From an uncultured Roseovarius sp. (GTDB lineage Bacteria > Pseudomonadota > Alphaproteobacteria > Rhodobacterales > Rhodobacteraceae): DNA of 64,000 bases. A model generated the notes under the pieces. The model did not search any database. It was not told the origin of the DNA and was given only the letters and a program-made list of their open reading frames with translations. Shown here piece by piece: positions 1 to 64,000 of the stretch. The position numbers were made by a program, and so were the translations under genes. The stretch's first letter is position 1. Every line of letters begins with the position of its first letter. The DNA lies in contig CANMBU010000002.1 in the NCBI GenBank assembly GCA_947496175.1, forward strand, positions 248,001 to 312,000, in the 5' to 3' direction.

Positions 1-1
1 G

Positions 2-295
2 GCAGCGGTCTCAGATGTCGGCCCCGGTGGGCACTATCTTGGTCATCCGCACACGTTGGAAAATTTCCAGCGGGCCTTCTTCATGCCGGAGCTTTTCGAC
101 AACAACTCCATTGAGCAATGGCAAGCTGAGGGCGCGGTTGAGGCCAACGAACGCGCGCTCAACTACACACGTCAGATGCTGAACGATTACCAAGAGCCCA
201 AGCTTGATGAAGCCAAGAATGAGGCCTTGCTTGACTATATCGCCCGGCGGGAACGGGAAATTCCCGCCGCAGACGCCCTTAATCAGGATTACTGA
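2..295 (+). CDS. Trimethylamine methyltransferase (MttB) family protein, C-terminal part
   Basis: The reading frame is open at the left edge and gives the last 97 residues. The stretch GGHYLGHPHTLENF followed by a short acidic and basic helical tail is typical of the C-terminus of MttB-superfamily proteins, which move a methyl group from a quaternary or tertiary amine to a corrinoid protein. Most bacterial members lack pyrrolysine and act on betaines; the substrate cannot be read from this fragment. Its TGA overlaps the ATG of the next gene (TGATG), so the two are probably translationally coupled and belong to one catabolic operon. The identification rests on one short motif region. Confidence 0.75.
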   Translation, partial: AAVSDVGPGGHYLGHPHTLENFQRAFFMPELFDNNSIEQWQAEGAVEANERALNYTRQMLNDYQEPKLDEAKNEALLDYIARREREIPAADALNQDY

Positions 296-1401
296 TGCGT
301 ATCAAAGAGTTCCATATCTATCACCATGATCTGCCGGTCAAAAACGGGCCCTACACCATGTCACATGGGCCGGTCTGGTCGCTTGAAACAACGCTCGTGC
401 AGCTGGTCACAGAGGCAGGTGTCGACGGCTGGGGAGAGGTGTGCCCCATCGGGCCGCTCTATGCCCCGGTGCAAGCCAGTGGCGTGCGCGCGTTGCTCAA
501 CGACATTGGTGCCGGGCTCATCGGAGTGGAACTGTCCGTCAATGCCGTGCAGGCCGCGATTGATGGGATGATTGAGGGCGGTAACTATGCGCGCTCTGCT
601 GTGGATATCGCCGTGCATGATGCGTTGGGGCGTTCGCTCGGTGTGTCAGTGGCCACGCTGCTGGGCGGGGCCTATCAGACCCGGTTGCCCTCCTACTACG
701 CCACCGGAATTGGCACGCCGGAAGGGATTGCTGCTTTGGCGCTTGAGAAGGTCGATGAGGGGTATCCCCGCATTCAGATCAAAGCAGGTGGGCGTGATGT
801 GGCCGAAGACATCGCCACTCTGCGCAAGGTGCATGAAGTCATTGGCCACCGCGCACGGGTTCTCGTGGACCCAAATCGCGGCATGAGCGCCAGCGATGCC
901 CTGCGCCTGTCGCGGGAGTGTCAGGATATCCCCTTCGTGCTGGAACAGCCCTGCAATACCATTGAGGAAATCGCCCGCATCCGCCCCATGATGCACCACC
1001 CGATCCATATTGATGAAAGCATGGTCGATCTCAACACGGTTCTGCGTCTGGTGGGAGACGGGTTGATAGACGGATTCGGGATGAAAATATCCCGACTGGG
1101 CGGGTTGCGCCCGGCGTCGACCTTCCGCGATATCGCAGCGGTGCGGCGTATGGCGCATTCCTGTGAGGACAGCTGGGGTGGGGATATCGTCAACGCAGCC
1201 TGCGTACATCTTGGGGCGACGGTGCGGCCTGACCTGCTTGAAGGCGTCTGGCTGGCGCAGCCCTATATCGAAGGGCATTATGATCCGACGGGTGGTGTTG
1301 CGATTGAAGGCGGTCATATCCAACTCCCCGATGGCCCCGGCCTTGGTGTGAGACCTGATCCTGCGCTCTTTGGTGCCGCAGCCGCCTCATTCGGAGGGTA
1401 A
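295..1401 (+). CDS. Enolase-superfamily racemase/epimerase, hydroxyproline-betaine 2-epimerase-like
   Basis: This 368-residue protein belongs to the mandelate racemase/muconate lactonizing group. Candidate catalytic residues are K163 (in RIQIK), metal ligands D192 (VDPNRG), E217 (LEQPC) and D240 (HIDES), and the opposite base K264 (GFGMKISRLGG). The pattern is that of HpbD, the 4-hydroxyproline/proline betaine 2-epimerase described from Pelagibaca. Y56 and W319 fall near the aromatic positions recalled for betaine binding in that enzyme. It overlaps the upstream MttB-family gene by one base and lies 3 bases before the P450. Family membership is clear. The substrate is inferred; cis-3-hydroxyproline dehydratases are close relatives and cannot be excluded. 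Confidence 0.8.
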   Translation: MRIKEFHIYHHDLPVKNGPYTMSHGPVWSLETTLVQLVTEAGVDGWGEVCPIGPLYAPVQASGVRALLNDIGAGLIGVELSVNAVQAAIDGMIEGGNYARSAVDIAVHDALGRSLGVSVATLLGGAYQTRLPSYYATGIGTPEGIAALALEKVDEGYPRIQIKAGGRDVAEDIATLRKVHEVIGHRARVLVDPNRGMSASDALRLSRECQDIPFVLEQPCNTIEEIARIRPMMHHPIHIDESMVDLNTVLRLVGDGLIDGFGMKISRLGGLRPASTFRDIAAVRRMAHSCEDSWGGDIVNAACVHLGATVRPDLLEGVWLAQPYIEGHYDPTGGVAIEGGHIQLPDGPGLGVRPDPALFGAAAASFGG

Positions 1402-1404
1402 GCT

Positions 1405-2589
1405 GTGACCGGGTTGCCCTATCTTGATCTGGCGGACCCAAATGTCTCAACCCGCGGGCCCGAGGTGCTGGCCGCCCGTGCATCTCATTGGTGTGCTAAA
1501 ACCCCCTTTGGTCTGGCTGTGCTGCGCTATCGTCAGGTGGGCCAAATCCTGCGCGACCGGCGCTTTCGTCAAGGCAGTTACAATTGGCCGGACACGGTGG
1601 GCATCGAAGGCCCATTTGCCGAGTTCTGGCGCGCCTCCGTTATTGGCCGTGAAGGGCCGGAGCATCAAAAGCTGCGCGCTTTGGCCATTCCTGCCCTGAG
1701 CGAAGACTATGTGCTCAGCCTTAAGCCGCAATTTGATGAAATCGCCGCCGATCTTTGTGCCAAGTTGCGCGATATTGAGGCCTGTGAGTTTCAATCAGCC
1801 TTTTGTGAGCCCTTCGCCGGGCAGGCCATCACCACGCTTCTGGGCATGCCCCGTTCGGACTGGCCATTGGTGGCGCATAATGCGGCTGATCTCGGCCTTG
1901 CAATGGGGATCGAGGCGCGCAGCTATCAGGATCGGTTCAATACCGCTTGTGAAACGCTCTTTCAGTTGGCCGATGATCTTGTCGCCCGCGTGCGCCGTGG
2001 GCAAGACACAGCGTCCTATGTGGCGCGCATGGTGGCGGAATTTGATCGCAATGGCGATTGCAGCCATGATGAGATGCTCAATACGATTGTGATTTCCATC
2101 TTTGGCGGCGTGGATACGACCCGCGCGCTCCTTGGCTTGGGTCTGTCGCTCTTCATTGACCACCCTGCGCAATGGGCCGTGTTACGCGCAGATGAAACCC
2201 TTGTGCCTGCTGCCGTCGAGGAGTTTATCCGAGCTCGCCCCACCACAACCTGGGCCACGCGGGAGGCGATGGAGGATGTGACCATAGGCGATCAGACCAT
2301 CCCAAAAGGCACCGTGCTGCACCTTCTGGTCCATTCCAGCGCCCGTGATCCCGACATATGCGACCACCCGGCCTTTGATATCACCGCCAAACGCCGCAAG
2401 CATTTCGGATTTGGTGGCGGGGCGCATCACTGCATCGGGCATTTCGTGGCGCGCACTGATATGGCAAGCGCTCTGTCGGCCCTGCGTCGCACGTTCAAGA
2501 CGATTTCCTACGACGGCACGCCAGAGTGGCTGCCTGACAGTGGCAATACGGGCGCTCTGTCCTTGCCCATCAAGTATGAGGTGGCCTGA
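1405..2589 (+). CDS. Cytochrome P450
   Basis: This 394-residue bacterial class I soluble P450 has a GTG start 5 bases after a GGAGG ribosome-binding site. The I-helix motif FGGVDTT lies near residue 234. The ExxR motif (E273-FI-R276) is followed by a PTTTWATR stretch, and the heme loop FGFGGGAHHCIG carries the proximal ligand Cys343. No ferredoxin or ferredoxin reductase gene is adjacent, so electrons must come from elsewhere. Its place between a betaine-epimerase-like enzyme and two SDRs suggests hydroxylation or oxidative N-dealkylation of a small amine or of its product. That role is inference; only the family is certain. Confidence 0.9.
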   Translation: MTGLPYLDLADPNVSTRGPEVLAARASHWCAKTPFGLAVLRYRQVGQILRDRRFRQGSYNWPDTVGIEGPFAEFWRASVIGREGPEHQKLRALAIPALSEDYVLSLKPQFDEIAADLCAKLRDIEACEFQSAFCEPFAGQAITTLLGMPRSDWPLVAHNAADLGLAMGIEARSYQDRFNTACETLFQLADDLVARVRRGQDTASYVARMVAEFDRNGDCSHDEMLNTIVISIFGGVDTTRALLGLGLSLFIDHPAQWAVLRADETLVPAAVEEFIRARPTTTWATREAMEDVTIGDQTIPKGTVLHLLVHSSARDPDICDHPAFDITAKRRKHFGFGGGAHHCIGHFVARTDMASALSALRRTFKTISYDGTPEWLPDSGNTGALSLPIKYEVA

Positions 2590-3320
2590 TGCGGTTTGAG
2601 GGTAAAACAGCACTGATCACAGGGGCGGCCGGTGGCATTGGGTCCACCTTGGTGGCCGCCTTGCGGTCAGAAGGCGCGCGTGTTGCCGTGAGTGACCGTG
2701 ACAGCCATGCGATAGAGGCGGAGGCGCATCTTGATGGAAACCTTTGCGATGGGGCGTTTTGCGATGCGCTGCCTGGTCGGGCCTTGGAAGAGCTCGGCGG
2801 GCTGGATCTGGTGTTTAACAATGCAGGTGTGATCACGCGCGGTGATGTAACCACCGCCACCAACGCAGATTGGGATCTGACGATGGGCGTCAATGTCGAA
2901 GCCCCGTTCCGCATATGCCGCGCTGTGATCCCGTTGATGGCAGAGCGTGGCGGCGGGGCGATTGTGAACACCTCGTCGTGCTGGGGGCTGCGTCCCGGTC
3001 CGTACCACCCGCTTTATGTGATGAGCAAAGCCGCCATCGCGTCGCTGACCCAATGCCTTGGCCGCGATCACGCGCACCAGGGCATTCGCGTCAACGCGGT
3101 TTGTCCCAATGAGGTCGACACACCCATGTTGCGCTCTGGGTTCGCGGCACGCGGCTTTGACCCTGAGAAAGCCATCGAAGACCTCAACGCCAGCGTGCCT
3201 GTCGGTCACATTGCCAGCCCTGAAGAGATCGTCGATGTGATGCTTTTTCTCGCCTCTGACGCCGCGCGGTACATGTGTGGCGCGTTGGTTGAGGTCAATG
3301 GTGGGAAGCCTGTGATATGA
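2589..3320 (+). CDS. SDR family oxidoreductase (first of a tandem pair)
   Basis: This 243-residue classical short-chain dehydrogenase/reductase has the N-terminal cofactor motif TGAAGGIG, NNAG near residue 78, the catalytic serine in NTSS and the YVMSK (YxxxK) dyad. The early acidic residues after beta-2 (SDRD) favour NAD(H) over NADP(H). Its ATG overlaps the P450 stop in TGATG, and its own stop overlaps the next SDR start. In this operon it most likely oxidises an alcohol made by the P450 or by an upstream step. The substrate is unknown. Confidence 0.85.
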   Translation: MRFEGKTALITGAAGGIGSTLVAALRSEGARVAVSDRDSHAIEAEAHLDGNLCDGAFCDALPGRALEELGGLDLVFNNAGVITRGDVTTATNADWDLTMGVNVEAPFRICRAVIPLMAERGGGAIVNTSSCWGLRPGPYHPLYVMSKAAIASLTQCLGRDHAHQGIRVNAVCPNEVDTPMLRSGFAARGFDPEKAIEDLNASVPVGHIASPEEIVDVMLFLASDAARYMCGALVEVNGGKPVI

Positions 3321-4048
3321 GTCGCTTTGAGGGAAAAACAGCACTCGTAACAGGAGCATCCAGCGGCATGGGCGCGGCGACAGCAGCCCTTCTGGCAGAG
3401 GGCGGCGCGCGGGTCTTTTGTGCGCAGCGGGGATCTTCTGACCATGACGATATCACGGCAGATTTTGCAGACCCAACCGCGCCTCAAGCTGTGATTGAGC
3501 AGGTCAAATCCCGTGCAGGTCGCCTGGATATTCTGATCAACAATGCCGGGGTGATGCGCGAAGGCACGGTGGAGGAAAGCCCTGAAGCGGATTGGCATCT
3601 GCAAATTCAGGTCAACCTCACAGCGCCATTCTTGCTGATGCGCCATGCTATGACTTTGCTGAAAGTGAGTGGCGGCGCGATTGTGAATGTGGGCTCTATC
3701 GAAGGGCTGGGGTCCAACCCGCGCCATCCCGCCTATGGCGCGTCCAAGGCCGGGTTGCATGGGCTGACTCGCGCGGTGGCGGTTGATCATGGCCCGGACG
3801 GTGTGCGCTGCAATGCAGTGGCGCCGGGTTGGATCGACACGCCGCTCAATGAGGATTTCATTCAGAGCATGCCTGACCCCAAAGCGTTTCGCGCCGAGAT
3901 CGGGGGCATTCACCCCATCCGCCGCACAGGCGCACCGGAGGAAGTGGCACAGCTTATCTGCTGGCTGGCGAGCGACGACGCGAGTTTTGTCACCGGTCAG
4001 GTCTGGACCATCGATGGGGGCCGTATGGCTCAGCTCAGCTTGCCATGA
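3317..4048 (+). CDS. SDR family oxidoreductase (second of a tandem pair)
   Basis: This 243-residue SDR has TGASSGMG, NNAGV, the catalytic serine in VNVGS and the YGASK dyad. It begins with RFEGKTAL, nearly the same as its upstream neighbour, and has the same length, which points to an old tandem duplication followed by divergence. The ATGA overlap with the gene before and the 4-base overlap with the FAD oxidase gene after it place it firmly in the cluster. The product is probably a dehydrogenase for a hydroxylated intermediate; the specific reaction is not known. Confidence 0.85.
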   Translation: MSRFEGKTALVTGASSGMGAATAALLAEGGARVFCAQRGSSDHDDITADFADPTAPQAVIEQVKSRAGRLDILINNAGVMREGTVEESPEADWHLQIQVNLTAPFLLMRHAMTLLKVSGGAIVNVGSIEGLGSNPRHPAYGASKAGLHGLTRAVAVDHGPDGVRCNAVAPGWIDTPLNEDFIQSMPDPKAFRAEIGGIHPIRRTGAPEEVAQLICWLASDDASFVTGQVWTIDGGRMAQLSLP

Positions 4049-5376
4049 AGGTCAGCCAAATGCCCTGCGACCCCGGTGTCACGGGGTGGAACGCGATTTT
4101 GCCCGACGCAGCACCTGCGCAGATGTTGGAGGCTGAAACCACAGCGGATTGGCTGGTGATTGGTGGCGGCTTTGCTGGGCTGTCGGCGGTTCGGCGGCTC
4201 AGTCAGCTGCACCCCGATGCGCGGATTGCGCTGCTGGAGGCCAAGCGGATTGGCGAGGGTCCTGCCGGGCGCAACTCCGGTTTCATGATCGACCTGCCAC
4301 ATGATCTGGCGTCGGAGGATTATGGCGGGGCGTTGGAAAGAGATATCGCGCAGACGCGCCTGAACCGGGCCGCGATTGCCTTTGCCGCTGAAATGGCCAC
4401 AGAATACGGCCTTAGCGAAGAGGCGTTTGTTCTGTCGGGCAAAACCAACGCGGCGGCCAGCGCGAAGGGCCATCAGCACAATCTCGACTATGCCGCGCAC
4501 CTAAGCCGTATGGGTGAGGCGCATGAAGTGCTTGATGCTGCAGCGATGCGTGATTTGACCGGGTCGGATTACTATCAAAGCGGGCTTTACACGCCGGGAA
4601 CAGCGATGCTGCAGCCTGCGCTTTTTGTGCGTGGAGTGGCCAGCGCACTGGCCAGCAACCGCATTCAGATGTTTGAAAACACGCCGGTCGTCGCATTGGA
4701 CCGGCAAGGCGATTGGGTCGCCAAAACCCCCAAAGGCCAGATCACCGCGCCCAAGGTCATTCTGGCCGTCAACGGCCATGCCAACAGTTTTGGGCATTTC
4801 AAGGGGCGGCTCTTGCATGTGTTCCTCTACGGCTCGATGACCCACGCTCTGACGCATGCGGAATGCAAGCGATTGGGCGGGACGGCGCAGTGGGGTCTGA
4901 CGCCGGCCGACCCGATGGGCAGCACAGTGCGCAAGATCAATGGGGCAGGTGGCACGCGGATCATCATGCGCAATCGCGTGACCTATGATCCAAGTTTGAA
5001 GGTATCGGAGACCCGCGTGGCCGCGATGGGCCGCACGCATGACCGGTCCTTCGCCGCGCGCTTTCCCATGCTTGAGGGGGTCGAGATGGAACACCGCTGG
5101 GGCGGGCGTCTCTGCCTGAGTTGGAACGGAGCGCCCGCGCTGGGCGAAGTGGACGAAGGGCTTTATGCCGCCTGCTGTCAGAACGGGCTGGGCCTTGCCC
5201 GGGGGACGCTGCACGGGATGGCGATGGCCGAGATGGCCTCGGGCGTCGAGAGTGAGACTGTGACGGAAGTGATGGGGCAGGGGGAACCCTCTCGCCTGCC
5301 GCCCCTGCCGTTTACCTATCTCGGAGCGACCGCGACCATGAAATGGGGCGAGTGGAAGGCCGGGCGGGAGTTGTGA
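4045..5376 (+). CDS. FAD-dependent oxidoreductase (DAO / gamma-glutamylputrescine oxidase-like)
   Basis: This 443-residue flavoprotein of the D-amino-acid-oxidase fold has the dinucleotide motif VIGGGFAGLSA near residue 34 and the family-typical GRNSGFMIDLPH about 40 residues later. The C-terminal half carries RWGGRLCLSWNGAPALGE and a GLGLARGTLHG flavin-contact loop. Such enzymes oxidise secondary or tertiary amines and amino acids with release of an aldehyde or imine. As the last gene of the cluster it could remove the N-substituted residue left after betaine demethylation or epimerisation. It is followed by an array of REP-like palindromes. Confidence 0.85.
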   Translation: MKVSQMPCDPGVTGWNAILPDAAPAQMLEAETTADWLVIGGGFAGLSAVRRLSQLHPDARIALLEAKRIGEGPAGRNSGFMIDLPHDLASEDYGGALERDIAQTRLNRAAIAFAAEMATEYGLSEEAFVLSGKTNAAASAKGHQHNLDYAAHLSRMGEAHEVLDAAAMRDLTGSDYYQSGLYTPGTAMLQPALFVRGVASALASNRIQMFENTPVVALDRQGDWVAKTPKGQITAPKVILAVNGHANSFGHFKGRLLHVFLYGSMTHALTHAECKRLGGTAQWGLTPADPMGSTVRKINGAGGTRIIMRNRVTYDPSLKVSETRVAAMGRTHDRSFAARFPMLEGVEMEHRWGGRLCLSWNGAPALGEVDEGLYAACCQNGLGLARGTLHGMAMAEMASGVESETVTEVMGQGEPSRLPPLPFTYLGATATMKWGEWKAGREL

Positions 5377-5383
5377 AGGGGGA

Positions 5384-5473
5384 GGTGGGATGAAATCCCA
5401 CTCTACATTCGCGGTAGGGCGGGGTTTCACCCCGCCAATATGACGAAAAAAGCCGGGGTGAACCCCGGCCTAC
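5384..5473. repeat. Three REP-like palindromes, alternating orientation
   Basis: Three hairpin units lie between the FAD oxidase gene and the merR gene. They are GTGGGA-TGAAA-TCCCAC with a trailing TCTAC (5385-5405), GTAG followed by GGCGGGG-TTTCA-CCCCGCC (5414-5436), and GCCGGGG-TGAA-CCCCGGC-CTAC (5452-5473). Read in one direction each has the layout GTAG plus a GC-rich stem, so units 1 and 3 are inverted relative to unit 2. The same family recurs at 5575, 37786, 38126, 38372, 60035 and 60074. They may also act as transcription terminators for the converging genes. Confidence 0.8.
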
Positions 5474-5574
5474 AGTCACAGTCATCTCACTTAGGGCATA
5501 ACTTGGGCCTCACATCGTATAAAGGCAATCCCTAACAAGAGCTTAAAGCGTTTCGCGCGCGAAACATTTGAGCC

Positions 5575-5597
5575 GTAGGGTGGGATTTCATCCCACC
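5575..5597 (+). repeat. REP-like palindrome (GTAGGGTGGG type)
   Basis: The unit GTAGGGTGGGA-TTTCA-TCCCACC is a near-perfect inverted repeat with the GTAG head on its left side. It lies 11 bases beyond the merR stop codon and completes a set of four units in the 230-base convergent gap. It is nearly identical to the reverse complement of the unit at 5384-5405. Confidence 0.85.
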
Positions 5598-5607
5598 GCT
5601 CGAACCC

Positions 5608-5994
5608 TCACCCCCGCGCCAGATCCGTCAAAATCGGACAATCCGGCCGCGCATCCCCCGCGCAGCTTTGCACCAATGTGCGCAATGTGTCCCGCATCGC
5701 CTCCAGTTGCGCAATCTTCTCACCAATTTGGCTGAGATGCTCCTCGGCCACCGCTTTTACATCCGCACTGGCGCGGCTGTCATCCTCGTAAAGCGCCAGC
5801 AGGGTGCGGCAGTCCTCGATGGAAAACCCCAGAGTGCGGGCACGACCCAGAAAGGCCAGCTTGTGGATATGGGTCTCCTGAAACACCCGGTAGCCATTGG
5901 CGCTGCGGCTCGGGCGGATGAGGCCGATATCCTCGTAATAGCGGATGGTTTTGGCAGGCAGGCCGGTTTGTGCGGAGACGTCCTTTATGTTCAT
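5608..5994 (-). CDS. cueR: MerR-family copper-responsive regulator (CueR/HmrR type)
   Basis: This 128-residue protein has an N-terminal winged helix with the MerR signature TIRYYEDIGLIRPSRSANGYR, a dimerisation coiled coil, and a C-terminal metal loop with two cysteines in CAGDARPDCPI. That spacing is typical of Cu(I)/Ag(I)/Au(I) sensors. The gene overlaps the copA stop by 4 bases, so it sits last in a copA-cueR operon. It should autoregulate from the dyad-containing promoter at 8474-8504. The symbol is by family; hmrR is the usual rhizobial name. Confidence 0.88.
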   Translation of the reverse strand: MNIKDVSAQTGLPAKTIRYYEDIGLIRPSRSANGYRVFQETHIHKLAFLGRARTLGFSIEDCRTLLALYEDDSRASADVKAVAEEHLSQIGEKIAQLEAMRDTLRTLVQSCAGDARPDCPILTDLARG

Positions 5995-8447
5995 GGCACC
6001 TCTCCAATCTCAACCGGGCGCACATGCCGCAGGCGCAGCGCGTTGCTGACCACGAATACCGAACTGAGCGCCATGGCCCCTGCGGCCAGCATAGGCGACA
6101 AAAGCTGCCCGGTCAGCGGATAGAGCACACCTGCGGCCACCGGGATCAGGGCGGCATTGTAGGCAAACGCCCAAAAGAGGTTCTGCCGGATGTTGCCCAG
6201 TGTCTTGCGCGAGAGCCGCAGCGCGTTGAGCACGCCCATCGGGTCGCCGGACATCAGCACGGTATCTGCCGCCTCAATGGCAACATCGGTGCCGGTGCCC
6301 ATGGCGATGCCGATATCGGCTTCGGCCAGCGCGGGCGCGTCGTTGATCCCGTCGCCGACAAAGGCCACGGTGCCGTGGCGTGTCCTAAGGGCTTGTAGCG
6401 CGGTGAGTTTGTCTTCGGGCAACACCTCAGCCTCGACATGGTCGATGCCCAGTTGTTTCGCAATGGCCGCCCCGGTGGCGCGGCTGTCTCCGGTGATCAA
6501 TGCGGTTGTGAGACCTGCGGCATGCAGTGCGTCGATGGCAGCTTTGGCATTGGGTTTGAGCCGGTCAGAGACACCGATGAGGGTGGCGAGTTGTCCATCA
6601 ATGGCGGCAAAGACGGGCGTTTCCCCGCGTGCGCCGAGTGTGCTCAGATCGCCCTCCAAAGCGTCGGTTGAAATCCCTTCGCGCTGCATCAGGCGCGTGG
6701 CTCCCACCAGCACGGTGTGGCCTTCTACCTCTGCCTGCATTCCAAAGCCGGGCAGGGCAGTGGCTTTTTCTGCCGTGGGAATTTGCAGGGTTTCTTCTTC
6801 TGCTGCCGCTTCAATCGCACGCGCTATAGGATGTTCCGATTGCGCCTCGACGGCGGCAACGAGGCGAAGTGTTTCGCGGCGATCAAACCCAGGCGCAAGG
6901 GTCATGTGCGTCAGGCTCGGTTTGCCTTGGGTGAGCGTGCCGGTTTTGTCAAAGGCCACGATGCGCGCCTCGGCCAATCGCTGCAACGCATCGCCTTTAC
7001 GAAAGAGCACGCCAAGATCGGCGGCGCGGCCTGTGCCGACCATGATCGACGTGGGCGTGGCCAGCCCCATGGCGCAGGGGCAAGCGATGATCAGGACCGA
7101 GACCCCGGCGACCAAAGCAAGACCAAGGGCAGGGTCCGGGCCAAAGATCAGCCAGCCAGCAACGGCCAGCGCTGCAATGGCCATGACAATGGGCACAAAG
7201 ATGCGCACCACGCGGTCGGCCAGAGCCTGGATGGGCAGCTTCGCGCCTTGCGCGGCTTCGACCAGCGCGATGATGCGCGCGAGCATGGTGTCTTCGCCAA
7301 CACCCGTGGCGCGGAAGGTCAGAGGCCCGTCGCCGTTGACGGTGCCGCCAATCACGCTGTCGCCTGTGGTTTTGGAAACCGGTACCGGTTCGCCCGAGAT
7401 CATCGCTTCGTCAACAAAGGACTTGCCAGACAAGACTTCGCCGTCCACGGCAAAGCTTTCACCGGGGCGGACATGCAGGATGTCGCCCTGCACGACCTCA
7501 GAAACAAGAACGTCACGGGGTGTGCCATCGCGTTCCACCCGGGCTGTCTTGGGCTGTAACCCGATCAGGCGCTTGATTGCGACGCCGGTTTGCCCGCGCG
7601 CCCGCGCCTCCAACCAGCGGCCCAAAAGGATAAGCGTGACGATAACGGCCGCGGCCTCAAAATAAACCGCGCGCGTGCCTTCGGGCAAAAGCGCGGGGGC
7701 AAAGAGCGCCACGGTGGAAAACGCCCATGCGGCGGACGTGCCGAGCGCCACAAGGCTGTTCATTTCAGGCGCGCCGCGCAAAAGACCCGGAATGCCAATA
7801 GTGAAAAACCCGCGTCCGGGCCAGAGGAGAACGAGCGTGGTCAGGGCGAACTGCACCGTCCAAACTTGTATGGTGCCGAACGTGCCGTGCAGCCAGTGAT
7901 GAAACGCAGGGAAAAGATGTCCACCCATTTCCATTGCAAACACTGGCAAAGTCATCGCCGCAGCAATCAGCGTCATACGGCGGGTATGGGTGATCTCTTC
8001 TGCCTGCCGGTCCGAGAGGTCTGTGTTCGTGTCTTCGCCAACGGGCTCGGCTGGGAACCCTGCATCCGTGACGGCATAGGCCAGGGTTTCCGGCTGGGTT
8101 GTTCCCTCAAGATAGGTCACATCCGCGCTGCGCGTTGCGAGGTTCACATTGGCCGAAACAACGCCCGGCGTTTGCATCAGGCGGTCCTCGATCCGCCGGG
8201 TGCAAGAGGCGCAATGCATGGACGGGATCGACAAGGTCACCTGCGCCTGGCGCGCTGGGTAGCCTGCTGATTTCAGAGCTTCGGTGATGTCGCTGAGCGC
8301 GGCTTTTCTTGGGTCGATCTGCGCGGACCGCATGGCGAAATTGACATGCGTGTCCTCAAGCCCGGGCACCGACTGCAGGGCGCGCTCCGCCCGCCCGGCG
8401 CAGCCTGCGCAGGTCATTCCGTCAATTTCGATGCGAAGCGTGGTCAT
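5991..8447 (-). CDS. copA: Copper-translocating P1B-type ATPase
   Basis: This 818-residue inner-membrane pump exports cytoplasmic Cu(I). It has two N-terminal heavy-metal-associated domains (GMTCAGC, Cys13/Cys16; SMHCASC, Cys79/Cys82). These are followed by eight expected membrane segments, the CPC metal site in CPCAMGLATP, the phosphorylation loop DKTGTLTQ, the nucleotide-domain SEHPIA and the hinge GDGINDAP. The last two helices carry the YN and MxxSS residues characteristic of Cu(I) ATPases. The length is normal. A GAGGA ribosome-binding site precedes the ATG, and a CueR-type promoter lies just upstream. Confidence 0.95.
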   Translation of the reverse strand: MTTLRIEIDGMTCAGCAGRAERALQSVPGLEDTHVNFAMRSAQIDPRKAALSDITEALKSAGYPARQAQVTLSIPSMHCASCTRRIEDRLMQTPGVVSANVNLATRSADVTYLEGTTQPETLAYAVTDAGFPAEPVGEDTNTDLSDRQAEEITHTRRMTLIAAAMTLPVFAMEMGGHLFPAFHHWLHGTFGTIQVWTVQFALTTLVLLWPGRGFFTIGIPGLLRGAPEMNSLVALGTSAAWAFSTVALFAPALLPEGTRAVYFEAAAVIVTLILLGRWLEARARGQTGVAIKRLIGLQPKTARVERDGTPRDVLVSEVVQGDILHVRPGESFAVDGEVLSGKSFVDEAMISGEPVPVSKTTGDSVIGGTVNGDGPLTFRATGVGEDTMLARIIALVEAAQGAKLPIQALADRVVRIFVPIVMAIAALAVAGWLIFGPDPALGLALVAGVSVLIIACPCAMGLATPTSIMVGTGRAADLGVLFRKGDALQRLAEARIVAFDKTGTLTQGKPSLTHMTLAPGFDRRETLRLVAAVEAQSEHPIARAIEAAAEEETLQIPTAEKATALPGFGMQAEVEGHTVLVGATRLMQREGISTDALEGDLSTLGARGETPVFAAIDGQLATLIGVSDRLKPNAKAAIDALHAAGLTTALITGDSRATGAAIAKQLGIDHVEAEVLPEDKLTALQALRTRHGTVAFVGDGINDAPALAEADIGIAMGTGTDVAIEAADTVLMSGDPMGVLNALRLSRKTLGNIRQNLFWAFAYNAALIPVAAGVLYPLTGQLLSPMLAAGAMALSSVFVVSNALRLRHVRPVEIGEVP

Positions 8448-8473
8448 TGCGTGATCCTCAAGTGGTCACACTT

Positions 8474-8504
8474 TAAATAAGGGTTCTAGTCACTGGAAGG
8501 TCAA
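8474..8504 (-). promoter_or_regulatory. CueR/MerR-type promoter-operator of copA
   Basis: On the minus strand the sequence is TTGACC, a 19-base spacer, then TATTTA. The spacer contains the dyad TTCCAGTGACTAGAA, an imperfect palindrome centred on the G. The over-long 19-base spacer with a dyad between -35 and -10 is the hallmark of MerR-family promoters, which the regulator twists into an active form. It lies 27 bases upstream of the copA ATG, in agreement with copper control by the cueR gene of the same operon. Confidence 0.82.
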
Positions 8505-8511
8505 GGGGAGA

Positions 8512-8925
8512 TCAGGACCGTGCGCGCAATTTGAACACGCCTGTGCCCTCAACAATCAGCGTGCCCGTGTCATCGCGCACCTCGCCGCGTGAGAAAAACG
8601 TGGATTTTCCACCCCCCGTCACATGCGCCTCGGCAATCAGGTGGTTGCCCGTGGCGCGGCTGAGGTAGTTGACCGTCATCGACAGGGTCAAAGCGTTTTG
8701 CCTGACCTTCGCATCGCCCGTGTAGCACCCGGCAAATCCCATCGCGGTGTCGAGCATCGCCGCGTACACCCCGCCATGCGGCAGGCCCTGGCGGTTCATC
8801 AGATGATCAGCCAAAGGCGCCTCGACCCGAGCAAATCCCTCTGTCCAGTCGGTCAGCTCAAATCCCAATGTCTGGGACAGAGGCGATGGGGTTTCGCGCA
8901 GGGTGGGATCAATCTTGTTGCTCAT
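8512..8925 (-). CDS. PaaI-family (hotdog) thioesterase
   Basis: This 137-residue single hotdog-domain protein has the family segment NRQGLPHGGVYAAMLDTAMG, whose HGG and following acid form the usual active region for hydrolysing acyl-CoA thioesters. It overlaps the phosphotransferase-like gene upstream by 4 bases, and that gene overlaps an acyl-CoA ligase, so the three form one coupled operon. A role in releasing or scavenging CoA from an acyl or aromatic acyl-CoA is inferred. Confidence 0.85.
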   Translation of the reverse strand: MSNKIDPTLRETPSPLSQTLGFELTDWTEGFARVEAPLADHLMNRQGLPHGGVYAAMLDTAMGFAGCYTGDAKVRQNALTLSMTVNYLSRATGNHLIAEAHVTGGGKSTFFSRGEVRDDTGTLIVEGTGVFKLRARS

Positions 8926-9941
8926 GTCTGTGCCGCCTCCAGCCCGGCACGGGCAAATTGCGGCACGTAAGCCCCAAGTTGCAACCCGCGTTCGGGATCT
9001 GACGCGTTGCCATCAATGGCGCGCTTTTTCACGCCCTGCAGGATGGCGGCCATGCGAAAGAAGCAGAACGCGAGGTAGAAGTTAAAATCGGCGATGCCAG
9101 ACAGACCCCGGCGTGTGCAATAGGCCTCGATGAACTCCGCATCCGAGGGCAAACCAAGTGCGGCGCGATCCACGCCTTGTAAGCCACGGCCCTCCTTGCT
9201 GGCGGGCATGGACCACTGCATGATCACGGCAGCCAGATCGGCATAGGGATGGCCCAGCGTTGATAATTCCCAATCCAGAACAGCGCGTATTTTTGGCGCA
9301 TCCCGTGCGATCAGAAGATTGTCCAGCCGGTAGTCACCATGCACAAGGCTGCGCTGTCCGTCGTCGGCCGGCATGTTCGCCTCAAGCCATTGGATGAGCG
9401 CATCCATATCGGCAATCGCTTCGGTCTGGGTGGCGCGATATTGTTTTGTCCAGCGATCGGTTTGCCGCTGGCAGTAGTGCCCCGGCGGGCCGTAATCGGC
9501 CAAACCTACCGCGTCGATATCCACGGCATGGATGGCGGCCAGCACGCGGTTCATGTCGTCCATGATGGCCCAGCGGTGCGCGGGGGTGAGGTCCGGCATG
9601 CTGGGTTGGTCAAACACGCGGGCCTCGATATGATCCATGATGTAGAACTCGGACCCAATGACGGTGTCATCGGCGCAATAGGCCAGCATCTTCGCCACCG
9701 GAACTTCCGTGCCAGCCAGGGCCTTTTGCACGCGAAACTCGCGGTCGACCGCATGGGCGGATTTCAACAGAACGCCGGGTGGTTTGCGGCGCAGCACGTA
9801 AGTGCGCGTCGGTGTTTTCAGCAGATAGGTGGGATTGGATTGCCCGCCTGAAAACTTGGTGGCCGAGAGTGTCCCTTGAAACCCGGGAACATGGCTGCGG
9901 GCCCAACCCGCGACGGCCTCTGTGTCAAGCTCAAGGCTCAT
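8922..9941 (-). CDS. Phosphotransferase-family protein (ACAD10/APH-like)
   Basis: This 339-residue aminoglycoside-phosphotransferase-fold kinase has the catalytic loop LVHGDYRLDNLLI and the metal-binding segment VLDWELSTLGHP. The N-terminal GGQSNPTYLL replaces the usual glycine loop, and VLRRKPPG carries the ATP-contacting basic residues. This subgroup resembles the N-terminal kinase domain of eukaryotic ACAD10/11 and is usually found with beta-oxidation genes, where it phosphorylates hydroxyacyl-CoA or related hydroxy-acids. It sits between a thioesterase and an acyl-CoA ligase, which fits. Drug resistance is unlikely. Confidence 0.85.
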   Translation of the reverse strand: MSLELDTEAVAGWARSHVPGFQGTLSATKFSGGQSNPTYLLKTPTRTYVLRRKPPGVLLKSAHAVDREFRVQKALAGTEVPVAKMLAYCADDTVIGSEFYIMDHIEARVFDQPSMPDLTPAHRWAIMDDMNRVLAAIHAVDIDAVGLADYGPPGHYCQRQTDRWTKQYRATQTEAIADMDALIQWLEANMPADDGQRSLVHGDYRLDNLLIARDAPKIRAVLDWELSTLGHPYADLAAVIMQWSMPASKEGRGLQGVDRAALGLPSDAEFIEAYCTRRGLSGIADFNFYLAFCFFRMAAILQGVKKRAIDGNASDPERGLQLGAYVPQFARAGLEAAQT

Positions 9942-11575
9942 ACGTCGTGCTCATCTGGCAGCACGTAGTCGGCAAACTGTGCCCGCAAGGTCAGCTTGGA
10001 CACCTTGCCGGTGGCGGTCAGGGGCAGCGCCTCGACAAAAAGGATGTCATCGGGCAACTGCCAGCGGGCAAACTCAGGTGTCAAATGTGCGTGGACCTCC
10101 TCAAGGCTGACCCCCGCTGCGCCTTGAGGCACCACGACCAGCACCGGGCGTTCGTCCCATTTGGCGTGGGGGATGGCAATCACTGCGCAGGCGGCGATAC
10201 CGGGATGTGACACGGCGGCGTTTTCAAGGTCAATTGAGCTGATCCATTCGCCGCCCGATTTGACCAGGTCCTTGGCCCGGTCGCGCACGATAAGCCGCCC
10301 GTTGGCATCAAGCGTCGAGACATCGCCGGTACCAAACCACCCATCGCTGTCCATCGCCGCTTGTGTGGCATCCTCGTTCTTGAAATACCCTGAGATGATC
10401 GTGTTGCCACGCACGAAAAGCTCGCCAGCCGTCTGCCCATCATGGGGCAGGGGCGTGCCATCTTCGTCTACAATTTTGAAGTCCACACCAAAGAGCCTGC
10501 GACCTGCGCCCACTTTGGCATCTATCTGTTCGTCAAACGGCGCGTCCCTGAGCGAAGCTGGCAGAATGCCGCGTGTGCCAATGGGGCTCATCTCGGTCAT
10601 GCCCCAGGCTTGGTTGACGTTGACGCCCATCTCTTCATAGGCGGCAATCATCGACCGTGGCGCGGCAGAGCCACCGACCACAAGATCGGCAAAGCCCTTT
10701 GGCAGACGGCCTTGGGTCTGAATTTCCTGCAAAAGCCCGGCCCAGACTGTGGGCACGCCCCAGGCCGAGAAAACCTGTTCGGCATCCATCAGTCGGAACA
10801 GGCTGGCTCCATCAAGCTGTGATCCGGGCATGACCATCGTCATGCCCACAAGTGGCGCGGTATAGGGCATGCCCCAGGCATTGACATGAAAGAGCGGAAC
10901 CACCGGCAGAACCGACTTGCCGTTGGCCAGGCTTTGCGGATGGCCCGCGACCACCATCAGCGCGTGCAGCACCGTAGAGCGATGTGAGTATAGCGCGCCT
11001 TTGGGATTGCCAGTGGTCCCGGAGGTATAGCAGAGCCCGGCGGCGGTTTCTTCGGGGTAGACAGGCCAGTCAAAGGTTGGAGGCTCCGCCGCGAGAAGGG
11101 TTTCGTAGCTGAGCACGTCAAGTGATGTGTCCGGCATGTGGGCCGGATCCGTTAGAACGATGAAAACAATGTCTTGGGGTAGCTTCGCCTTGGCAGCCTC
11201 AAGAACCGGCAGAAGGCTTGGGTCAACGCAGATCACCTTGTCCTCAGCATGGGTAATGATGAAGCAAAGCTGTTCTTGCGACAGGCGCGGATTGATCGTG
11301 TGGCAGACCGCGCCGATGCCTGAGACGCCGTAATAAAGCTCAAAATGGCGATACCCGTTCCAGGCCAGCGTCGCCACGCGGTCGCCTATGCCAACACCAA
11401 GTCTTTGAAGAGCGTGGGCCAGTTGCGACACGCGGCTCAAAACGTCGGGATACATGATGCGATGCACATCGCCTTCCTCGCGCACAGACACGATGCCCTC
11501 ATCGGGAAAGGCCTCGGCGGCATAGGTCAGGATGTCAATTATCCGAAGCGGATGATGCTGCATCAAGCCATGCAT
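9938..11575 (-). CDS. Long-chain fatty acid--CoA ligase (AMP-forming)
   Basis: This protein has about 545 residues from the chosen ATG. It is an ANL-superfamily adenylating enzyme with the P-loop-like YTSGTTGNPKGALYSHRS, the GMTEMSP A5 motif, GWFGTGDV (A7), the hinge DRAKDLVKSGGEW (A8) and the catalytic lysine region LTATGKVSK near the C-terminus. The open frame runs 109 codons further upstream, but that part lacks family character. The ATG with an AGAGGC site fits the usual length of 540-550. It activates a medium or long fatty acid to the CoA thioester and heads the operon with the kinase-like and thioesterase genes. Confidence 0.9.
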   Translation of the reverse strand: MHGLMQHHPLRIIDILTYAAEAFPDEGIVSVREEGDVHRIMYPDVLSRVSQLAHALQRLGVGIGDRVATLAWNGYRHFELYYGVSGIGAVCHTINPRLSQEQLCFIITHAEDKVICVDPSLLPVLEAAKAKLPQDIVFIVLTDPAHMPDTSLDVLSYETLLAAEPPTFDWPVYPEETAAGLCYTSGTTGNPKGALYSHRSTVLHALMVVAGHPQSLANGKSVLPVVPLFHVNAWGMPYTAPLVGMTMVMPGSQLDGASLFRLMDAEQVFSAWGVPTVWAGLLQEIQTQGRLPKGFADLVVGGSAAPRSMIAAYEEMGVNVNQAWGMTEMSPIGTRGILPASLRDAPFDEQIDAKVGAGRRLFGVDFKIVDEDGTPLPHDGQTAGELFVRGNTIISGYFKNEDATQAAMDSDGWFGTGDVSTLDANGRLIVRDRAKDLVKSGGEWISSIDLENAAVSHPGIAACAVIAIPHAKWDERPVLVVVPQGAAGVSLEEVHAHLTPEFARWQLPDDILFVEALPLTATGKVSKLTLRAQFADYVLPDEHDV

Positions 11576-11702
11576 TATGGGGGTGCCTCTTGGGTTGACC
11601 GGGTTCAATTCGTGGCATGAATGGGGGGCATGATCAATCCGGGTGGTTGACCTGCGCCACCAAAGACCGCATGAGCATGACAGACAAAGGGGAGCCTGCC
11701 AC

Positions 11703-12386
11703 ATGCCATTTGACCGGTCGCTGAAAATCGCACCTTCCATCCTGTCTGCGGATTTCGCCAATTTCGGCGCAGAGATCCGCGCGATTGAGGAACAGGGGGC
11801 GGATTGGGTGCATGTGGATGTGATGGACGGGCATTTCGTGCCGAACCTGACCTTTGGGCCGCCTGCGGTGAAGGCGTTTCGGCCGCATGTGAAGACCTTC
11901 ATGGATGTGCATCTGATGATCGCGCCCGTGGACCCGTATATCGAGGCCTATGCTGAGGCAGGGGCGGATATGATCACGGCCCATGTCGAGGCGGGGCCGC
12001 ATATTCATCGTACTCTGCAGGCGATCAAGGCGACGGGTAAAATGGCGGGCGTCAGCCTCAACCCGGGTACGCCGTTGGAGAGCATTGCACATGTGCTCGA
12101 CCTGGTGGACATGGTGCTTATCATGACGGTGAACCCAGGTTTCGGTGGGCAGAAGTTCATCCATTCAGGCGTCGAGAAAACCCGCCGTCTGCGCGAGATG
12201 ATTGGCGACCGGCCTGTCCATATTCAAATTGACGGCGGCGTGACGCCAGAGACCGCGCCCTTGGTGCATGAGGCCGGGGCCGATGTGCTGGTTGCCGGGT
12301 CGGCGGTGTTCAAGGGCGGCTCGGTCGATAAGCCAGAGGTCTACGGGGCCAATATGGCGGCCATCCGAGAAGCCTGCGTGGGATGA
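11703..12386 (+). CDS. rpe: Ribulose-phosphate 3-epimerase
   Basis: This 227-residue TIM-barrel enzyme interconverts ribulose-5-phosphate and xylulose-5-phosphate. It shows [14 protein letters not shown] at the N-terminus, [17 protein letters not shown] with the metal and acid residues, VHLMI, the [10 protein letters not shown] phosphate loop, and the second catalytic aspartate in IQIDGGV. The start was set at the ATG 8 bases after AAGGGGAG; the frame is open further upstream. The stop overlaps the gph start by 4 bases, a common rpe-gph arrangement. Confidence 0.95.
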
Positions 12387-13039
12387 GCAAGGCCGTCATT
12401 TTTGATCTTGATGGCACGCTGATTGACAGCGCGCCGGATATCCATGCGGCGGCCAACAAGGTGATGATGCACAGGGGTATTGCGCCTTTCACGCTGGAAG
12501 AGGCGCGCAGCTTTGTGGGGCATGGGGCTTTGGTGTTCATCGAGCGGTGTCTGGCAGCACGGGGGCGCCAAGCGGAAACCGCCCTGCGCGATCAACTGCT
12601 GGCTGATTTTCTCGCCCTTTACGAAAGCGCGGTGCACCTGACCAAGCTCTATCCCGGCGTTGCCAGCTGTCTCGATACACTCACAAAACATGCATTTCCC
12701 ATGGCCATCTGCACGAATAAACCCGAGGGCCCGACGCAGGCGGTGCTGTCGCATCTGGGTATTGACCAGAAGTTTGAGGTCATCATCGGGGGTGACACGA
12801 CGCCCAAACGCAAGCCAGATCCCCTACCGCTTTTGGAGACGATTGCGCGGATGAAGGCCACGCAGGTGGTGTTTGTCGGAGACAGCGAGGTGGATTCTGA
12901 GACGGCCCGGCGCGCTGGCGTGCCGTTCGCGCTTTATACCGAAGGCTACAGGAAGACGCCGGTGGACCAACTACACTGTGACGCTGCTTTTGAGGACTTC
13001 GCAGAACTTCCTGCGCTCGTTCAACGGCTTTTGTCGTAA
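12383..13039 (+). CDS. gph: Phosphoglycolate phosphatase (HAD family)
   Basis: This 218-residue HAD hydrolase has motif [13 protein letters not shown] (nucleophile and acid/base aspartates), motif II CTNKP, motif III lysine in PKRKPDP and motif [15 protein letters not shown]. It removes phosphate from 2-phosphoglycolate, formed by Rubisco oxygenation or repair of DNA 3'-ends. Coupling to rpe through the ATGA overlap supports the gph call over other HAD phosphatases. Confidence 0.9.
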
Positions 13040-13099
13040 GCGCGGCTTTCACTCAGTGACATAGCGGTGCTAGGCTAACCTAATTTGGAAAGGTTGGGT

Positions 13100-14380
13100 A
13101 TGGGCATTGCCGAGAAATTGAAAGCAGAAGTTGCGGCGCGGCGTGACGACTTGATCGCGCTGACACAAGACCTCATTCGCATTCCCACACTGAACCCTCC
13201 CGGAGCTAACTACCGCGAGATTTGCGACTTTCTCGATCACCGCCTTTTGCGTGCCGGGTTTCATACCGAACTCATCCGTGCCGAAGGCGCCATTGGCGAC
13301 AGCGATGCGCATCCGCGCTGGAACATCGTGGCGCGGCGTGAGGGTAAAACGCCTGGCCAATGCGTGCATTTCAACAGTCATATTGATGTGGTCGAAGTGG
13401 GACATGGCTGGACCACTGATCCCTTTGGTGGGGAGGTGAAGGACGGCAAGATCTATGGCCGCGGGGCCTGTGACATGAAAGGTGGGTTGGCGGCCAGCGT
13501 TATTGCCGCCGAGGCCTTTGTTGCGGTCTGCCCGAACTATGCCGGGGCGATTGAAATCAGCGGCACGGCGGACGAGGAATCCGGTGGCTTTGGTGGGGTC
13601 GCCTATCTGGCGGAGAAGGGCTATTTCAGCCCCGAGCGTGTGCAGCATGTGATTATCCCTGAGCCCTTGAACAAGGACCGCATCTGTCTGGGGCATCGGG
13701 GCGTCTGGTGGGCCGAGATTGAAACCAAGGGCGAGATTGCCCATGGCTCGATGCCGTTTCTTGGCGATTGTGCGGTGCGGCATATGGGGGCCGTGGTGGC
13801 CGAGATGGAAGAGAGCCTGTTCCCTGCGCTGGCGAAAAAACGCACCGACATGCCGGTGGTGCCGGAAGGGGCCAAGCAATCGACGCTCAACATTAATTCG
13901 ATCCATGGTGGTGAGCCGGAACAGGAAGCGGATTATACCGGCCTGCCCAGCCCCTGCGTGCCGGACCGCTGTCGCATGGTGATCGACCGGCGATTTCTGA
14001 TTGAGGAAGACATCGGCGAGGTCGAGCAGGAAGTGCGCGATGTGCTGGAACGTGTGCGCGAGGCGCGGCCTGGATTTGAGTATGACATTCACGGCATTCA
14101 CAGTGTCGAACCCACAATGACCGAGCGTGATGCGCCCGTTGTGGGGGCCGTGGCCGAGGCGGTGCGCGATGTTTTTGGCCGCGAGGCGGATTACGTGGTC
14201 AGCCCGGGCACCTATGATCAGAAGCATATTGACCGCATTGGCCGGTTGAAAAACTGTATTGCCTATGGCCCCGGCATTCTTGATCTGGCGCATAAGCCCG
14301 ATGAGTATGTGGGCATCGAAGATATGGTGGAAAGTGCGCAGGTGATGGCGCTGGCGCTCCAGGATTTGCTGGGCGCGTAA
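13100..14380 (+). CDS. M20-family metallopeptidase (ArgE/DapE-like deacylase)
   Basis: This 426-residue zinc-dependent amidohydrolase has HFNSHIDVV (H94, D96), GRGACDMKGGLA (bridging aspartate), DEESGG (catalytic and metal glutamates) and a late histidine in the DLAHKPDEYV segment. It belongs with acetylornithine deacetylase and succinyl-diaminopimelate desuccinylase homologs of unproven substrate. ATG 13100 with GGAAAGG 6 bases upstream was preferred over an earlier in-frame TTG. It stands alone after gph; the function beyond deacylation of an N-acyl amino acid is not evident. Confidence 0.85.
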   Translation: MGIAEKLKAEVAARRDDLIALTQDLIRIPTLNPPGANYREICDFLDHRLLRAGFHTELIRAEGAIGDSDAHPRWNIVARREGKTPGQCVHFNSHIDVVEVGHGWTTDPFGGEVKDGKIYGRGACDMKGGLAASVIAAEAFVAVCPNYAGAIEISGTADEESGGFGGVAYLAEKGYFSPERVQHVIIPEPLNKDRICLGHRGVWWAEIETKGEIAHGSMPFLGDCAVRHMGAVVAEMEESLFPALAKKRTDMPVVPEGAKQSTLNINSIHGGEPEQEADYTGLPSPCVPDRCRMVIDRRFLIEEDIGEVEQEVRDVLERVREARPGFEYDIHGIHSVEPTMTERDAPVVGAVAEAVRDVFGREADYVVSPGTYDQKHIDRIGRLKNCIAYGPGILDLAHKPDEYVGIEDMVESAQVMALALQDLLGA

Positions 14381-14390
14381 GACCAGGCGC

Positions 14391-14419
14391 TGGATTGGGT
14401 ATTTTTCACAAGAAAGAAG
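14391..14419 (+). repeat. Degenerate convergent-end element
   Basis: In the 44-base gap between the converging M20 peptidase and panC genes lies TGGGTATTTTTCAC followed by AAGAAAGAAG. It resembles the better copies at 27444 and 61024, which also sit between converging genes and in the same orientation relative to the plus-strand gene. The stem part is weak here, so this copy is the least certain of the three. Confidence 0.4.
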
Positions 14420-14424
14420 CCAGA

Positions 14425-15267
14425 TCAGACTGCGATATTGTCGATGAGGCGCACCCCCGCAAGATAGGCAGCAGCAAAGAGGCGCGCAGGCTGTGACGTA
14501 TCGGTGACCAGCGCCAAATCGCTCTGAGCGCGCAAATCAATATAGTCAATCTCGGTGAAGCCGGTTTTCAAAAGGCGATCCTTGGCCTGATCCCGCAAGG
14601 TGGCGAAGGAATCTCCGGCCCTGAGGCCTTCAGCGAGAGTTTCAAGCTCTTCAAAAAGACGCGGGGCCAGGGTGCGGGCACGGTCGCTGAGAAGCAGGTT
14701 ACGCGAACTGAGTGCCAGACCGTCGATGTCGCGGATTGTCGGACAGCCATGCACGGTGATGGGCAGATCGAGGTCAGCGGCCATGCGACGCACGACGAGG
14801 AGCTGTTGAAAATCTTTTTCGCCAAAGAAAGCGTCTGTCGCGGCGGTTTGCGTGAAAAGCTTCGTCACGACCGTGGCCACCCCGTCGAAATGGCCCGGGC
14901 GATAGGCCCCGTCCATCACATCAGTGAGGCCCGCCACCGAGACAGTCGTGGCAAACTCTTTAGGGTACATCTGATCACCATCCGGCACCCAAAGCGCATC
15001 AACCTCGAAACGCTCAAGCTTGCGCGCATCATCTTCCTCGGTGCGCGGATAGTTCTTGAGGTCGTCGGGGTTGTTAAACTGCTTGGGGTTCACAAAGATC
15101 GTGACAATCACCCGGTCACAGGCCTTCTTTGCCGCGGCCACAAGCGACAGGTGCCCGTCATGCAGGGCTCCCATGGTCGGGACAACACCGATGCTTTCAC
15201 CAGCCATGTGCCAGTCATGGCTCATCGCCCGAAGACTCGGCAGGTCGCGCAAAATGGGCGCTGTCAT
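14425..15267 (-). CDS. panC: Pantothenate synthetase (pantoate--beta-alanine ligase)
   Basis: This 280-residue ATP-dependent ligase joins pantoate and beta-alanine in coenzyme A synthesis. It has [14 protein letters not shown] (HIGH-like ATP motif), [23 protein letters not shown] and a KMSKS-like region LSSRN. It overlaps panB by 4 bases in a panBC operon. Length and motifs are complete. Confidence 0.95.
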
Positions 15268-16103
15268 TTGGCTTTGCCTTTGGTCGGGGCGGTGTCGGCA
15301 AAGATGTGTTCTTCGGCCGGGAAGGCACGCGCGCGCACATCTTCAGCGTAAGCGGCAATGGCTTTCTCCGCGTCATCGCCCAGGTGAGCATAGCGTTTGA
15401 CGAATTTTGGTTTGAACCGGGTAAAGAGACCCAGCATGTCATAATGGACCAGGATCTGACCATCGCATCCGGCGGATGCCCCAATGCCGATGGTGGGGAT
15501 GGGGATTTCAGCGGTCACTTTATCCGACAAAGAGGCCGGCAGCTTTTCCAGCACGACCGAGAAGGCCCCGGCTTCGGCCACGGCGCGTGCATCGGCAAGA
15601 ACCTGTTCGGCACCCTCGTCGCGGCCCTGCACTTTGTAGCCGCCCAATGTATTGATGGATTGTGGCGTCAGACCAATATGCGCCATCACCGGCACACCGC
15701 GATCCACTAGAAAGCGGATTGTCTCGGCCATCGCCACGCCGCCCTCAAGCTTGACTGCACCAGCACCGGTTTCCGCCATGAGACGCGCGGCATTGCGAAA
15801 CGCCTGAGCCGGGCTTTCCTCGTAGGAACCAAACGGCATATCAACCACCATCATGGCAGTTTTCAGCCCACGCGCCACGGCTTGCCCGTGAAGTATCATC
15901 ATCTCCATCGTGACACCCAGAGTGCTCGGCAAGCCGTGTAGCACCATGCCCACGCTGTCGCCCACAAGCACAAAGTCGCAATGCGCGTCCATCAGTTCGG
16001 CCATAGGCGTTGTGTAAGCCGTCAACGATACGATCGGTGTGCCGCCCTTCATCGCGCGGATATCGTCCGGCATCGGGGCGGATTTTTGGGCAGTAGCGCT
16101 CAT
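15264..16103 (-). CDS. panB: 3-methyl-2-oxobutanoate hydroxymethyltransferase
   Basis: This 279-residue enzyme makes ketopantoate from alpha-ketoisovalerate and methylene-tetrahydrofolate. It shows [13 protein letters not shown], the metal-binding [28 protein letters not shown] with the catalytic acid region, and [14 protein letters not shown]. It is the first gene of panBC. About 270 bases with no convincing gene separate it from the divergent secreted-protein gene, presumably holding both promoters; no clear promoter was recognised there. Confidence 0.95.
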
Positions 16104-16376
16104 GGAGTCCCTCGTGGCGCGGTCAGACGTTCCTGTCGGCTTAGCAGTAAAATTTGCCTAAATCCACTCTGACGCAAGGCGCAATCCTTTGATTGGGATG
16201 GGTATTGTGCTCATCTTTTTCGCATCAACTTGGTGGCTTCACATGGCCGCTCACGTATTTGTGCCTGAATTTGTCATCAAAGCAAACATGAGGAGCCTTC
16301 CCCTCTCTTTCCATCCGCCGCGAAACCGCTACGGTAAGATCCACGTCGTGGGTCACCAACCAAATGGGAGATTTTC

Positions 16377-17165
16377 TTGCGTGCTCTTTCTCTTCTGACT
16401 CTGATATGGCTTTCGTTGAGCGTGGTCTCCCCTGCACACGCCCAAACACCTGAAGTGACGGCCAATCGGAGCGATGTCATTCGGCTGTTGGGAGAGATTC
16501 CTAATTTCTCGTTGATCCGCCAAGAATATGAGGCGCTAGGGTATTCCGGAGAAAAGCTCGATCTTGCTGTCGAACAAGCGAGTTTGCTCTATCGAGATCC
16601 GGTTCTGGCGGGGTATCTGGCAGATCGATTGATCGCGGCCTACCAGTCGCCAGAGAGCGTTGATCGTAACTCTGGTGGTCTGGTCATCGGTTTGATCCGC
16701 CGCGGTTTGGGGCATCTCAGCACGCGGGAGCTTCGTTACTACTACCGTGTGGAACAGATCATGCTTCAGTCTTTACCGGTGCGCACCTGTGGGCGGGCCG
16801 TTAGGGATCGTTTGCCGCCGGAAAAGTTCTCGGAAAATATTACGCGTCTCGCAGCCGGTTTCGATGTGGCGTCGTTGCGCGAGTATTACCGGGTTCAGGC
16901 CAAGGCAGCCCGATTTGGTGCTACACGCGATCCTGTTCTGTTGAGTGCGGCCAAGAGCGTCGAAGTTGAGAATCGGGTCAACGGACGGTTGTCTGAGAAG
17001 ATAGCGCAGTCCGAAAACGCGCGCGCCCTTCGCTCGGCCATAGGCAATCTGGAGCGCGCTGGGAACAGGCAGGCCTGTCAGATCGGTCGGCTTTTCATGG
17101 AAACGGTTATGGAACTGGAGGGGCGCGAACTGCGTGAGACGCTGATTTACATGAGCCTGCCGTGA
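16377..17165 (+). CDS. Secreted protein of unknown function
   Basis: This 262-residue protein starts at TTG, 6 bases after GGGAG. The first 22 residues form a classical signal peptide ending in AHA|Q, so export to the periplasm is expected. The mature part looks all-helical, rich in Arg, Leu and Glu, with two cysteines (in VRTCGRA and RQACQIG) that could form a disulfide. No family was recognised. Its stop codon overlaps the GTG start of the YcaQ-like gene by 4 bases, so the two are translated together although one product is periplasmic and the other a DNA-repair enzyme. Confidence 0.75.
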   Translation: MRALSLLTLIWLSLSVVSPAHAQTPEVTANRSDVIRLLGEIPNFSLIRQEYEALGYSGEKLDLAVEQASLLYRDPVLAGYLADRLIAAYQSPESVDRNSGGLVIGLIRRGLGHLSTRELRYYYRVEQIMLQSLPVRTCGRAVRDRLPPEKFSENITRLAAGFDVASLREYYRVQAKAARFGATRDPVLLSAAKSVEVENRVNGRLSEKIAQSENARALRSAIGNLERAGNRQACQIGRLFMETVMELEGRELRETLIYMSLP

Positions 17166-18328
17166 CGGCCGCCCTAAAGATCGACAATCGAACAGCACGG
17201 CGGCTCTGGCTCCATGCAAATGATCTGGCTGACAACCCCAGCGGACCCGTGGATGTCATGCGCACCATCCGTCGCCTGGGTTTTCTGCAGATTGACACGA
17301 TCCGGAATGTAACACGCGCGCATCACCATATCCTGTGGTCCCGCAACCGCAATTACCGGGAAAAACAACTATGGCCACTTTTGCGCAAGCGGCAGTTGTT
17401 TGAGCATTTCACCCATGACGCTTCGTTGATCCCGATAGAGGTTTTGCCTTTCTGGCAGCGTCAGTTCCGGCGGCTTGGCGACAAGGTGGCCAACAGCGAC
17501 TGGTATCAGTCCGGGCTGGGACAAAATGAAATCCGCCGCATTCGCGACCGCATCGCTCAGGAGGGGCCGCTCTCGACCCATGCGTTTGATACCAAAGCTG
17601 AAAGCCGGGAGATGTGGGCGCGTCCGCCGCACAAAAAGGCCCTGGATCAGATGTGGTATGCCGGAGAACTGGCCACCTGTCATCGCGAAAACTTTGTAAA
17701 GTTCTATGACCTTGGGGAGCGGGTCTTCCCGCCGGAGCTATGTCATTGTGCTGGAGAGGAGCTGTCTGGCACCTGGCTTTGCGATCAGGCCTTGGATCGA
17801 CTTGGTATGGCAACGACAGGAGAGGTCCAGCGCTTTTGGGAGGCCATGAACGCGCGTGAGGCCAAACAGTGGTCGGAACGGCGCAGCCTTGTACCGTTAG
17901 AGGTGCAGGGCGCCGATGGAAGCTGGCGTGCGATGTGGGGCGCGGATGACATCGAAAACCGTTTGGCAGAGGCCGGGAAGGTGTCTTCGCATCTGCGCTT
18001 GCTCAACCCTTTTGATCCCGCCATCCGCGATCGCAACCGGCTGGAACGGCTTTTTGGCTTTGACTATCGTAACGAGATGTTTGTGCCAAAGGATAAGCGG
18101 CGCTGGGGCTACTATGTCTATCCTCTGCTCGAAGGCGCGCGTTTCGTAGGGCGTTTGGAACTGAAGGCGAACCGTGATCAGGGCTGGATGCGTGTGACGG
18201 GGTTTTGGTCAGAACCACGCGTGAAATGGACGGCTTCCAGACGGGACAAGCTTGACCGCGAGTTGGTGCGCTTTGCGCGACTGGCCGACATTTCGGATGT
18301 GGAATGGAACGTGTCGCGCCCGGATTGA
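17162..18328 (+). CDS. Winged-helix DNA glycosylase, YcaQ/AlkX (HTH_42) family
   Basis: This 388-residue protein has the N-terminal signature of the family that includes E. coli YcaQ and Streptomyces AlkZ, glycosylases that unhook DNA interstrand crosslinks and N7-alkylguanine. The catalytic Q-phi-D motif is present as QID at residues 43-45, followed by RNVTRAHHHILWSR, the contact loop of the family. The C-terminal third contains the DKRRWGYYVYPLL segment. The GTG start overlaps the secreted-protein stop. It lies one base from the converging isochorismatase gene. The repair role is inferred from family. Confidence 0.88.
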   Translation: MTAALKIDNRTARRLWLHANDLADNPSGPVDVMRTIRRLGFLQIDTIRNVTRAHHHILWSRNRNYREKQLWPLLRKRQLFEHFTHDASLIPIEVLPFWQRQFRRLGDKVANSDWYQSGLGQNEIRRIRDRIAQEGPLSTHAFDTKAESREMWARPPHKKALDQMWYAGELATCHRENFVKFYDLGERVFPPELCHCAGEELSGTWLCDQALDRLGMATTGEVQRFWEAMNAREAKQWSERRSLVPLEVQGADGSWRAMWGADDIENRLAEAGKVSSHLRLLNPFDPAIRDRNRLERLFGFDYRNEMFVPKDKRRWGYYVYPLLEGARFVGRLELKANRDQGWMRVTGFWSEPRVKWTASRRDKLDRELVRFARLADISDVEWNVSRPD

Positions 18329-18329
18329 T

Positions 18330-18950
18330 CTATTCATTGCCTTGCGCACGCTCCAGACCTGGAGCATCAGCTTTCGTAAGAGCAATCGCCTGATCTGGGG
18401 TGATCGCAGTGCAGAACTCTCCGTGTAAAGACGCGACAGACATGGCGTGCACCAGATCCGGATCATAGTCCATGCCATCTGGCCCCACGCGGTTCGTTGT
18501 CGCGCAGGCATCGGGCACCAGATATGTGTCGTACCCCATGTTTCCTGACATCCGCGTCGTGGTTTCAACGCAGAAATTCGTAAAGAATCCGACGATGACC
18601 AAACGAGTGACCCCCAACTGACGCATTCGCAGTTCAAGATCTGTGCCCACAAAGCCCGAATTTACATCCTTTTGGATAACAACCTCGCCCTCACGTGGCT
18701 CAAAGCCGTCTATCATCTCGCCTGTTGGCAAGGACAGCTTTAAAGGCGATGCCGCCTCACGCGAGTCGTGCTGTGTAAACATCACCGGAAGACCCGTTTC
18801 TCGCCAAGTGTCCAACAGGCGTCCCATTTCGGCCTCAGCGCCCGGATTGTTGCGCCGTCCGGTCGGGCCACCCCAATGGGTCAGAACATCGACGCCTTTT
18901 TGCACATCAATGAGCAATAGGGCGGTTTCAGAACCAAACTGCTGAATCAT
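18330..18950 (-). CDS. Isochorismatase-family cysteine hydrolase
   Basis: This 206-residue protein has the catalytic triad of the family: aspartate in LLIDVQKG, lysine in VIQKDVNSGF and cysteine in FFTNFCVETT. The cis-peptide VGF precedes the cysteine as usual. Related enzymes hydrolyse nicotinamide, ureidoacrylate or N-carbamoyl compounds, and the substrate here is unknown. A strong AAGGAG site lies 7 bases before the ATG. It is distinct from the true pncA at 25444. Confidence 0.88.
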   Translation of the reverse strand: MIQQFGSETALLLIDVQKGVDVLTHWGGPTGRRNNPGAEAEMGRLLDTWRETGLPVMFTQHDSREAASPLKLSLPTGEMIDGFEPREGEVVIQKDVNSGFVGTDLELRMRQLGVTRLVIVGFFTNFCVETTTRMSGNMGYDTYLVPDACATTNRVGPDGMDYDPDLVHAMSVASLHGEFCTAITPDQAIALTKADAPGLERAQGNE

Positions 18951-19051
18951 CGCTCACTCCTTTTGACAGACCAGACAAGATCTGGCGGCTGTTGACTGGC
19001 GCGTCTGCGACAAAGGCTTTACCAAGAACGGCAGGAAAATGGAGGCGCAGG

Positions 19052-19792
19052 ATGCGACTGAAGGGCAAAACAGCGATAGTAACCGGCGGCGCCAGCGGCT
19101 TTGGCGAAGGCATCGTGCGCAAATTTCTGGCCGAAGGTGCGCAGGTCATGATTGCCGATATCAACGCACCTGCGGCGATGGCGCTGGCGTCGGATTTAGG
19201 TGTGTCGGCCTGCCCTGTGGATGTCTCTGACGGGGCCAGCATGCAGGCTTTGGCGCAAGCCGCGGAAAAGACTTTTGGCATGCCCGATATTGTCGTCAAC
19301 AACGCGGGCATCACGCATCTTCCGCAGGCGGCGGAATACGTCACCGAAGAGGATTTCGATCGCGTTTTCAGCGTGAACTGCAAGTCTGTCTATCTCGCGG
19401 CACGCGCCTTTGTGCCAGCCATGAAAGAGCGGGGGGCAGGTGTCATTCTGAATGTGGCTTCCACCGCCGGAGTCAGCCCGCGACCCAAGCTCAATTGGTA
19501 CAACGCGTCCAAAGGCTGGATGATCACCGCGAGCCGCGCCTTGGCCGTAGAGCTTGCGCCGTCGGGCATCCGAGTCAATGCCCTCAACCCGGTGGCTGGT
19601 GAGACACCGCTCTTGGCCAGTTTTATGGGCGAGGACACACCACAGATGCGAGAGAAATTTCTCTCCACTATCCCGTTGGGCCGCTTTTCAACACCACAAG
19701 ACATGGGCAATGCAGCCGCCTTCCTTTGCAGTGATGAAGCGAGTATGATTACGGGGGTTTGCATGGAAGTTGACGGTGGGCGGTGTATTTGA
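19052..19792 (+). CDS. SDR family oxidoreductase
   Basis: This 246-residue classical SDR has TGGASGFG, the DINAP acidic beta-2 end favouring NAD, NNAGITH, serine in LNVAST and the YNASK dyad. The C-terminal SDEASMITGVCMEVDGG is typical of glucose-1-dehydrogenase and FabG-like members. ATG 19052 follows a GGAGG site; the frame extends further upstream without family similarity. It is a single gene, and its last 23 bases overlap the start of a small predicted membrane protein. Confidence 0.87.
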   Translation: MRLKGKTAIVTGGASGFGEGIVRKFLAEGAQVMIADINAPAAMALASDLGVSACPVDVSDGASMQALAQAAEKTFGMPDIVVNNAGITHLPQAAEYVTEEDFDRVFSVNCKSVYLAARAFVPAMKERGAGVILNVASTAGVSPRPKLNWYNASKGWMITASRALAVELAPSGIRVNALNPVAGETPLLASFMGEDTPQMREKFLSTIPLGRFSTPQDMGNAAAFLCSDEASMITGVCMEVDGGRCI

Positions 19793-20087
19793 TCAACCAA
19801 ATGGTGTGGTGGCTGTTGCCACTATCCTGTTGTTTTTGTTGGCTTACCTGTTGTTTTTGACCTGTGCGTATCGCTGTTTTTTGGGCACGCAATACGGCCG
19901 CTACAAACGGCACGCCATTGAAAACAAGCGTCGATACAGCTGGCTGCGGTTTTTCTTTTGTATTCAACTTGATCCGTCATTCCCCAAAAAATACGGCCAT
20001 GTTTCCAAGCCGAAATTGATTGTCGCCGGGATGTTGGCGCTTGTGACCTTGATCGTTTTTGCGTCAATTGTGCTTTCTTCAGTATAA
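19770..20087 (+). CDS. Small two-helix membrane protein, hypothetical
   Basis: The frame encodes up to 105 residues with two strongly hydrophobic segments (around 13-34 and 82-102) joined by a basic loop rich in Arg, Lys and Tyr, which suggests a bitopic hairpin in the inner membrane. The start is unclear: TTG 19770 overlaps the SDR gene, and in-frame GTGs a few codons later would avoid part of the overlap. The stretch is clearly richer in A+T than its neighbours. No family was recognised; the hydrophobic pattern favours a real gene. Confidence 0.45.
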   Translation: MTVGGVFDQPNGVVAVATILLFLLAYLLFLTCAYRCFLGTQYGRYKRHAIENKRRYSWLRFFFCIQLDPSFPKKYGHVSKPKLIVAGMLALVTLIVFASIVLSSV

Positions 20088-20205
20088 GACGATGTCTGCG
20101 TTGCTGTTGTTGGGTCTCTTGGTTGAAACAACAATCAACCCTCTGTTCATTTCTCCGCCAACCCAGTATCCGAACAGCAAAGGAAAGTAAGCGAGGGCGC
20201 AGCCC

Positions 20206-21255
20206 ATGAAAAAAGCATTGATCACAGGCGTCACGGGTCAGGACGGGGCGTATCTGTCGGAATATCTCCTGGATCAGGGCTATGAGGTGCATGGAATCAA
20301 GCGGCGCACGTCGCTCTTCAACACTGCTCGCATTGATCATCTGTTTGAAGGCGAACCGGGGCAATCGGGCCAATTTCAACTGCACCACGGGGATATGACC
20401 GATAGCTCGTCATTGACCCGAATTTTACAGTCTGTGCAGCCTGATGAAGTTTACAACCTGGCCGCGCAATCACATGTCGCGGTGAGCTTTGAAGAGCCCG
20501 AATACACTGCGAACTCTGACGCAATGGGTGCGCTGCGTTTGCTGGAAGCGATCCGCTTTCTCGGGTTGGGTGAAAAGACTCGCTTCTACCAAGCCTCCAC
20601 GTCCGAACTTTACGGGCTGGTGCAGGAAACGCCGCAGCGTGAGACGACCCCCTTTTATCCCCGCAGCCCCTATGCGGTGGCCAAGCTGTATGCCTATTGG
20701 ATCACGGTAAACTACCGCGAAGCCTATAACCTGTATGCTTGCAACGGGATCCTCTTTAACCACGAAAGCCCCATTCGCGGAGAAACGTTCGTGACGCGCA
20801 AGATCACCCGCGCTCTGGCACGCATCAAGCTTGGCGTGCAAGATGATTTGCGGCTGGGCAACCTGAGCGCCAAGCGTGATTGGGGCCATGCGAGAGACTA
20901 CGTCAAGATGATGTGGCTCATGCTGCAGCAAGACGCACCCGAGGATTATGTCATTGCCACTGGACATCAGTATTCGGTGCGCGAGTTTGTGCAGCGCGCG
21001 GCTGAGGTTTTGGAGATGAAGGTGACCTTTGAGGGTGAAGGCGTGGATGAGGTGGGCCGCGATGAGGCGGGCCGTGTCATCGTCCGTGTTGATCCGACCT
21101 ATTTCCGTCCTGCTGAGGTGGAAACGCTTTTGGGCGATGCCAGCAAAGCGCGTCAGCAACTTGGGTGGGAACCGGAGACGTCTTTTGAGACGCTTGTCGA
21201 GGAAATGGCACTCAGCGATCTGGAAGAGGCCAAGGTCGGGCTTATGCGCACATGA
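20206..21255 (+). CDS. gmd: GDP-mannose 4,6-dehydratase
   Basis: This 349-residue extended SDR converts GDP-D-mannose to GDP-4-keto-6-deoxy-D-mannose. It shows [16 protein letters not shown], the RRTS NADP loop, [12 protein letters not shown], the STSELYG serine/threonine site, [10 protein letters not shown] (YxxxK), and [19 protein letters not shown]. It starts a three-gene coupled operon for a deoxysugar nucleotide. The 118 bases upstream are AT-richer than the surroundings and probably contain the promoter. Confidence 0.95.
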
Positions 21256-22184
21256 AAGTGTTTCTGACAGGCGGGCGCGGCATGGTAGGGCGCGCCATTC
21301 AGGATCACAGCGCTGCGGCCGAACATCAGATTATTGCGCCCACAAGCTCCGACCTTGATCTAACCGACCGCGATGCGGTGAGGTCAGCTGTGGAAGCGGA
21401 AAAGCCTGATCTTGTGGTTCATTCCGCAGGGCGTGTTGGAGGTATTCAGGCCAATATGGCGAACCCCGCTGCGTTTCTGGCTGACAATATCCACATGGGG
21501 TTCAACGTGGTTTTGGCGGCTCAAGCAGCCGGCGTGCCAAAACTGCTGAACCTGGGGTCGTCCTGCATGTATCCGCATGATGCGCCCAACCCCTTGCACG
21601 AAAAGAGCCTCGGCAAAGGTGAGCTAGAACCGACCAATGAAGGCTATGGATTGGCCAAGATGGCGGTAGCGCGCCTCTGTGCCTTTGTCAGTCAGGAATG
21701 CGCTGACCTCTCTTACAAGACGCTCATACCCTGCAATCTTTACGGCCTGCATGACAAGTTCGACCCAAAGGTTTCCCACCTTGTGCCAGCGATCATTCGC
21801 AAGGTGCACGAGGCGAAACAGGCCGGTGCCGGAACTGTAGAGATATGGGGTGATGGCACGGCTCGACGAGAATTCATGTTCTCCGGCGATCTTGCGAATG
21901 GTGTTTGGGCCGGTGTCACCGGGTTCGATACCCTGCCTGAAACAATGAATATCGGGTTGGGGTATGATTACTCGATCAATGAGTACTATCAAGAAGCCGC
22001 CAGAGTCATCGGGTGGGAGGGTGCGTTTACCCATGATCTGACAAAACCCACCGGCATGAAGCAAAAACTCCTGGATGTCAGCGCGCAGACGGAATTCGGC
22101 TGGTCGCCAGCCACGTCCTTGCAGGATGGGATTGCCCGGACATATGCGCATTTTCTGGATCTTTTAGAACGAGGTGAAGCATGA
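21252..22184 (+). CDS. GDP-L-fucose synthase / GDP-L-colitose synthase-like epimerase-reductase
   Basis: This 310-residue extended SDR has [41 protein letters not shown] (YxxxK) and [14 protein letters not shown]. These are shared by Fcl and ColC, which epimerise C-5 (and C-3 for Fcl) of the 4-keto sugar and reduce C-4. The C-terminal [14 protein letters not shown] and [11 protein letters not shown] segments, and the coupling to a ColD gene downstream, favour ColC-type activity. The two enzymes cannot be told apart firmly from sequence alone. It overlaps both neighbours by 4 bases. Confidence 0.82.
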
Positions 22185-23368
22185 ATGAGGCAAACAGCTT
22201 CCCACTGGCCACCACAAGCTGGGACGCGCGCGAATATGCCGCCATAGACCGGGTGGTGAAATCCGGCATGTTCTCTATGGGGGCCGAGGTGGCCAAGTTC
22301 GAAGAGCAGTTTGCCAAGGTGATGGGATCGACCCACGCTGTCATGGTCAATTCTGGGTCATCGGCCAACCTTATTATTGTAGCGGCCTTGCGCTATCATT
22401 CGAAATATGGGTTGCCAGAAGGTGCAGAGGTGATCGTCCCGGCGGTGAGCTGGTCCACGACTTACTATCCGCTGCATCAATACGGTTTACTGCAAAAATT
22501 CGTCGACATTGATCCAGACACATTGAACTACGATTTGGATGCGCTGGCAGACGCGATCACCGACGAGACCCGTGCGATCATGGTGGTCAACCTGCTGGGC
22601 AACCCCAATGAATTTGATCGGATCAACTCCATTATAGGCGACCGCGATATTCTGATCCTGGAAGACAATTGCGAAAGCCTCGGAGCGGTTTTCCAGGGGC
22701 GTCAGGCTGGGACCTTTGGAATTGCAGGCAGCTACTCATCTTTCTTTTCCCACCATATCGCCACCATGGAAGGCGGGCTTGTCGTCACCGATGACGAAGA
22801 GCTTTACCACATCATGCTGTCGGTGCGCTCTCATGGCTGGACACGGCATTTGCCCAAAATCAACCATGTGACGGGTGAGAAATCCGACGATCCTTTTGAG
22901 GAAAGTTTCAAGTTCGTGCTGCCCGGCTACAACCTGCGTCCGCTGGAGATGAGCGGCGCGATTGGGCAGGAACAGATCGCTAAACTGCCGATGATCGTCT
23001 CTGAGCGCCGCAACAATGCCGAACAGTTCCGCGCGCTCATGCAGGGATACCCGCAGATCCGCATTCAGCAGGAAATTGGCGAAAGCAGCTGGTTTGGATT
23101 TTCCATGGTGGTGCAGCCCGACGCAGGATTCACGCGCGCCGACCTGATTACGGCTTTGGGTCGTCACAGCGTCGATTGTCGGCCCATTGTAGCAGGTAAT
23201 TTTGCAAAGAATGATGTGGTGACTAAGCATATTGATCATGTGATTCATGGCCAGCTGCGTCACGCCAATGATATCGACAAGAATGGGCTTTTCATAGGCA
23301 ATCACCATTATCCGCTGGAAGACCGCTGGGAGTTGCTGCGCGCGGCTTTGGATGAGGTTGCAGACTGA
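22181..23368 (+). CDS. colD: GDP-4-keto-6-deoxy-D-mannose 3-dehydratase
   Basis: This 395-residue protein of the DegT/DnrJ/EryC1 aminotransferase fold lacks the usual internal-aldimine lysine. The equivalent site reads SHHIATMEGG, with His192 in its place, as in ColD and the related 3-dehydratase E1. That histidine makes the PLP or PMP enzyme a dehydratase. The C-terminal GYNLRPLEMSGAIGQEQ and CRPIVAGNF are also as in ColD. With gmd and the preceding reductase it would produce GDP-L-colitose (3,6-dideoxy-L-galactose), a sugar of O-antigens and capsules. No glycosyltransferase gene is adjacent. Confidence 0.88.
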   Translation: MNEANSFPLATTSWDAREYAAIDRVVKSGMFSMGAEVAKFEEQFAKVMGSTHAVMVNSGSSANLIIVAALRYHSKYGLPEGAEVIVPAVSWSTTYYPLHQYGLLQKFVDIDPDTLNYDLDALADAITDETRAIMVVNLLGNPNEFDRINSIIGDRDILILEDNCESLGAVFQGRQAGTFGIAGSYSSFFSHHIATMEGGLVVTDDEELYHIMLSVRSHGWTRHLPKINHVTGEKSDDPFEESFKFVLPGYNLRPLEMSGAIGQEQIAKLPMIVSERRNNAEQFRALMQGYPQIRIQQEIGESSWFGFSMVVQPDAGFTRADLITALGRHSVDCRPIVAGNFAKNDVVTKHIDHVIHGQLRHANDIDKNGLFIGNHHYPLEDRWELLRAALDEVAD

Positions 23369-23372
23369 CCAG

Positions 23373-23422
23373 GGCAAAAGCCTTTTAAAGGCTTTTGCCT
23401 AAACTTTTTTGAAAAGTTTAGG
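23373..23422. terminator. Two tandem hairpins between colD and kdsD
   Basis: The first hairpin is GGCAAAAGCC-TTTTAAA-GGCTTTTGCC (23373-23399). The second is CCTAAACTTTT-TTG-AAAAGTTTAGG (23398-23422). Both are perfect and abut, and the second contains the TAA stop of the converging kdsD gene. Their A/T-rich arms give U runs in both directions, so they probably terminate transcription from both sides. Confidence 0.75.
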
Positions 23423-24374
23423 CCACCCCCGCGCGCAGGGCATCATGGATATGCACCAGGCCACACAACACGCCTGTCTCGTCAACCACCAACAAAACCG
23501 TCCGTTTTTTTGCGTTCATCACGCCTAGAGCTTCGATCAGCAAAGCATCGGGCGCAGTCGTAAGTGGGGTGCGCGTTGCCACTTCTCCAGCCGTGCGCGA
23601 CATCAGGCTGTCCATGTTGCGCCGTAAGTCGCCATCCGTGATCACGCCCTGGAGCTGGCCCTCTTCCACAACGGCTGCTACGCCAAACCCCTTCGCCGTC
23701 ATTTCCAGCAAGGTATCGCCCATAGGCGTCTCAGGTGTGACCACTGGGAGTTCATCGCCCGAATGCATGACTGCAGACACTTTCAGAAGTTGCGCGCCAA
23801 GTGTGCCGCCAGGGTGAAACGCGAGGAAGTTTTCTTTTTCGAAGCCGCGCAGCTTCATTAAAGCCACTGCAATCGCATCGCCCATGGCCATGGCACAGGT
23901 TGTTGAGGTTGTCGGCGCCATGCCTATACCGCAGGCTTCGGGCGCATCAGGCATCTGCAGGACAAGATTGGCCTGCGCGCCCAGCGTGCTGCCGGGCTTT
24001 TTGGTGATGGCGATCATCGGGATCGCAAAACGGGCGCAATGGCCGATGATATCGGCCAGCTCGCGGTTTTCGCCATTGTTGGAGATGATGATCACAGCAT
24101 CTTCCTTGGTGATCATACCCAGATCGCCGTGGCTGGCCTCGCCGGGATGCACATGCTGTGCCGGGGTGCCGGTGCTGGCCAGGGTGGCGGCTATCTTGGC
24201 GGCAACATGGCCCGATTTTCCCATGCCTGAGACAATCACCCGGCCCTTGGTGCCGAGCAAAAGGTCAATTGCGGCATCAAAACCCTGAGGCAGCGCGTCG
24301 CGCATTTGCCGCAGCGCGGAGGATTCCGTTTCAAACACCTGACGTGCGATGTCGGACGGGGTCTGCTTGTTCAT
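23418..24374 (-). CDS. kdsD: D-arabinose-5-phosphate isomerase (KpsF/GutQ/KdsD)
   Basis: This 318-residue protein has an N-terminal SIS domain (GTKGRVIVSGMGKSGHVAAKIAATLASTGT; HPGEASHGDLG; SNNGENREL) and two C-terminal CBS domains from about residue 205. It supplies arabinose-5-phosphate for Kdo of lipopolysaccharide. ATG 24374 is chosen over a TTG five codons upstream. Its position opposite the colitose genes groups surface-polysaccharide functions, but the genes are convergent and not in one operon. Confidence 0.92.
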   Translation of the reverse strand: MNKQTPSDIARQVFETESSALRQMRDALPQGFDAAIDLLLGTKGRVIVSGMGKSGHVAAKIAATLASTGTPAQHVHPGEASHGDLGMITKEDAVIIISNNGENRELADIIGHCARFAIPMIAITKKPGSTLGAQANLVLQMPDAPEACGIGMAPTTSTTCAMAMGDAIAVALMKLRGFEKENFLAFHPGGTLGAQLLKVSAVMHSGDELPVVTPETPMGDTLLEMTAKGFGVAAVVEEGQLQGVITDGDLRRNMDSLMSRTAGEVATRTPLTTAPDALLIEALGVMNAKKRTVLLVVDETGVLCGLVHIHDALRAGVA

Positions 24375-24427
24375 GGTTTCTTGTCCCAAGTCACACTCTT
24401 AGCCATACCCCACCGCGTCAGGGTCGC

Positions 24428-25342
24428 CTAGTCCTCATGCACAATCTTGATGTGACGCTCACCGCGCGCTTCGGACAACGCCATTTGCTTTTGCCGCTCT
24501 CGGAACCGGTCTTTGGCATCCTCAGATGTCTCATGGGCGCAAAGATGGCAGGACACGCCGTTCTCGTATTCTGGTCTTGCAGTATCTTCGGGAAGGATTG
24601 GGCGGCGGCAGGCATGGCACAGCAAATGCGGTCCCTCACGCAGCCCGTGGTCCACAGACACACGCCCGTCAAAGACAAAACAGCTGCCTTGCCAGGTGCT
24701 CTCGTCCTCTGGCACGTCTTCGAGATATTTCAGGATTCCACCTTTGAGATGGTAGACGTCCTCAATCCCTTGGCCCAACAAGTAGTTGGTCGACTTCTCG
24801 CAGCGAATCCCGCCAGTGCAGAACATCGCAATCCGCTTGTTGTGAAAGCGGTCTTTGTTGATCTTCCACCAGGCAGGGAAGTCTCGGAAGCTCTCGGTTC
24901 CAGGGTCAATGGCACCTTCAAACGTCCCGATCGCCACCTCATAATCGTTGCGCGTGTCGATCACCACGACATCCGGGCTTTGGATCAGGTCATTCCAGTC
25001 CGCGGGCTCAACGTAGTGACCCACACGCGCCTTTGGATCAACATCCGGCTGACCCATTGTGACGATTTCATTCTTCAGGCGCACTTTGAGACGGCGGAAA
25101 GGCTGTGCATCACTGGTGCTTTCCTTGCATTCCAGGTCGGCACAGCCGGGCAAGGCGCGGATATGTGCCAAAACGGTATCAATCCCGGCCCGTGGCCCTG
25201 CGATGGTGCCATTGATCCCTTCGCGCGCCAGCAAAAGCGAGCCGGAAATCTTTTGCGCGTCACACAGCTCAAGCAGAGGCCCTTGAATGTCTTCAGGGTT
25301 TTCAAACCGCGTGAAATGATAAAGCGCTGCGATCGTGTACAT
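24428..25342 (-). CDS. trhO: tRNA uridine(34) hydroxylase (rhodanese-like, TrhO/YceA)
   Basis: This 304-residue protein has an N-terminal acylphosphatase-like half and a rhodanese domain (VVVIDTRNDYEVAIGTFEGAI) with the active-site loop FCTGGIRCEKST. A cysteine-rich C-terminal tail follows (CHACRRPI and CHLCAH pairs). TrhO makes 5-hydroxyuridine at tRNA position 34. The start was set at the conserved MYTIAALYHF; the frame continues 29 codons upstream without similarity. Confidence 0.92.
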   Translation of the reverse strand: MYTIAALYHFTRFENPEDIQGPLLELCDAQKISGSLLLAREGINGTIAGPRAGIDTVLAHIRALPGCADLECKESTSDAQPFRRLKVRLKNEIVTMGQPDVDPKARVGHYVEPADWNDLIQSPDVVVIDTRNDYEVAIGTFEGAIDPGTESFRDFPAWWKINKDRFHNKRIAMFCTGGIRCEKSTNYLLGQGIEDVYHLKGGILKYLEDVPEDESTWQGSCFVFDGRVSVDHGLREGPHLLCHACRRPILPEDTARPEYENGVSCHLCAHETSEDAKDRFRERQKQMALSEARGERHIKIVHED

Positions 25343-25443
25343 AACCGCGTGATCTAAGGCTTTGCCAAGTGTAGAGCAAGAGGCCAGCCATTGACGCCGC
25401 ACGCCTGCGTGCCTACCCCTTTTAGGCAATGAGGAGATGTCTT

Positions 25444-26040
25444 ATGAACCATGCATTGATCGTAATAGACGTTCAGAACGATTTTTGCCCAGGCGGTGCA
25501 TTAGCTGTCGCCGGCGGCGATGAAATCGTGGCCGGGATCAACGCACTGATGAACGACGCTGAGGCGGTGATCCTGACGCAGGATTGGCATCCAAAGGGCC
25601 ATTCCTCTTTTGCCTCCAGCCACGCGGGCAAAGCACCGCTTGAGATGATCGACATGCCTTACGGGCCACAGGTGCTTTGGCCGGATCATTGCGTACAGGG
25701 CACCAAGGGAGCTGACTTTCATCCTGACCTGACCACCACGCGTGCGGATATGATCGTGCGTAAGGGCTATAACCCGGCCATCGACAGCTATTCCGCCTTC
25801 TTTGAAAATGATCATAAAACGCCGACGGGCTTGCATGGGTATTTGCAAACGCGCGGCATTGATCGACTGACCATGGTGGGATTGGCCACGGATTTTTGCG
25901 TGAATTTCTCCGCCGTAGATGCCGCCAAGCTGGGATATGCGGTGACCGTGCGGCAGGACTTGTGCCGTGCCATTGATCTCAACGGGTCACTGGCTGCCGC
26001 GGCTGAGGGGATGACCGGCGCTGGCGTCGTGCTGGCCTGA
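25444..26040 (+). CDS. pncA: Nicotinamidase/pyrazinamidase
   Basis: This 198-residue enzyme hydrolyses nicotinamide to nicotinate in NAD salvage. The catalytic aspartate is in VIDVQNDF, the zinc ligands in TQDWHPKGHSSF, the lysine in IVRKGYNP and the nucleophile in LATDFCVNFSA. The start is ATG 25444, 7 bases after GAGGAG; an earlier in-frame ATG at 25429 lacks a site of that quality. Confidence 0.93.
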   Translation: MNHALIVIDVQNDFCPGGALAVAGGDEIVAGINALMNDAEAVILTQDWHPKGHSSFASSHAGKAPLEMIDMPYGPQVLWPDHCVQGTKGADFHPDLTTTRADMIVRKGYNPAIDSYSAFFENDHKTPTGLHGYLQTRGIDRLTMVGLATDFCVNFSAVDAAKLGYAVTVRQDLCRAIDLNGSLAAAAEGMTGAGVVLA

Positions 26041-26044
26041 GGTC

Positions 26045-26632
26045 TTGGCCCTTGCAAAAGACATCCGGGCCTGCCGCATTTGCGCCGACCGCTTTGCCGC
26101 AACGCACACGGGCCACACGCCGCGCCCCGTGGCCTGGTTCAAGCCTTCGGCACGGCTTTTGATTGCGGGACAGGCTCCGGGCATGCGTGTACATCAGTCC
26201 GGCAAGCCCTTTGATGATCCGTCTGGCGATAGGCTGCGCGATTGGCTCGGGCTTTCGCCGGACGAATTCTATGACCAAAGCCGTGTGGCTATCGTGCCCA
26301 TGGCGTTTTGCTTTCCGGGATACGATGCAAAAGGATCGGACCTGCCGCCGCCAAAGATCTGCGGGCAAACTTGGCATCACAAGGTGATGGCGACGCTTCG
26401 TCAGGTCCAGGTCTCGGTTATGGTCGGGGGCTATTCGCAGAAATACCATATGGGTGTGAAAACACCTGTGACGGACACGGTTGCCAATTGGCGCGAGCAT
26501 GCCCCTGATCTTTTCCCCTTGCCGCATCCATCCTGGCGCAATACCGGATGGCTCAAGAAACACCCGTGGTTTGAAACCGAGCTGCTGCCGGTTTTGCGGG
26601 CGCAGGTGCGAGATGTGATGCAAGATGAGTGA
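26045..26632 (+). CDS. Uracil-DNA glycosylase-family protein
   Basis: This 195-residue protein has four cysteine/histidine-bearing N-terminal residues (ACRICADRF), the motif A-like GQAPGMRVHQSGKPFDD, and a late PLPHPSWRN resembling the HPS motif of family 4/5 glycosylases. The subgroup is widespread in alphaproteobacteria and its activity is unproven. No ATG is available; TTG 26045 is the best start, 4 bases after the pncA stop, so read-through from pncA is likely. Its end overlaps the SseB-domain gene by 8 bases. Confidence 0.78.
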   Translation: MALAKDIRACRICADRFAATHTGHTPRPVAWFKPSARLLIAGQAPGMRVHQSGKPFDDPSGDRLRDWLGLSPDEFYDQSRVAIVPMAFCFPGYDAKGSDLPPPKICGQTWHHKVMATLRQVQVSVMVGGYSQKYHMGVKTPVTDTVANWREHAPDLFPLPHPSWRNTGWLKKHPWFETELLPVLRAQVRDVMQDE

Positions 26633-27404
26633 CACCCCCTTGGACCGCGCGCACTCTGCTATGCAAGCAGGGGGAGAAGCCGAACGCCTGCGGTTTTATG
26701 AAACCCTTGCTGCGGCTGAAGTTTTTCTTCTTCTGGATGCCGAAGCAGAGGGCGACCAAGTGGCTCCACAAGCTTTTGAAGTTGAAAGCCAGACCTTTGT
26801 TTTGGCCTTCGACACCGAAGAGCGTTTGGCCAGTTTTGCGGGCCAAGAAGCGCATTACGTGGCGCTTTCCGGTCGCGCTGTGGCTGAGATGCTGGCTGAA
26901 GCTGGACTGGGACTGGGACTAAACCTCGACGCTGGGCCGTCAGCGATGCTTTTACCGCCGGACGCGATGGTATGGTTGGTTAAAATGCTTGAGGGCACTC
27001 CTGAGGAAGTGCAGGCGCAACCTAAGGAAATCTATGCCCCGGTAGGTTTGCCTGAATCACTTGTCACAGCTCTTGACGCGCGGCTGGCGGCGGCTGAGGG
27101 ATTGGCAGAGGCCGCTTATCTTGTCGGGGTGAGCTATGAGTCTGGTGTAAAGGGGCACCTTCTGGGATTTATCGATGCGCGCCCGGAAGTCGAAGAAGCG
27201 CTGGCGCAAACAGTCTCAGACGCTTTACAATTCTCAGGGCTGGAAGCTGCGATGCTGGATGTCGGCTTTTTTCAGGCCTCTGATCAGATTTGTGCGCGTA
27301 TGGCTTTGGTGGGTTTGCGGTTTGATTTGCCAAAACCCGATCAAAAGGCTGTTCCCGGAGCAGAGCCAGGTATGCATCCCGATGCTCCGCCGAAATTGCG
27401 TTGA
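26625..27404 (+). CDS. SseB-domain protein
   Basis: This 259-residue acidic protein has no signal peptide or membrane segment. The N-terminal half (TPLDRAHSAM, LLLDAEAEGDQVAP, VLAFDTEERLASFAG, YVALSGRAVAEML) has the character of the SseB N-terminal domain. The domain is named after a Salmonella type III protein but is common in bacteria with no secretion link. The C-terminal half probably has a second SseB-like domain. The function is unknown. It overlaps the UDG-like gene and is likely cotranscribed with it. Confidence 0.72.
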   Translation: MSDTPLDRAHSAMQAGGEAERLRFYETLAAAEVFLLLDAEAEGDQVAPQAFEVESQTFVLAFDTEERLASFAGQEAHYVALSGRAVAEMLAEAGLGLGLNLDAGPSAMLLPPDAMVWLVKMLEGTPEEVQAQPKEIYAPVGLPESLVTALDARLAAAEGLAEAAYLVGVSYESGVKGHLLGFIDARPEVEEALAQTVSDALQFSGLEAAMLDVGFFQASDQICARMALVGLRFDLPKPDQKAVPGAEPGMHPDAPPKLR

Positions 27405-27443
27405 GATTTGGGGCTCAAGTGCCGGAACTTTGGAAATTCCGGA

Positions 27444-27477
27444 TGCCTCAGGCGGGGATGTTTCTGGCCAGAAGAAG
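27444..27477 (+). repeat. Convergent-end element, copy in the SseB/reductase gap
   Basis: TGCCTCAGGCGGGGATGTTT followed by CTGGCCAGAAGAAG lies in the 76-base gap between two converging genes. GCCTCAGGC forms a small hairpin, and the GGGAT-TTT core and the purine-rich AGAAGAAG tail match the element at 61024. It is probably a terminator-linked repeat. Confidence 0.65.
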
Positions 27478-27480
27478 GGT

Positions 27481-28413
27481 TTAGTACCCCAGTTTCCGAT
27501 CCACCAGATTGATGAAACCCTCGCCAGCTTCGCCGCGCCGCACGTTTTCGGCGATCACGCGAGAGGCTGACAGTGGACGTGTTTCTGACGCGATATGCGG
27601 GGTAACCGTGACGTTGGGATGGGACCAATAGGGATGCGTGGGTGGTAGAGGTTCTACGCGAAAAACATCCAGTGTCGCATGTCCGACCTGCCCGCTATTC
27701 AATGCTTCGAGAAGCGCATCATCGTCGATCAACGGCCCGCGCCCAGGATTAATCACCGTGGCTCCGGGTTCCAGAAGCGCCAGGGTCTCTGCGTTAAGCG
27801 TGTTCTCGGTTTCCGGTGTGGAGGGCAGCAGAAGCACGACAATCTGAGCGCCACTCAAAGCTTCATTCAGCCTGTCATCGCCAGAAAGGCACGTCACACC
27901 TGCGATATCCTTGGGGCTGCGTGACCAGCCCGTGACGGCAAAGCCCAGAAAGCTCAGCGCCTCGGCACAAGCCTGTCCCAAAGCGCCCATGCCTAAAACG
28001 GTCACGGATCGGTCTGTTGCCAAGGGAGGCACGTGATCGCGCCATTGTCCGTCCTGACCCAGAACATGCATGTCCATGCCAAGGTGATGGCGCAACACGT
28101 GGCCGGTCACCCATTCCACCATGCCGCGCGTTAAACCCTCATCGACCATGCGGGCGAAGGGCTGTGTCAGGGTTTGATTGCCGACGACATCTTCAACCCC
28201 TGCCCATAGGCCAAGTACGGCCTTAACTTGTTTATAGGGTGTAAAGTCCTGCAGATCGCTATTGGGCGCGTAGACGATGTAGTCCACCTTTTCCGGCGGC
28301 ATCTGCGTCCGCAGGTTCACGTCAAGTCCAAGTTCGCCGAATGCCTGGTTTAGGGTGGGCTCATAGGTGACCCACCGCTCGGCCTTGGCGGCGAAAAGGA
28401 CATTGATGCTCAT
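27481..28413 (-). CDS. ghrA: Glyoxylate/hydroxypyruvate reductase A-like dehydrogenase
   Basis: This 310-residue D-2-hydroxyacid dehydrogenase has VLGMGALGQACAEAL (Rossmann motif), the catalytic arginine in VINPGRGPLID, glutamate in FRVEPLPPTHPYW and the histidine in VTPHIAS. It reduces glyoxylate and hydroxypyruvate with NADPH. It lies 3 bases downstream of rodA on the same strand and may be the last gene of the elongation operon. Confidence 0.88.
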   Translation of the reverse strand: MSINVLFAAKAERWVTYEPTLNQAFGELGLDVNLRTQMPPEKVDYIVYAPNSDLQDFTPYKQVKAVLGLWAGVEDVVGNQTLTQPFARMVDEGLTRGMVEWVTGHVLRHHLGMDMHVLGQDGQWRDHVPPLATDRSVTVLGMGALGQACAEALSFLGFAVTGWSRSPKDIAGVTCLSGDDRLNEALSGAQIVVLLLPSTPETENTLNAETLALLEPGATVINPGRGPLIDDDALLEALNSGQVGHATLDVFRVEPLPPTHPYWSHPNVTVTPHIASETRPLSASRVIAENVRRGEAGEGFINLVDRKLGY

Positions 28414-28416
28414 GGC

Positions 28417-29556
28417 TTACCTCGGGCGATGTACATGTGCGCTTTGAACCAGACCAAAGCCCAGCATCAGGATGAGCATGGCCGAACCGCCGTAGCTTAC
28501 CAGCGGTAGCGGAACGCCGACGACAGGGGCCAGACCCATGACCATCGACATGTTGACCGCGAAGAACAGGAAAAACGTCGCGGCGATGCCGAGAGTGAGC
28601 AACGACGAAAAACGATCCCGATTGACCAGTGCAGAGAAGATACAGAAGACAATGATCAGGGCATAAAGGACCAGCAATGAGAAGGCACCGACAAAGCCGA
28701 ATTCTTCGGCCAAGGTGGTGAAGATGAAATCGGTGTGCTTTTCTGGCAGGAAGTTCAGCCGTGACTGTGTGCCCTGCATGAAGCCACGCCCGGTCCACCC
28801 GCCGGAACCAAGAGCGATCTTGGATTGTGTGATGTGATAGCCCGCGCCCAAGGGATCTGTAGCAGGGTCAAGAAACGTGTCGATGCGACGGAACTGGTAG
28901 TCTGCCAGGAGCTGCCAATCCGTGCCGCGGCTTTGGAAAACGGCAGTGATCAGACCAACGCCGCTGGCAACGACAGCCGCAAAGTAAGCCCAATGAACGC
29001 CAGCCATGAACATGATTAAGCCGCCACCAGTAATGAGCAGGATGGAGGTGCCCAGGTCCGGCTGTTTGAGAACCAGTGCAACTGGGATCAGGATCAGAAT
29101 AACCGGTAAAATGACCCACAGTGGCCGGGATGTCTTTTGTATCGGGAGCCAATCGTAATAGGCGGCCAACAGCATCACGAGTGTTATTTTCATCAGCTCC
29201 GAGGGTTGCAGGCGCATGAAGCCAAGGTCAATCCAGCGCTGCGCACCCTTGCCTTCGACGCCCACCAGTTCCACCGCCACAAGCAGCAGAACAGAGACGA
29301 TATAGGCCAGCACCGACATGTTGCGCCAGAACCAGATCGGCACCATTGCCACAAAGAGCATGACGAAAAGGCCGAGCACATAGCGTTTCATCTGTGGCTC
29401 GGCCCAGGGAGAGAAAGACCCTCCCGACACTGAGTAGAGCATCAGGAAGCCAACGCTGGCCACGGCTGAGACCAGGATAATCAGCGGCCAGTTCAGGTAG
29501 AGCAGCTTGCGAACGCCTGTGGGCGTGTGCTTGACGGTATATTCAAGATAACTCAT
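28417..29556 (-). CDS. rodA: Rod-shape SEDS glycosyltransferase RodA
   Basis: This 379-residue polytopic inner-membrane protein of about ten helices polymerises lipid II during lateral wall growth. It has the SEDS features QPDLGTSILL (catalytic aspartate region), GSGGWTGRGFMQGTQSRLNFLPEKHTDF and the C-terminal PLPLVSYGGSAML. It is directly downstream of its partner transpeptidase mrdA. Motifs and length are normal. Confidence 0.95.
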   Translation of the reverse strand: MSYLEYTVKHTPTGVRKLLYLNWPLIILVSAVASVGFLMLYSVSGGSFSPWAEPQMKRYVLGLFVMLFVAMVPIWFWRNMSVLAYIVSVLLLVAVELVGVEGKGAQRWIDLGFMRLQPSELMKITLVMLLAAYYDWLPIQKTSRPLWVILPVILILIPVALVLKQPDLGTSILLITGGGLIMFMAGVHWAYFAAVVASGVGLITAVFQSRGTDWQLLADYQFRRIDTFLDPATDPLGAGYHITQSKIALGSGGWTGRGFMQGTQSRLNFLPEKHTDFIFTTLAEEFGFVGAFSLLVLYALIIVFCIFSALVNRDRFSSLLTLGIAATFFLFFAVNMSMVMGLAPVVGVPLPLVSYGGSAMLILMLGFGLVQSAHVHRPR

Positions 29557-29565
29557 AGCGCCCTG

Positions 29566-31515
29566 CTAAGCCCTATCGCTGTTGCTGTCGTCAAAACTGG
29601 GTCGGGCGCGCCGGAGACGTTCTTGCTGTTCGCGGATACGGTCCCGGTCGGCAGCGGGGTAGGCTTCAAGCGGCGGATCGCCTCCGTAGAGAGCCTGGAG
29701 CGTGATGTCGCGTGCAATTGGTGCGGCCGCTTTGGAGCCGCCTCCGCCATGCTCGACAATGACAGACACGGCGATGCGCGGATTTTCAAGCGGTGCATAA
29801 TTGACAAATAGCGCATGGTCGCGCCGCTCCCATGGCAAGTCTTCGTTGCGGAACACGCCGCGTGCGCGTTCTGCGGCTGTGATGTTGCGCACCTGGCTTG
29901 TGCCGGTTTTACCAGCCATACGGAAAGCGTCTTCGATGATCCGGCTGCGGTAGCCTGTGCCGCGCCTGTTGTTGGACACTGCATCCATCGCGTTGCGGAT
30001 TTCCCGCAACAGGTTTTCATTAATACCGATCGGCTCGCCACGCCTGATCGGTTGCTCCACGCCATCAATTGATTTTACCAGACGTGGTGACACAGCTCGC
30101 CCTGTCGCCAGCCGTGCGGTCATCACCGCAAGCTGTAACGGCGAAGTCAGGACAAATCCCTGACCAATAGAGGCGTTCACACTGTCCCCGACGCGCCAAT
30201 CGTCGTTGCGCGTGGTCTCTTTCCAGAGCTTGGTAGGGATCAACCCTTCAGAAACGGAGGTGAGCGGAAGCTCATGTTCAATGCCCAAGCCCAGTTTTCG
30301 GGCCATTTCAGCAATCTTGTCGATGCCTGTGCGCACCGCAAGCTCGTAGTAATAAACATCGCAGCTTTCACGCAGGCTGCGATGCAGATCCACATTCCCG
30401 TGTCCTACACGTTTCCAGCAGTGAAAACGCCGGTTCGATACTCTGAGATGACCGGGGCAATAAACGGTCTCATTGGGGTCCACGACACCGGCCTCCAATG
30501 CCGCCAGCGCCGTCACCATTTTGAACGTGGAGCCCGGAGGATAAACGCCCTGCATCGCTTTGTTGGGCAGGGGGCGGTATTTGTCATCCAGAAGGGCTCT
30601 GTAATTGGCAACGGAGATGCCACGCACAAAAAGGTTCGGATCAAAGCTTGGTGCCGAGGCACAGGCCAGCAAATCCCCAGTTTCGCAGTCCATCACGACG
30701 GCCGCGGCGCTCTCACCTTCCAGTCGCGCGGCGGCGTAGCTTTGCAAGGCGTTGTCCAGAGTGACTTGGACATCTGCACCCGCCTCGCCTTCAACACGGT
30801 CAATCTCGCGCATGACACGACCTGCAGCATTGACTTCGACCCGTTTGCTACCGGCTTTGCCACGCAAAGTGTCTTCCTTTTGAGATTCCAGACCAATCTT
30901 GCCAATCTGAAAACGTGGGATCAGCAAAAGTGCATCCGGGGCGTCAATCTCTTCCAGATCGCGATCACTGACCGGACCCACATAGCCAATGAGATGCGCG
31001 TAGTCGGGTCCCAAGGGATAATGTCGTGATAAGCCCACTTCGGGTGTCACACCGGGCAGGGCCGGAGTGTTCACCGCCACACGGCTGATGTCTTCCCAGC
31101 TGACACGGTCTGCAAGGGTCACTGGCGTGTCGCCGCGCAGTTTGCGCAGGTCTTCGCGCGCGGCTTCGACCTCTGCCGGATCAAGTGTCACCAATCGGCT
31201 GAGGCGTTTGATCACCTCGTCAATATCGGCATCGCCCACTTGCTCGCGGATCATGTTGATACGGTAGGACGGGACGTTTTCGGCCACAACGCGCCCCTCT
31301 CGGTCAAAAATGCGTCCGCGCGAGGGGGGGATGAGATGGATATTGATGCGGTTTTCATCCGCCAAAAGGCGAAACTGATCGGCCTGCTCGACCTGCAAAT
31401 ATCGCATCCTGAGGCCCAACAGGCCCATAAATGCCGCCATGGATCCACCAACCACAAGGCTGCGCCGTGTGACAAGGCGATGGCTTTCGGCGGTGTCGCG
31501 TGTTGGACGTCTCAT
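29566..31515 (-). CDS. mrdA: Penicillin-binding protein 2 (elongasome transpeptidase)
   Basis: This 649-residue class B PBP has an N-terminal membrane anchor after a short basic tail, a pedestal domain (SRGRIFDREGRVVAENVPSYR), and a transpeptidase domain with active serine in YPPGSTFKMVTAL and KTG in MAGKTGTSQV. SCDVYYYE lies between them. It crosslinks new wall made by RodA. It overlaps mreD by 4 bases. The last 50 residues are a basic, probably disordered tail. Confidence 0.95.
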   Translation of the reverse strand: MRRPTRDTAESHRLVTRRSLVVGGSMAAFMGLLGLRMRYLQVEQADQFRLLADENRINIHLIPPSRGRIFDREGRVVAENVPSYRINMIREQVGDADIDEVIKRLSRLVTLDPAEVEAAREDLRKLRGDTPVTLADRVSWEDISRVAVNTPALPGVTPEVGLSRHYPLGPDYAHLIGYVGPVSDRDLEEIDAPDALLLIPRFQIGKIGLESQKEDTLRGKAGSKRVEVNAAGRVMREIDRVEGEAGADVQVTLDNALQSYAAARLEGESAAAVVMDCETGDLLACASAPSFDPNLFVRGISVANYRALLDDKYRPLPNKAMQGVYPPGSTFKMVTALAALEAGVVDPNETVYCPGHLRVSNRRFHCWKRVGHGNVDLHRSLRESCDVYYYELAVRTGIDKIAEMARKLGLGIEHELPLTSVSEGLIPTKLWKETTRNDDWRVGDSVNASIGQGFVLTSPLQLAVMTARLATGRAVSPRLVKSIDGVEQPIRRGEPIGINENLLREIRNAMDAVSNNRRGTGYRSRIIEDAFRMAGKTGTSQVRNITAAERARGVFRNEDLPWERRDHALFVNYAPLENPRIAVSVIVEHGGGGSKAAAPIARDITLQALYGGDPPLEAYPAADRDRIREQQERLRRARPSFDDSNSDRA

Positions 31516-32051
31516 GTCCGGCCTCCAAGGGCGTCAATGTCTCCTGGTGCTAATTTACGCACTCCGAACACGCTTTGCGAGACCACAACAACCAATGGAT
31601 ACGCAATCAGCGTCGCGACAAGCTGCATCAGGCTCAGTCCGAGAGGTGCTTGATCTACAACCAGCAGCGCCAGGATGGCGCGGTAGACCAGCGTGATAGT
31701 CACCAGCGTCGTCGTGACCGAGACCCATTCCATCGCAAAGGTGAGGTCGCGCAGGTCTATGTGACGTGCGCGCAATGTTTCGCATCCGATCAATACAAGC
31801 GCGGCCCAAAGCCCCGGTGGGCGATGAAACATCAGATCGCAAAGCAAAAATACCACCGCGATTAACAAAGGGGGCACAAACTCTGGGCGCCGCAGCACCC
31901 AGGCTATCGTCAGCGCCAGCAAGATGTCCGGACCAGCCCAACCAAGTGGCAAGGTTTGCAGAGGCAGAAGGTGAAAGAAGATCACCAGAAAGACAAGCGT
32001 GACATAGATCACGCGCATCGCCCACATATGCACAGCCGCATTCTCAACCAT
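31512..32051 (-). CDS. mreD: Rod shape-determining protein MreD
   Basis: This 179-residue inner-membrane protein has five to six predicted helices. It was identified by position between mreC and mrdA and by its hydrophobic profile, with GWAGPDILLALTIAWVLRRPEF typical of alphaproteobacterial MreD. The start was chosen at ATG 32051, inside the mreC stop (ATGGTTGA overlap), rather than an ATG seven codons upstream. Confidence 0.9.
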   Translation of the reverse strand: MVENAAVHMWAMRVIYVTLVFLVIFFHLLPLQTLPLGWAGPDILLALTIAWVLRRPEFVPPLLIAVVFLLCDLMFHRPPGLWAALVLIGCETLRARHIDLRDLTFAMEWVSVTTTLVTITLVYRAILALLVVDQAPLGLSLMQLVATLIAYPLVVVVSQSVFGVRKLAPGDIDALGGRT

Positions 32052-32967
32052 CTGCGGCCTCGGAGCTTTCAAACGGGCTGGGTGGGCCTTGCAGAGGAAG
32101 GTCCGGTTCAGCGGGCCCGATGAGAGAGCCTGGATCCGTCAGCTTTTCATTGCCACGGTTTCTCAGGACCCTGAGGAACTCCAGCCGCTCGTAATCCGCA
32201 GAAAGCCTTACACGCAGTCGCCCGCCAGGGTCCTGCGCCACCTGACCGATCAAAAGCCCTGCTGGAAAGACGCCGCCGTCTCCAGAGGTGAGCACTCTGT
32301 CACCAGGCCGCACCTGATCGGGCAATTCCAGGAAATCAATGAGCGGCACGGCGGTGTTGTCACCAATGATAAGCGCCTGTTGGCCCGAAGGCTGGATCGT
32401 TGCGGGAATACGGCTTGAGGTGTCGGTCAGAAGGATAACGCGCGCGGTATTGTCGCCGACGCCGGAAATGCGTCCGACAAGCCCCAACCCATCCATTGTG
32501 GCCCAGCCATCAATGATACCGTCCCGTGCGCCCACATTGATCAAAACCGATTGCCGGAATGGCGAGCCGCTATCAGCCAGCACCACACCCGTCACAAAGG
32601 TCAGGCGAGGGTCCAACTGCACATTGTTCAGATCTAGCAGTCGCGCGTTTTCCTGTTCCAGTTGAAGCGCGGCCTCTTTCCACGCTTTCATCTGCTGCAA
32701 CTCGCGGCGAAGCTCTTGGTTTTGCTGATAAATCCGCTGGTAGCTTTGAAAATCCCTCAGGATGTTCACGGCGCCTGTCACCGGTGCCATAGCCCAGTCG
32801 AAACTGGGCACCACCCGGTCAATCACTTGCGCGCGAAACCGTTCCACCCTTGGGCTGTCTATGCGCCACACCAGAAAAAAGCCGATCAGGCAAAAGAGCA
32901 AAGTCCCTATCAGCAATCGCTTGATAGGGCCGGAATAATCGCCGTTCTGTGCTCTGTCTCGGGCCAA
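32044..32967 (-). CDS. mreC: Rod shape-determining protein MreC
   Basis: This 307-residue bitopic protein has a cytoplasmic N-tail and one membrane helix around residues 20-38. A coiled coil follows (QQNQELRRELQQMKAW), then the paired beta-barrel domains with VINVGARDGIIDGWAT and LLTDTSSRIPATI. It links MreB to the PBP2/RodA machinery. The start is TTG with AAGGGGG nearby. The C-terminal 30 residues are proline-rich and acidic. Confidence 0.92.
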   Translation of the reverse strand: MARDRAQNGDYSGPIKRLLIGTLLFCLIGFFLVWRIDSPRVERFRAQVIDRVVPSFDWAMAPVTGAVNILRDFQSYQRIYQQNQELRRELQQMKAWKEAALQLEQENARLLDLNNVQLDPRLTFVTGVVLADSGSPFRQSVLINVGARDGIIDGWATMDGLGLVGRISGVGDNTARVILLTDTSSRIPATIQPSGQQALIIGDNTAVPLIDFLELPDQVRPGDRVLTSGDGGVFPAGLLIGQVAQDPGGRLRVRLSADYERLEFLRVLRNRGNEKLTDPGSLIGPAEPDLPLQGPPSPFESSEAADG

Positions 32968-32998
32968 ATGTACCCCCTTCCCTCAGAGGGTGGGCGTT

Positions 32999-34354
<1,356 letters not shown>

Positions 34355-34429
34355 TGGTGCTGCTGGGGAGGATTGAACTCCCGACCTCACCCTTACCAAG
34401 GGTGCGCTCTACCACTGAGCTACAGCAGC
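34355..34429 (-). tRNA. tRNA-Thr (GGT anticodon), CCA encoded
   Basis: The minus strand folds into a full cloverleaf. The 7-base acceptor stem is GCTGCTG/CAGCAGC, the D-arm is AGCTCAGTGGTAGAGC, the anticodon stem CACCC/GGGTG has the loop TTGGTAA (anticodon GGT), and the T-arm is GGGAGTTCAATCCTCCC with the discriminator A. The 3' CCA is encoded at 34355-34357. It reads threonine ACC and ACT codons. Confidence 0.95.
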
Positions 34430-34517
34430 GCCTTGCGTGGCGCGGTGATTAGACCGTTCCGCACCCTCGCGCAAGGGTAATCTGGACGCTTTTTGATGTC
34501 TGCTGTAGAGAGACTGC

Positions 34518-34676
34518 ATGAGCTCGAAACCCCACACCTCCAAGCCGGGAAATGCGGCCTCAAGCCGCGAAGACCGGCTCAAGGCCGCGCTGAAGGCAAA
34601 TCTTGCCCGGCGCAAACAACAGGCCCGGGCCAAAGCTGGGGAAGAGACTGAGGCAGGCAAGGACAAGGACAGTTAA
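34518..34676 (+). CDS. Small basic/acidic 52-residue protein upstream of murA
   Basis: The frame ATG AGC TCG to TAA encodes 52 residues. A Ser/Pro-rich head precedes an amphipathic basic helix ([21 protein letters not shown]) and an acidic tail ([12 protein letters not shown]). It ends 2 bases before the murA ATG, so it is the first gene of the murA operon. Charge separation and codon usage like the neighbours support a real gene. Similar short proteins are recalled upstream of murA in other Rhodobacterales, but no function is known. Confidence 0.65.
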
Positions 34677-34678
34677 CC

Positions 34679-35947
34679 ATGGATTCCATTCTCGTGACGG
34701 GCAACGGCCCGTTGAACGGCCAAATCCCGATCGCAGGGGCTAAAAATGCGTGTCTGACATTGATGCCCGCCACCTTGCTGAGCGATGCGCCTTTGACACT
34801 GACCAATGCGCCGCGGCTGTCGGATATCAAAACAATGACCACGCTGCTGCAGTCCCTTGGTGTCGAAGTCACCAGCCTTCAGGAGGGGCAGGTGCTTGCG
34901 CTATCAAGTCATAACCTGACCAACCATGTGGCGGATTACGACATCGTACGCAAAATGCGCGCCTCGATCCTTGTGCTGGGGCCGATGCTGGCGCGCGATG
35001 GTCATGCGGTGGTGTCGCTTCCGGGGGGCTGTGCCATTGGCGCGCGCCCGGTGGATTTGCACCTCAAGGCGCTGGAAGCGCTGGGAGCAGACCTTGAGTT
35101 GAAAGAAGGCTATGTGCACGCCAAAGCCGTTGGTGGCCTCAAAGGCGGCACTGTCGAATTTCCCTTCGTGTCCGTGGGGGCCACGGAAAACGCTGTGATG
35201 GCCGCGACATTGGCCAAGGGCACGACGATCATCAAGAACGCGGCGCGCGAGCCTGAGATTGTTGATCTCGTGCATTGCCTGCAAAAGATGGGTGCTCAGA
35301 TCACTGGCGAGGGCACCAGCACCCTTGAAATTCAAGGGGTTGACCGGCTCGACGGGGCGACGCATCCGGTGGTGACGGATCGGATTGAATTGGGCACCTA
35401 CATGCTGGCCCCCGCGATTTGCGGTGGCGAAGTGGAATGCCTTGGAGGACGGATCGGCCTGGTCAAATCGTTTTGTGAAAAGCTCGATGCAGCAGGCGTG
35501 TCTGTAGAAGAAACCAAGGCAGGCTTAAAGGTGGCGCGCAAGAATGGACGCGTGCGCGCTGTGGACGTGGTTACAGAGCCGTTCCCCGGCTTCCCAACCG
35601 ACTTGCAGGCACAGATGATGGCGCTGATGTGCACCGCCCAAGGCACCAGCGTCCTGGAAGAAAAGATCTTTGAAAACCGCTTCATGCATGCACCGGAGTT
35701 GATGCGCATGGGTGCGGAGATTGATGTGCATGGTGGTACGGCAACTGTCACGGGGGTCGAACGTCTCAAAGGCGCGCCAGTGATGGCCACCGATCTGCGC
35801 GCCAGTGTCTCGCTCATTCTTGCCGGGCTTGCGGCAGAGGGTGAAACGCTGGTCAACCGGGTCTATCACTTGGATCGCGGCTATGAGCGCGTTGAGGAAA
35901 AGCTCGGCCACGTCGGGGCGAAGATTGAAAGGGTTCAAGGCGAATGA
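34679..35947 (+). CDS. murA: UDP-N-acetylglucosamine 1-carboxyvinyltransferase
   Basis: This 422-residue enzyme catalyses the first committed step of peptidoglycan synthesis, adding enolpyruvate to UDP-GlcNAc. The catalytic cysteine is in [14 protein letters not shown], so fosfomycin sensitivity is expected. N-terminal [15 protein letters not shown] and C-terminal [17 protein letters not shown] are family hallmarks. Its stop overlaps the DUF2948 start by 4 bases. Confidence 0.96.
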
Positions 35948-36414
35948 GTGATGACGCTCGATTTGAAGACGGCAGCGAAACCCCTCTGAATCTGGGGGCT
36001 TTGGACGAGGAGGACCTCAAGGTCATTTCGTCGCTGACGCAAGATGCGGTGTTCACGGTTGCCGACATGACCTGGCGCGCAGGAGAGCACCGCCTGGCCA
36101 TACTGATCAACCGGTTTCGCTGGGAGGATGACGGCCGCGACCGTCATGGAGCGGAACGGGTGCGCAGTCTTCTGGTGATTGACAACGTGCTTGGTGTGTC
36201 CAGTCAAGGGGTTGATCGAAAAGAGAAAGATACAATTCTATCCGTGCTGTCCGTCACATTCGAACCGGGCGATGATGGCGCAGGATATGTGGTTATGACC
36301 CTGGCAGGTGACGGCGCGATCCGTGCAGAAGCAGAGGCGTTGGAAGTCAATCTGCGCGATGTCACACGACCCTATAAGGCAGTCAGCGGCAAAGCCCCCA
36401 GCCACGACGCATAA
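35944..36414 (+). CDS. DUF2948-family protein
   Basis: This 156-residue soluble protein of unknown function has the family pattern [41 protein letters not shown] and a C-terminal [10 protein letters not shown]-like segment ([16 protein letters not shown]). The family is almost confined to alphaproteobacteria and is regularly placed between murA and hisD, as here. It may link to wall or histidine metabolism only through genome position. Confidence 0.85.
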
Positions 36415-36472
36415 GCTGCCTCTTGAGCGTTTCTGGCCGAGCTTGTAAGCCTCGCGGCGAAAGGATCGCCTT

Positions 36473-37777
36473 ATGCCCGTTCGCCTAGATGCCAGTTCTG
36501 CTGATTTCGAAGATGCCTTCCGTGCACTGCTGAGTGCCAAGCGCGAGGACAGCCCCGATGTGGATGCTGTCGTGGCCGAGATCATTGCTGATGTGCGGGC
36601 CCGGGGCGATGCGGCGCTGATCGAGCTCACCGCGAAGTTTGACCGTCTTGAACTGACCCCCGAAACGCTGCGGTTTTCGGCTACTGAGATTGATGTCTTG
36701 GTGACGCAAGTCCCTGAAAAAGAACGTAAAGCACTCGAACTCGCCACTCTGCGTATTCGCGCCTATCACGAGCGCCAAATCCCCGAAGATGCAAACTGGA
36801 CAGAAGAAAACGGAGCCACTCTGGGCTGGCGCTGGAGCCCGGTTTCCGCGGCAGGACTGTATGTGCCGGGTGGATTGGCGTCTTATCCGTCCTCTGTCCT
36901 GATGAACGCCATCCCGGCCAAGGTCGCGGGCGTTGAGCGGCTGGCTATTGTCGTGCCCACACCGGATGGCGTGGCCAACCCTGCGGTGCTGCTGGCGGCG
37001 CAGATTGCTGGGGTAGATGAGATTTATCGCGTGGGCGGAGCGCAGGCCGTGGCGGCGCTCGCTTATGGGACGGAAACGATTGATCCGGTTGATAAAATCA
37101 CGGGGCCGGGCAATGCCTTTGTGGCGGCGGCCAAGCGGCGGGTCTTTGGCAAGGTCGGCATCGACATGATTGCGGGGCCGTCTGAAATTCTCGTCATTGC
37201 CGATGCGGATAATGATCCCGATTGGATCGCGCTGGATATGCTCAGTCAGGCGGAGCATGATGAAAGCGCGCAGGCGATTTTGATCACCAATGATGCAGGA
37301 TTCGCGCAAGATGTTGAAATGGCTATTGAAAAGCGCCTTGAGACACTGGAGCGCCGCGCCATTGCCGGGGCCAGTTGGCGTGACTATGGTGCGGTAATCA
37401 CAGTGCCCGATCTGGATGTGGCCGCACAGCTTACAGACCGGATTGCGCCCGAGCATCTGGAGCTGTGTGTGGCTGATCCCGAGGCGCTAGCGGCTCAAAT
37501 CACCCACGCTGGTGCTATGTTCCTCGGTGCTTGGACGCCCGAGGCCATCGGCGACTATGTGGGCGGGCCCAATCATGTTCTGCCCACCGCACGCTCGGCA
37601 CGGTTCTCATCTGGGCTCAATGTGCTCGATTTTCTCAAGCGCACGACGATGGCCAAAATGACACCCGAGGCGCTCAAAGCCATCGGCCCGGCGGCCGAAA
37701 CGCTGGCTATCTCCGAGAGCCTGGAGGCGCATGGGCTGAGCGTACGCGCGCGGCTGGATCGGCTCAATCAGGGGTGA
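36473..37777 (+). CDS. hisD: Histidinol dehydrogenase
   Basis: This 434-residue zinc enzyme oxidises L-histidinol to histidine in two NAD-dependent steps. It has YVPGGLASYPSSVLMNAIPA, GGAQAVAALAYGTE, DKITGPGN, the zinc-ligand region LSQAEHDESAQ and the catalytic glutamate/histidine in IAPEHLEL. An AAGGAT site precedes the ATG. It is followed at once by a REP-like palindrome and the broken RAYT gene. Confidence 0.96.
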   Translation: MPVRLDASSADFEDAFRALLSAKREDSPDVDAVVAEIIADVRARGDAALIELTAKFDRLELTPETLRFSATEIDVLVTQVPEKERKALELATLRIRAYHERQIPEDANWTEENGATLGWRWSPVSAAGLYVPGGLASYPSSVLMNAIPAKVAGVERLAIVVPTPDGVANPAVLLAAQIAGVDEIYRVGGAQAVAALAYGTETIDPVDKITGPGNAFVAAAKRRVFGKVGIDMIAGPSEILVIADADNDPDWIALDMLSQAEHDESAQAILITNDAGFAQDVEMAIEKRLETLERRAIAGASWRDYGAVITVPDLDVAAQLTDRIAPEHLELCVADPEALAAQITHAGAMFLGAWTPEAIGDYVGGPNHVLPTARSARFSSGLNVLDFLKRTTMAKMTPEALKAIGPAAETLAISESLEAHGLSVRARLDRLNQG

Positions 37778-37785
37778 TGCTACCC

Positions 37786-37809
37786 GTAGGGTGGGCAGTT
37801 CTGCCCACC
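37786..37809 (+). repeat. REP-like palindrome between hisD and the RAYT gene
   Basis: GTAGGGTGGGCAG-TT-CTGCCCACC starts 8 bases after the hisD stop. It has the GTAG head and a perfect GGTGGGCAG/CTGCCCACC stem. It flanks the transposase remnant on the left, as REP elements do next to their RAYT. Confidence 0.88.
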
Positions 37810-37855
37810 GCGCAAGTCAACCAACCATTATCACAATCTCGGCTTTACTCGGCGC

Positions 37856-38375
37856 ATGCCAAACTATCGCCGCGCCCGGGTTTCCGGGGCAAGTTACTTC
37901 TTCACGGTGAACCTTGCCAGTCGCCGCTCGGACCTGCTTGTGACGCATATCCATGAGCTGCGCGCAGCCTATGCCGCCACGATCCGGGATATGCCCGTGA
38001 TCTGCGACGCGATGGTTGTTTTGCCGGATCACTTGCACGCGGTCTGGACTTTGCCGCCGGGCGATTGCGATTTTTCGGAGCGCTGGCGCAAGATCAAACA
38101 CCGGTTTTCCCGGAATCTGGGCGGCGTGGTGGGCAGAACTGCTCACCGCTACGGCTTTGTCGGCGAGCAAGCGTGCAAAACGAGAGTGTGGTATTTGGCA
38201 AAGGCAGTTTTGGGAGCATGTGATCCGCAATGAGGCGGACTATGCCGCCCATGTCGCTTACTGTTGGGGGAACCCGGTGAAGCACGGACTAGTTGAACGT
38301 GCGGTAGATTGGCCTTACTCCTCCCTACATCGCGATATTCGCCTTGAAAGAGCACCGGACTATCTTTCACGGTAG
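37856..38375 (+). pseudogene. REP-associated tyrosine transposase (RAYT, Y1/HUH family), frame-disrupted
   Basis: The first frame encodes PNYRRARVSGASYFFTVNL and the HUH motif in VVLPDHLHAVWTLPPGD, then RWRKIKHRFSRN, all typical of RAYT/TnpA_REP. After about 38115 the match moves to the +1-base frame, which gives ASKRAKRECGIWQRQFWEHV, YCWGNPVKHGLV with the C-terminal PYSSLHRDI, and a stop at 38373-38375. The switch coincides with an internal REP-like palindrome at 38126-38152. The original product would have been about 170 residues. Both ends are flanked by REP-like units. It is probably inactive unless frameshifting occurs. Confidence 0.88.
38126..38152 (-). repeat. REP-like palindrome inside the RAYT coding region
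   Basis: GTGGTGGGCAG-AA-CTGCTCACCGCTAC is nearly the reverse complement of the unit at 37786, with a few differences over about 26 bases. It lies exactly where the transposase homology changes reading frame, so it may be a REP copy inserted in its own mobiliser. Confidence 0.8.
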
Positions 38376-38395
38376 GTGGGCAACCTTGCCCACCA
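38372..38395 (+). repeat. REP-like palindrome at the RAYT 3' end
   Basis: GTAGGTGGGCAA-CC-TTGCCCACC has the same orientation as the unit at 37786. Its GTAG head supplies the TAG stop codon of the transposase frame, so the repeat is fused to the end of the gene. Confidence 0.85.
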
Positions 38396-38517
38396 CCGTT
38401 TGTGCCCCACCCCCAAAACCACACCGTCGCAAAAACGTCATGCTGCGTCGCGGCATTCCATTGCCCGTTCACATTTCCTGCGCTAGACCTCTGGCCAGAC
38501 TGCCAGTGAGATGTCCC

Positions 38518-38997
38518 ATGAGCCGTATTTGTCATATTGAGTTGGATGACGCCAACCTGCCGCCGCCCACGCCCGAGATCGAGCAAGAGCGCAAGGTGGC
38601 GATGTTTGATCTGATCGAGGAAAACTCGTTCATTCTGCCCAAGCGCGATGATCGCATCGCACCTGATGGCCCCTACCGGGTCGGGCTGGCCATTCGCGAA
38701 AAGCGACTGGTTTTTGACGTGCAGACCGAAGACAACAAACCGGCGGCCGAGTTTCATCTTTCGCTCAGCCCGTTCCGTCAGGTGGTCAAGGATTACTGGG
38801 CCATCTGCGAGAGCTATTTTGATGCGGTGAAAAACCTGCCGCCGAGCCAGATCGAGACCATCGACATGGCCCGGCGCGGCATTCACAACGAGGGCGCGCG
38901 TGTGCTCGAAGAACGCCTTGAGGGCAAGGCGGAGATCGACAATGACACGGCGCGGCGGCTCTTTACGCTGATCTGCGTGCTGCATTTCGGGGGCTGA
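38518..38997 (+). CDS. UPF0262-family protein
   Basis: This 159-residue soluble protein is uncharacterised and conserved in alphaproteobacteria. It has ICHIELDD at the N-terminus, ERKVAMFDLIEENSF, GPYRVGLAIREKRLVFDV, and a C-terminal RRGIHNEGARVLEERLEGK. It lies 5 bases before the phosphatase gene, the usual neighbour. The frame is open upstream into the REP region, but ATG 38518 is the family start. Confidence 0.88.
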   Translation: MSRICHIELDDANLPPPTPEIEQERKVAMFDLIEENSFILPKRDDRIAPDGPYRVGLAIREKRLVFDVQTEDNKPAAEFHLSLSPFRQVVKDYWAICESYFDAVKNLPPSQIETIDMARRGIHNEGARVLEERLEGKAEIDNDTARRLFTLICVLHFGG

Positions 38998-39002
38998 GGC
39001 GC

Positions 39003-39464
39003 ATGACCGAGGAGCTTCCTCAGTCCGTTCTGTTCTGTTGCGACCACAATTCCGCGCGCTCGCCCATGGCCGAGGGCATCATGAAGAAGTTCTACGGCAC
39101 CGGCACCTATGTGCAATCCGCCGGTGTCATGGGGGACATGGATATTGACGGGTTTTCCATTGCTGTGTGCCAGGAAATGGATGTTGAGCTGGCCCGGCAC
39201 CGCACCCGCAGTTTTGACGAAATGGAAGAGTGGGGCGATGACCTGTCGTCTTTTGATCTGGTCGTGGCATTGAGCCCGGCCAGTCAGCGCAAGGCGCTGG
39301 AATTGACGCGGGTCTTTCACTTGGATGTGGTCTATTGGCCGATTATGGACCCCACCGGGCTTGGTGAGACACGCGAGGCCAAGCTGAACGCCTATCGCCA
39401 GAGCCGCGATCAGATCATCCAGCATCTCAAATCCCGTTGGGGGGAACCGAGGACCGAGACATGA
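39003..39464 (+). CDS. Low-molecular-weight protein-tyrosine-phosphatase-family protein
   Basis: This 153-residue protein has the CX5R phosphate loop as C13-DHNSA-R19, followed by SPMAEGIMKKFYG, and a late aspartate in the PIMDPTG segment (DPxG) that would act as general acid. These features fit LMW-PTP and the related thioredoxin-type arsenate reductases. No other arsenic gene is nearby, so a phosphatase is more likely. Its stop overlaps the next ATG by 4 bases. Confidence 0.88.
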   Translation: MTEELPQSVLFCCDHNSARSPMAEGIMKKFYGTGTYVQSAGVMGDMDIDGFSIAVCQEMDVELARHRTRSFDEMEEWGDDLSSFDLVVALSPASQRKALELTRVFHLDVVYWPIMDPTGLGETREAKLNAYRQSRDQIIQHLKSRWGEPRTET

Positions 39465-39859
39465 GTGCAACAGCCACCGTTCAAGCTTATTTTGATGCCT
39501 TCAATCGTGGCGATGTGGCCGCAATGCTGGCCTGTCTTTCCGATGATGTGGCGCATCACGTCAATGAGGGGCAGGTGCGGCAGGGCAAAGAGGCATTTCG
39601 CGCCTTTTGCGAACACATGAACCGCTGCTACCGCGAGACGCTGACCGATATGGTTGTCTTCGAAGCTGAGGCGGGCGGTCGGGCGGCAGCGGAATATGTG
39701 GTGAACGGTACTTACGTCGAAACCGATGAGGGTCTGCCCGAGGCCAAAGGACAAACCTATCGCCTTCCGGCGGGGTCATTCTTTTCGCTGAAAGACGGTA
39801 AGATTTCCAGGGTTGTGACCTACTATAATCTCACTGACTGGACGCGTCAGGTGTCATGA
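39461..39859 (+). CDS. SnoaL-like/nuclear transport factor 2-fold protein
   Basis: This 132-residue protein with a cone-shaped alpha+beta fold begins with VQAYFDAFNRGDVAAMLACLSDDVAHHVNEG and ends in KISRVVTYYNLTDW, the pattern of ketosteroid-isomerase-like proteins. It probably binds or isomerises a small hydrophobic ligand; the reaction is unknown. It is coupled to the phosphatase gene through ATGA. Confidence 0.82.
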   Translation: MSATATVQAYFDAFNRGDVAAMLACLSDDVAHHVNEGQVRQGKEAFRAFCEHMNRCYRETLTDMVVFEAEAGGRAAAEYVVNGTYVETDEGLPEAKGQTYRLPAGSFFSLKDGKISRVVTYYNLTDWTRQVS

Positions 39860-39875
39860 CGCTCGGCGCAATGTC

Positions 39876-40460
39876 ATGATCGAAACACGCATTCTGACCG
39901 GGTCTGCTCTTGATTCCGCGCTTGATGATCTGGCGCATTTGCGCATTACGGTCTTTCGCGATTGGCCTTATCTTTATGACGGCGACCTGGCTTATGAACG
40001 GACCTACCTGCAGACTTATCGGGATAGTGCGGACGCCATCCTGGTTGGCGCCTTTGATGGGGACCGTTTGGTGGGCGCGTCGACTGGCACGCCGATGGTG
40101 GATCATGCCGAGGACTTTGCAGCCGCGCTGAGTGGTGTTGGCATTGCTCTAAGTAACATCTTCTATTGCGCGGAAAGTGTGCTTTTACCGGAATATCGTG
40201 GTCATGGCGTGGGGCATGCGTTTTTTGATGCGCGCGAGGCGCATGCGCGCCAACTGGGCTGCTCGCATTCGGCGTTTTGTGGTGTAGTGCGACCGGCTGG
40301 CCATCCTCTGAGGCCCACAGACCACAGGACATTGGACGGCTTTTGGCGCAAGCGAGGATATACGCCCGTGGAGCGGGCTGTGGCGCAGTATCGCTGGAAG
40401 GATCTGGATCAGCCCGGTGAGACCGATCACAACCTGCAATTCTGGATGCGGGCGCTTTAG
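39876..40460 (+). CDS. GNAT-family N-acetyltransferase
   Basis: This 194-residue protein has an acetyl-CoA-binding motif region VLLPEYRGHGVGHAFFDAREAHARQLG, corresponding to GNAT motif A (RGxGxG-like). The N-terminal half has RITVFRDWPYLYDGDLAYE and GASTGTPM. The substrate is unknown. Its TAG shares a TTAG tetranucleotide with the TAA of the converging racemase gene. Confidence 0.83.
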   Translation: MIETRILTGSALDSALDDLAHLRITVFRDWPYLYDGDLAYERTYLQTYRDSADAILVGAFDGDRLVGASTGTPMVDHAEDFAAALSGVGIALSNIFYCAESVLLPEYRGHGVGHAFFDAREAHARQLGCSHSAFCGVVRPAGHPLRPTDHRTLDGFWRKRGYTPVERAVAQYRWKDLDQPGETDHNLQFWMRAL

Positions 40461-41239
40461 AAGTCCCGCAACAGACTTCCCAATCCGGGCAGCTCGTCGT
40501 TGACACCTGCCAGTCGCAGGCAGTCCCAAAGCATTGCCTGATTGGAACAGATGACCGGTTTTCCCAAGCTCTGTTCGATCTCATCCACCACCTCAAGACT
40601 GCGCAGCGCCCCGCAACTGAGCAGCACGGCATCGGCATCGGGATGGTCAATCGCGTGGGCGTAGTCCTTGATATACTCTGGCGCCACACGCACCATTTCG
40701 GTGTCATAGTGAAGCCCCATGCCATGGGCTGATAAAACCTCAAGACCTGCACCCGTCAGGTAGTCGACAACGGCGGCATTCAACGCGTCGGTATAGGGGC
40801 TGCCAAGAACAATCTTTTTGGCTCCAATCGCTGCCAGTGCCTTGCGCACGCCGCCTGCCAGAGAGGTTGGGGTCGCGCCGGGCACGCCTTTGGTCAATTC
40901 CTCGCAGGTCTGCTGTTCGCCCACGGCAACGGTGCCTGAGGTGCAGGCAAAACAGATCACATCAAGCCCGTCATCGGGCAAAATGCGCTGGGCGGCTCCG
41001 GCCAGTGAGCCGCGCACCTGAGCGAGGCTTTCCTTCGAGATTTCGCGCGGCATAGTGGCGCGCGCAAAAAAGGCTCCGACACCTGACGGCATATGGCGGA
41101 TCATGTCCTCTTCGATGGTTTGCTCATTGGGGATCAGCACAAAGCCAATCCTCGCCCGATCGTGTCGTCCGCCATCAAGTCGGGGTGGTGAGGACAACAG
41201 TGCCTCTGCAAATGTGTCGGGTGGTGTTCGCGGCGTCAT
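40457..41239 (-). CDS. Asp/Glu racemase / maleate isomerase-family protein
   Basis: This 260-residue protein has two cysteine-containing active-site strands, FACTSGTVAVG and LLSCGALRSLEV, in the arrangement of aspartate/glutamate racemase, maleate cis-trans isomerase and arylmalonate decarboxylase. NEQTIEEDM near the N-terminus is common in the maleate-isomerase/EutA subgroup. ATG 41239 with GAGAAGG upstream is chosen; the frame continues 25 codons upstream. No ectoine-degradation genes are near, so the substrate stays open. Confidence 0.8.
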   Translation of the reverse strand: MTPRTPPDTFAEALLSSPPRLDGGRHDRARIGFVLIPNEQTIEEDMIRHMPSGVGAFFARATMPREISKESLAQVRGSLAGAAQRILPDDGLDVICFACTSGTVAVGEQQTCEELTKGVPGATPTSLAGGVRKALAAIGAKKIVLGSPYTDALNAAVVDYLTGAGLEVLSAHGMGLHYDTEMVRVAPEYIKDYAHAIDHPDADAVLLSCGALRSLEVVDEIEQSLGKPVICSNQAMLWDCLRLAGVNDELPGLGSLLRDF

Positions 41240-41441
41240 CGGTTCACCTTCTCGATAAGGATTTCTTAACGCTATACGCCCTGTCGCACAGACCAAAGGA
41301 GAAAATTCACTCATAGCCCTGTGGCCAAGTTACATGATGCCGCGCAACATAGTTTCATCCAAGTGAATTCAGGGCTTCCCAGAGCGAATCACTTTTGTTA
41401 ACGATTCGTTAATAAAAAAATAAAAGGCAGGCATTCAGGTA

Positions 41442-42506
41442 ATGGAAACGAGCTTTCGTGGCACGTTTGTTATCTCCTGGTCGCAGACAGAATTAGACGG
41501 TTTGGAAGAAGCACCTCTTGGGGCTTTAACCGTTGGGGCAACGTGGTCGTGGCGTGGGGATAGTGTTCGTGTAGATGGGCCAAGCGGCGTATTGCGGCTT
41601 GAGAACACAGAGCAAGATGAAACGCGGCGCAGATGCGCGGCCAAAATGGTCCGGCGGCTGGTCACGGCGGCGCGTACCAACACAACACAACTCGAACAGA
41701 TAGATGTGAGCGAGGCGCTGACCGACAATTGCTTTGTCGTCACCAACGGGATCAAGAGCTACACGATCACCGTCATCGAGGTCGGCGGCGGGGCGCAACC
41801 TTTGCTGATGTTCCTTGACGATGTGCCGCCACGCGATACCGAGATGTGGGTTGTGCATCACGCATTGCAGCAAACCAAACAAACCGCGCAGGGCACCGAA
41901 GAGGGGGGTGTGATCTGCTTCACGCCGGGCACGCGGATCGAAACGCCTGAAGGGCCACGTTTGGTCGAGGAGCTGCGCGAAGGCGATTATGTGCAAACCA
42001 AGGATAATGGTGCGCAAGAGGTCCAGTGGATCGGCAGCCGCCGGATGAGCGGCGCGCGGCTTTTTGCGATGCCGCATCTGCGCCCGGTGCGCATCCGGCC
42101 CGGTGCGCTGGGTCCGGACCGCCCCGATGCCGAGCTTTTGGTCAGCCCCGAACACCGCATGGTCCTGCAAGGTGATGTGGCGCGTGCGCTTTTCAACACG
42201 CCCGAAGTGCTGGTGGCGGCGCGGGATCTGGTGAATGACCGGTCCATTCTCGTCGATCTGGCGGTGCGTGAAGTGACTTACATCCATATCCTCTTGTCAC
42301 GGCATCAGATCCTGTGGGCCAATGGTGTGGAAACCGAGAGCTTCCATCCCGCCAGTGCTGCTCTATCGGCCTTGGACCAAGAGGATCGGCGCCGGCTGCT
42401 TGAGATCAATCCGAATTTCGAGTTCGATCCGCAATCCTATGGGGCTTTTGCGCGGCGGAGTCTGACGCGCTCGGAGACGGCCATTCTGTTGCACGAAGCC
42501 TCCTGA
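41442..42506 (+). CDS. Hint-domain (hedgehog/intein) protein
   Basis: This 354-residue protein has no signal peptide. The first 155 residues have no recognised domain. The Hint_2-type module starts at Cys159 in VICFTPGTRIETPEGPRLVEEL, with block residues in QEVQWIGSRR and LLVSPEHRMVL and an ILLSRHQILWANGVETESFHP end. Such modules can cleave the chain at the cysteine. Roseobacters carry many of them, often with RTX repeats; none is seen here. The 200 bases upstream are AT-rich, with two GTTAA boxes. The role is unknown. Confidence 0.85.
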   Translation: METSFRGTFVISWSQTELDGLEEAPLGALTVGATWSWRGDSVRVDGPSGVLRLENTEQDETRRRCAAKMVRRLVTAARTNTTQLEQIDVSEALTDNCFVVTNGIKSYTITVIEVGGGAQPLLMFLDDVPPRDTEMWVVHHALQQTKQTAQGTEEGGVICFTPGTRIETPEGPRLVEELREGDYVQTKDNGAQEVQWIGSRRMSGARLFAMPHLRPVRIRPGALGPDRPDAELLVSPEHRMVLQGDVARALFNTPEVLVAARDLVNDRSILVDLAVREVTYIHILLSRHQILWANGVETESFHPASAALSALDQEDRRRLLEINPNFEFDPQSYGAFARRSLTRSETAILLHEAS

Positions 42507-42583
42507 GACGCGGTGCGCTTGAACATTGTCTGCCTATGTCGCTCACATGGGAATGCCTCGCGCACACCTGAGCAGATCGCATG

Positions 42584-42611
42584 TTGACTCGCCCCGAAAC
42601 CCTTGTATAAG
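42584..42611 (+). promoter_or_regulatory. Strong sigma-70-type promoter of rpsD
   Basis: TTGACT, a 16-base spacer, then TATAAG. The match to the housekeeping consensus is the best seen in the window. It gives a leader of about 100 bases before the rpsD ATG, long enough for a translational control site. Confidence 0.75.
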
Positions 42612-42717
42612 CGCGGCTTCATTGGTGTTGGTGGCCCCCGCAAGGGGATGCCTGTCGGCCCGGCCAAATCCGGGACAAGGACAACGCCCTCTCGAAACAC
42701 GAAGAGGAGATCAGTCG

Positions 42718-43338
42718 ATGACAAAAAGAACGGCTGCCAAGTACAAAATCGACCGCCGGATGGGCGAAAACATCTGGGGTCGTCCGAAATCCCCGGTTAA
42801 TCGTCGTGAATATGGCCCCGGTCAGCACGGTCAGCGCCGCAAGGCGAAAATCTCTGACTTTGGTCTGCAGCTGCGCGCCAAGCAGAAGCTCAAAGGCTAC
42901 TACGGCGATCTGACCGAAAAGCAATTCCGCCGCATCTTCCGCGATGCCGAGCGTGCAAAAGGCGACACTGGTGAGTTGTTGGTGGGTCTGCTTGAGCGCC
43001 GCCTCGACGCGGTCGTTTACCGCGCGAAATTCGTGCCCACCATTTTTGCCGCACGTCAGTTCGTGAACCATGGCCATGTCCGTGTGAATGGCCAAAAGGT
43101 CAACATCCCCTCCTACCGCGTGAAAGAGGGTGACGTGATCGAAGTGCGTGACCGCTCCAAGCAGTTGGCCATCGTGCTGGAAGCAGCGCAACTGCCAGAG
43201 CGCGATGTGCCTGACTATCTCGATGTGGACCATTCTAAAATGACCGCAACCTTCGTCCGCACACCGGGCCTCGGCGATGTGCCGTATCCGGTGATGATGG
43301 AGCCGAACCTCGTCATCGAATTCTACGCGCAGAACTAA
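42718..43338 (+). CDS. rpsD: 30S ribosomal protein S4
   Basis: This 206-residue primary 16S rRNA-binding protein has [33 protein letters not shown] and the S4 domain [30 protein letters not shown] precedes the ATG. It is monocistronic, with its own promoter and a terminator, and is not in an rpoA operon, as usual in this order. Confidence 0.97.
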
Positions 43339-43361
43339 CCTGTTCTGCATCAAGTTAGAGA

Positions 43362-43392
43362 GGCCGCGACGGGGACCCGCCGCGGCCTTTTT
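43362..43392 (+). terminator. Rho-independent terminator of rpsD
   Basis: GGCCGCG, a 12-base loop region, CGCGGCC and then five T residues, 23 bases after the rpsD stop codon. Confidence 0.9.
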
Positions 43393-43455
43393 CGTGTGTG
43401 AAAGGGATGGTCAAGGCGGGAGACGCTGGCTAGAACACCCCGCAGGGAGAGACCA

Positions 43456-44556
43456 ATGACCAAAATCATGCCACAGCCCGGAATCCTTGAGATCGCGCCT
43501 TATGTCGGGGGCGCGAGCCATGTCGAGGGTGTCGCGAACGTGATCAAGCTCAGCTCGAACGAAAATCCGTTTGGGCCAAGCGATGCCGCAAAGGAGACGT
43601 TCAGACGGGCCGCCCATGACTTGCACCGCTACCCGTCGACGGATCACGCGGCGTTGCGCAAGGCGATTGCTGAGGTCCATGGTTTGAACGTGGATCAGAT
43701 TGTCTGCGGCGTCGGTAGTGATGAGATACTCTCACTGCTGTGTCAGGCTTATGCCGGCCCGGGCAACGAGGTCATCCACACCGAACACGGGTTTGCCATC
43801 TACAAGATCGCCGCCCTGGCCAACGGGGCGACCCCTGTGGAGGTGCCAGAGCGCGAACGTGTGACGGATGTCGATGCCATTCTTGCGGCTTGCACCGATG
43901 CAACCCGGCTTGTCTTTATCGCCAACCCCAACAACCCCACGGGCACGATGATCGGTGAGGCGGAACTGGCGCGGCTGGCGGATGGATTGCCTTCACAGGC
44001 GATGCTGGTGATCGACGGGGCTTATGCGGAATATGTTGACGGTTACGATGGCGGCGCATCGCTGGTCGAGACCCGCGAGAATGTGGTTATGACACGCACC
44101 TTTTCCAAGCTTTATGGCCTTGGGGGATTGCGCGTGGGCTGGGGCTATGCGCCTACGCCTGTGATTGATGTCATCAACCGTATTCGTGGCCCCTTCAACC
44201 TCAGTCAGGCGGCTTTGGTCACGGCCGAGGCCGCTGTGCGCGACAAAGCCTGGGCCGAAAAATGCCGCTCTGAAAACACACGGCTGCGCGCCTGGCTGGC
44301 CGAGGCCCTTGCCGAGCACGGCGTCGTCTCGGACACGTCTACCGCCAATTTTGTGCTGGCGCGCTTTGCCGACCGGGCACAGGCCGAAGCCTGCGACACC
44401 TACCTTCAGGCCTCTGGCCTTATTGTGCGGCGTGTGGCGGGGTATAACCTGCCGCATTGTCTGCGCATAACGGTGGGCGATGAACCAAGCTGCCGCCGGG
44501 TGGCCCATGCGATTGGGCAATTCATGGGTGCAGGGGCGCCCGGAGACCAAGCATGA
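43456..44556 (+). CDS. hisC: Histidinol-phosphate aminotransferase
   Basis: This 366-residue class I/II PLP aminotransferase has [11 protein letters not shown] at the N-terminus, [12 protein letters not shown], the PLP lysine in [16 protein letters not shown] and the C-terminal arginine in [13 protein letters not shown]. It acts in histidine synthesis, and its pairing with the prephenate dehydrogenase gene suggests it also transaminates aromatic keto acids. It is coupled to the next gene by a 4-base overlap. Confidence 0.93.
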
Positions 44557-45470
44557 GCCAGATTTATGACCGTGTGGCGCTCATCGGGTTAGGCCTGATC
44601 GCGTCGTCAATGTTCTGGGCCATGAAACGCGGTGGCTTGGTCAAAGAGGTGACAGGATATGCCCGGTCAGCCGAGACACGGCAGACAGCGCGCGACATCG
44701 GGTTGTGCGATGTGGTTTGCGACACCGCCGTAGAGGCGGTGCGTGATGCTGACCTTGTGGTGCTGTGTGTGCCAGTGGGGGCAATGGGTGTGGTGGCCGA
44801 AGAAATTGCACCGGCGCTGAAACCCGGCGCCACTGTGAGCGACGTTGGCTCTGTCAAACGCGCTGTCATAGACGCTGTCGCGCCGCATGTGCCCGAAGGC
44901 GTGCATTTCGTTCCGGCGCACCCTATGGCGGGCACAGAGTATTCCGGCCCGACCTCGGGTTTTGCCGAACTTTTTGACGAGCGCTGGACATTGATTGTGC
45001 CCGATGGCGCGGACGAGGACGCGACGCAACAGCTTGAGGCGCTGTGGCAGGGCATGGGGGCGCTGACCGAGCGGATGGAAGTTGAGCATCACGATCAGGT
45101 CTGTGCCGTGGTCAGTCACATTCCCCATCTGATTGCCTACACGATGGTAGGGGTAGCCGATGATCTGCGCCGGGTGTCGGACCGCGAGGTTGTCAAGTTC
45201 TCGGCTGCTGGGTTTCGCGATTTCACGCGTATAGCCGCAAGCGACCCCACCATGTGGCGCGATGTGTTTCTCAACAACAAAGACGCCACACTGGATGTTC
45301 TGGGGCGTTTTAGCGAAGAGCTGTTCAAACTGCAAAGCGCCATTCGCGCAGGCGATGGCGAGCATCTGCATAGATATTTCACCCGGACACGGGAAATCCG
45401 CCGTGGTATTATTGAAGCAGGGCAAGACACCGGCGCGCCCGATTTCGGGCGCATAAAGAAGGCAGAGTAA
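44553..45470 (+). CDS. tyrA: Prephenate/arogenate dehydrogenase
   Basis: This 305-residue NAD(P)-dependent enzyme of tyrosine synthesis has the Rossmann motif [42 protein letters not shown] and the histidine in [13 protein letters not shown] with [14 protein letters not shown]. The single-domain form is typical of alphaproteobacterial cyclohexadienyl dehydrogenases. The choice of substrate (prephenate or arogenate) is not decidable here. Confidence 0.92.
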
Positions 45471-45471
45471 G

Positions 45472-46077
45472 ATGCGAGTGGCTATGTTTTTTCCTTTGGT
45501 TTTAGCGAGTTGCGGTCTGATAGGTGGTGATAATGATGCCCCTGACCTGGTGGCGCGCGGCAACCTGTGTGGTGTGCCAGGCATTGAAGGCACTGTCATT
45601 GGTACGGTCGAGGGCGCTGGCGCTTGTGGCATCTCGAACGCGGTCTCTGTGACCTCGGTCGGCGGAGTTACGCTAAGCCAGGCATCGAGCATGAACTGCA
45701 AGACGGCGCGCGCCTTGCACAGCTGGACCACGCAGCAGGCCATTCCGACCATTGGCAACACCGGCGGCGGCGTACGCAGCTTCAAGGTGGCGGCACATTA
45801 TGCGTGTCGCACGCGCAATCACCAACCCGGTGCGCGGCTCTCAGAGCATGCAAAGGGCAATGCGATTGATATTTCAGAGTTCCGGCTGGCCGATGACAGC
45901 TCGATCTCGGTGCTTGAGGATTGGGGCGGTGGCAAGCGCGGTAAGATCCTGCGCAACTTACACAAATCGGCTTGTGGGCCGTTTGGAACCGTGCTTGGTC
46001 CTGAATCGGATCGCTTTCACAAAACCCATTTTCATCTCGACACGGCAGATCACCGCGGCGGGCCGTTCTGCCGCTAA
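45472..46077 (+). CDS. Extensin-like lipoprotein
   Basis: This 201-residue protein has a short signal ending in the lipobox LASC, so Cys14 should be lipidated. The extensin-like C-terminal domain shows CGISNAV, FKVAAHYACRTRN, LSEHAKGNAIDIS (histidine and aspartate as in M15-type peptidases) and HKTHFHLD. Related proteins have been linked to D,D-endopeptidase or wall-binding activity. It follows tyrA by one base. Its stop shares CTAA with the converging DUF2125 gene. Confidence 0.85.
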   Translation: MRVAMFFPLVLASCGLIGGDNDAPDLVARGNLCGVPGIEGTVIGTVEGAGACGISNAVSVTSVGGVTLSQASSMNCKTARALHSWTTQQAIPTIGNTGGGVRSFKVAAHYACRTRNHQPGARLSEHAKGNAIDISEFRLADDSSISVLEDWGGGKRGKILRNLHKSACGPFGTVLGPESDRFHKTHFHLDTADHRGGPFCR

Positions 46078-47078
46078 CGCAGCACCAAACGCGGCGCCGG
46101 ACCAATCGGAACAGGGCCAAGAAGCACGCGTCCACCACGCAGCCCCAATGGGATGTCGAGTGTCTTTGGGTTGCCCGCCAGTTGCGACATCAGCGACAGA
46201 CCGTCCTCAAGACTACCTGCAAATGCTTCTGGAATCGCTCCGGTCTCAACCGCCAGTTTCAGAATTTCACGCCAGTTCCGCGCCTTGATCGTGATCTCAC
46301 CTTCCGGGATGCCTGCCGCATCGACGGTCATCTCGCCTGCGGCCTGCAATTCCAACTGCCCCCACCGCGCCTCGGCCAGTCGCAGATTGATCTTGCGTGG
46401 CTGGGGACGGGCGGTCTGGATGGCGTTGATATCCCAAGGCGCATCAAAATCTACAGTCAGATCCGCAGACAGCGCGTCCAGCGTGTCGGGCAAGGTGCCA
46501 TTGGGGTCAATCTGAACCCGCCAATCGAGTGCGGGCGAAAATCCGTCGGCTTTGAACCCCAACCTGTAGCTGTTTTCGACAACGGGCTGACGCTCAACCG
46601 CCAAGGTCAGCGCCTTTGCGCGGGTTGGCTCGCCTGCGCCTTCTTGCAAGACACTCAGCGCTTCGGCCGTCAGCGTTAGGCGATCCAGCGGCAGGGTTGT
46701 CGCGGCGTCTGTTACAAGACTGGCGCGCATGTCTTCGCTGGCGAGATCATACTTTGCCAAAGGCGTCGCAATGCTCTGAATGTTGGGCCAGACAGCGATC
46801 ACGTGGTTCGGTTTATAACTGAGTGCGAAAATCTGAAAAAACGGTGCCTCCCAGGCGAGTCCCGTTTCAGGGTCGGCCAGAGAGAGATCGCTGAAAGTCG
46901 TGTCGAACCGGTTGGGAAATCCCTTGGTCTCAAGCGATGAGACATCAGCCACCCAGCCCTCAGCACGGCGATCTTCAAACCAGGTTTTAAACGCCGTGTT
47001 GACCCCGGTGGACCCCACAGCCCAATAGATCGACCAAGCCAATGCCGCGATCACAATAACCGTCAGGAGTGCCCGCAT
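46074..47078 (-). CDS. DUF2125-domain protein, membrane-anchored
   Basis: This 334-residue protein has one N-terminal membrane helix (LLTVIVIAALAWSIYWAV) and a long beta-rich periplasmic part with WFEDRRAEGWVADVSSLETKGFPNRFDTTFSDL, the DUF2125 signature. The repetitive beta pattern recalls AsmA/YdgA-type proteins of the envelope. The function is unknown. Confidence 0.85.
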   Translation of the reverse strand: MRALLTVIVIAALAWSIYWAVGSTGVNTAFKTWFEDRRAEGWVADVSSLETKGFPNRFDTTFSDLSLADPETGLAWEAPFFQIFALSYKPNHVIAVWPNIQSIATPLAKYDLASEDMRASLVTDAATTLPLDRLTLTAEALSVLQEGAGEPTRAKALTLAVERQPVVENSYRLGFKADGFSPALDWRVQIDPNGTLPDTLDALSADLTVDFDAPWDINAIQTARPQPRKINLRLAEARWGQLELQAAGEMTVDAAGIPEGEITIKARNWREILKLAVETGAIPEAFAGSLEDGLSLMSQLAGNPKTLDIPLGLRGGRVLLGPVPIGPAPRLVLR

Positions 47079-47159
47079 CCGCCCGGCCCCTCTTTTCTGT
47101 ACCTTTGGAATGGTGTTTAGAGCGATTGCAGAGAAGGTAAAAGCGTGAGAGGCGGGAAT

Positions 47160-47690
47160 ATGACGATGTGGGTGTTTGGCTATGGGTCGCTGGTCTGGAA
47201 CCCCGGGTTCGAACCAAGCGCGCGCGAACTGGCCACCTTACCCGGCTATCATCGCAGTTTTTGCATGCGCTCCATCCATCATCGTGGCACAGAGGCAGAG
47301 CCGGGACTGGTGCTGGCGCTTGATGAATACCCCGGCGCCGCCTGTCGTGGCATTGCGCTGGCTGTCGCCGAGGGGCAGGAAGACAGCGTTCTTGCGTATC
47401 TGCGTGAACGAGAACTCATCTCTTCGGCCTACTTGGAAAAGAATTTGGGGCTGAGGCTTGATGATGGCCGCGAGGTCGAGGCAGTCACTTATGTGGTGGA
47501 CACCGACCATGTGCAATATTGCGGCGGGATCGCGCTGGAAGAACAGGCGCAGATCATATCGCAAGCGATCGGCGGGCGTGGCCCAAATGACGAATATCTT
47601 TACCAAACTCAAGCCCATCTGGCCGAGCTTGGCATCTTTGATCCCGATCTGGAGTGGCTTGTGGAACGGGTGCGGAGTATGCGCGCATAA
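47160..47690 (+). CDS. Gamma-glutamylcyclotransferase (ChaC family)
   Basis: This 176-residue enzyme has FGYGSLVWNPGF (substrate loop), CMRSIHHRGTEAEPGLVLALD, CRGIALAV and SSAYLEKNLGL with a conserved acid for catalysis. ChaC enzymes break glutathione into 5-oxoproline and Cys-Gly. ATG 47160 is preferred over an earlier GTG because GAGAGGCGGG lies just upstream. Confidence 0.9.
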   Translation: MTMWVFGYGSLVWNPGFEPSARELATLPGYHRSFCMRSIHHRGTEAEPGLVLALDEYPGAACRGIALAVAEGQEDSVLAYLRERELISSAYLEKNLGLRLDDGREVEAVTYVVDTDHVQYCGGIALEEQAQIISQAIGGRGPNDEYLYQTQAHLAELGIFDPDLEWLVERVRSMRA

Positions 47691-47757
47691 GACCTTGGCT
47701 TGACCGGTTTGAACGCGTAGGGTGAGCCCAAGAAAAACAGTGCCGGGAGCCGCGCAG

Positions 47758-48948
47758 ATGGACTTGCCGGACCGTGAGGTCGAGCCGCAGTTTTCACACC
47801 CCATCAGACAGATCGTTCTGATGCTTATTGTGCTGGGGCTGACCGGCGCCGGGGCTTTTCTTCTGTTGCCGAGCGTCCTGCCTGTGTTTCAGGCCAATCC
47901 CTATCTCAACGGGTTTATCCTATTTGTCTTTTTCATCGGCGTGCTCGCCTGTTTCTGGCAGGTCTTCCAGTTGAGCGGGTCCAAACGCTGGATTGAAGGG
48001 TTTGTGGCCAACATTCCCGGCCATGATATTGCACAACCGCCGCAACTCCTTGCTCCATTGGCGACGCTCTTGCGACAGCGCAAAGGCAAGCAGATGAAAA
48101 TCGCGTCCACCTCGGCGCGCTCGATCCTCGACTCTGTGGCGCAGCGCATCGACGAAGCACGGGAAATCACGCGCTACATCGTCAACATGCTGATCTTCCT
48201 GGGGCTTTTAGGGACGTTTTATGGTCTGGCCACGACCGTTCCTGCCGTGGTCGATACGATCAGGAGCCTCGCCCCGCAGGAAGGCGAAGGTGGGGTGGAC
48301 GTGTTCAACCGCCTGATGACCGGTCTTGAGGCGCAGCTTGGCGGTATGGGTGTGGCCTTTGCGTCGTCTCTTTTGGGACTGGCGGGCTCACTTGTTGTGG
48401 GGCTATTGGAACTCTTTGCAGGGCACGGTCAGAACCGGTTTTACCGCGAATTGGAAGAATGGGTCTCGACCATCACACGGGTAGGTTTTGCTGCAGGTGA
48501 TGGCGATGGATCGGGTGACGCCGGGGTCATGGCCGGCGTGGTGGATCACATGGCCGAGCAGATGGAGAGCCTTCAAACCATGCTCACCCAATCGGATGTG
48601 AACCGCGCCATGGTTGATGAGAAATTGGGCCTCTTGGCGGATTCGGTTGAGCGGCTCACGCATCGGATGAGTGAGAACAATCCAATGAACGAGGCACTGG
48701 CCCGGGTGGCTCAGGGTCAGGAGGCGCTTTTGGCCAAGCTTTCGGATCAGGCCGATATGCCAAGTGACGGCATCGACGCTGAAAGCCGGATGCGCCTGCG
48801 GTCTATTGACGTTCAGATGCTACGCATCCTCGAGGAGATCAGCGCAGGCCGACAGGAAAGCATGTCAGAGCTGCGCGGCGATCTGTCGGCGCTGACGAAA
48901 TCCATTGCACAACTTGGTCTGCAAGCCCGTCGCTCGGGCGGATCATAG
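47758..48948 (+). CDS. MotA/TolQ/ExbB-like proton-channel subunit
   Basis: This 396-residue inner-membrane protein has helices at about 18-40, 50-72, 132-156 and 182-212. The third and fourth carry FLGLLGTFYGLATTVPAVV and GLEAQLGGMGVAFASSLLGLAGS, the conserved channel motifs of the MotA/TolQ/ExbB family. A cytoplasmic C-terminal helical domain of about 180 residues (MAEQMESLQTMLTQ to the end) is longer than in ExbB or TolQ. It is paired with a MotB/OmpA-like partner 12 bases downstream. The start at 47758 follows GGGAG; an earlier GTG at 47722 is possible. Confidence 0.85.
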   Translation: MDLPDREVEPQFSHPIRQIVLMLIVLGLTGAGAFLLLPSVLPVFQANPYLNGFILFVFFIGVLACFWQVFQLSGSKRWIEGFVANIPGHDIAQPPQLLAPLATLLRQRKGKQMKIASTSARSILDSVAQRIDEAREITRYIVNMLIFLGLLGTFYGLATTVPAVVDTIRSLAPQEGEGGVDVFNRLMTGLEAQLGGMGVAFASSLLGLAGSLVVGLLELFAGHGQNRFYRELEEWVSTITRVGFAAGDGDGSGDAGVMAGVVDHMAEQMESLQTMLTQSDVNRAMVDEKLGLLADSVERLTHRMSENNPMNEALARVAQGQEALLAKLSDQADMPSDGIDAESRMRLRSIDVQMLRILEEISAGRQESMSELRGDLSALTKSIAQLGLQARRSGGS

Positions 48949-48960
48949 GAGGGCGTCTCA

Positions 48961-50637
48961 ATGGCCCTCTCGCGGCGCACAGGTGCACGGTTTCAGGCCT
49001 CGATCTGGCCCGGTTTTGTGGATGCGATGACCGGGCTTTTGCTCGTGCTGATGTTCGTGCTGACGATCTTTATGATCGTGCAATTTGTGCTGCGCGAAAC
49101 CATCACGGGACAGGCGGACCGTCTCGATGCGCTTTCCGCTGAGGTCGCGGCCCTGGCGGATGCTCTGGGGCTAGAACAAGATCGCAGCGCCACGCTCACC
49201 GAACGGGTCGGCGCGCTGACAGCGACGCTTGGCGATGCACGCGCGCGCGAAGAAGAACAAGCGGCACAGATTGCCGCCCTTGAAGGCCAGACTGCAGAGC
49301 AACAGGCGCGCATTGCCAGCTTTGAAGAACAAGTGGCGGGACTTCTGGCCCAGCGTGATGAAAACCTTGGACAGATTGCCGATCTGGAAGGTCAACGCGA
49401 AGAACTATTGAGTGAGCAGGAGCAGTTGCAACTGGCCCTGGCCGGGTTGCGCGATGAGATTGATGCGCAAAGTGAAGTCGCCCGTTTGGCGGCGGCGCGG
49501 AGGGAAGCGCTTGAGGCGCTGATCGCTGATCTGCGCAAGGAAAGTGCCGAGACCGAGGCGGCTTTGTCGGCGCAGGTCAGTAAGCTTGAGACAAAGTTGA
49601 GCGATGAGGAAAAAGTGCGTCTCGCTGAGGCGGCGGCGGCAGAGGCACTGCGCGAACGCTTGCAAAGCGCAGACACCGAGTTGACCGCCATGACTCTGGC
49701 GCTTGAGGAACAGCGGCGCAAAGCAGAAGAGACGTTGACCTTGCTTGCCGCCGCCGAGCTGGCATCGGAGGACCTCAAAGCAGAACTTGCCGCAGAAAGC
49801 GCGGCCCGGGTCGCCGCAGAAGCCGAGGACGAAACAGCGTTGAGCGAAGCCGAAGAACGCGCGGTGCTTCTCGCGCAAGCTCAGCAAGCCTTGGCGGAGC
49901 AAACGGAGATCTCGACTGAGGCGCAGCGTCAGCAAGCGCTTTTGTCCCAACAGGTCACGGCGCTGCGTCAGCAACTTGGACAGCTTCAATCTTTGCTGGA
50001 TGACGCCAAGGCGCGTGAAGCGGCGACAGATGTGCAGCTTCAATCGCTGGGCAATGAATTAAACACCGCCCTCGCGCGGGTGGCGTCCGAAGAACGCCGG
50101 CGGCGGGAATTGGAAGAGGCAGAACGTGTGCGCCTGGAAGAAGAAAAAGCTGCGTTGGAAAATGAGAAAGCCAACCTGGAGCTGTTCAGATCGGAATTCT
50201 TTGGACGGCTTCGCGATGTCGTGGCCGATCAGGAAGGCGTGCAGATCGTTGGCGACAGGTTTGTCTTTTCTTCCGAAGTGTTGTTTGCACCGGGCGCGGC
50301 CAATCTCTCGCCCGAAGGTCTGGATGATCTGGCGACCGTCGCCGCCATACTGCGGAACATTGCCAATGATATTCCATCCGAACTTGATTGGGTCATCCAG
50401 GTCGATGGGCACACCGATGACGTGCCGATTGTGGGCAGCGCGTTCTTTGCCGATAACTGGGAACTGAGCCAGGCGCGCGCGCTTTCGGTGGTGCGCTACA
50501 TGAGCGAAAACCTGGGCATCCCGCCTGAACGCCTTTCGGCCAATGGCTTTGGCGAGTATCAACCGGTCAATCCGGACACCACGCCAGAGGCGCGTGCGCA
50601 GAACCGGCGGATTGAGTTGAAATTGACCGAAAAGTAA
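48961..50637 (+). CDS. MotB-like protein with long coiled coil and OmpA peptidoglycan-binding domain
   Basis: This 558-residue protein has one N-terminal membrane helix (about 16-44) preceded by WPGFVDAMTG, with Asp21 placed like the proton-carrying aspartate of MotB. Residues 50-410 are a very long Glu/Ala/Leu/Gln-rich coiled coil. Residues 416-558 form an OmpA/MotB domain with VDGHTDDVPI, WELSQARALSVV and the arginine in NRRIELKL. With the upstream channel subunit it would form a 5:2 ion-driven complex reaching the peptidoglycan. A GGAGG site precedes the ATG. Its cellular role is unknown. Confidence 0.85.
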   Translation: MALSRRTGARFQASIWPGFVDAMTGLLLVLMFVLTIFMIVQFVLRETITGQADRLDALSAEVAALADALGLEQDRSATLTERVGALTATLGDARAREEEQAAQIAALEGQTAEQQARIASFEEQVAGLLAQRDENLGQIADLEGQREELLSEQEQLQLALAGLRDEIDAQSEVARLAAARREALEALIADLRKESAETEAALSAQVSKLETKLSDEEKVRLAEAAAAEALRERLQSADTELTAMTLALEEQRRKAEETLTLLAAAELASEDLKAELAAESAARVAAEAEDETALSEAEERAVLLAQAQQALAEQTEISTEAQRQQALLSQQVTALRQQLGQLQSLLDDAKAREAATDVQLQSLGNELNTALARVASEERRRRELEEAERVRLEEEKAALENEKANLELFRSEFFGRLRDVVADQEGVQIVGDRFVFSSEVLFAPGAANLSPEGLDDLATVAAILRNIANDIPSELDWVIQVDGHTDDVPIVGSAFFADNWELSQARALSVVRYMSENLGIPPERLSANGFGEYQPVNPDTTPEARAQNRRIELKLTEK

Positions 50638-50702
50638 GTGGCGCGCGAAAATGCGCATTTTTTGGCGGGCAAAACCTGCGCAGATCTTGTGTGCTCAACG
50701 CA

Positions 50703-50729
50703 AAACGCCCGACCTATCGCCGGGCGTTT
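50703..50729. terminator. Hairpin between the MotB-like gene and clpA
   Basis: AAACGCCCG, a 9-base loop, CGGGCGTTT. On the minus strand it is followed by TTTTGCG and lies 22 bases after the clpA stop, so it probably ends clpA transcription. A weaker ATGCGCATTTTTT structure at 50651-50663 may serve the plus-strand gene. Confidence 0.7.
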
Positions 50730-50750
50730 CGTGATCCATATGTGGCGTTT

Positions 50751-53084
50751 TTAGTCCGCAGTCAGAAGCGGTGGCTTTTTGCCCGACAGGCGCGGACGTT
50801 GTGGCCCCTCAATTCGCAGGTCAATCTGCCCGTCTTTCACACCCACTTTGACGATGCCACCTTTGGCCAATTTGCCAAACAGAAGTTCCTCGGCCAAAGG
50901 CTTCTTGATGTGTTCCTGGATGACACGGCCCAGCGGACGTGCGCCCATCTTGTCGTCATAGCCTTTTTCTGCCAGCCATTCTGCGGCCGGGCGCGTCAAT
51001 TCGATGGTCACGTTACGATCCATGAGTTGCGCTTCCAGTTGCAGCACAAACTTCTCAACCACCTGAAGGATGACCTCTTTGGGCAGCGGCGCAAAGGAGA
51101 TCACCGCGTCCAGACGGTTGCGGAATTCTGGCGTAAACGTCCGCTCAATCGCAGCCGTGTCCTCGCCCTCGCGGCGGTCGCGCCCAAAACCGATGGCAGC
51201 CTTGGCTTGTTCGGTGGCCCCGGCATTCGAGGTCATGATCAGGACCACGTTGCGGAAATTCACTGTCCGGCCATTGTGGTCAGTCAGGTTGCCGTGATCC
51301 ATGACCTGCAACAGGATGTTGAACACATCCGGGTGCGCCTTCTCGATCTCATCAAGCAAGAGCACGCAATGCGGATGCTGATCCACGCCATCGGTCAAAA
51401 GACCGCCCTGATCAAAGCCCACATAGCCCGGAGGCGCACCGATAAGACGGCTGACTGCGTGTTTTTCCATGTATTCCGACATGTCAAACCGCAGCAACTC
51501 TACGCCCAGCGTATCGGCCAGTTGCTTGGCAACCTCGGTTTTGCCCACGCCGGTGGGTCCGGCAAACAGATAGTTGCCAATGGGCTTTTCTGGCTCACGC
51601 AAACCTGCGCGGGACAGCTTGATCGCCGAAGACAGCGCGTCAATCGCCTTATCCTGGCCAAACACGACCCGTTTCAGTGATTTTTCGAGGTCTTTGAGAA
51701 CCTCAGCATCGTCCTTGGAGACGTTTTTCGGTGGAATTCGGGCAATCTTGGCCACCACGGCCTCGATTTCCTTGGCACCGATTGACTTGCGCCGCTTGGA
51801 GGCAGTCAAAAGATGTTGCGCCGCACCAGCCTCGTCGATCACGTCGATGGCTTTGTCCGGCAGTTTGCGGTCATTGATGTACCGCGCCGACAAATCAACC
51901 GCCGATTTGATCGCATCATTGGTGTATTTCACGCTGTGATGTTCCTCGAAATAGGGTTTGATCCCCTTCAGGATTTTCACCGCATCTTCAACCGTCGGCT
52001 CCACCACATCGATCTTCTGGAACCGTCGGCTGAGCGCGCGGTCCTTTTCAAAATGCTGGCGGAACTCCTTGAACGTGGTCGACCCCATGCAGCGCAGCTT
52101 GCCGCCCTGCAACGCTGGTTTCAGCAGGTTTGAGGCATCCATAGCCCCGCCCGATGTTGCACCTGCGCCAATCACAGTGTGAATTTCGTCGATGAACAGC
52201 ACCGCATCAGGATGCTCTTCCAACTCTGTCACAACCGCTTTCAACCGCTCCTCAAAATCGCCGCGATAGCGCGTACCAGCCAGCAGAGCGCCCATATCGA
52301 GCGAAAAGATGGTTGTGCGCGAGAGAACTTTTGGGGTTTCACCCCCCACGATCTTGTGCGCCAGGCCTTCGGCAATCGCAGTTTTGCCAACGCCGGGGTC
52401 GCCCACCAGAAGCGGGTTATTCTTTCGGCGGCGGCACAGAACCTGAATGCAGCGCTCAACTTCGCTGTCTCGACCAATGAGCGGGTCAACATCGCCGCGC
52501 CGCGACTTTTCATTGAGATCGACACAGTATTTTGCAAGAGCACTCTCGCCATTCTCCACCGCTTCGGCTTCGGTATCCGCTTTGGACCCTTCCTCGTCGG
52601 AGCCTTCAATGCCTTGCACCGGGCGAGACTCCCCATAGGCCGGGTCTTTTGCAACGCCATGAGCAATGAAATTCACCGCGTCATAGCGTGTCATGTCCTG
52701 CTCCTGCAGGAAATAGGCCGCGTTGCTCTCACGTTCGGCGAATATCGCCACCAGAACATTCGCTCCTGTGACCTCCGTTCTGCCGGAAGATTGAACATGA
52801 ATAGCCGCGCGTTGAATAACACGCTGGAATGCCGCCGTCGGAACCGCCTCAGAGCCCTCAATGTCCGTCACAAGGTTGGACAAATCATCGTCGATGAACT
52901 CCACAAGAGTTGTGCGCAACTCTTCGGTATCCACGCTACACGCCTTGAGCACGCGGGCCGCATCGGGCTCGTCGATCAGCGACAGAAGCAGATGCTCCAG
53001 CGTGGCAAATTCATGCTGACGCGCATTGGCCAGCGCCAGTGCTGCATGAATTGCCTGTTCGAGACTGTTCGAGAATGACGGCAC
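50751..53084 (-). CDS. clpA: ATP-dependent Clp protease ATP-binding subunit ClpA
   Basis: This 777-residue AAA+ unfoldase feeds ClpP. It has the Clp N-domain (SFSNSLEQAIHAALALANARQHEFATLEHLLLSL), Walker A sites GDPGVGKT and GPTGVGKT, LLLDEIEKAHPDVFNILLQ and the C-terminal IGFGRDRREGED loop that contacts ClpP. The start is GTG 53084, with AAGGAG 7 bases upstream; an upstream ATG would add 13 residues. No clpS or clpP lies within the window, so the adaptor is encoded elsewhere. Confidence 0.95.
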   Translation of the reverse strand: MPSFSNSLEQAIHAALALANARQHEFATLEHLLLSLIDEPDAARVLKACSVDTEELRTTLVEFIDDDLSNLVTDIEGSEAVPTAAFQRVIQRAAIHVQSSGRTEVTGANVLVAIFAERESNAAYFLQEQDMTRYDAVNFIAHGVAKDPAYGESRPVQGIEGSDEEGSKADTEAEAVENGESALAKYCVDLNEKSRRGDVDPLIGRDSEVERCIQVLCRRRKNNPLLVGDPGVGKTAIAEGLAHKIVGGETPKVLSRTTIFSLDMGALLAGTRYRGDFEERLKAVVTELEEHPDAVLFIDEIHTVIGAGATSGGAMDASNLLKPALQGGKLRCMGSTTFKEFRQHFEKDRALSRRFQKIDVVEPTVEDAVKILKGIKPYFEEHHSVKYTNDAIKSAVDLSARYINDRKLPDKAIDVIDEAGAAQHLLTASKRRKSIGAKEIEAVVAKIARIPPKNVSKDDAEVLKDLEKSLKRVVFGQDKAIDALSSAIKLSRAGLREPEKPIGNYLFAGPTGVGKTEVAKQLADTLGVELLRFDMSEYMEKHAVSRLIGAPPGYVGFDQGGLLTDGVDQHPHCVLLLDEIEKAHPDVFNILLQVMDHGNLTDHNGRTVNFRNVVLIMTSNAGATEQAKAAIGFGRDRREGEDTAAIERTFTPEFRNRLDAVISFAPLPKEVILQVVEKFVLQLEAQLMDRNVTIELTRPAAEWLAEKGYDDKMGARPLGRVIQEHIKKPLAEELLFGKLAKGGIVKVGVKDGQIDLRIEGPQRPRLSGKKPPLLTAD

Positions 53085-53235
53085 GATCGTGCTCCTTATT
53101 GTTTCAGGCACCCGCTCGACCAAAGCTTATGGCCTTATAGTTAAAGTGTGGTCGATCCCGAGCCGCCTTCAAGGACTTTTTTTCAAAACCTGATCACATT
53201 TCGTCGCAGTTGAAGCATTTGCACACATCTTGTGA

Positions 53236-54003
53236 TCAGAAATTGTCCTTTCTGGTCCGTATTTCAGCGAAAACTGTGGCCGCATCGGCCCCTGTCATAC
53301 CCAAATGGTCCTGAATGCCGGGATCAGCAGCACGCAAAAACGGATTGGTCGCCAGTTCTTCGGAAAGACGGGACGGGACTGTTGGGCGCCCCTGTGCTCG
53401 GGCGGCATCGACCGCCTCGACCCTAGATATAAGGTCAGGATTGTTCGGATCAATGGTTAACGCGAAGCGTGCATTTGCCGCGGTATACTCATGGCCAGAG
53501 CAGACAGTGGTGTCCGGTGGCAATGCAGCCAGTTTTGACAGACTCTCCCACATTTGCGGCATTGTGCCTTCAAAAACCCGACCACAGCCCAGTGCCATCA
53601 GGCTGTCGGCGGTGAAAACCACTGCGCTTTGCGGAAAATGAAACGCGATATGTCCAACTGTATGGCCAGAGACATCCATGACATGCCCAATCTCGCCTCC
53701 GATTGAGATCTTGTCGCCTTCATTCACCGGCTGATCAAGTGGCGGCAATCGCGCCGCGTCGGCGGCATGTCCCACAACCTTGGCGTCGTGTTGCGCTAAG
53801 AGTTCCGATAGCCCTTGAACATGGTCTGCATGGTGATGAGTGATCAGAACCTGCGTCGCACGCCAGCCTTTTTTGCTCAATGCCTTCAGAATGGGGGCCG
53901 CTTCCGGCACATCGACCACGGCGGTTTCACCTGTGGACGGGTCGTGCGCCAGGTAGGCGTAATTGTCCGAAAGGCACGGGATGGTTTCGATTTGCAATGT
54001 CAT
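53236..54003 (-). CDS. gloB: Hydroxyacylglutathione hydrolase (glyoxalase II)
   Basis: This 255-residue metallo-beta-lactamase-fold enzyme hydrolyses S-lactoylglutathione. The binuclear metal motif is THHHADHV, with further ligands in DVSGHTVGHIAF and the aspartate in VFTADSLMALGCGR. The C-terminal PSRLSEELATNPFLR is the glutathione-binding part. It is divergent from the methyltransferase gene across 63 bases. Confidence 0.94.
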   Translation of the reverse strand: MTLQIETIPCLSDNYAYLAHDPSTGETAVVDVPEAAPILKALSKKGWRATQVLITHHHADHVQGLSELLAQHDAKVVGHAADAARLPPLDQPVNEGDKISIGGEIGHVMDVSGHTVGHIAFHFPQSAVVFTADSLMALGCGRVFEGTMPQMWESLSKLAALPPDTTVCSGHEYTAANARFALTIDPNNPDLISRVEAVDAARAQGRPTVPSRLSEELATNPFLRAADPGIQDHLGMTGADAATVFAEIRTRKDNF

Positions 54004-54066
54004 GGTCCTGACCTCATTTCCGGGTTAGTGTTATGCCAAGACTGACGGATCAAGCCCGGAGCCGCA

Positions 54067-54816
54067 ATGCATCTTGATGTGCAGGATCTTCGCAATTTCT
54101 ATTATCGCAGCGCCCTTGGGCGGGCGGTGCAGAAAACCTTGCGTGAAGAAATCCGACGCCTCTGGCCAGAAGCCAAAGGTCAAACCGTGGCGGGTTACGG
54201 CTTTACTGTGCCATTCCTGCGACCTTATTTGAAAGATAGCCGGAGGGTGCTTGCCCTTATGCCCGCGCCGCAGGGCGTCATTCGCTGGCCGCGTGACATG
54301 GCGAATGTCAGTGTGCTTTGCGAGGAAACAATCTGGCCGGTGGAAACCGGGCACATTGACAAACTTCTACTGGTGCATGGCCTGGAATCTTCTGAGCGCC
54401 CCCGCGATCTGCTGGAAGAATGCTGGCGTGTTCTGGGTCCGGGCGGCTCCGTGCTCTTTGTTGTGCCCAACCGAGCAGGTCTTTGGTCGCGCAGTGATCG
54501 CACGCCCTTTGGCAATGGCCGCCCTTACAGCCAGTCACAGCTCGAAAGCCAGCTCAAATCCCACAGCTTTCTGCCCGAGGCGCATGTCACAACGCTCTAT
54601 CAGCCGCCCTCGCATCGCCGCTTCTGGCGAAAGACCGCGGGTATGTGGGAAAGCCTGGGCGGCAAGCTGTCATTCATTGCCGCAGGCGGTGTGCTCATTG
54701 TTCAGGCCAGCAAACGGGTACAGGCGCCCAGCAGCGGATCGGCCATTCGTGACACTGTTCGGCGCCCGCTTGAAGTGCTGAACCCGAAACCCAGTGCGGG
54801 TGTGAAGCCGGTTTAA
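54067..54816 (+). CDS. Class I SAM-dependent methyltransferase
   Basis: This 249-residue protein has a weak N-terminal SAM motif (VAGYGFTVPFLRPYL, in place of GxGxG), the LLVHGLESSERPRDLLEECWRVLGPGGSVLFVVPNR segment (motif III and beta-5), and a C-terminal ISRP-like YQPPSHRRFW stretch. The substrate is unknown. It often lies beside gloB in this bacterial group. The C-terminal 35 residues appear disordered. Confidence 0.8.
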   Translation: MHLDVQDLRNFYYRSALGRAVQKTLREEIRRLWPEAKGQTVAGYGFTVPFLRPYLKDSRRVLALMPAPQGVIRWPRDMANVSVLCEETIWPVETGHIDKLLLVHGLESSERPRDLLEECWRVLGPGGSVLFVVPNRAGLWSRSDRTPFGNGRPYSQSQLESQLKSHSFLPEAHVTTLYQPPSHRRFWRKTAGMWESLGGKLSFIAAGGVLIVQASKRVQAPSSGSAIRDTVRRPLEVLNPKPSAGVKPV

Positions 54817-55181
54817 GACGCCCGGCGGCGCTGACGCCAGAGTCCCGGCAAAACCCCTGCTGCAACCCCAACGGCATCCGCTATCCAGTCGGCCCACTCA
54901 CCAGAGCGTCCAAAACTTGGCTGGATGAGCTCAATCGCGGCGCCAAAGACAAGTGCAGACACGATCAGCTTGGGAATAAGCCGAGGCGCGGCAAAGCTCA
55001 GCGGAAGAACCAGCAAGGCAAAAGCCAGCGCATGGATCTGCTTGTCATTGAGCGGAAGCGATCCTTCACCTGGCCCAGATGACTTCAGAGTGCCCCAAAC
55101 GATCCCCAAGGCAATCAGCAGGGTCAAAGCCACCGCCCAGCGGGGCAGTGAGGGATGTGTCGATGCAATGGATTTATTCAT
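54813..55181 (-). CDS. VanZ-family small membrane protein
   Basis: This 122-residue protein has four predicted helices and the VanZ-like pattern LNDKQIHALAFALLVLPLSF, FGAAIELIQPSFGRSGEWADWIADAVGVAAG. The function is unknown despite the antibiotic-resistance name. The start at ATG 55181 gives the usual length; the upstream open frame has no similarity. Its TAA shares TTAA with the stop of the converging methyltransferase gene. Confidence 0.82.
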   Translation of the reverse strand: MNKSIASTHPSLPRWAVALTLLIALGIVWGTLKSSGPGEGSLPLNDKQIHALAFALLVLPLSFAAPRLIPKLIVSALVFGAAIELIQPSFGRSGEWADWIADAVGVAAGVLPGLWRQRRRAS

Positions 55182-55594
55182 TATTTTTCCTGTTACGGTA
55201 CCTTTATGCCAGGCACAATTCCTGCAACTCGATTTCACGTTTGCGGCGATAGCGGTAACATCGCATGTGCCATGTCGACCGGGTTTGCAAAGGTGTGAAA
55301 TCCTCTTGCCTGGGTGTTCCATACGGCAAGGAATCGCAAAAAAATGAGAAAACATGTGAAATTTTCGTGCATTAATTTTGCGCATTCGGTCGCATGCTGC
55401 CTAAGCATTTGAAAAGCAACAAAAACCTAAGGCGCACCTGAGGGTTCAACTGTCTTGCGAGGGACCAAAGGCTCTGCTACACCCCAGCCGAATTTGGGTG
55501 TTTCGTCAGTTACATCGTCAAAAACGCCCCCGGGGAGACTGCCAAGTAAGCCGTCTTGAACGTGAGCCGGGGCCAAAACTTCGGAAGGGTGGAC
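55182..55594. other. Intergenic region upstream of the ATP synthase operon
   Basis: These 413 bases contain no convincing gene. The left part is AT-rich (TGAGAAAACATGTGAAATTTT and ATTAATTTTGCGCAT near 55345-55385). The right part contains a candidate atp promoter at 55455-55483 and the atpH ribosome-binding site. No REP-like unit is present. Confidence 0.6.
55455..55483 (+). promoter_or_regulatory. Candidate promoter of atpHAGDC
   Basis: TTGCGA, a 17-base spacer, then TACACC, about 110 bases upstream of atpH. The -35 fits the CTTG-type seen in Rhodobacterales; the -10 keeps only the TA-A positions, so this is tentative. Confidence 0.4.
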
Positions 55595-56155
55595 GTGTCC
55601 GAACCAGCTTCGATCTCCTCTGGCATTGCCGAGCGCTATGCCACCGCCATTTTCGAGCTCTCCAAGGAAGCCAAATCGCTGGCGACGCTCGAAACCAACC
55701 TGACCGATCTAACCGCAGCTTTGAATGAAAGCGCTGATCTTCGTGATCTGATTTCCAGCCCGGTTCTCAGCCGTGCGGATCAGGGAAGCGCAATTTCAGC
55801 CGTTGCGGAAAAGATGGGCCTCGTTCCAGAATTGAAAAACGGTCTTGCATTGATGGCGTCCAAACGCCGTCTCTTTGTATTGCCGCAACTTGCGCGCCAA
55901 CTTGCAGATCGCATTGCTGAAGACAAAGGCGAAGTGACTGCAGATGTCACCAGCGCCGTTGCGCTTAGCGCTGCACAATCCAAGAAACTCGCCGCAACGC
56001 TGAAGAAAAGCGTGGGCAAGGACGTGAAAATCAATGCGACCGTCGATGAAAGCCTCATTGGCGGTCTTGTCGTTAAGGTGGGCTCGAAAATGATCGATAC
56101 CTCGATCGCCTCGCGCCTGAATTCCCTCCAGAATGCAATGAAAGAGGTCGGATAA
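55595..56155 (+). CDS. atpH: ATP synthase F1 delta subunit
   Basis: This 186-residue stator protein joins F1 to the peripheral stalk. It begins with [19 protein letters not shown] and ends in the family [24 protein letters not shown] motif. GTG 55595 after GGAAGGGTGG gives the usual length; an upstream frame extension of 13 codons is rejected. It opens the F1 operon. Confidence 0.95.
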
Positions 56156-57694
56156 ATGGGTATCCAAGCTGCAGAGATTTCTGCGATCCTAAAGGACCAG
56201 ATCAAGAATTTTGGCCAAGAGGCCGAAGTCGCCGAAGTGGGTCGCGTGTTGTCGGTTGGTGACGGTATCGCCCGTGTACACGGCCTTGATAACGTGCAGG
56301 CCGGTGAGCTTGTCGAGTTCCCAGGCAACATCATGGGCATGGCGCTCAACCTGGAAACAGACAATGTCGGCGTTGTGATCTTCGGCTCTGACCGCGACAT
56401 TAAAGAAGGGGACACCGTCAAGCGCACCAAGTCCATCGTGGACGTGCCAATCGGTGACGAACTTCTTGGCCGCGTTGTGGACGGCCTGGGCAACCCGCTG
56501 GACGGCAAGGGCCCGATCAAAACAAAGAAACGCGGCATTGCGGACAGCAAAGCCCCCGGCATCATCCCACGGAAATCCGTACATGAGCCAATGGCAACCG
56601 GTCTGAAATCCGTTGACGCGATGATCCCGATTGGCCGTGGCCAGCGCGAGCTGATCATTGGCGACCGCCAAACTGGTAAAACAGCCGTCGCTCTCGACGC
56701 CATGCTGAACCAGAAGGTCTATAACGATGCTGCAGGCGACGACGAGGGCAAGAAGCTCTATTGCGTCTACGTTGCTGTGGGCCAGAAACGCTCCACCGTG
56801 GCGCAGTTGGTTAAAAAACTCGAAGAGGCGGGCGCGATGGAATACTCCATCGTTGTGGCCGCGACTGCGTCCGACCCGGCACCGATGCAGTTCCTTGCGC
56901 CATACTCCGCCACAGCGATGGCTGAGCATTTCCGCGACAATGGCCGTCATGCTCTGATCGTGTATGATGACCTGTCCAAGCAGGCTGTGGCCTATCGCCA
57001 GATGTCCCTGCTTCTGCGTCGTCCACCCGGTCGTGAAGCCTATCCTGGTGACGTGTTCTACCTCCACTCCCGTCTTCTGGAGCGGTCTGCGAAACTGAAC
57101 GAGGACAATGGTGCGGGCTCTCTGACGGCTTTGCCGATCATTGAAACCCAAGGCGGCGACGTGTCGGCCTTTATTCCAACCAACGTGATCTCGATCACCG
57201 ATGGACAGATCTTCCTTGAAACGGAACTCTTCTACCAGGGTATCCGCCCGGCTGTGAACACTGGTCTGTCGGTGTCTCGTGTGGGATCATCGGCGCAAAC
57301 CAACGCGATGAAATCGGTTGCCGGTCCGGTGAAACTTTCGCTTGCGCAGTATCGTGAGATGGCGGCCTTTGCGCAGTTCGGCTCTGACCTTGATGCCGCA
57401 ACCCAGCAGCTTCTGAACCGGGGCGCGCGTCTCACAGAGCTGATGAAGCAGCCTCAGTATTCGCCTCTGACCAATGCTGAAATCGTCTGCATGATCTACG
57501 CCGGCGTGAATGGCTACCTCGACAAGATCGAGGTCAATCAGGTGGGTCGTTTTGAAGCGGGTGTTCTCAATCACCTGCGCTCCAAGCACCAGGGCTTGCT
57601 CGACATGATCACCAATGAAGACCCCAAAATTAAGGGTGACGCAGAGGATAAGATCAAAGCCGCGCTGGACGAATTCGCCGCTGACTTCGCATAA
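56156..57694 (+). CDS. atpA: ATP synthase F1 alpha subunit
   Basis: This 512-residue noncatalytic nucleotide-binding subunit has Walker A GDRQTGKT at 169-176, the Walker B region [18 protein letters not shown] and the arginine-finger region in [11 protein letters not shown]. It starts immediately after the atpH stop codon. Confidence 0.98.
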
Positions 57695-57708
57695 GGAGAG
57701 ACGAGGCA

Positions 57709-58587
57709 ATGCCAAGTCTTAAGGACCTTAAAACAAGGATCGAGTCGGTCAAATCGACCCGCAAGATCACCAAGGCCATGCAAATGGTGGCCGCCGCAAA
57801 ACTGCGGCGCGCGCAGGAGGCGGCAGAGATGTCGCGCCCCTACACAGAGCGGTTCAACCATGTGATGGGCAAGCTTGCCGCATCCGTGGGCGACAGTGAA
57901 AGCGCGCCAAAGTTGCTGCGCGGCACAGGCGATGACAAAGTGCATCTGCTGGTTGTCATGACAGCCGAGCGCGGTCTGTGTGGTGGTTTCAACGGCAACA
58001 TTGCCCGGATGGCCCGTCAGGAAGCAGAAAAGCTTATGGCTGAGGGCAAGACGGTCAAAGTGATTACAGTCGGCAAGAAGGGCCGGGATGCGATAAAACG
58101 CGATCTGGCCGATACCTTCATTGACCATGTCGATCTGACGGCTGTGCGCAATGTGGGGTATTCAGATGCACAGGCCATCGCGCAGAACCTCTTGGACCGC
58201 TTTGATGCAGGTGAGTTTGACGTCGCCAAGATCTTCTACTCGAAGTTCCAGAACGTTGTGACGCAAATCCCGACGATGCATCAGGTGATCCCTGCTGATT
58301 TCGCGGCTGAAGAAGGTGCGGAAGACGATAGCGCCTTCTACGACTTTGAGCCGGATGAAGAGGCGATCCTGCGCGATCTGCTGCCACGTGGGGTGGCAAC
58401 TGCCATCTTCAGCGGTCTGCTGGAAAACGGCGCCTCCGAGCAGGGCGCGCGGATGTCCGCGATGGACAACGCGACCCGCAACGCAGGTGAGATGATCGAC
58501 AAACTGACCATTCAGTTCAACCGCTCACGCCAGGCCGTGATCACCAATGAACTGATCGAAATTATTTCGGGCGCGGAAGCGCTCTAA
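57709..58587 (+). CDS. atpG: ATP synthase F1 gamma subunit
   Basis: This 292-residue central shaft has the N-terminal helix [30 protein letters not shown] and the C-terminal helix [14 protein letters not shown], with [15 protein letters not shown], which form the rotor coiled coil. An AAGGAGAG site precedes the ATG. The length is normal. Confidence 0.97.
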
Positions 58588-60030
<1,443 letters not shown>

Positions 60031-60034
60031 TGTT

Positions 60035-60059
60035 GTGGTGGGGTGAAACCCCACCCTAC
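60035..60059 (-). repeat. REP-like palindrome in the atpD-atpC spacer
   Basis: GTGGTGGGGT-GAA-ACCCCACCCTAC starts 5 bases after the atpD stop. On the minus strand it has the GTAGGGTGGGG head. The stem is perfect over 8 bases and will form in the atp messenger. Confidence 0.87.
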
Positions 60060-60073
60060 GAATTTTATCCGGG

Positions 60074-60096
60074 TGTAGGGTGGGCTTCCAACCCAT
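60074..60096 (+). repeat. Second, decayed REP-like unit in the atpD-atpC spacer
   Basis: GTAGGGTGGG-CTTCCAA-CCCATC keeps the GTAGGGTGGG head but only a 5-6 base stem. It faces the unit at 60035 tail to tail and ends 12 bases before the atpC ribosome-binding site. Confidence 0.7.
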
Positions 60097-60121
60097 CTTC
60101 CACCCAAAAGGAAGAAAGCAA

Positions 60122-60547
60122 ATGGCTGATACATTGCAATTCGATCTGGTAAGCCCTGAGCGGCTTCTGGCGTCGGTCGAGGCCACCGAAGTGCAAATCC
60201 CCGGTGCCGAAGGCGACATGACCGCCATGCCGGATCACGCGCCGCTGATCACAACCTTACGCCCTGGCATACTGAAAGTTTCCAGCGCGAGCGGTGACAG
60301 TGAGTACGTGGTCACTGGTGGGTTCGCAGAGATCAATGCTGAGTCGATCTCGGTTCTGGCCGAACAGGCCGTGCCGCGCGATGAGATGACACAGGAAGAC
60401 TTCAAGGCCATGGTCGATGCTGCAACGGATCGTCTGGCAAAGTCGCAGGAAACCTATGTCAATGAGCCTGGCCCAGTGGATGAGGCAGCGAAGCTGCTTG
60501 CTGACATGGTGGCTATGGGGGATGAAATCGGCCTAAGCGCCAACTGA
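60122..60547 (+). CDS. atpC: ATP synthase F1 epsilon subunit
   Basis: This 141-residue protein has the beta-sandwich start [40 protein letters not shown] and the [20 protein letters not shown] part. The C-terminal helical arm is short, and the last 20 residues are acidic. AAAAGGAAG precedes the ATG. It is the last gene of the operon. Confidence 0.95.
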
Positions 60548-60569
60548 TTTCGGTTATATTTTTTGGTCG

Positions 60570-60605
60570 AAAGGGGCTCGTTCAGACGGGCCCTTTTCTT
60601 TTTTG
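60570..60605 (+). terminator. Rho-independent terminator of the atp operon
   Basis: AAAGGGGCTCG, a TTCAGA loop, CGGGCCCTTTT and then CTTTTTT, 22 bases past the atpC stop. The stem is complete when two G-U pairs are allowed. Confidence 0.88.
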
Positions 60606-60665
60606 TTTCGCAATTTCGCCTCAAAGGCGTATTACAGACGATGCGTTTAGTGTGTGTGCGGCCAA

Positions 60666-61016
60666 ATGAAATACCTTGTGAATCAAACCATTGGCATCGA
60701 ACAAGGCGACGATGCGCTGTTCTCGGATTACGAGGACGGCGGCGATATGTGGACCGGCCAGGGTCCCCGCAAACGTGCAAAGTCCGTACGCTTCAAGACA
60801 CCATTCAAGGATGCGCCCAGCGTTCAGGTGAGCTTGTCGATGTGGGATATGGACAGCGCCACCAACGCCCGTGCGGATGTAAGTGCAGAAAAGATTACCG
60901 AAACAGGTTTTGATGCTGTTTTCAGAACATGGGGCGACACCCGCGTCGCGCGCGCGCGCATCAGGTGGATGGCCATCGGCGCTGTCGCTCATGAAGATGA
61001 TTGGGAACTTTACTGA
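60666..61016 (+). CDS. H-type lectin-domain protein
   Basis: This 116-residue protein has no signal peptide. The H-lectin domain covers roughly residues 35-112, with FKTPFKDAPSVQVSLSMWDMD, ARADVSAEKITETGFDAVFRTW and RVARARIRWMAIG. This domain binds galactose/GalNAc in snail and Dictyostelium lectins. It stands alone after the atp terminator. The start is taken at ATG 60666; the ribosome-binding site is poor. Confidence 0.82.
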   Translation: MKYLVNQTIGIEQGDDALFSDYEDGGDMWTGQGPRKRAKSVRFKTPFKDAPSVQVSLSMWDMDSATNARADVSAEKITETGFDAVFRTWGDTRVARARIRWMAIGAVAHEDDWELY

Positions 61017-61023
61017 GGATTTT

Positions 61024-61057
61024 CGCCTCCGGCGGGGATATTTACAGCAAGAAGAAA
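61024..61057 (+). repeat. Convergent-end element, best copy
   Basis: CGCCTCCGGCGGGGATATTT followed by ACAGCAAGAAGAAA begins 8 bases after the H-lectin stop, in an 85-base gap to the converging prs gene. CGCC-TC-CGGCG forms a small stem, and ATATTT with an A-rich tail follows. The same pattern occurs at 27444 and, weaker, at 14391. Confidence 0.65.
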
Positions 61058-61101
61058 CGGGAAAGGCGCTTCTTTCTTGTTTCAAATACCCAAATACCCG
61101 G

Positions 61102-62118
61102 CTACGTCCCGAACTGCCCTTCGTAGATCGGCTCCAGCGTCGGTGTCTCAAAAAGTGAAGAGACGGACGTGCCGTTCCAGATATTCAGAATCGCCTGCGC
61201 GAACACTGGAGCGGTGCGAATAATGCGGATGTTCGGCGTGTTTTTGACCGCTTCGGTAGGGGCGATGGTGTCGGTGATCACCATGGACTTCAGAACCGAG
61301 TTGGTGATCCGCTCCACCGCTGGCCCCGAGAGTACCCCGTGCGTGGTATAGGCGTGGACTTCCTTTGCGCCGTTGTCCAATAGCACCTGCGCCGCTTTAC
61401 ACATGGTGCCCGCCGTGTCGCACATATCATCCACAATCACACAAATCTTGTCGCTCACATCCCCGATGACAGTCATCTCCGCCACTTCGCCCGGCTTCTC
61501 GCGGCGCTTATCCACGATGCTGAGCGGCGCATTGATGCGTTTGGCCAATTCGCGGGCTCTCGCCACACCGCCCACATCGGGGGAGACGATCATCACATCG
61601 CCGATCTGCTCGCGAAATTGCGTCACGATATCGAGGGCAAAGACCGGGGAGGCATAGAGGTTGTCCACCGGAATATCGAAAAAGCCCTGAATTTGTGCCG
61701 CATGCAGATCCATGGTCAAGACGCGCTCAATGCCCGCCTCAACGATCATATTTGCCACTAGCTTGGCTGAAATGGGCGTGCGGGCCTTGGTGCGGCGATC
61801 CTGACGGGCATAGCCGAAATAAGGGATCACCGCCGTGATGCGCCGGGCCGAAGAGCGCCGCAGCGCATCGGCCATAATGAGCAATTCCATAAGGTTGTCA
61901 TTGGCCGGGTTCGAAGTGGGCTGGATGATGAACATATCCTCGCCGCGCACATTCTCAAAAACTTCGACGAAGATCTCACCGTCGTTAAACCGCTCCACCC
62001 GCGCATCCACGAGCTCCATGGCGACGCCTCGGTGCATCGACATGCGCTTGGCGATGCCTTGCGCCAATGGCATATTGGCATTGCCGGAAATAAGCTTTGG
62101 TTCTTGAGAAAGCGGCAT
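61102..62118 (-). CDS. prs: Ribose-phosphate pyrophosphokinase
   Basis: This 338-residue enzyme makes PRPP from ribose-5-phosphate and ATP. It shows [30 protein letters not shown], the metal-binding [15 protein letters not shown] and the PRPP loop [15 protein letters not shown]-like segment ([12 protein letters not shown]). The open frame extends 123 codons upstream, but ATG 62118 with GGAGGGG nearby fits the family. Confidence 0.95.
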
Positions 62119-62235
62119 GTGCGGACCCCTCCGTTCAGCATGCAAGTGCAGCAGACATGACAGAATCATGCCGTTGACACCGCTTAACACGGGCTTACCG
62201 TCAGGCAAAGCAATGCCTTGGAAGGATCGCCCAAA

Positions 62236-62835
62236 ATGGCCCATATCGATTACTATTTTGCCACGCTCTCGCCCTATGCCTACCTCGCAGGTGACCGGTT
62301 GGAGAGATTGGCCGAAAAACACAACGCGACAATCACCTACAAACCGCTCGACATTCTGGCGCTTTTTGCGCGCACCGGAGGCACGCCGCCAAAGGACCGC
62401 CATGTCAGCCGTCAGGAATGGCGCGCCCAGGAGATGCCGCGCCAGGCGCGCAAACTTGGTATGCCACTTAATCTCAAACCGGCCCATTGGCCGACAAACG
62501 CCGCCCCATCTTCCTACGCCATTATTGCGGCGCAGAACGCGGACGGTGGCGATCTGGGCCTGCTGTGCCGCCTCTTTTTAACAGCGGTTTGGGCCGAAGA
62601 GCGCGACATTGCAGAAGACGCTGTGGTGCGGGATTGCCTTGAAAGGGCGGGCTTTGATCCGGCTCTTGCCGATAGCGGTTTGCTCACAGGCGCGAAAACT
62701 TATGCGCAGAACCTCGAAGATGCGGTCAAGGCGAATGTTTTCGGCTCGCCTTTTTATGTCATCGACACCGGACAGAGCTTTTGGGGCCAGGACCGGCTTG
62801 ACGACATTGATCTGCACTTGTCGGGCAAGCTTTAG
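62236..62835 (+). CDS. 2-hydroxychromene-2-carboxylate isomerase-family protein
   Basis: This 199-residue DsbA/kappa-GST-fold protein has [15 protein letters not shown], where a serine replaces the redox cysteine as in glutathione-dependent isomerases. It also has the cis-proline region [21 protein letters not shown]. It is named for the naphthalene-degradation enzyme but is common in genomes without that pathway. It is followed after 10 bases by the DUF2177 gene. Confidence 0.87.
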
Positions 62836-62845
62836 GAGCCATTTC

Positions 62846-63259
62846 ATGACACTGGTCATTCTCTATGGCGCCACATTCATTGTGTTTCTTGGGCTGGATT
62901 ACTTCGGTCTAAGTTATATCGTGAAGCCTGTTTTTGAAAAAGACGTAGGCCCGGTGCTGCGCGACAGCATATTGATTGGTCCAGCTTTGGTGTTCTACGC
63001 CTTTTATATCGCCGTTTTGCTGTGGTTTGTAAGCTGGCCTGCGCTCCAGAACGGGCACTCTCTCATCTGGGTATTTGGATCGGCTGCGCTTTTGGGGGCG
63101 ATGGCCTATGGGACCTATGAGTTCACAAACCTGGCAACGATCAAAGGCTGGACCTGGCGCATGGTGATGACCGATCTTGTCTGGGGCACATTCCTGACCG
63201 GAACGGCCGCCACGGTGGGCGTGTTGATTACACGAACCTTGGCGCCGCCGGGTACTTAG
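62846..63259 (+). CDS. DUF2177-family membrane protein
   Basis: This 137-residue protein has four predicted helices. It starts with ILYGATFIVFLGLDYFGL and contains GAMAYGTYEFTNLATIKGW and DLVWGTFLTGTAAT, the family pattern. The function is unknown. A TAGGAG site precedes the ATG. The TAG shares TTAG with the stop of the converging aldolase gene. Confidence 0.87.
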   Translation: MTLVILYGATFIVFLGLDYFGLSYIVKPVFEKDVGPVLRDSILIGPALVFYAFYIAVLLWFVSWPALQNGHSLIWVFGSAALLGAMAYGTYEFTNLATIKGWTWRMVMTDLVWGTFLTGTAATVGVLITRTLAPPGT

Positions 63260-64000
63260 CTCTTGGCCAAAGCGATGAACTGATCGATTTGCGCCTCTGT
63301 GATTGACCAGTCACACACGCACCGCATCAAAAGCGGCTCATCTGGGTGGCCCGTCTCCAGGGGCCCTTCAAACAGGCCATAGATTGCGCCGCCCGCGTGC
63401 AGGCGCTGATGCGCGGCGCGGGGCAGGCGGGCAAAGATCATGTTGGCTTGCGGCTCGGCGGTGAAGTCGCATCCCTCAACATCGCGCAGACCAGCGACCA
63501 AACGCGCCGCGTTTGCATTGGCCTGTGTCGCCGCCTCTCGCCAGGCATCATTTTCGAGATATCCCAGCATTTGGGCCGCCAGATACCGGTTCTTTGAAAA
63601 CAAATGTCCCCCGCGCTTGCGCCGCAGTTCCAGTTCCCATTTCTTTTCGGGATCAAAGATCACCACGGCCTCAACGCCCAGACACCCGTTCTTGCTGGCC
63701 CCAAAGGACACCGCGTCGATGCCAGCCTTGTGGCTCATCTCGGTGGCACTGCATCCCAAGGCTATACAGGCATTGGCAAACCGCGCCCCGTCCAGATGAA
63801 CTTTGAGACCAGCCTCATGAGCCACATCGCTCAGCGCGCGCAGCTCATCCAGTGTATAAAGCTGTCCCAGCTCCGTTACTTGGGTCAGTGATACAGGCCC
63901 GGCCTGCGAAGCATGGACATCCCCCTTGGGCAAGGCGGCAATCGCCGCCTCAAGATGCGTCGGCGTCATCTTATCCCGTTCCCCCGCCAGCGTCAGACGC
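63256..64000 (-). CDS. ltaE: Low-specificity L-threonine aldolase, 3' part
   Basis: The frame runs off the right edge, so the N-terminal third is missing. The visible 248 residues include VSLTQVTELGQLY, LDGARFANA (PLP-binding aspartate), and the PLP lysine in VSFGASKNGCLG. The enzyme cleaves threonine and allo-threonine to glycine and acetaldehyde. An internal ATG at 63969 is not a likely start because family similarity continues upstream of it (RLTLAGERDK). Confidence 0.9.
   Translation of the reverse strand, partial: RLTLAGERDKMTPTHLEAAIAALPKGDVHASQAGPVSLTQVTELGQLYTLDELRALSDVAHEAGLKVHLDGARFANACIALGCSATEMSHKAGIDAVSFGASKNGCLGVEAVVIFDPEKKWELELRRKRGGHLFSKNRYLAAQMLGYLENDAWREAATQANANAARLVAGLRDVEGCDFTAEPQANMIFARLPRAAHQRLHAGGAIYGLFEGPLETGHPDEPLLMRCVCDWSITEAQIDQFIALAKS

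Follow-up and report, generated by a model that had tools for sequence, protein, structure and literature searches.

REP sequences lying in frame inside tnpA-REP (RAYT) genes have already been reported, and in the main-text passages of Quentin et al. (2018; PMC6006769) they are called unique to subclass 2.4, with some subclass 2.8 genes described as also carrying an internal REP. According to the same passages, proteins of subclass 2.4 have the motif NH[IFV]H and a variable insertion domain placed after strand 3 and before helix C; those of subclass 2.2 (the E. coli type) have the motifs DHLH, WE and YIHYNP and a short insertion between helix C and strand 4, and insertions at this site in the E. 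coli subclass lie near the REP-recognizing region. Translated palindromes inside ORFs are known also as intragenic REPs and Rickettsia palindromic elements, and the GTAG termini of REPs often provide the TAG stop of neighboring ORFs (PMC3733652). In the parts of that source used here, the hosts of intragenic REPs differ from the case described below in being many other kinds of genes, and RAYT genes are not named.

The locus analyzed here lies in a 64,000-nt stretch (the window) of the genome of an uncultured Roseovarius sp. (GCA_947496175.1, contig CANMBU010000002.1, positions 248,001 to 312,000). As shown in Table 1, a RAYT gene split over two frames is found between hisD and a UPF0262 gene. 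The three REP-like palindromes of the original prediction were found at their places, with the flanking pair in direct, not inverted, orientation and the internal copy inverted. All three belong to one class (GTGGGCA..TGCCCAC), which confirms that the gene contains a REP and has REPs of this same class on either side. The internal REP consists of a stem at 38128-38147 with one mismatch and a CTAC foot at 38149-38152, and it encodes a segment of the loop that joins helix C to strand 4; the first RAYT frame (ORF 37856-38233) reads into it as VGRTAH and stays open to 38233. The second half of the gene sits in ORF 38016-38375, whose TAG stop is, as had been predicted, supplied by the foot of the 3′ REP. 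The pattern GTGGGCAN{2,5}TGCCCAC occurs at 8 places in the 3.85-Mb genome, above chance as judged by a reversed-pattern control (0 places). Both flanking REPs are among the 8 places, while the internal REP is absent from these exact matches because of its one stem mismatch. The window gene is thus flanked, as befits a RAYT, by GTAG REPs that recur in the genome. Two inverted REPs of one class close together, the arrangement of a REPIN, were not found in the window loop, which holds a single REP.

Table 1. Features of the RAYT locus (positions in the window).
Feature	Position	Strand	Remarks
hisD, upstream neighbor	36473..37777	+	ORF; gene name as in the original prediction
5′ flanking REP (GTAG foot and perfect palindrome)	37786..37809	+	also in G470
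RAYT first frame: N-terminal half, DHLH (HUH) motif	37856..38146	+	NF047646 positions 1-88
Internal REP, inverted relative to the flanking two	38128..38152	-	in frame in G470
Place of frame loss	38147..38155	+	one extra base compared with G470
RAYT second frame: C-terminal half (WQRQFWEH, YCWGNPVKHG)	38154..38375	+	NF047646 positions 89-146
3′ flanking REP	38372..38394	+	GTAG foot 38372-38375; TAG stop 38373-38375
UPF0262 gene, downstream neighbor	38518..38997	+	family name as in the original prediction

The identity of the gene was established with the NCBIfam model NF047646 (146 positions), which matched the first frame with 96.6 bits (cut-off 80) and the second with 78.4 bits, slightly below the cut-off; the intact RAYTs L007, L008, and L029 gave 181.2, 167.8, and 172.8 bits, respectively. 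The Pfam model Y1_Tnp was too weak for this purpose, with an E-value of 0.11 on the first frame, no match on the second and nothing at E ≤ 0.001 across the window genome. No single protein of the window locus holds both the HUH and the tyrosine motif, as the first frame has DHLH and the second has YCWGNPVKHG, whereas both are present in the single frame of the sister genome G470. The 86-aa part of the first frame was matched in 21 of 60 genomes, i.e., the window genome and 20 relatives of the same genus.

Genome G470 was found through its UPF0262 protein, which, like the 50 aa of hisD available, is identical to that of the window. It carries the same RAYT at the same hisD-UPF0262 junction, with 601 of 627 bases identical and two gap columns in the alignment. 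The G470 gene contains GGTGGGCAGAACTGCCCACC, coding for VGRTAHPT, in an unbroken frame of 172 codons that ends at a TAG in the foot of the 3′ REP. Relative to G470, the window gene has one additional base at the internal palindrome’s 3′ foot, and the foot of its 3′ flanking REP is one base shorter. In both genomes the internal palindrome is read in the upstream frame, and the window gene leaves this frame at, or immediately after, the 3′ foot of the palindrome. The class of the window’s internal REP is likewise in frame in five other loci: the same 20-mer was found in L035 and L038 and a near-identical one in L007, L033, and L039, of which L007, at another locus of another genome, reads VGRTAH in an open frame.

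These comparisons bear directly on what broke the gene. The original prediction proposed that the insertion of a REP copy (3n+1 bases), taken here as a recent one in the window lineage, had shifted the frame and inactivated the element’s own transposase, so that an intact homolog should be shorter by 25 or 28 bases. A REP-like palindrome does lie at the frame break; yet G470 has that palindrome in an open frame at the same locus and differs by a single base, and therefore the insertion account was rejected and retains a negligible probability. Self-inactivation by a REP copy found no support either, as the REP is in frame in the intact genes of G470, L035, and L038. What stands of the prediction is that the homology changes frame near the internal palindrome, although not across it, and that REPs enter RAYT genes, although as in-frame residents of intact genes and not as disruptive insertions. 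An error of base calling or assembly, which would leave the window gene intact, is suggested by the position of a single base beside a G+C-rich hairpin and by the fact that the strain is represented by one assembly. We consider it unlikely, since the window differs from G470 nearby also in a stem base and in the 3′ REP foot, and since a glutamine close by takes the place of an arginine found without exception in alignments A1 and A2, though L125 also has glutamine there. Programmed ribosomal frameshifting could join the two halves, which are well preserved and whose frames overlap, into one product. However, the closest copies (G470, L007, and L008) use one frame and a +1 shift would be needed, which makes this explanation hardly credible. 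Programmed frameshifting of the +1 type is the rarer kind.

As the G470 gene is intact with the palindrome, the internal REP is best taken as an in-frame resident and the frameshift as a later event. Our preferred reading, to which we assign a probability of about 0.85, is that the window locus is a REPtron with such a resident REP, later broken by a one-base length difference. The RAYT gene, related to that of E. coli TnpA-REP and flanked by its own REPs, carries the internal copy as a translated part of the flexible loop between helix C and strand 4, as is seen in G470 and other intact relatives, and it lost its frame at the 3′ foot of this copy, where it departs from G470. Because of the frame break, the locus probably makes no full-length RAYT. 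Substitutions relative to G470 are distributed unevenly: the first frame has 3 synonymous and no amino acid differences in 86 codons (86/86 residues identical), and the second half has 3 synonymous and 4 amino acid differences in 73 codons (94.5% identity over 73 aa), one of the four being the glutamine mentioned above. Such lopsided changes would suit a recent decay of the window RAYT, without proving it. We also observed that both one-base length differences between the window and G470 in the 627-bp RAYT stretch fall at REP feet (38148-38152 and 38372-38376), which adjoin GTAG, the reported place of RAYT cleavage. Imprecise action of the RAYT or slippage at the hairpin is possible behind both, two events being too few for a firmer statement.

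The junction itself was compared among 60 genomes of the same genus, all of which have UPF0262 (60/60). Thirty loci were examined and 15 of them showed both neighboring genes; the RAYT was present at the junction in 3 of these (window, G470, and G030) and absent in 12. A match to the C-terminal part of hisD was found at this junction in G470 (50 aa) and in G031 and G030 (119 aa). In G031 the 119-aa hisD tail and UPF0262 are 100% identical to those of the window and no RAYT lies between them, but the junction has other sequence and does not, therefore, represent a clean empty site. This G031 junction (L142) contains palindromes of another class (CCGGGGT..ACCCCGG), with no RAYT match.

To describe the loop across the family, taken here as Rhodobacteraceae in the wide sense, a profile was built from 12 intact RAYTs, which matched 131 of 394 family genomes. 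We used 26 loci from the first-frame search, 30 from the profile search and 80 more in rank order, four matches in that ranking being passed over as cut or partial. Of the 141 RAYT frames found, 126 remained after removal of L032, a duplicate, and of 14 frames that were partial or diverged, including the two of the window. The loop was defined as the stretch between RF[ST] and WQRRFWEH. It measured 13-22 aa in 59 of the 126 frames and was longer in 67. A hairpin score of at least 8 was reached by none of the 59 short loops and by 56 of the 67 long ones; of overlapping segments of the same length from other parts of the genes, 24 of 1327 (short-loop genes) and 36 of 1024 (long-loop genes) did so. 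Only 18 of the 67 long loops exceeded all 100 codon shuffles (mean score 8.4 vs. 5.0), a blunt control because the hairpin score saturates. Perfect palindromes with an arm of at least 8 numbered 89 in 7797 bp of loop and 3 in 29547 bp elsewhere in the long-loop genes, vs. 0 in 3591 bp and 5 in 25554 bp, respectively, in the short-loop genes. By a looser count, in which some palindromes have no GTAG foot, the 67 long loops contained two palindromes in 36 cases, one in 24, none in 6 and three in 1, and the two-palindrome loops were mostly, not always, tagged as an inverted pair. In 81 of 84 cases the tagged loop REPs kept to a single reading phase for a given orientation and parity, with 2 or 3 phases usually open to them, which suggests common descent of the site or a constraint on the peptide.

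A tree of 128 rows required no fewer than 24 switches between the short and the long type of loop, where shuffling gave a mean of 42.4, and no fewer than 49 changes when all classes were distinguished (66.0 when shuffled); as only 11 of 125 inner branches were strongly supported, these values are not taken as numbers of events. The named loci are the best 80 of 552 confirmed relatives, ranked by similarity to the G470 group and hence a biased sample. Among them, a hairpin score of at least 8 was found in 14 of 35 loci from Rhodobacterales (one, L248, with a short loop) and in none of the 37 measured loci from other orders and classes. The other 8 comprise 2 unmeasured loci, 3 from Alphaproteobacteria without an assigned order (a REP loop being present in L195) and 3 that have no class assigned. 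For L207, L212, L237, and probably L199, the loop length was mis-anchored, and these were not counted as long loops.

Several arrangements depart from the usual one. The two-REP loops of L055, L061, L062, L067, and L087 are in R-then-F order, the reverse of the common F-then-R, and some palindromes of L067 and L087 lack the GTAG tag. The loops of L054 and L226 contain a perfect 13-bp palindrome with GTAG at one end and CTAC at the other, resembling the double-foot REPs described for subclass 2.4 in the passages of PMC6006769. At L037 (G081:C296, 7270-8216), an intact RAYT is directly followed downstream by a second RAYT match that lacks the N-terminal part.

We then compared loop REPs with those around them. 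In the 49 loci with both an internal and a tagged flanking palindrome, the two matched at 15-16 of 16 stem positions in 37, a level reached by 11% of mismatched pairs. The mean stem match was 14.2, and the highest of 10000 permutation means, with relatedness retained in the permutation, was 12.1. The remaining 12 loci differ from their flanking REP, and the second RAYT of the window genome is one of them. The comparison was extended to 12 genomes chosen by loop class, six with GCGGGGT and six with GTGGGGT. Palindromes of GCGGGGT numbered 5-42 in the six genomes with that loop and 0 in the six with the other. Conversely, GTGGGGT occurred at 5-28 places in its own six genomes and at 0, 0, 0, 0, 6, and 1 in the others; where 6 were counted, the genome contains a second RAYT, L034, which is of the GTGGGGT class. 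These class counts include copies in or beside the RAYT gene, which in G443 make up 4 of 5. In the 12 chosen genomes, the class of the loop REP agrees with the REP class of the genome.

The stems are held at the level of DNA. A comparison of 12 related pairs gave 2 differences among 320 stem sites and 199 among the 898 other positions of the loop. Fourfold sites were compared in 10 pairs: 1 of 62 differed within the stems, as against 39 of 123 for the remaining loop and 231 of 541 for the core. All pairs were hand-chosen, some share a member, and stems were recognized by their palindromy in both members, so that both contrasts are inflated to some degree. A MAFFT alignment of 16-nt stems proved mis-registered, and covariation was for this reason counted on 11 distinct 19-nt stems, one of which is itself out of register; 6 of 8 stem pairs had changed on both sides, pairing being kept in all cells, in stems that had been picked as palindromes. 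The loop palindromes might alternatively be a by-product of a conserved peptide and not REP DNA. The single reading phase in 81 of 84 cases and recurring peptides such as VG..PT are in keeping with this, but fourfold stem sites almost without change, paired changes in the 19-nt set and loops that track the REP class of their genome make it very unlikely. Near-frozen stems of in-frame REPs would instead reflect either conservation of the hairpin or continual overwriting from the palindromic REP population.

The window genome keeps a second RAYT (L029), an intact open frame of 183 codons at C1:189269-189808 (L029 1501-2040), whose loop REP is of another class. Its counterpart in G031 (L015, 1501-2055) is at the same locus (87.6% identity over a 2074-column alignment). 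Identity between the two is 95% before the loop, 65% in the loop and 87% after it, and their loop REP classes differ. The L029 loop is 85% identical to that of L023, while the remaining parts of these genes are 72% identical; G470 has the L029 type of loop. This pattern indicates that the loop of an orthologous second RAYT has been replaced by one of another REP class, and it constitutes a natural loop swap at one orthologous locus between the window genome and G031. One tagged flanking REP stands beside each of L029 and L015; it is the same REP and matches neither loop. The loop thus changed without its neighbor, which counts against a strict coupling of loop and flanking REP.

Predicted models of the G470 RAYT and L029 (mean pLDDT 79.3 and 79.0; L029 residues 96-119 under 50) assign the REP-coded loop, with low confidence, to the segment linking helix C to strand 4. 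The best PDB fold match of the G470 model was 4er8, E. coli TnpA-REP with a REP hairpin, and the same entry was the sole match of L029 among PDB sequences at E ≤ 1 (E = 6.8e-43). Unlike L029, E. coli TnpA-REP is without a REP-coded loop, and the 30 loop residues of L029 fall between its chain residues 86 and 87. The Rhodobacteraceae RAYTs studied here differ from subclass 2.4, as described in PMC6006769, in having DHLH and a loop that both models put after helix C, and they are not assigned to it. A place in subclass 2.2 is at most tentative: judged by its description, DHLH and WE are present, the loop is at the stated site and 4er8 is the closest structure, but the tyrosine motif is YCWGNP where YIHYNP is described.

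A search for RAYT with Rhodobacteraceae or Roseobacter found no paper in the library used, and no Rhodobacterales is named in the main-text passages of PMC6006769. Neither the Rhodobacterales group and its REP loops between helix C and strand 4, nor near-frozen synonymous sites, class agreement and a loop swap, were found in the searches made here or in the consulted portions of PMC6006769, PMC3733652, PMC8266576, and PMC2817692. In-frame REPs in RAYT genes being known, we rate the Rhodobacteraceae loops as a further variant, which extends in-gene REPs beyond the subclass for which the passages of PMC6006769 call them unique. The locus also teaches caution, as a palindrome at a frame break is not necessarily its cause.

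For the window genome, the few REPs of the window class may have lost their own transposase. In the Rhodobacteraceae genes surveyed, the loop is short in some and extended in others, the extension usually consisting of one or two in-frame REPs, mostly of the class flanking the gene; we propose that its stems would be maintained by selection on the hairpin or by repeated overwriting through RAYT action or recombination. A further and rather doubtful extension is that a REP writes part of its own recognizer, the same bases serving as the bound hairpin and as codons of a loop beside the REP-binding region. Class agreement and the modeled position of the loop near the region that recognizes REPs in E. 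coli would argue for it, and the L029/L015 case counts against it. These observations bear on the spread of REPs and on what keeps them matched to their transposase, and in-frame targets, near-frozen synonymous sites and a natural loop swap provide matched material for testing loop specificity. If the extension is true, target and enzyme would change at once whenever the loop cassette is exchanged, specificity would reside in RAYT loops as swappable cassettes, and the REP class of a genome could be read from its transposase.
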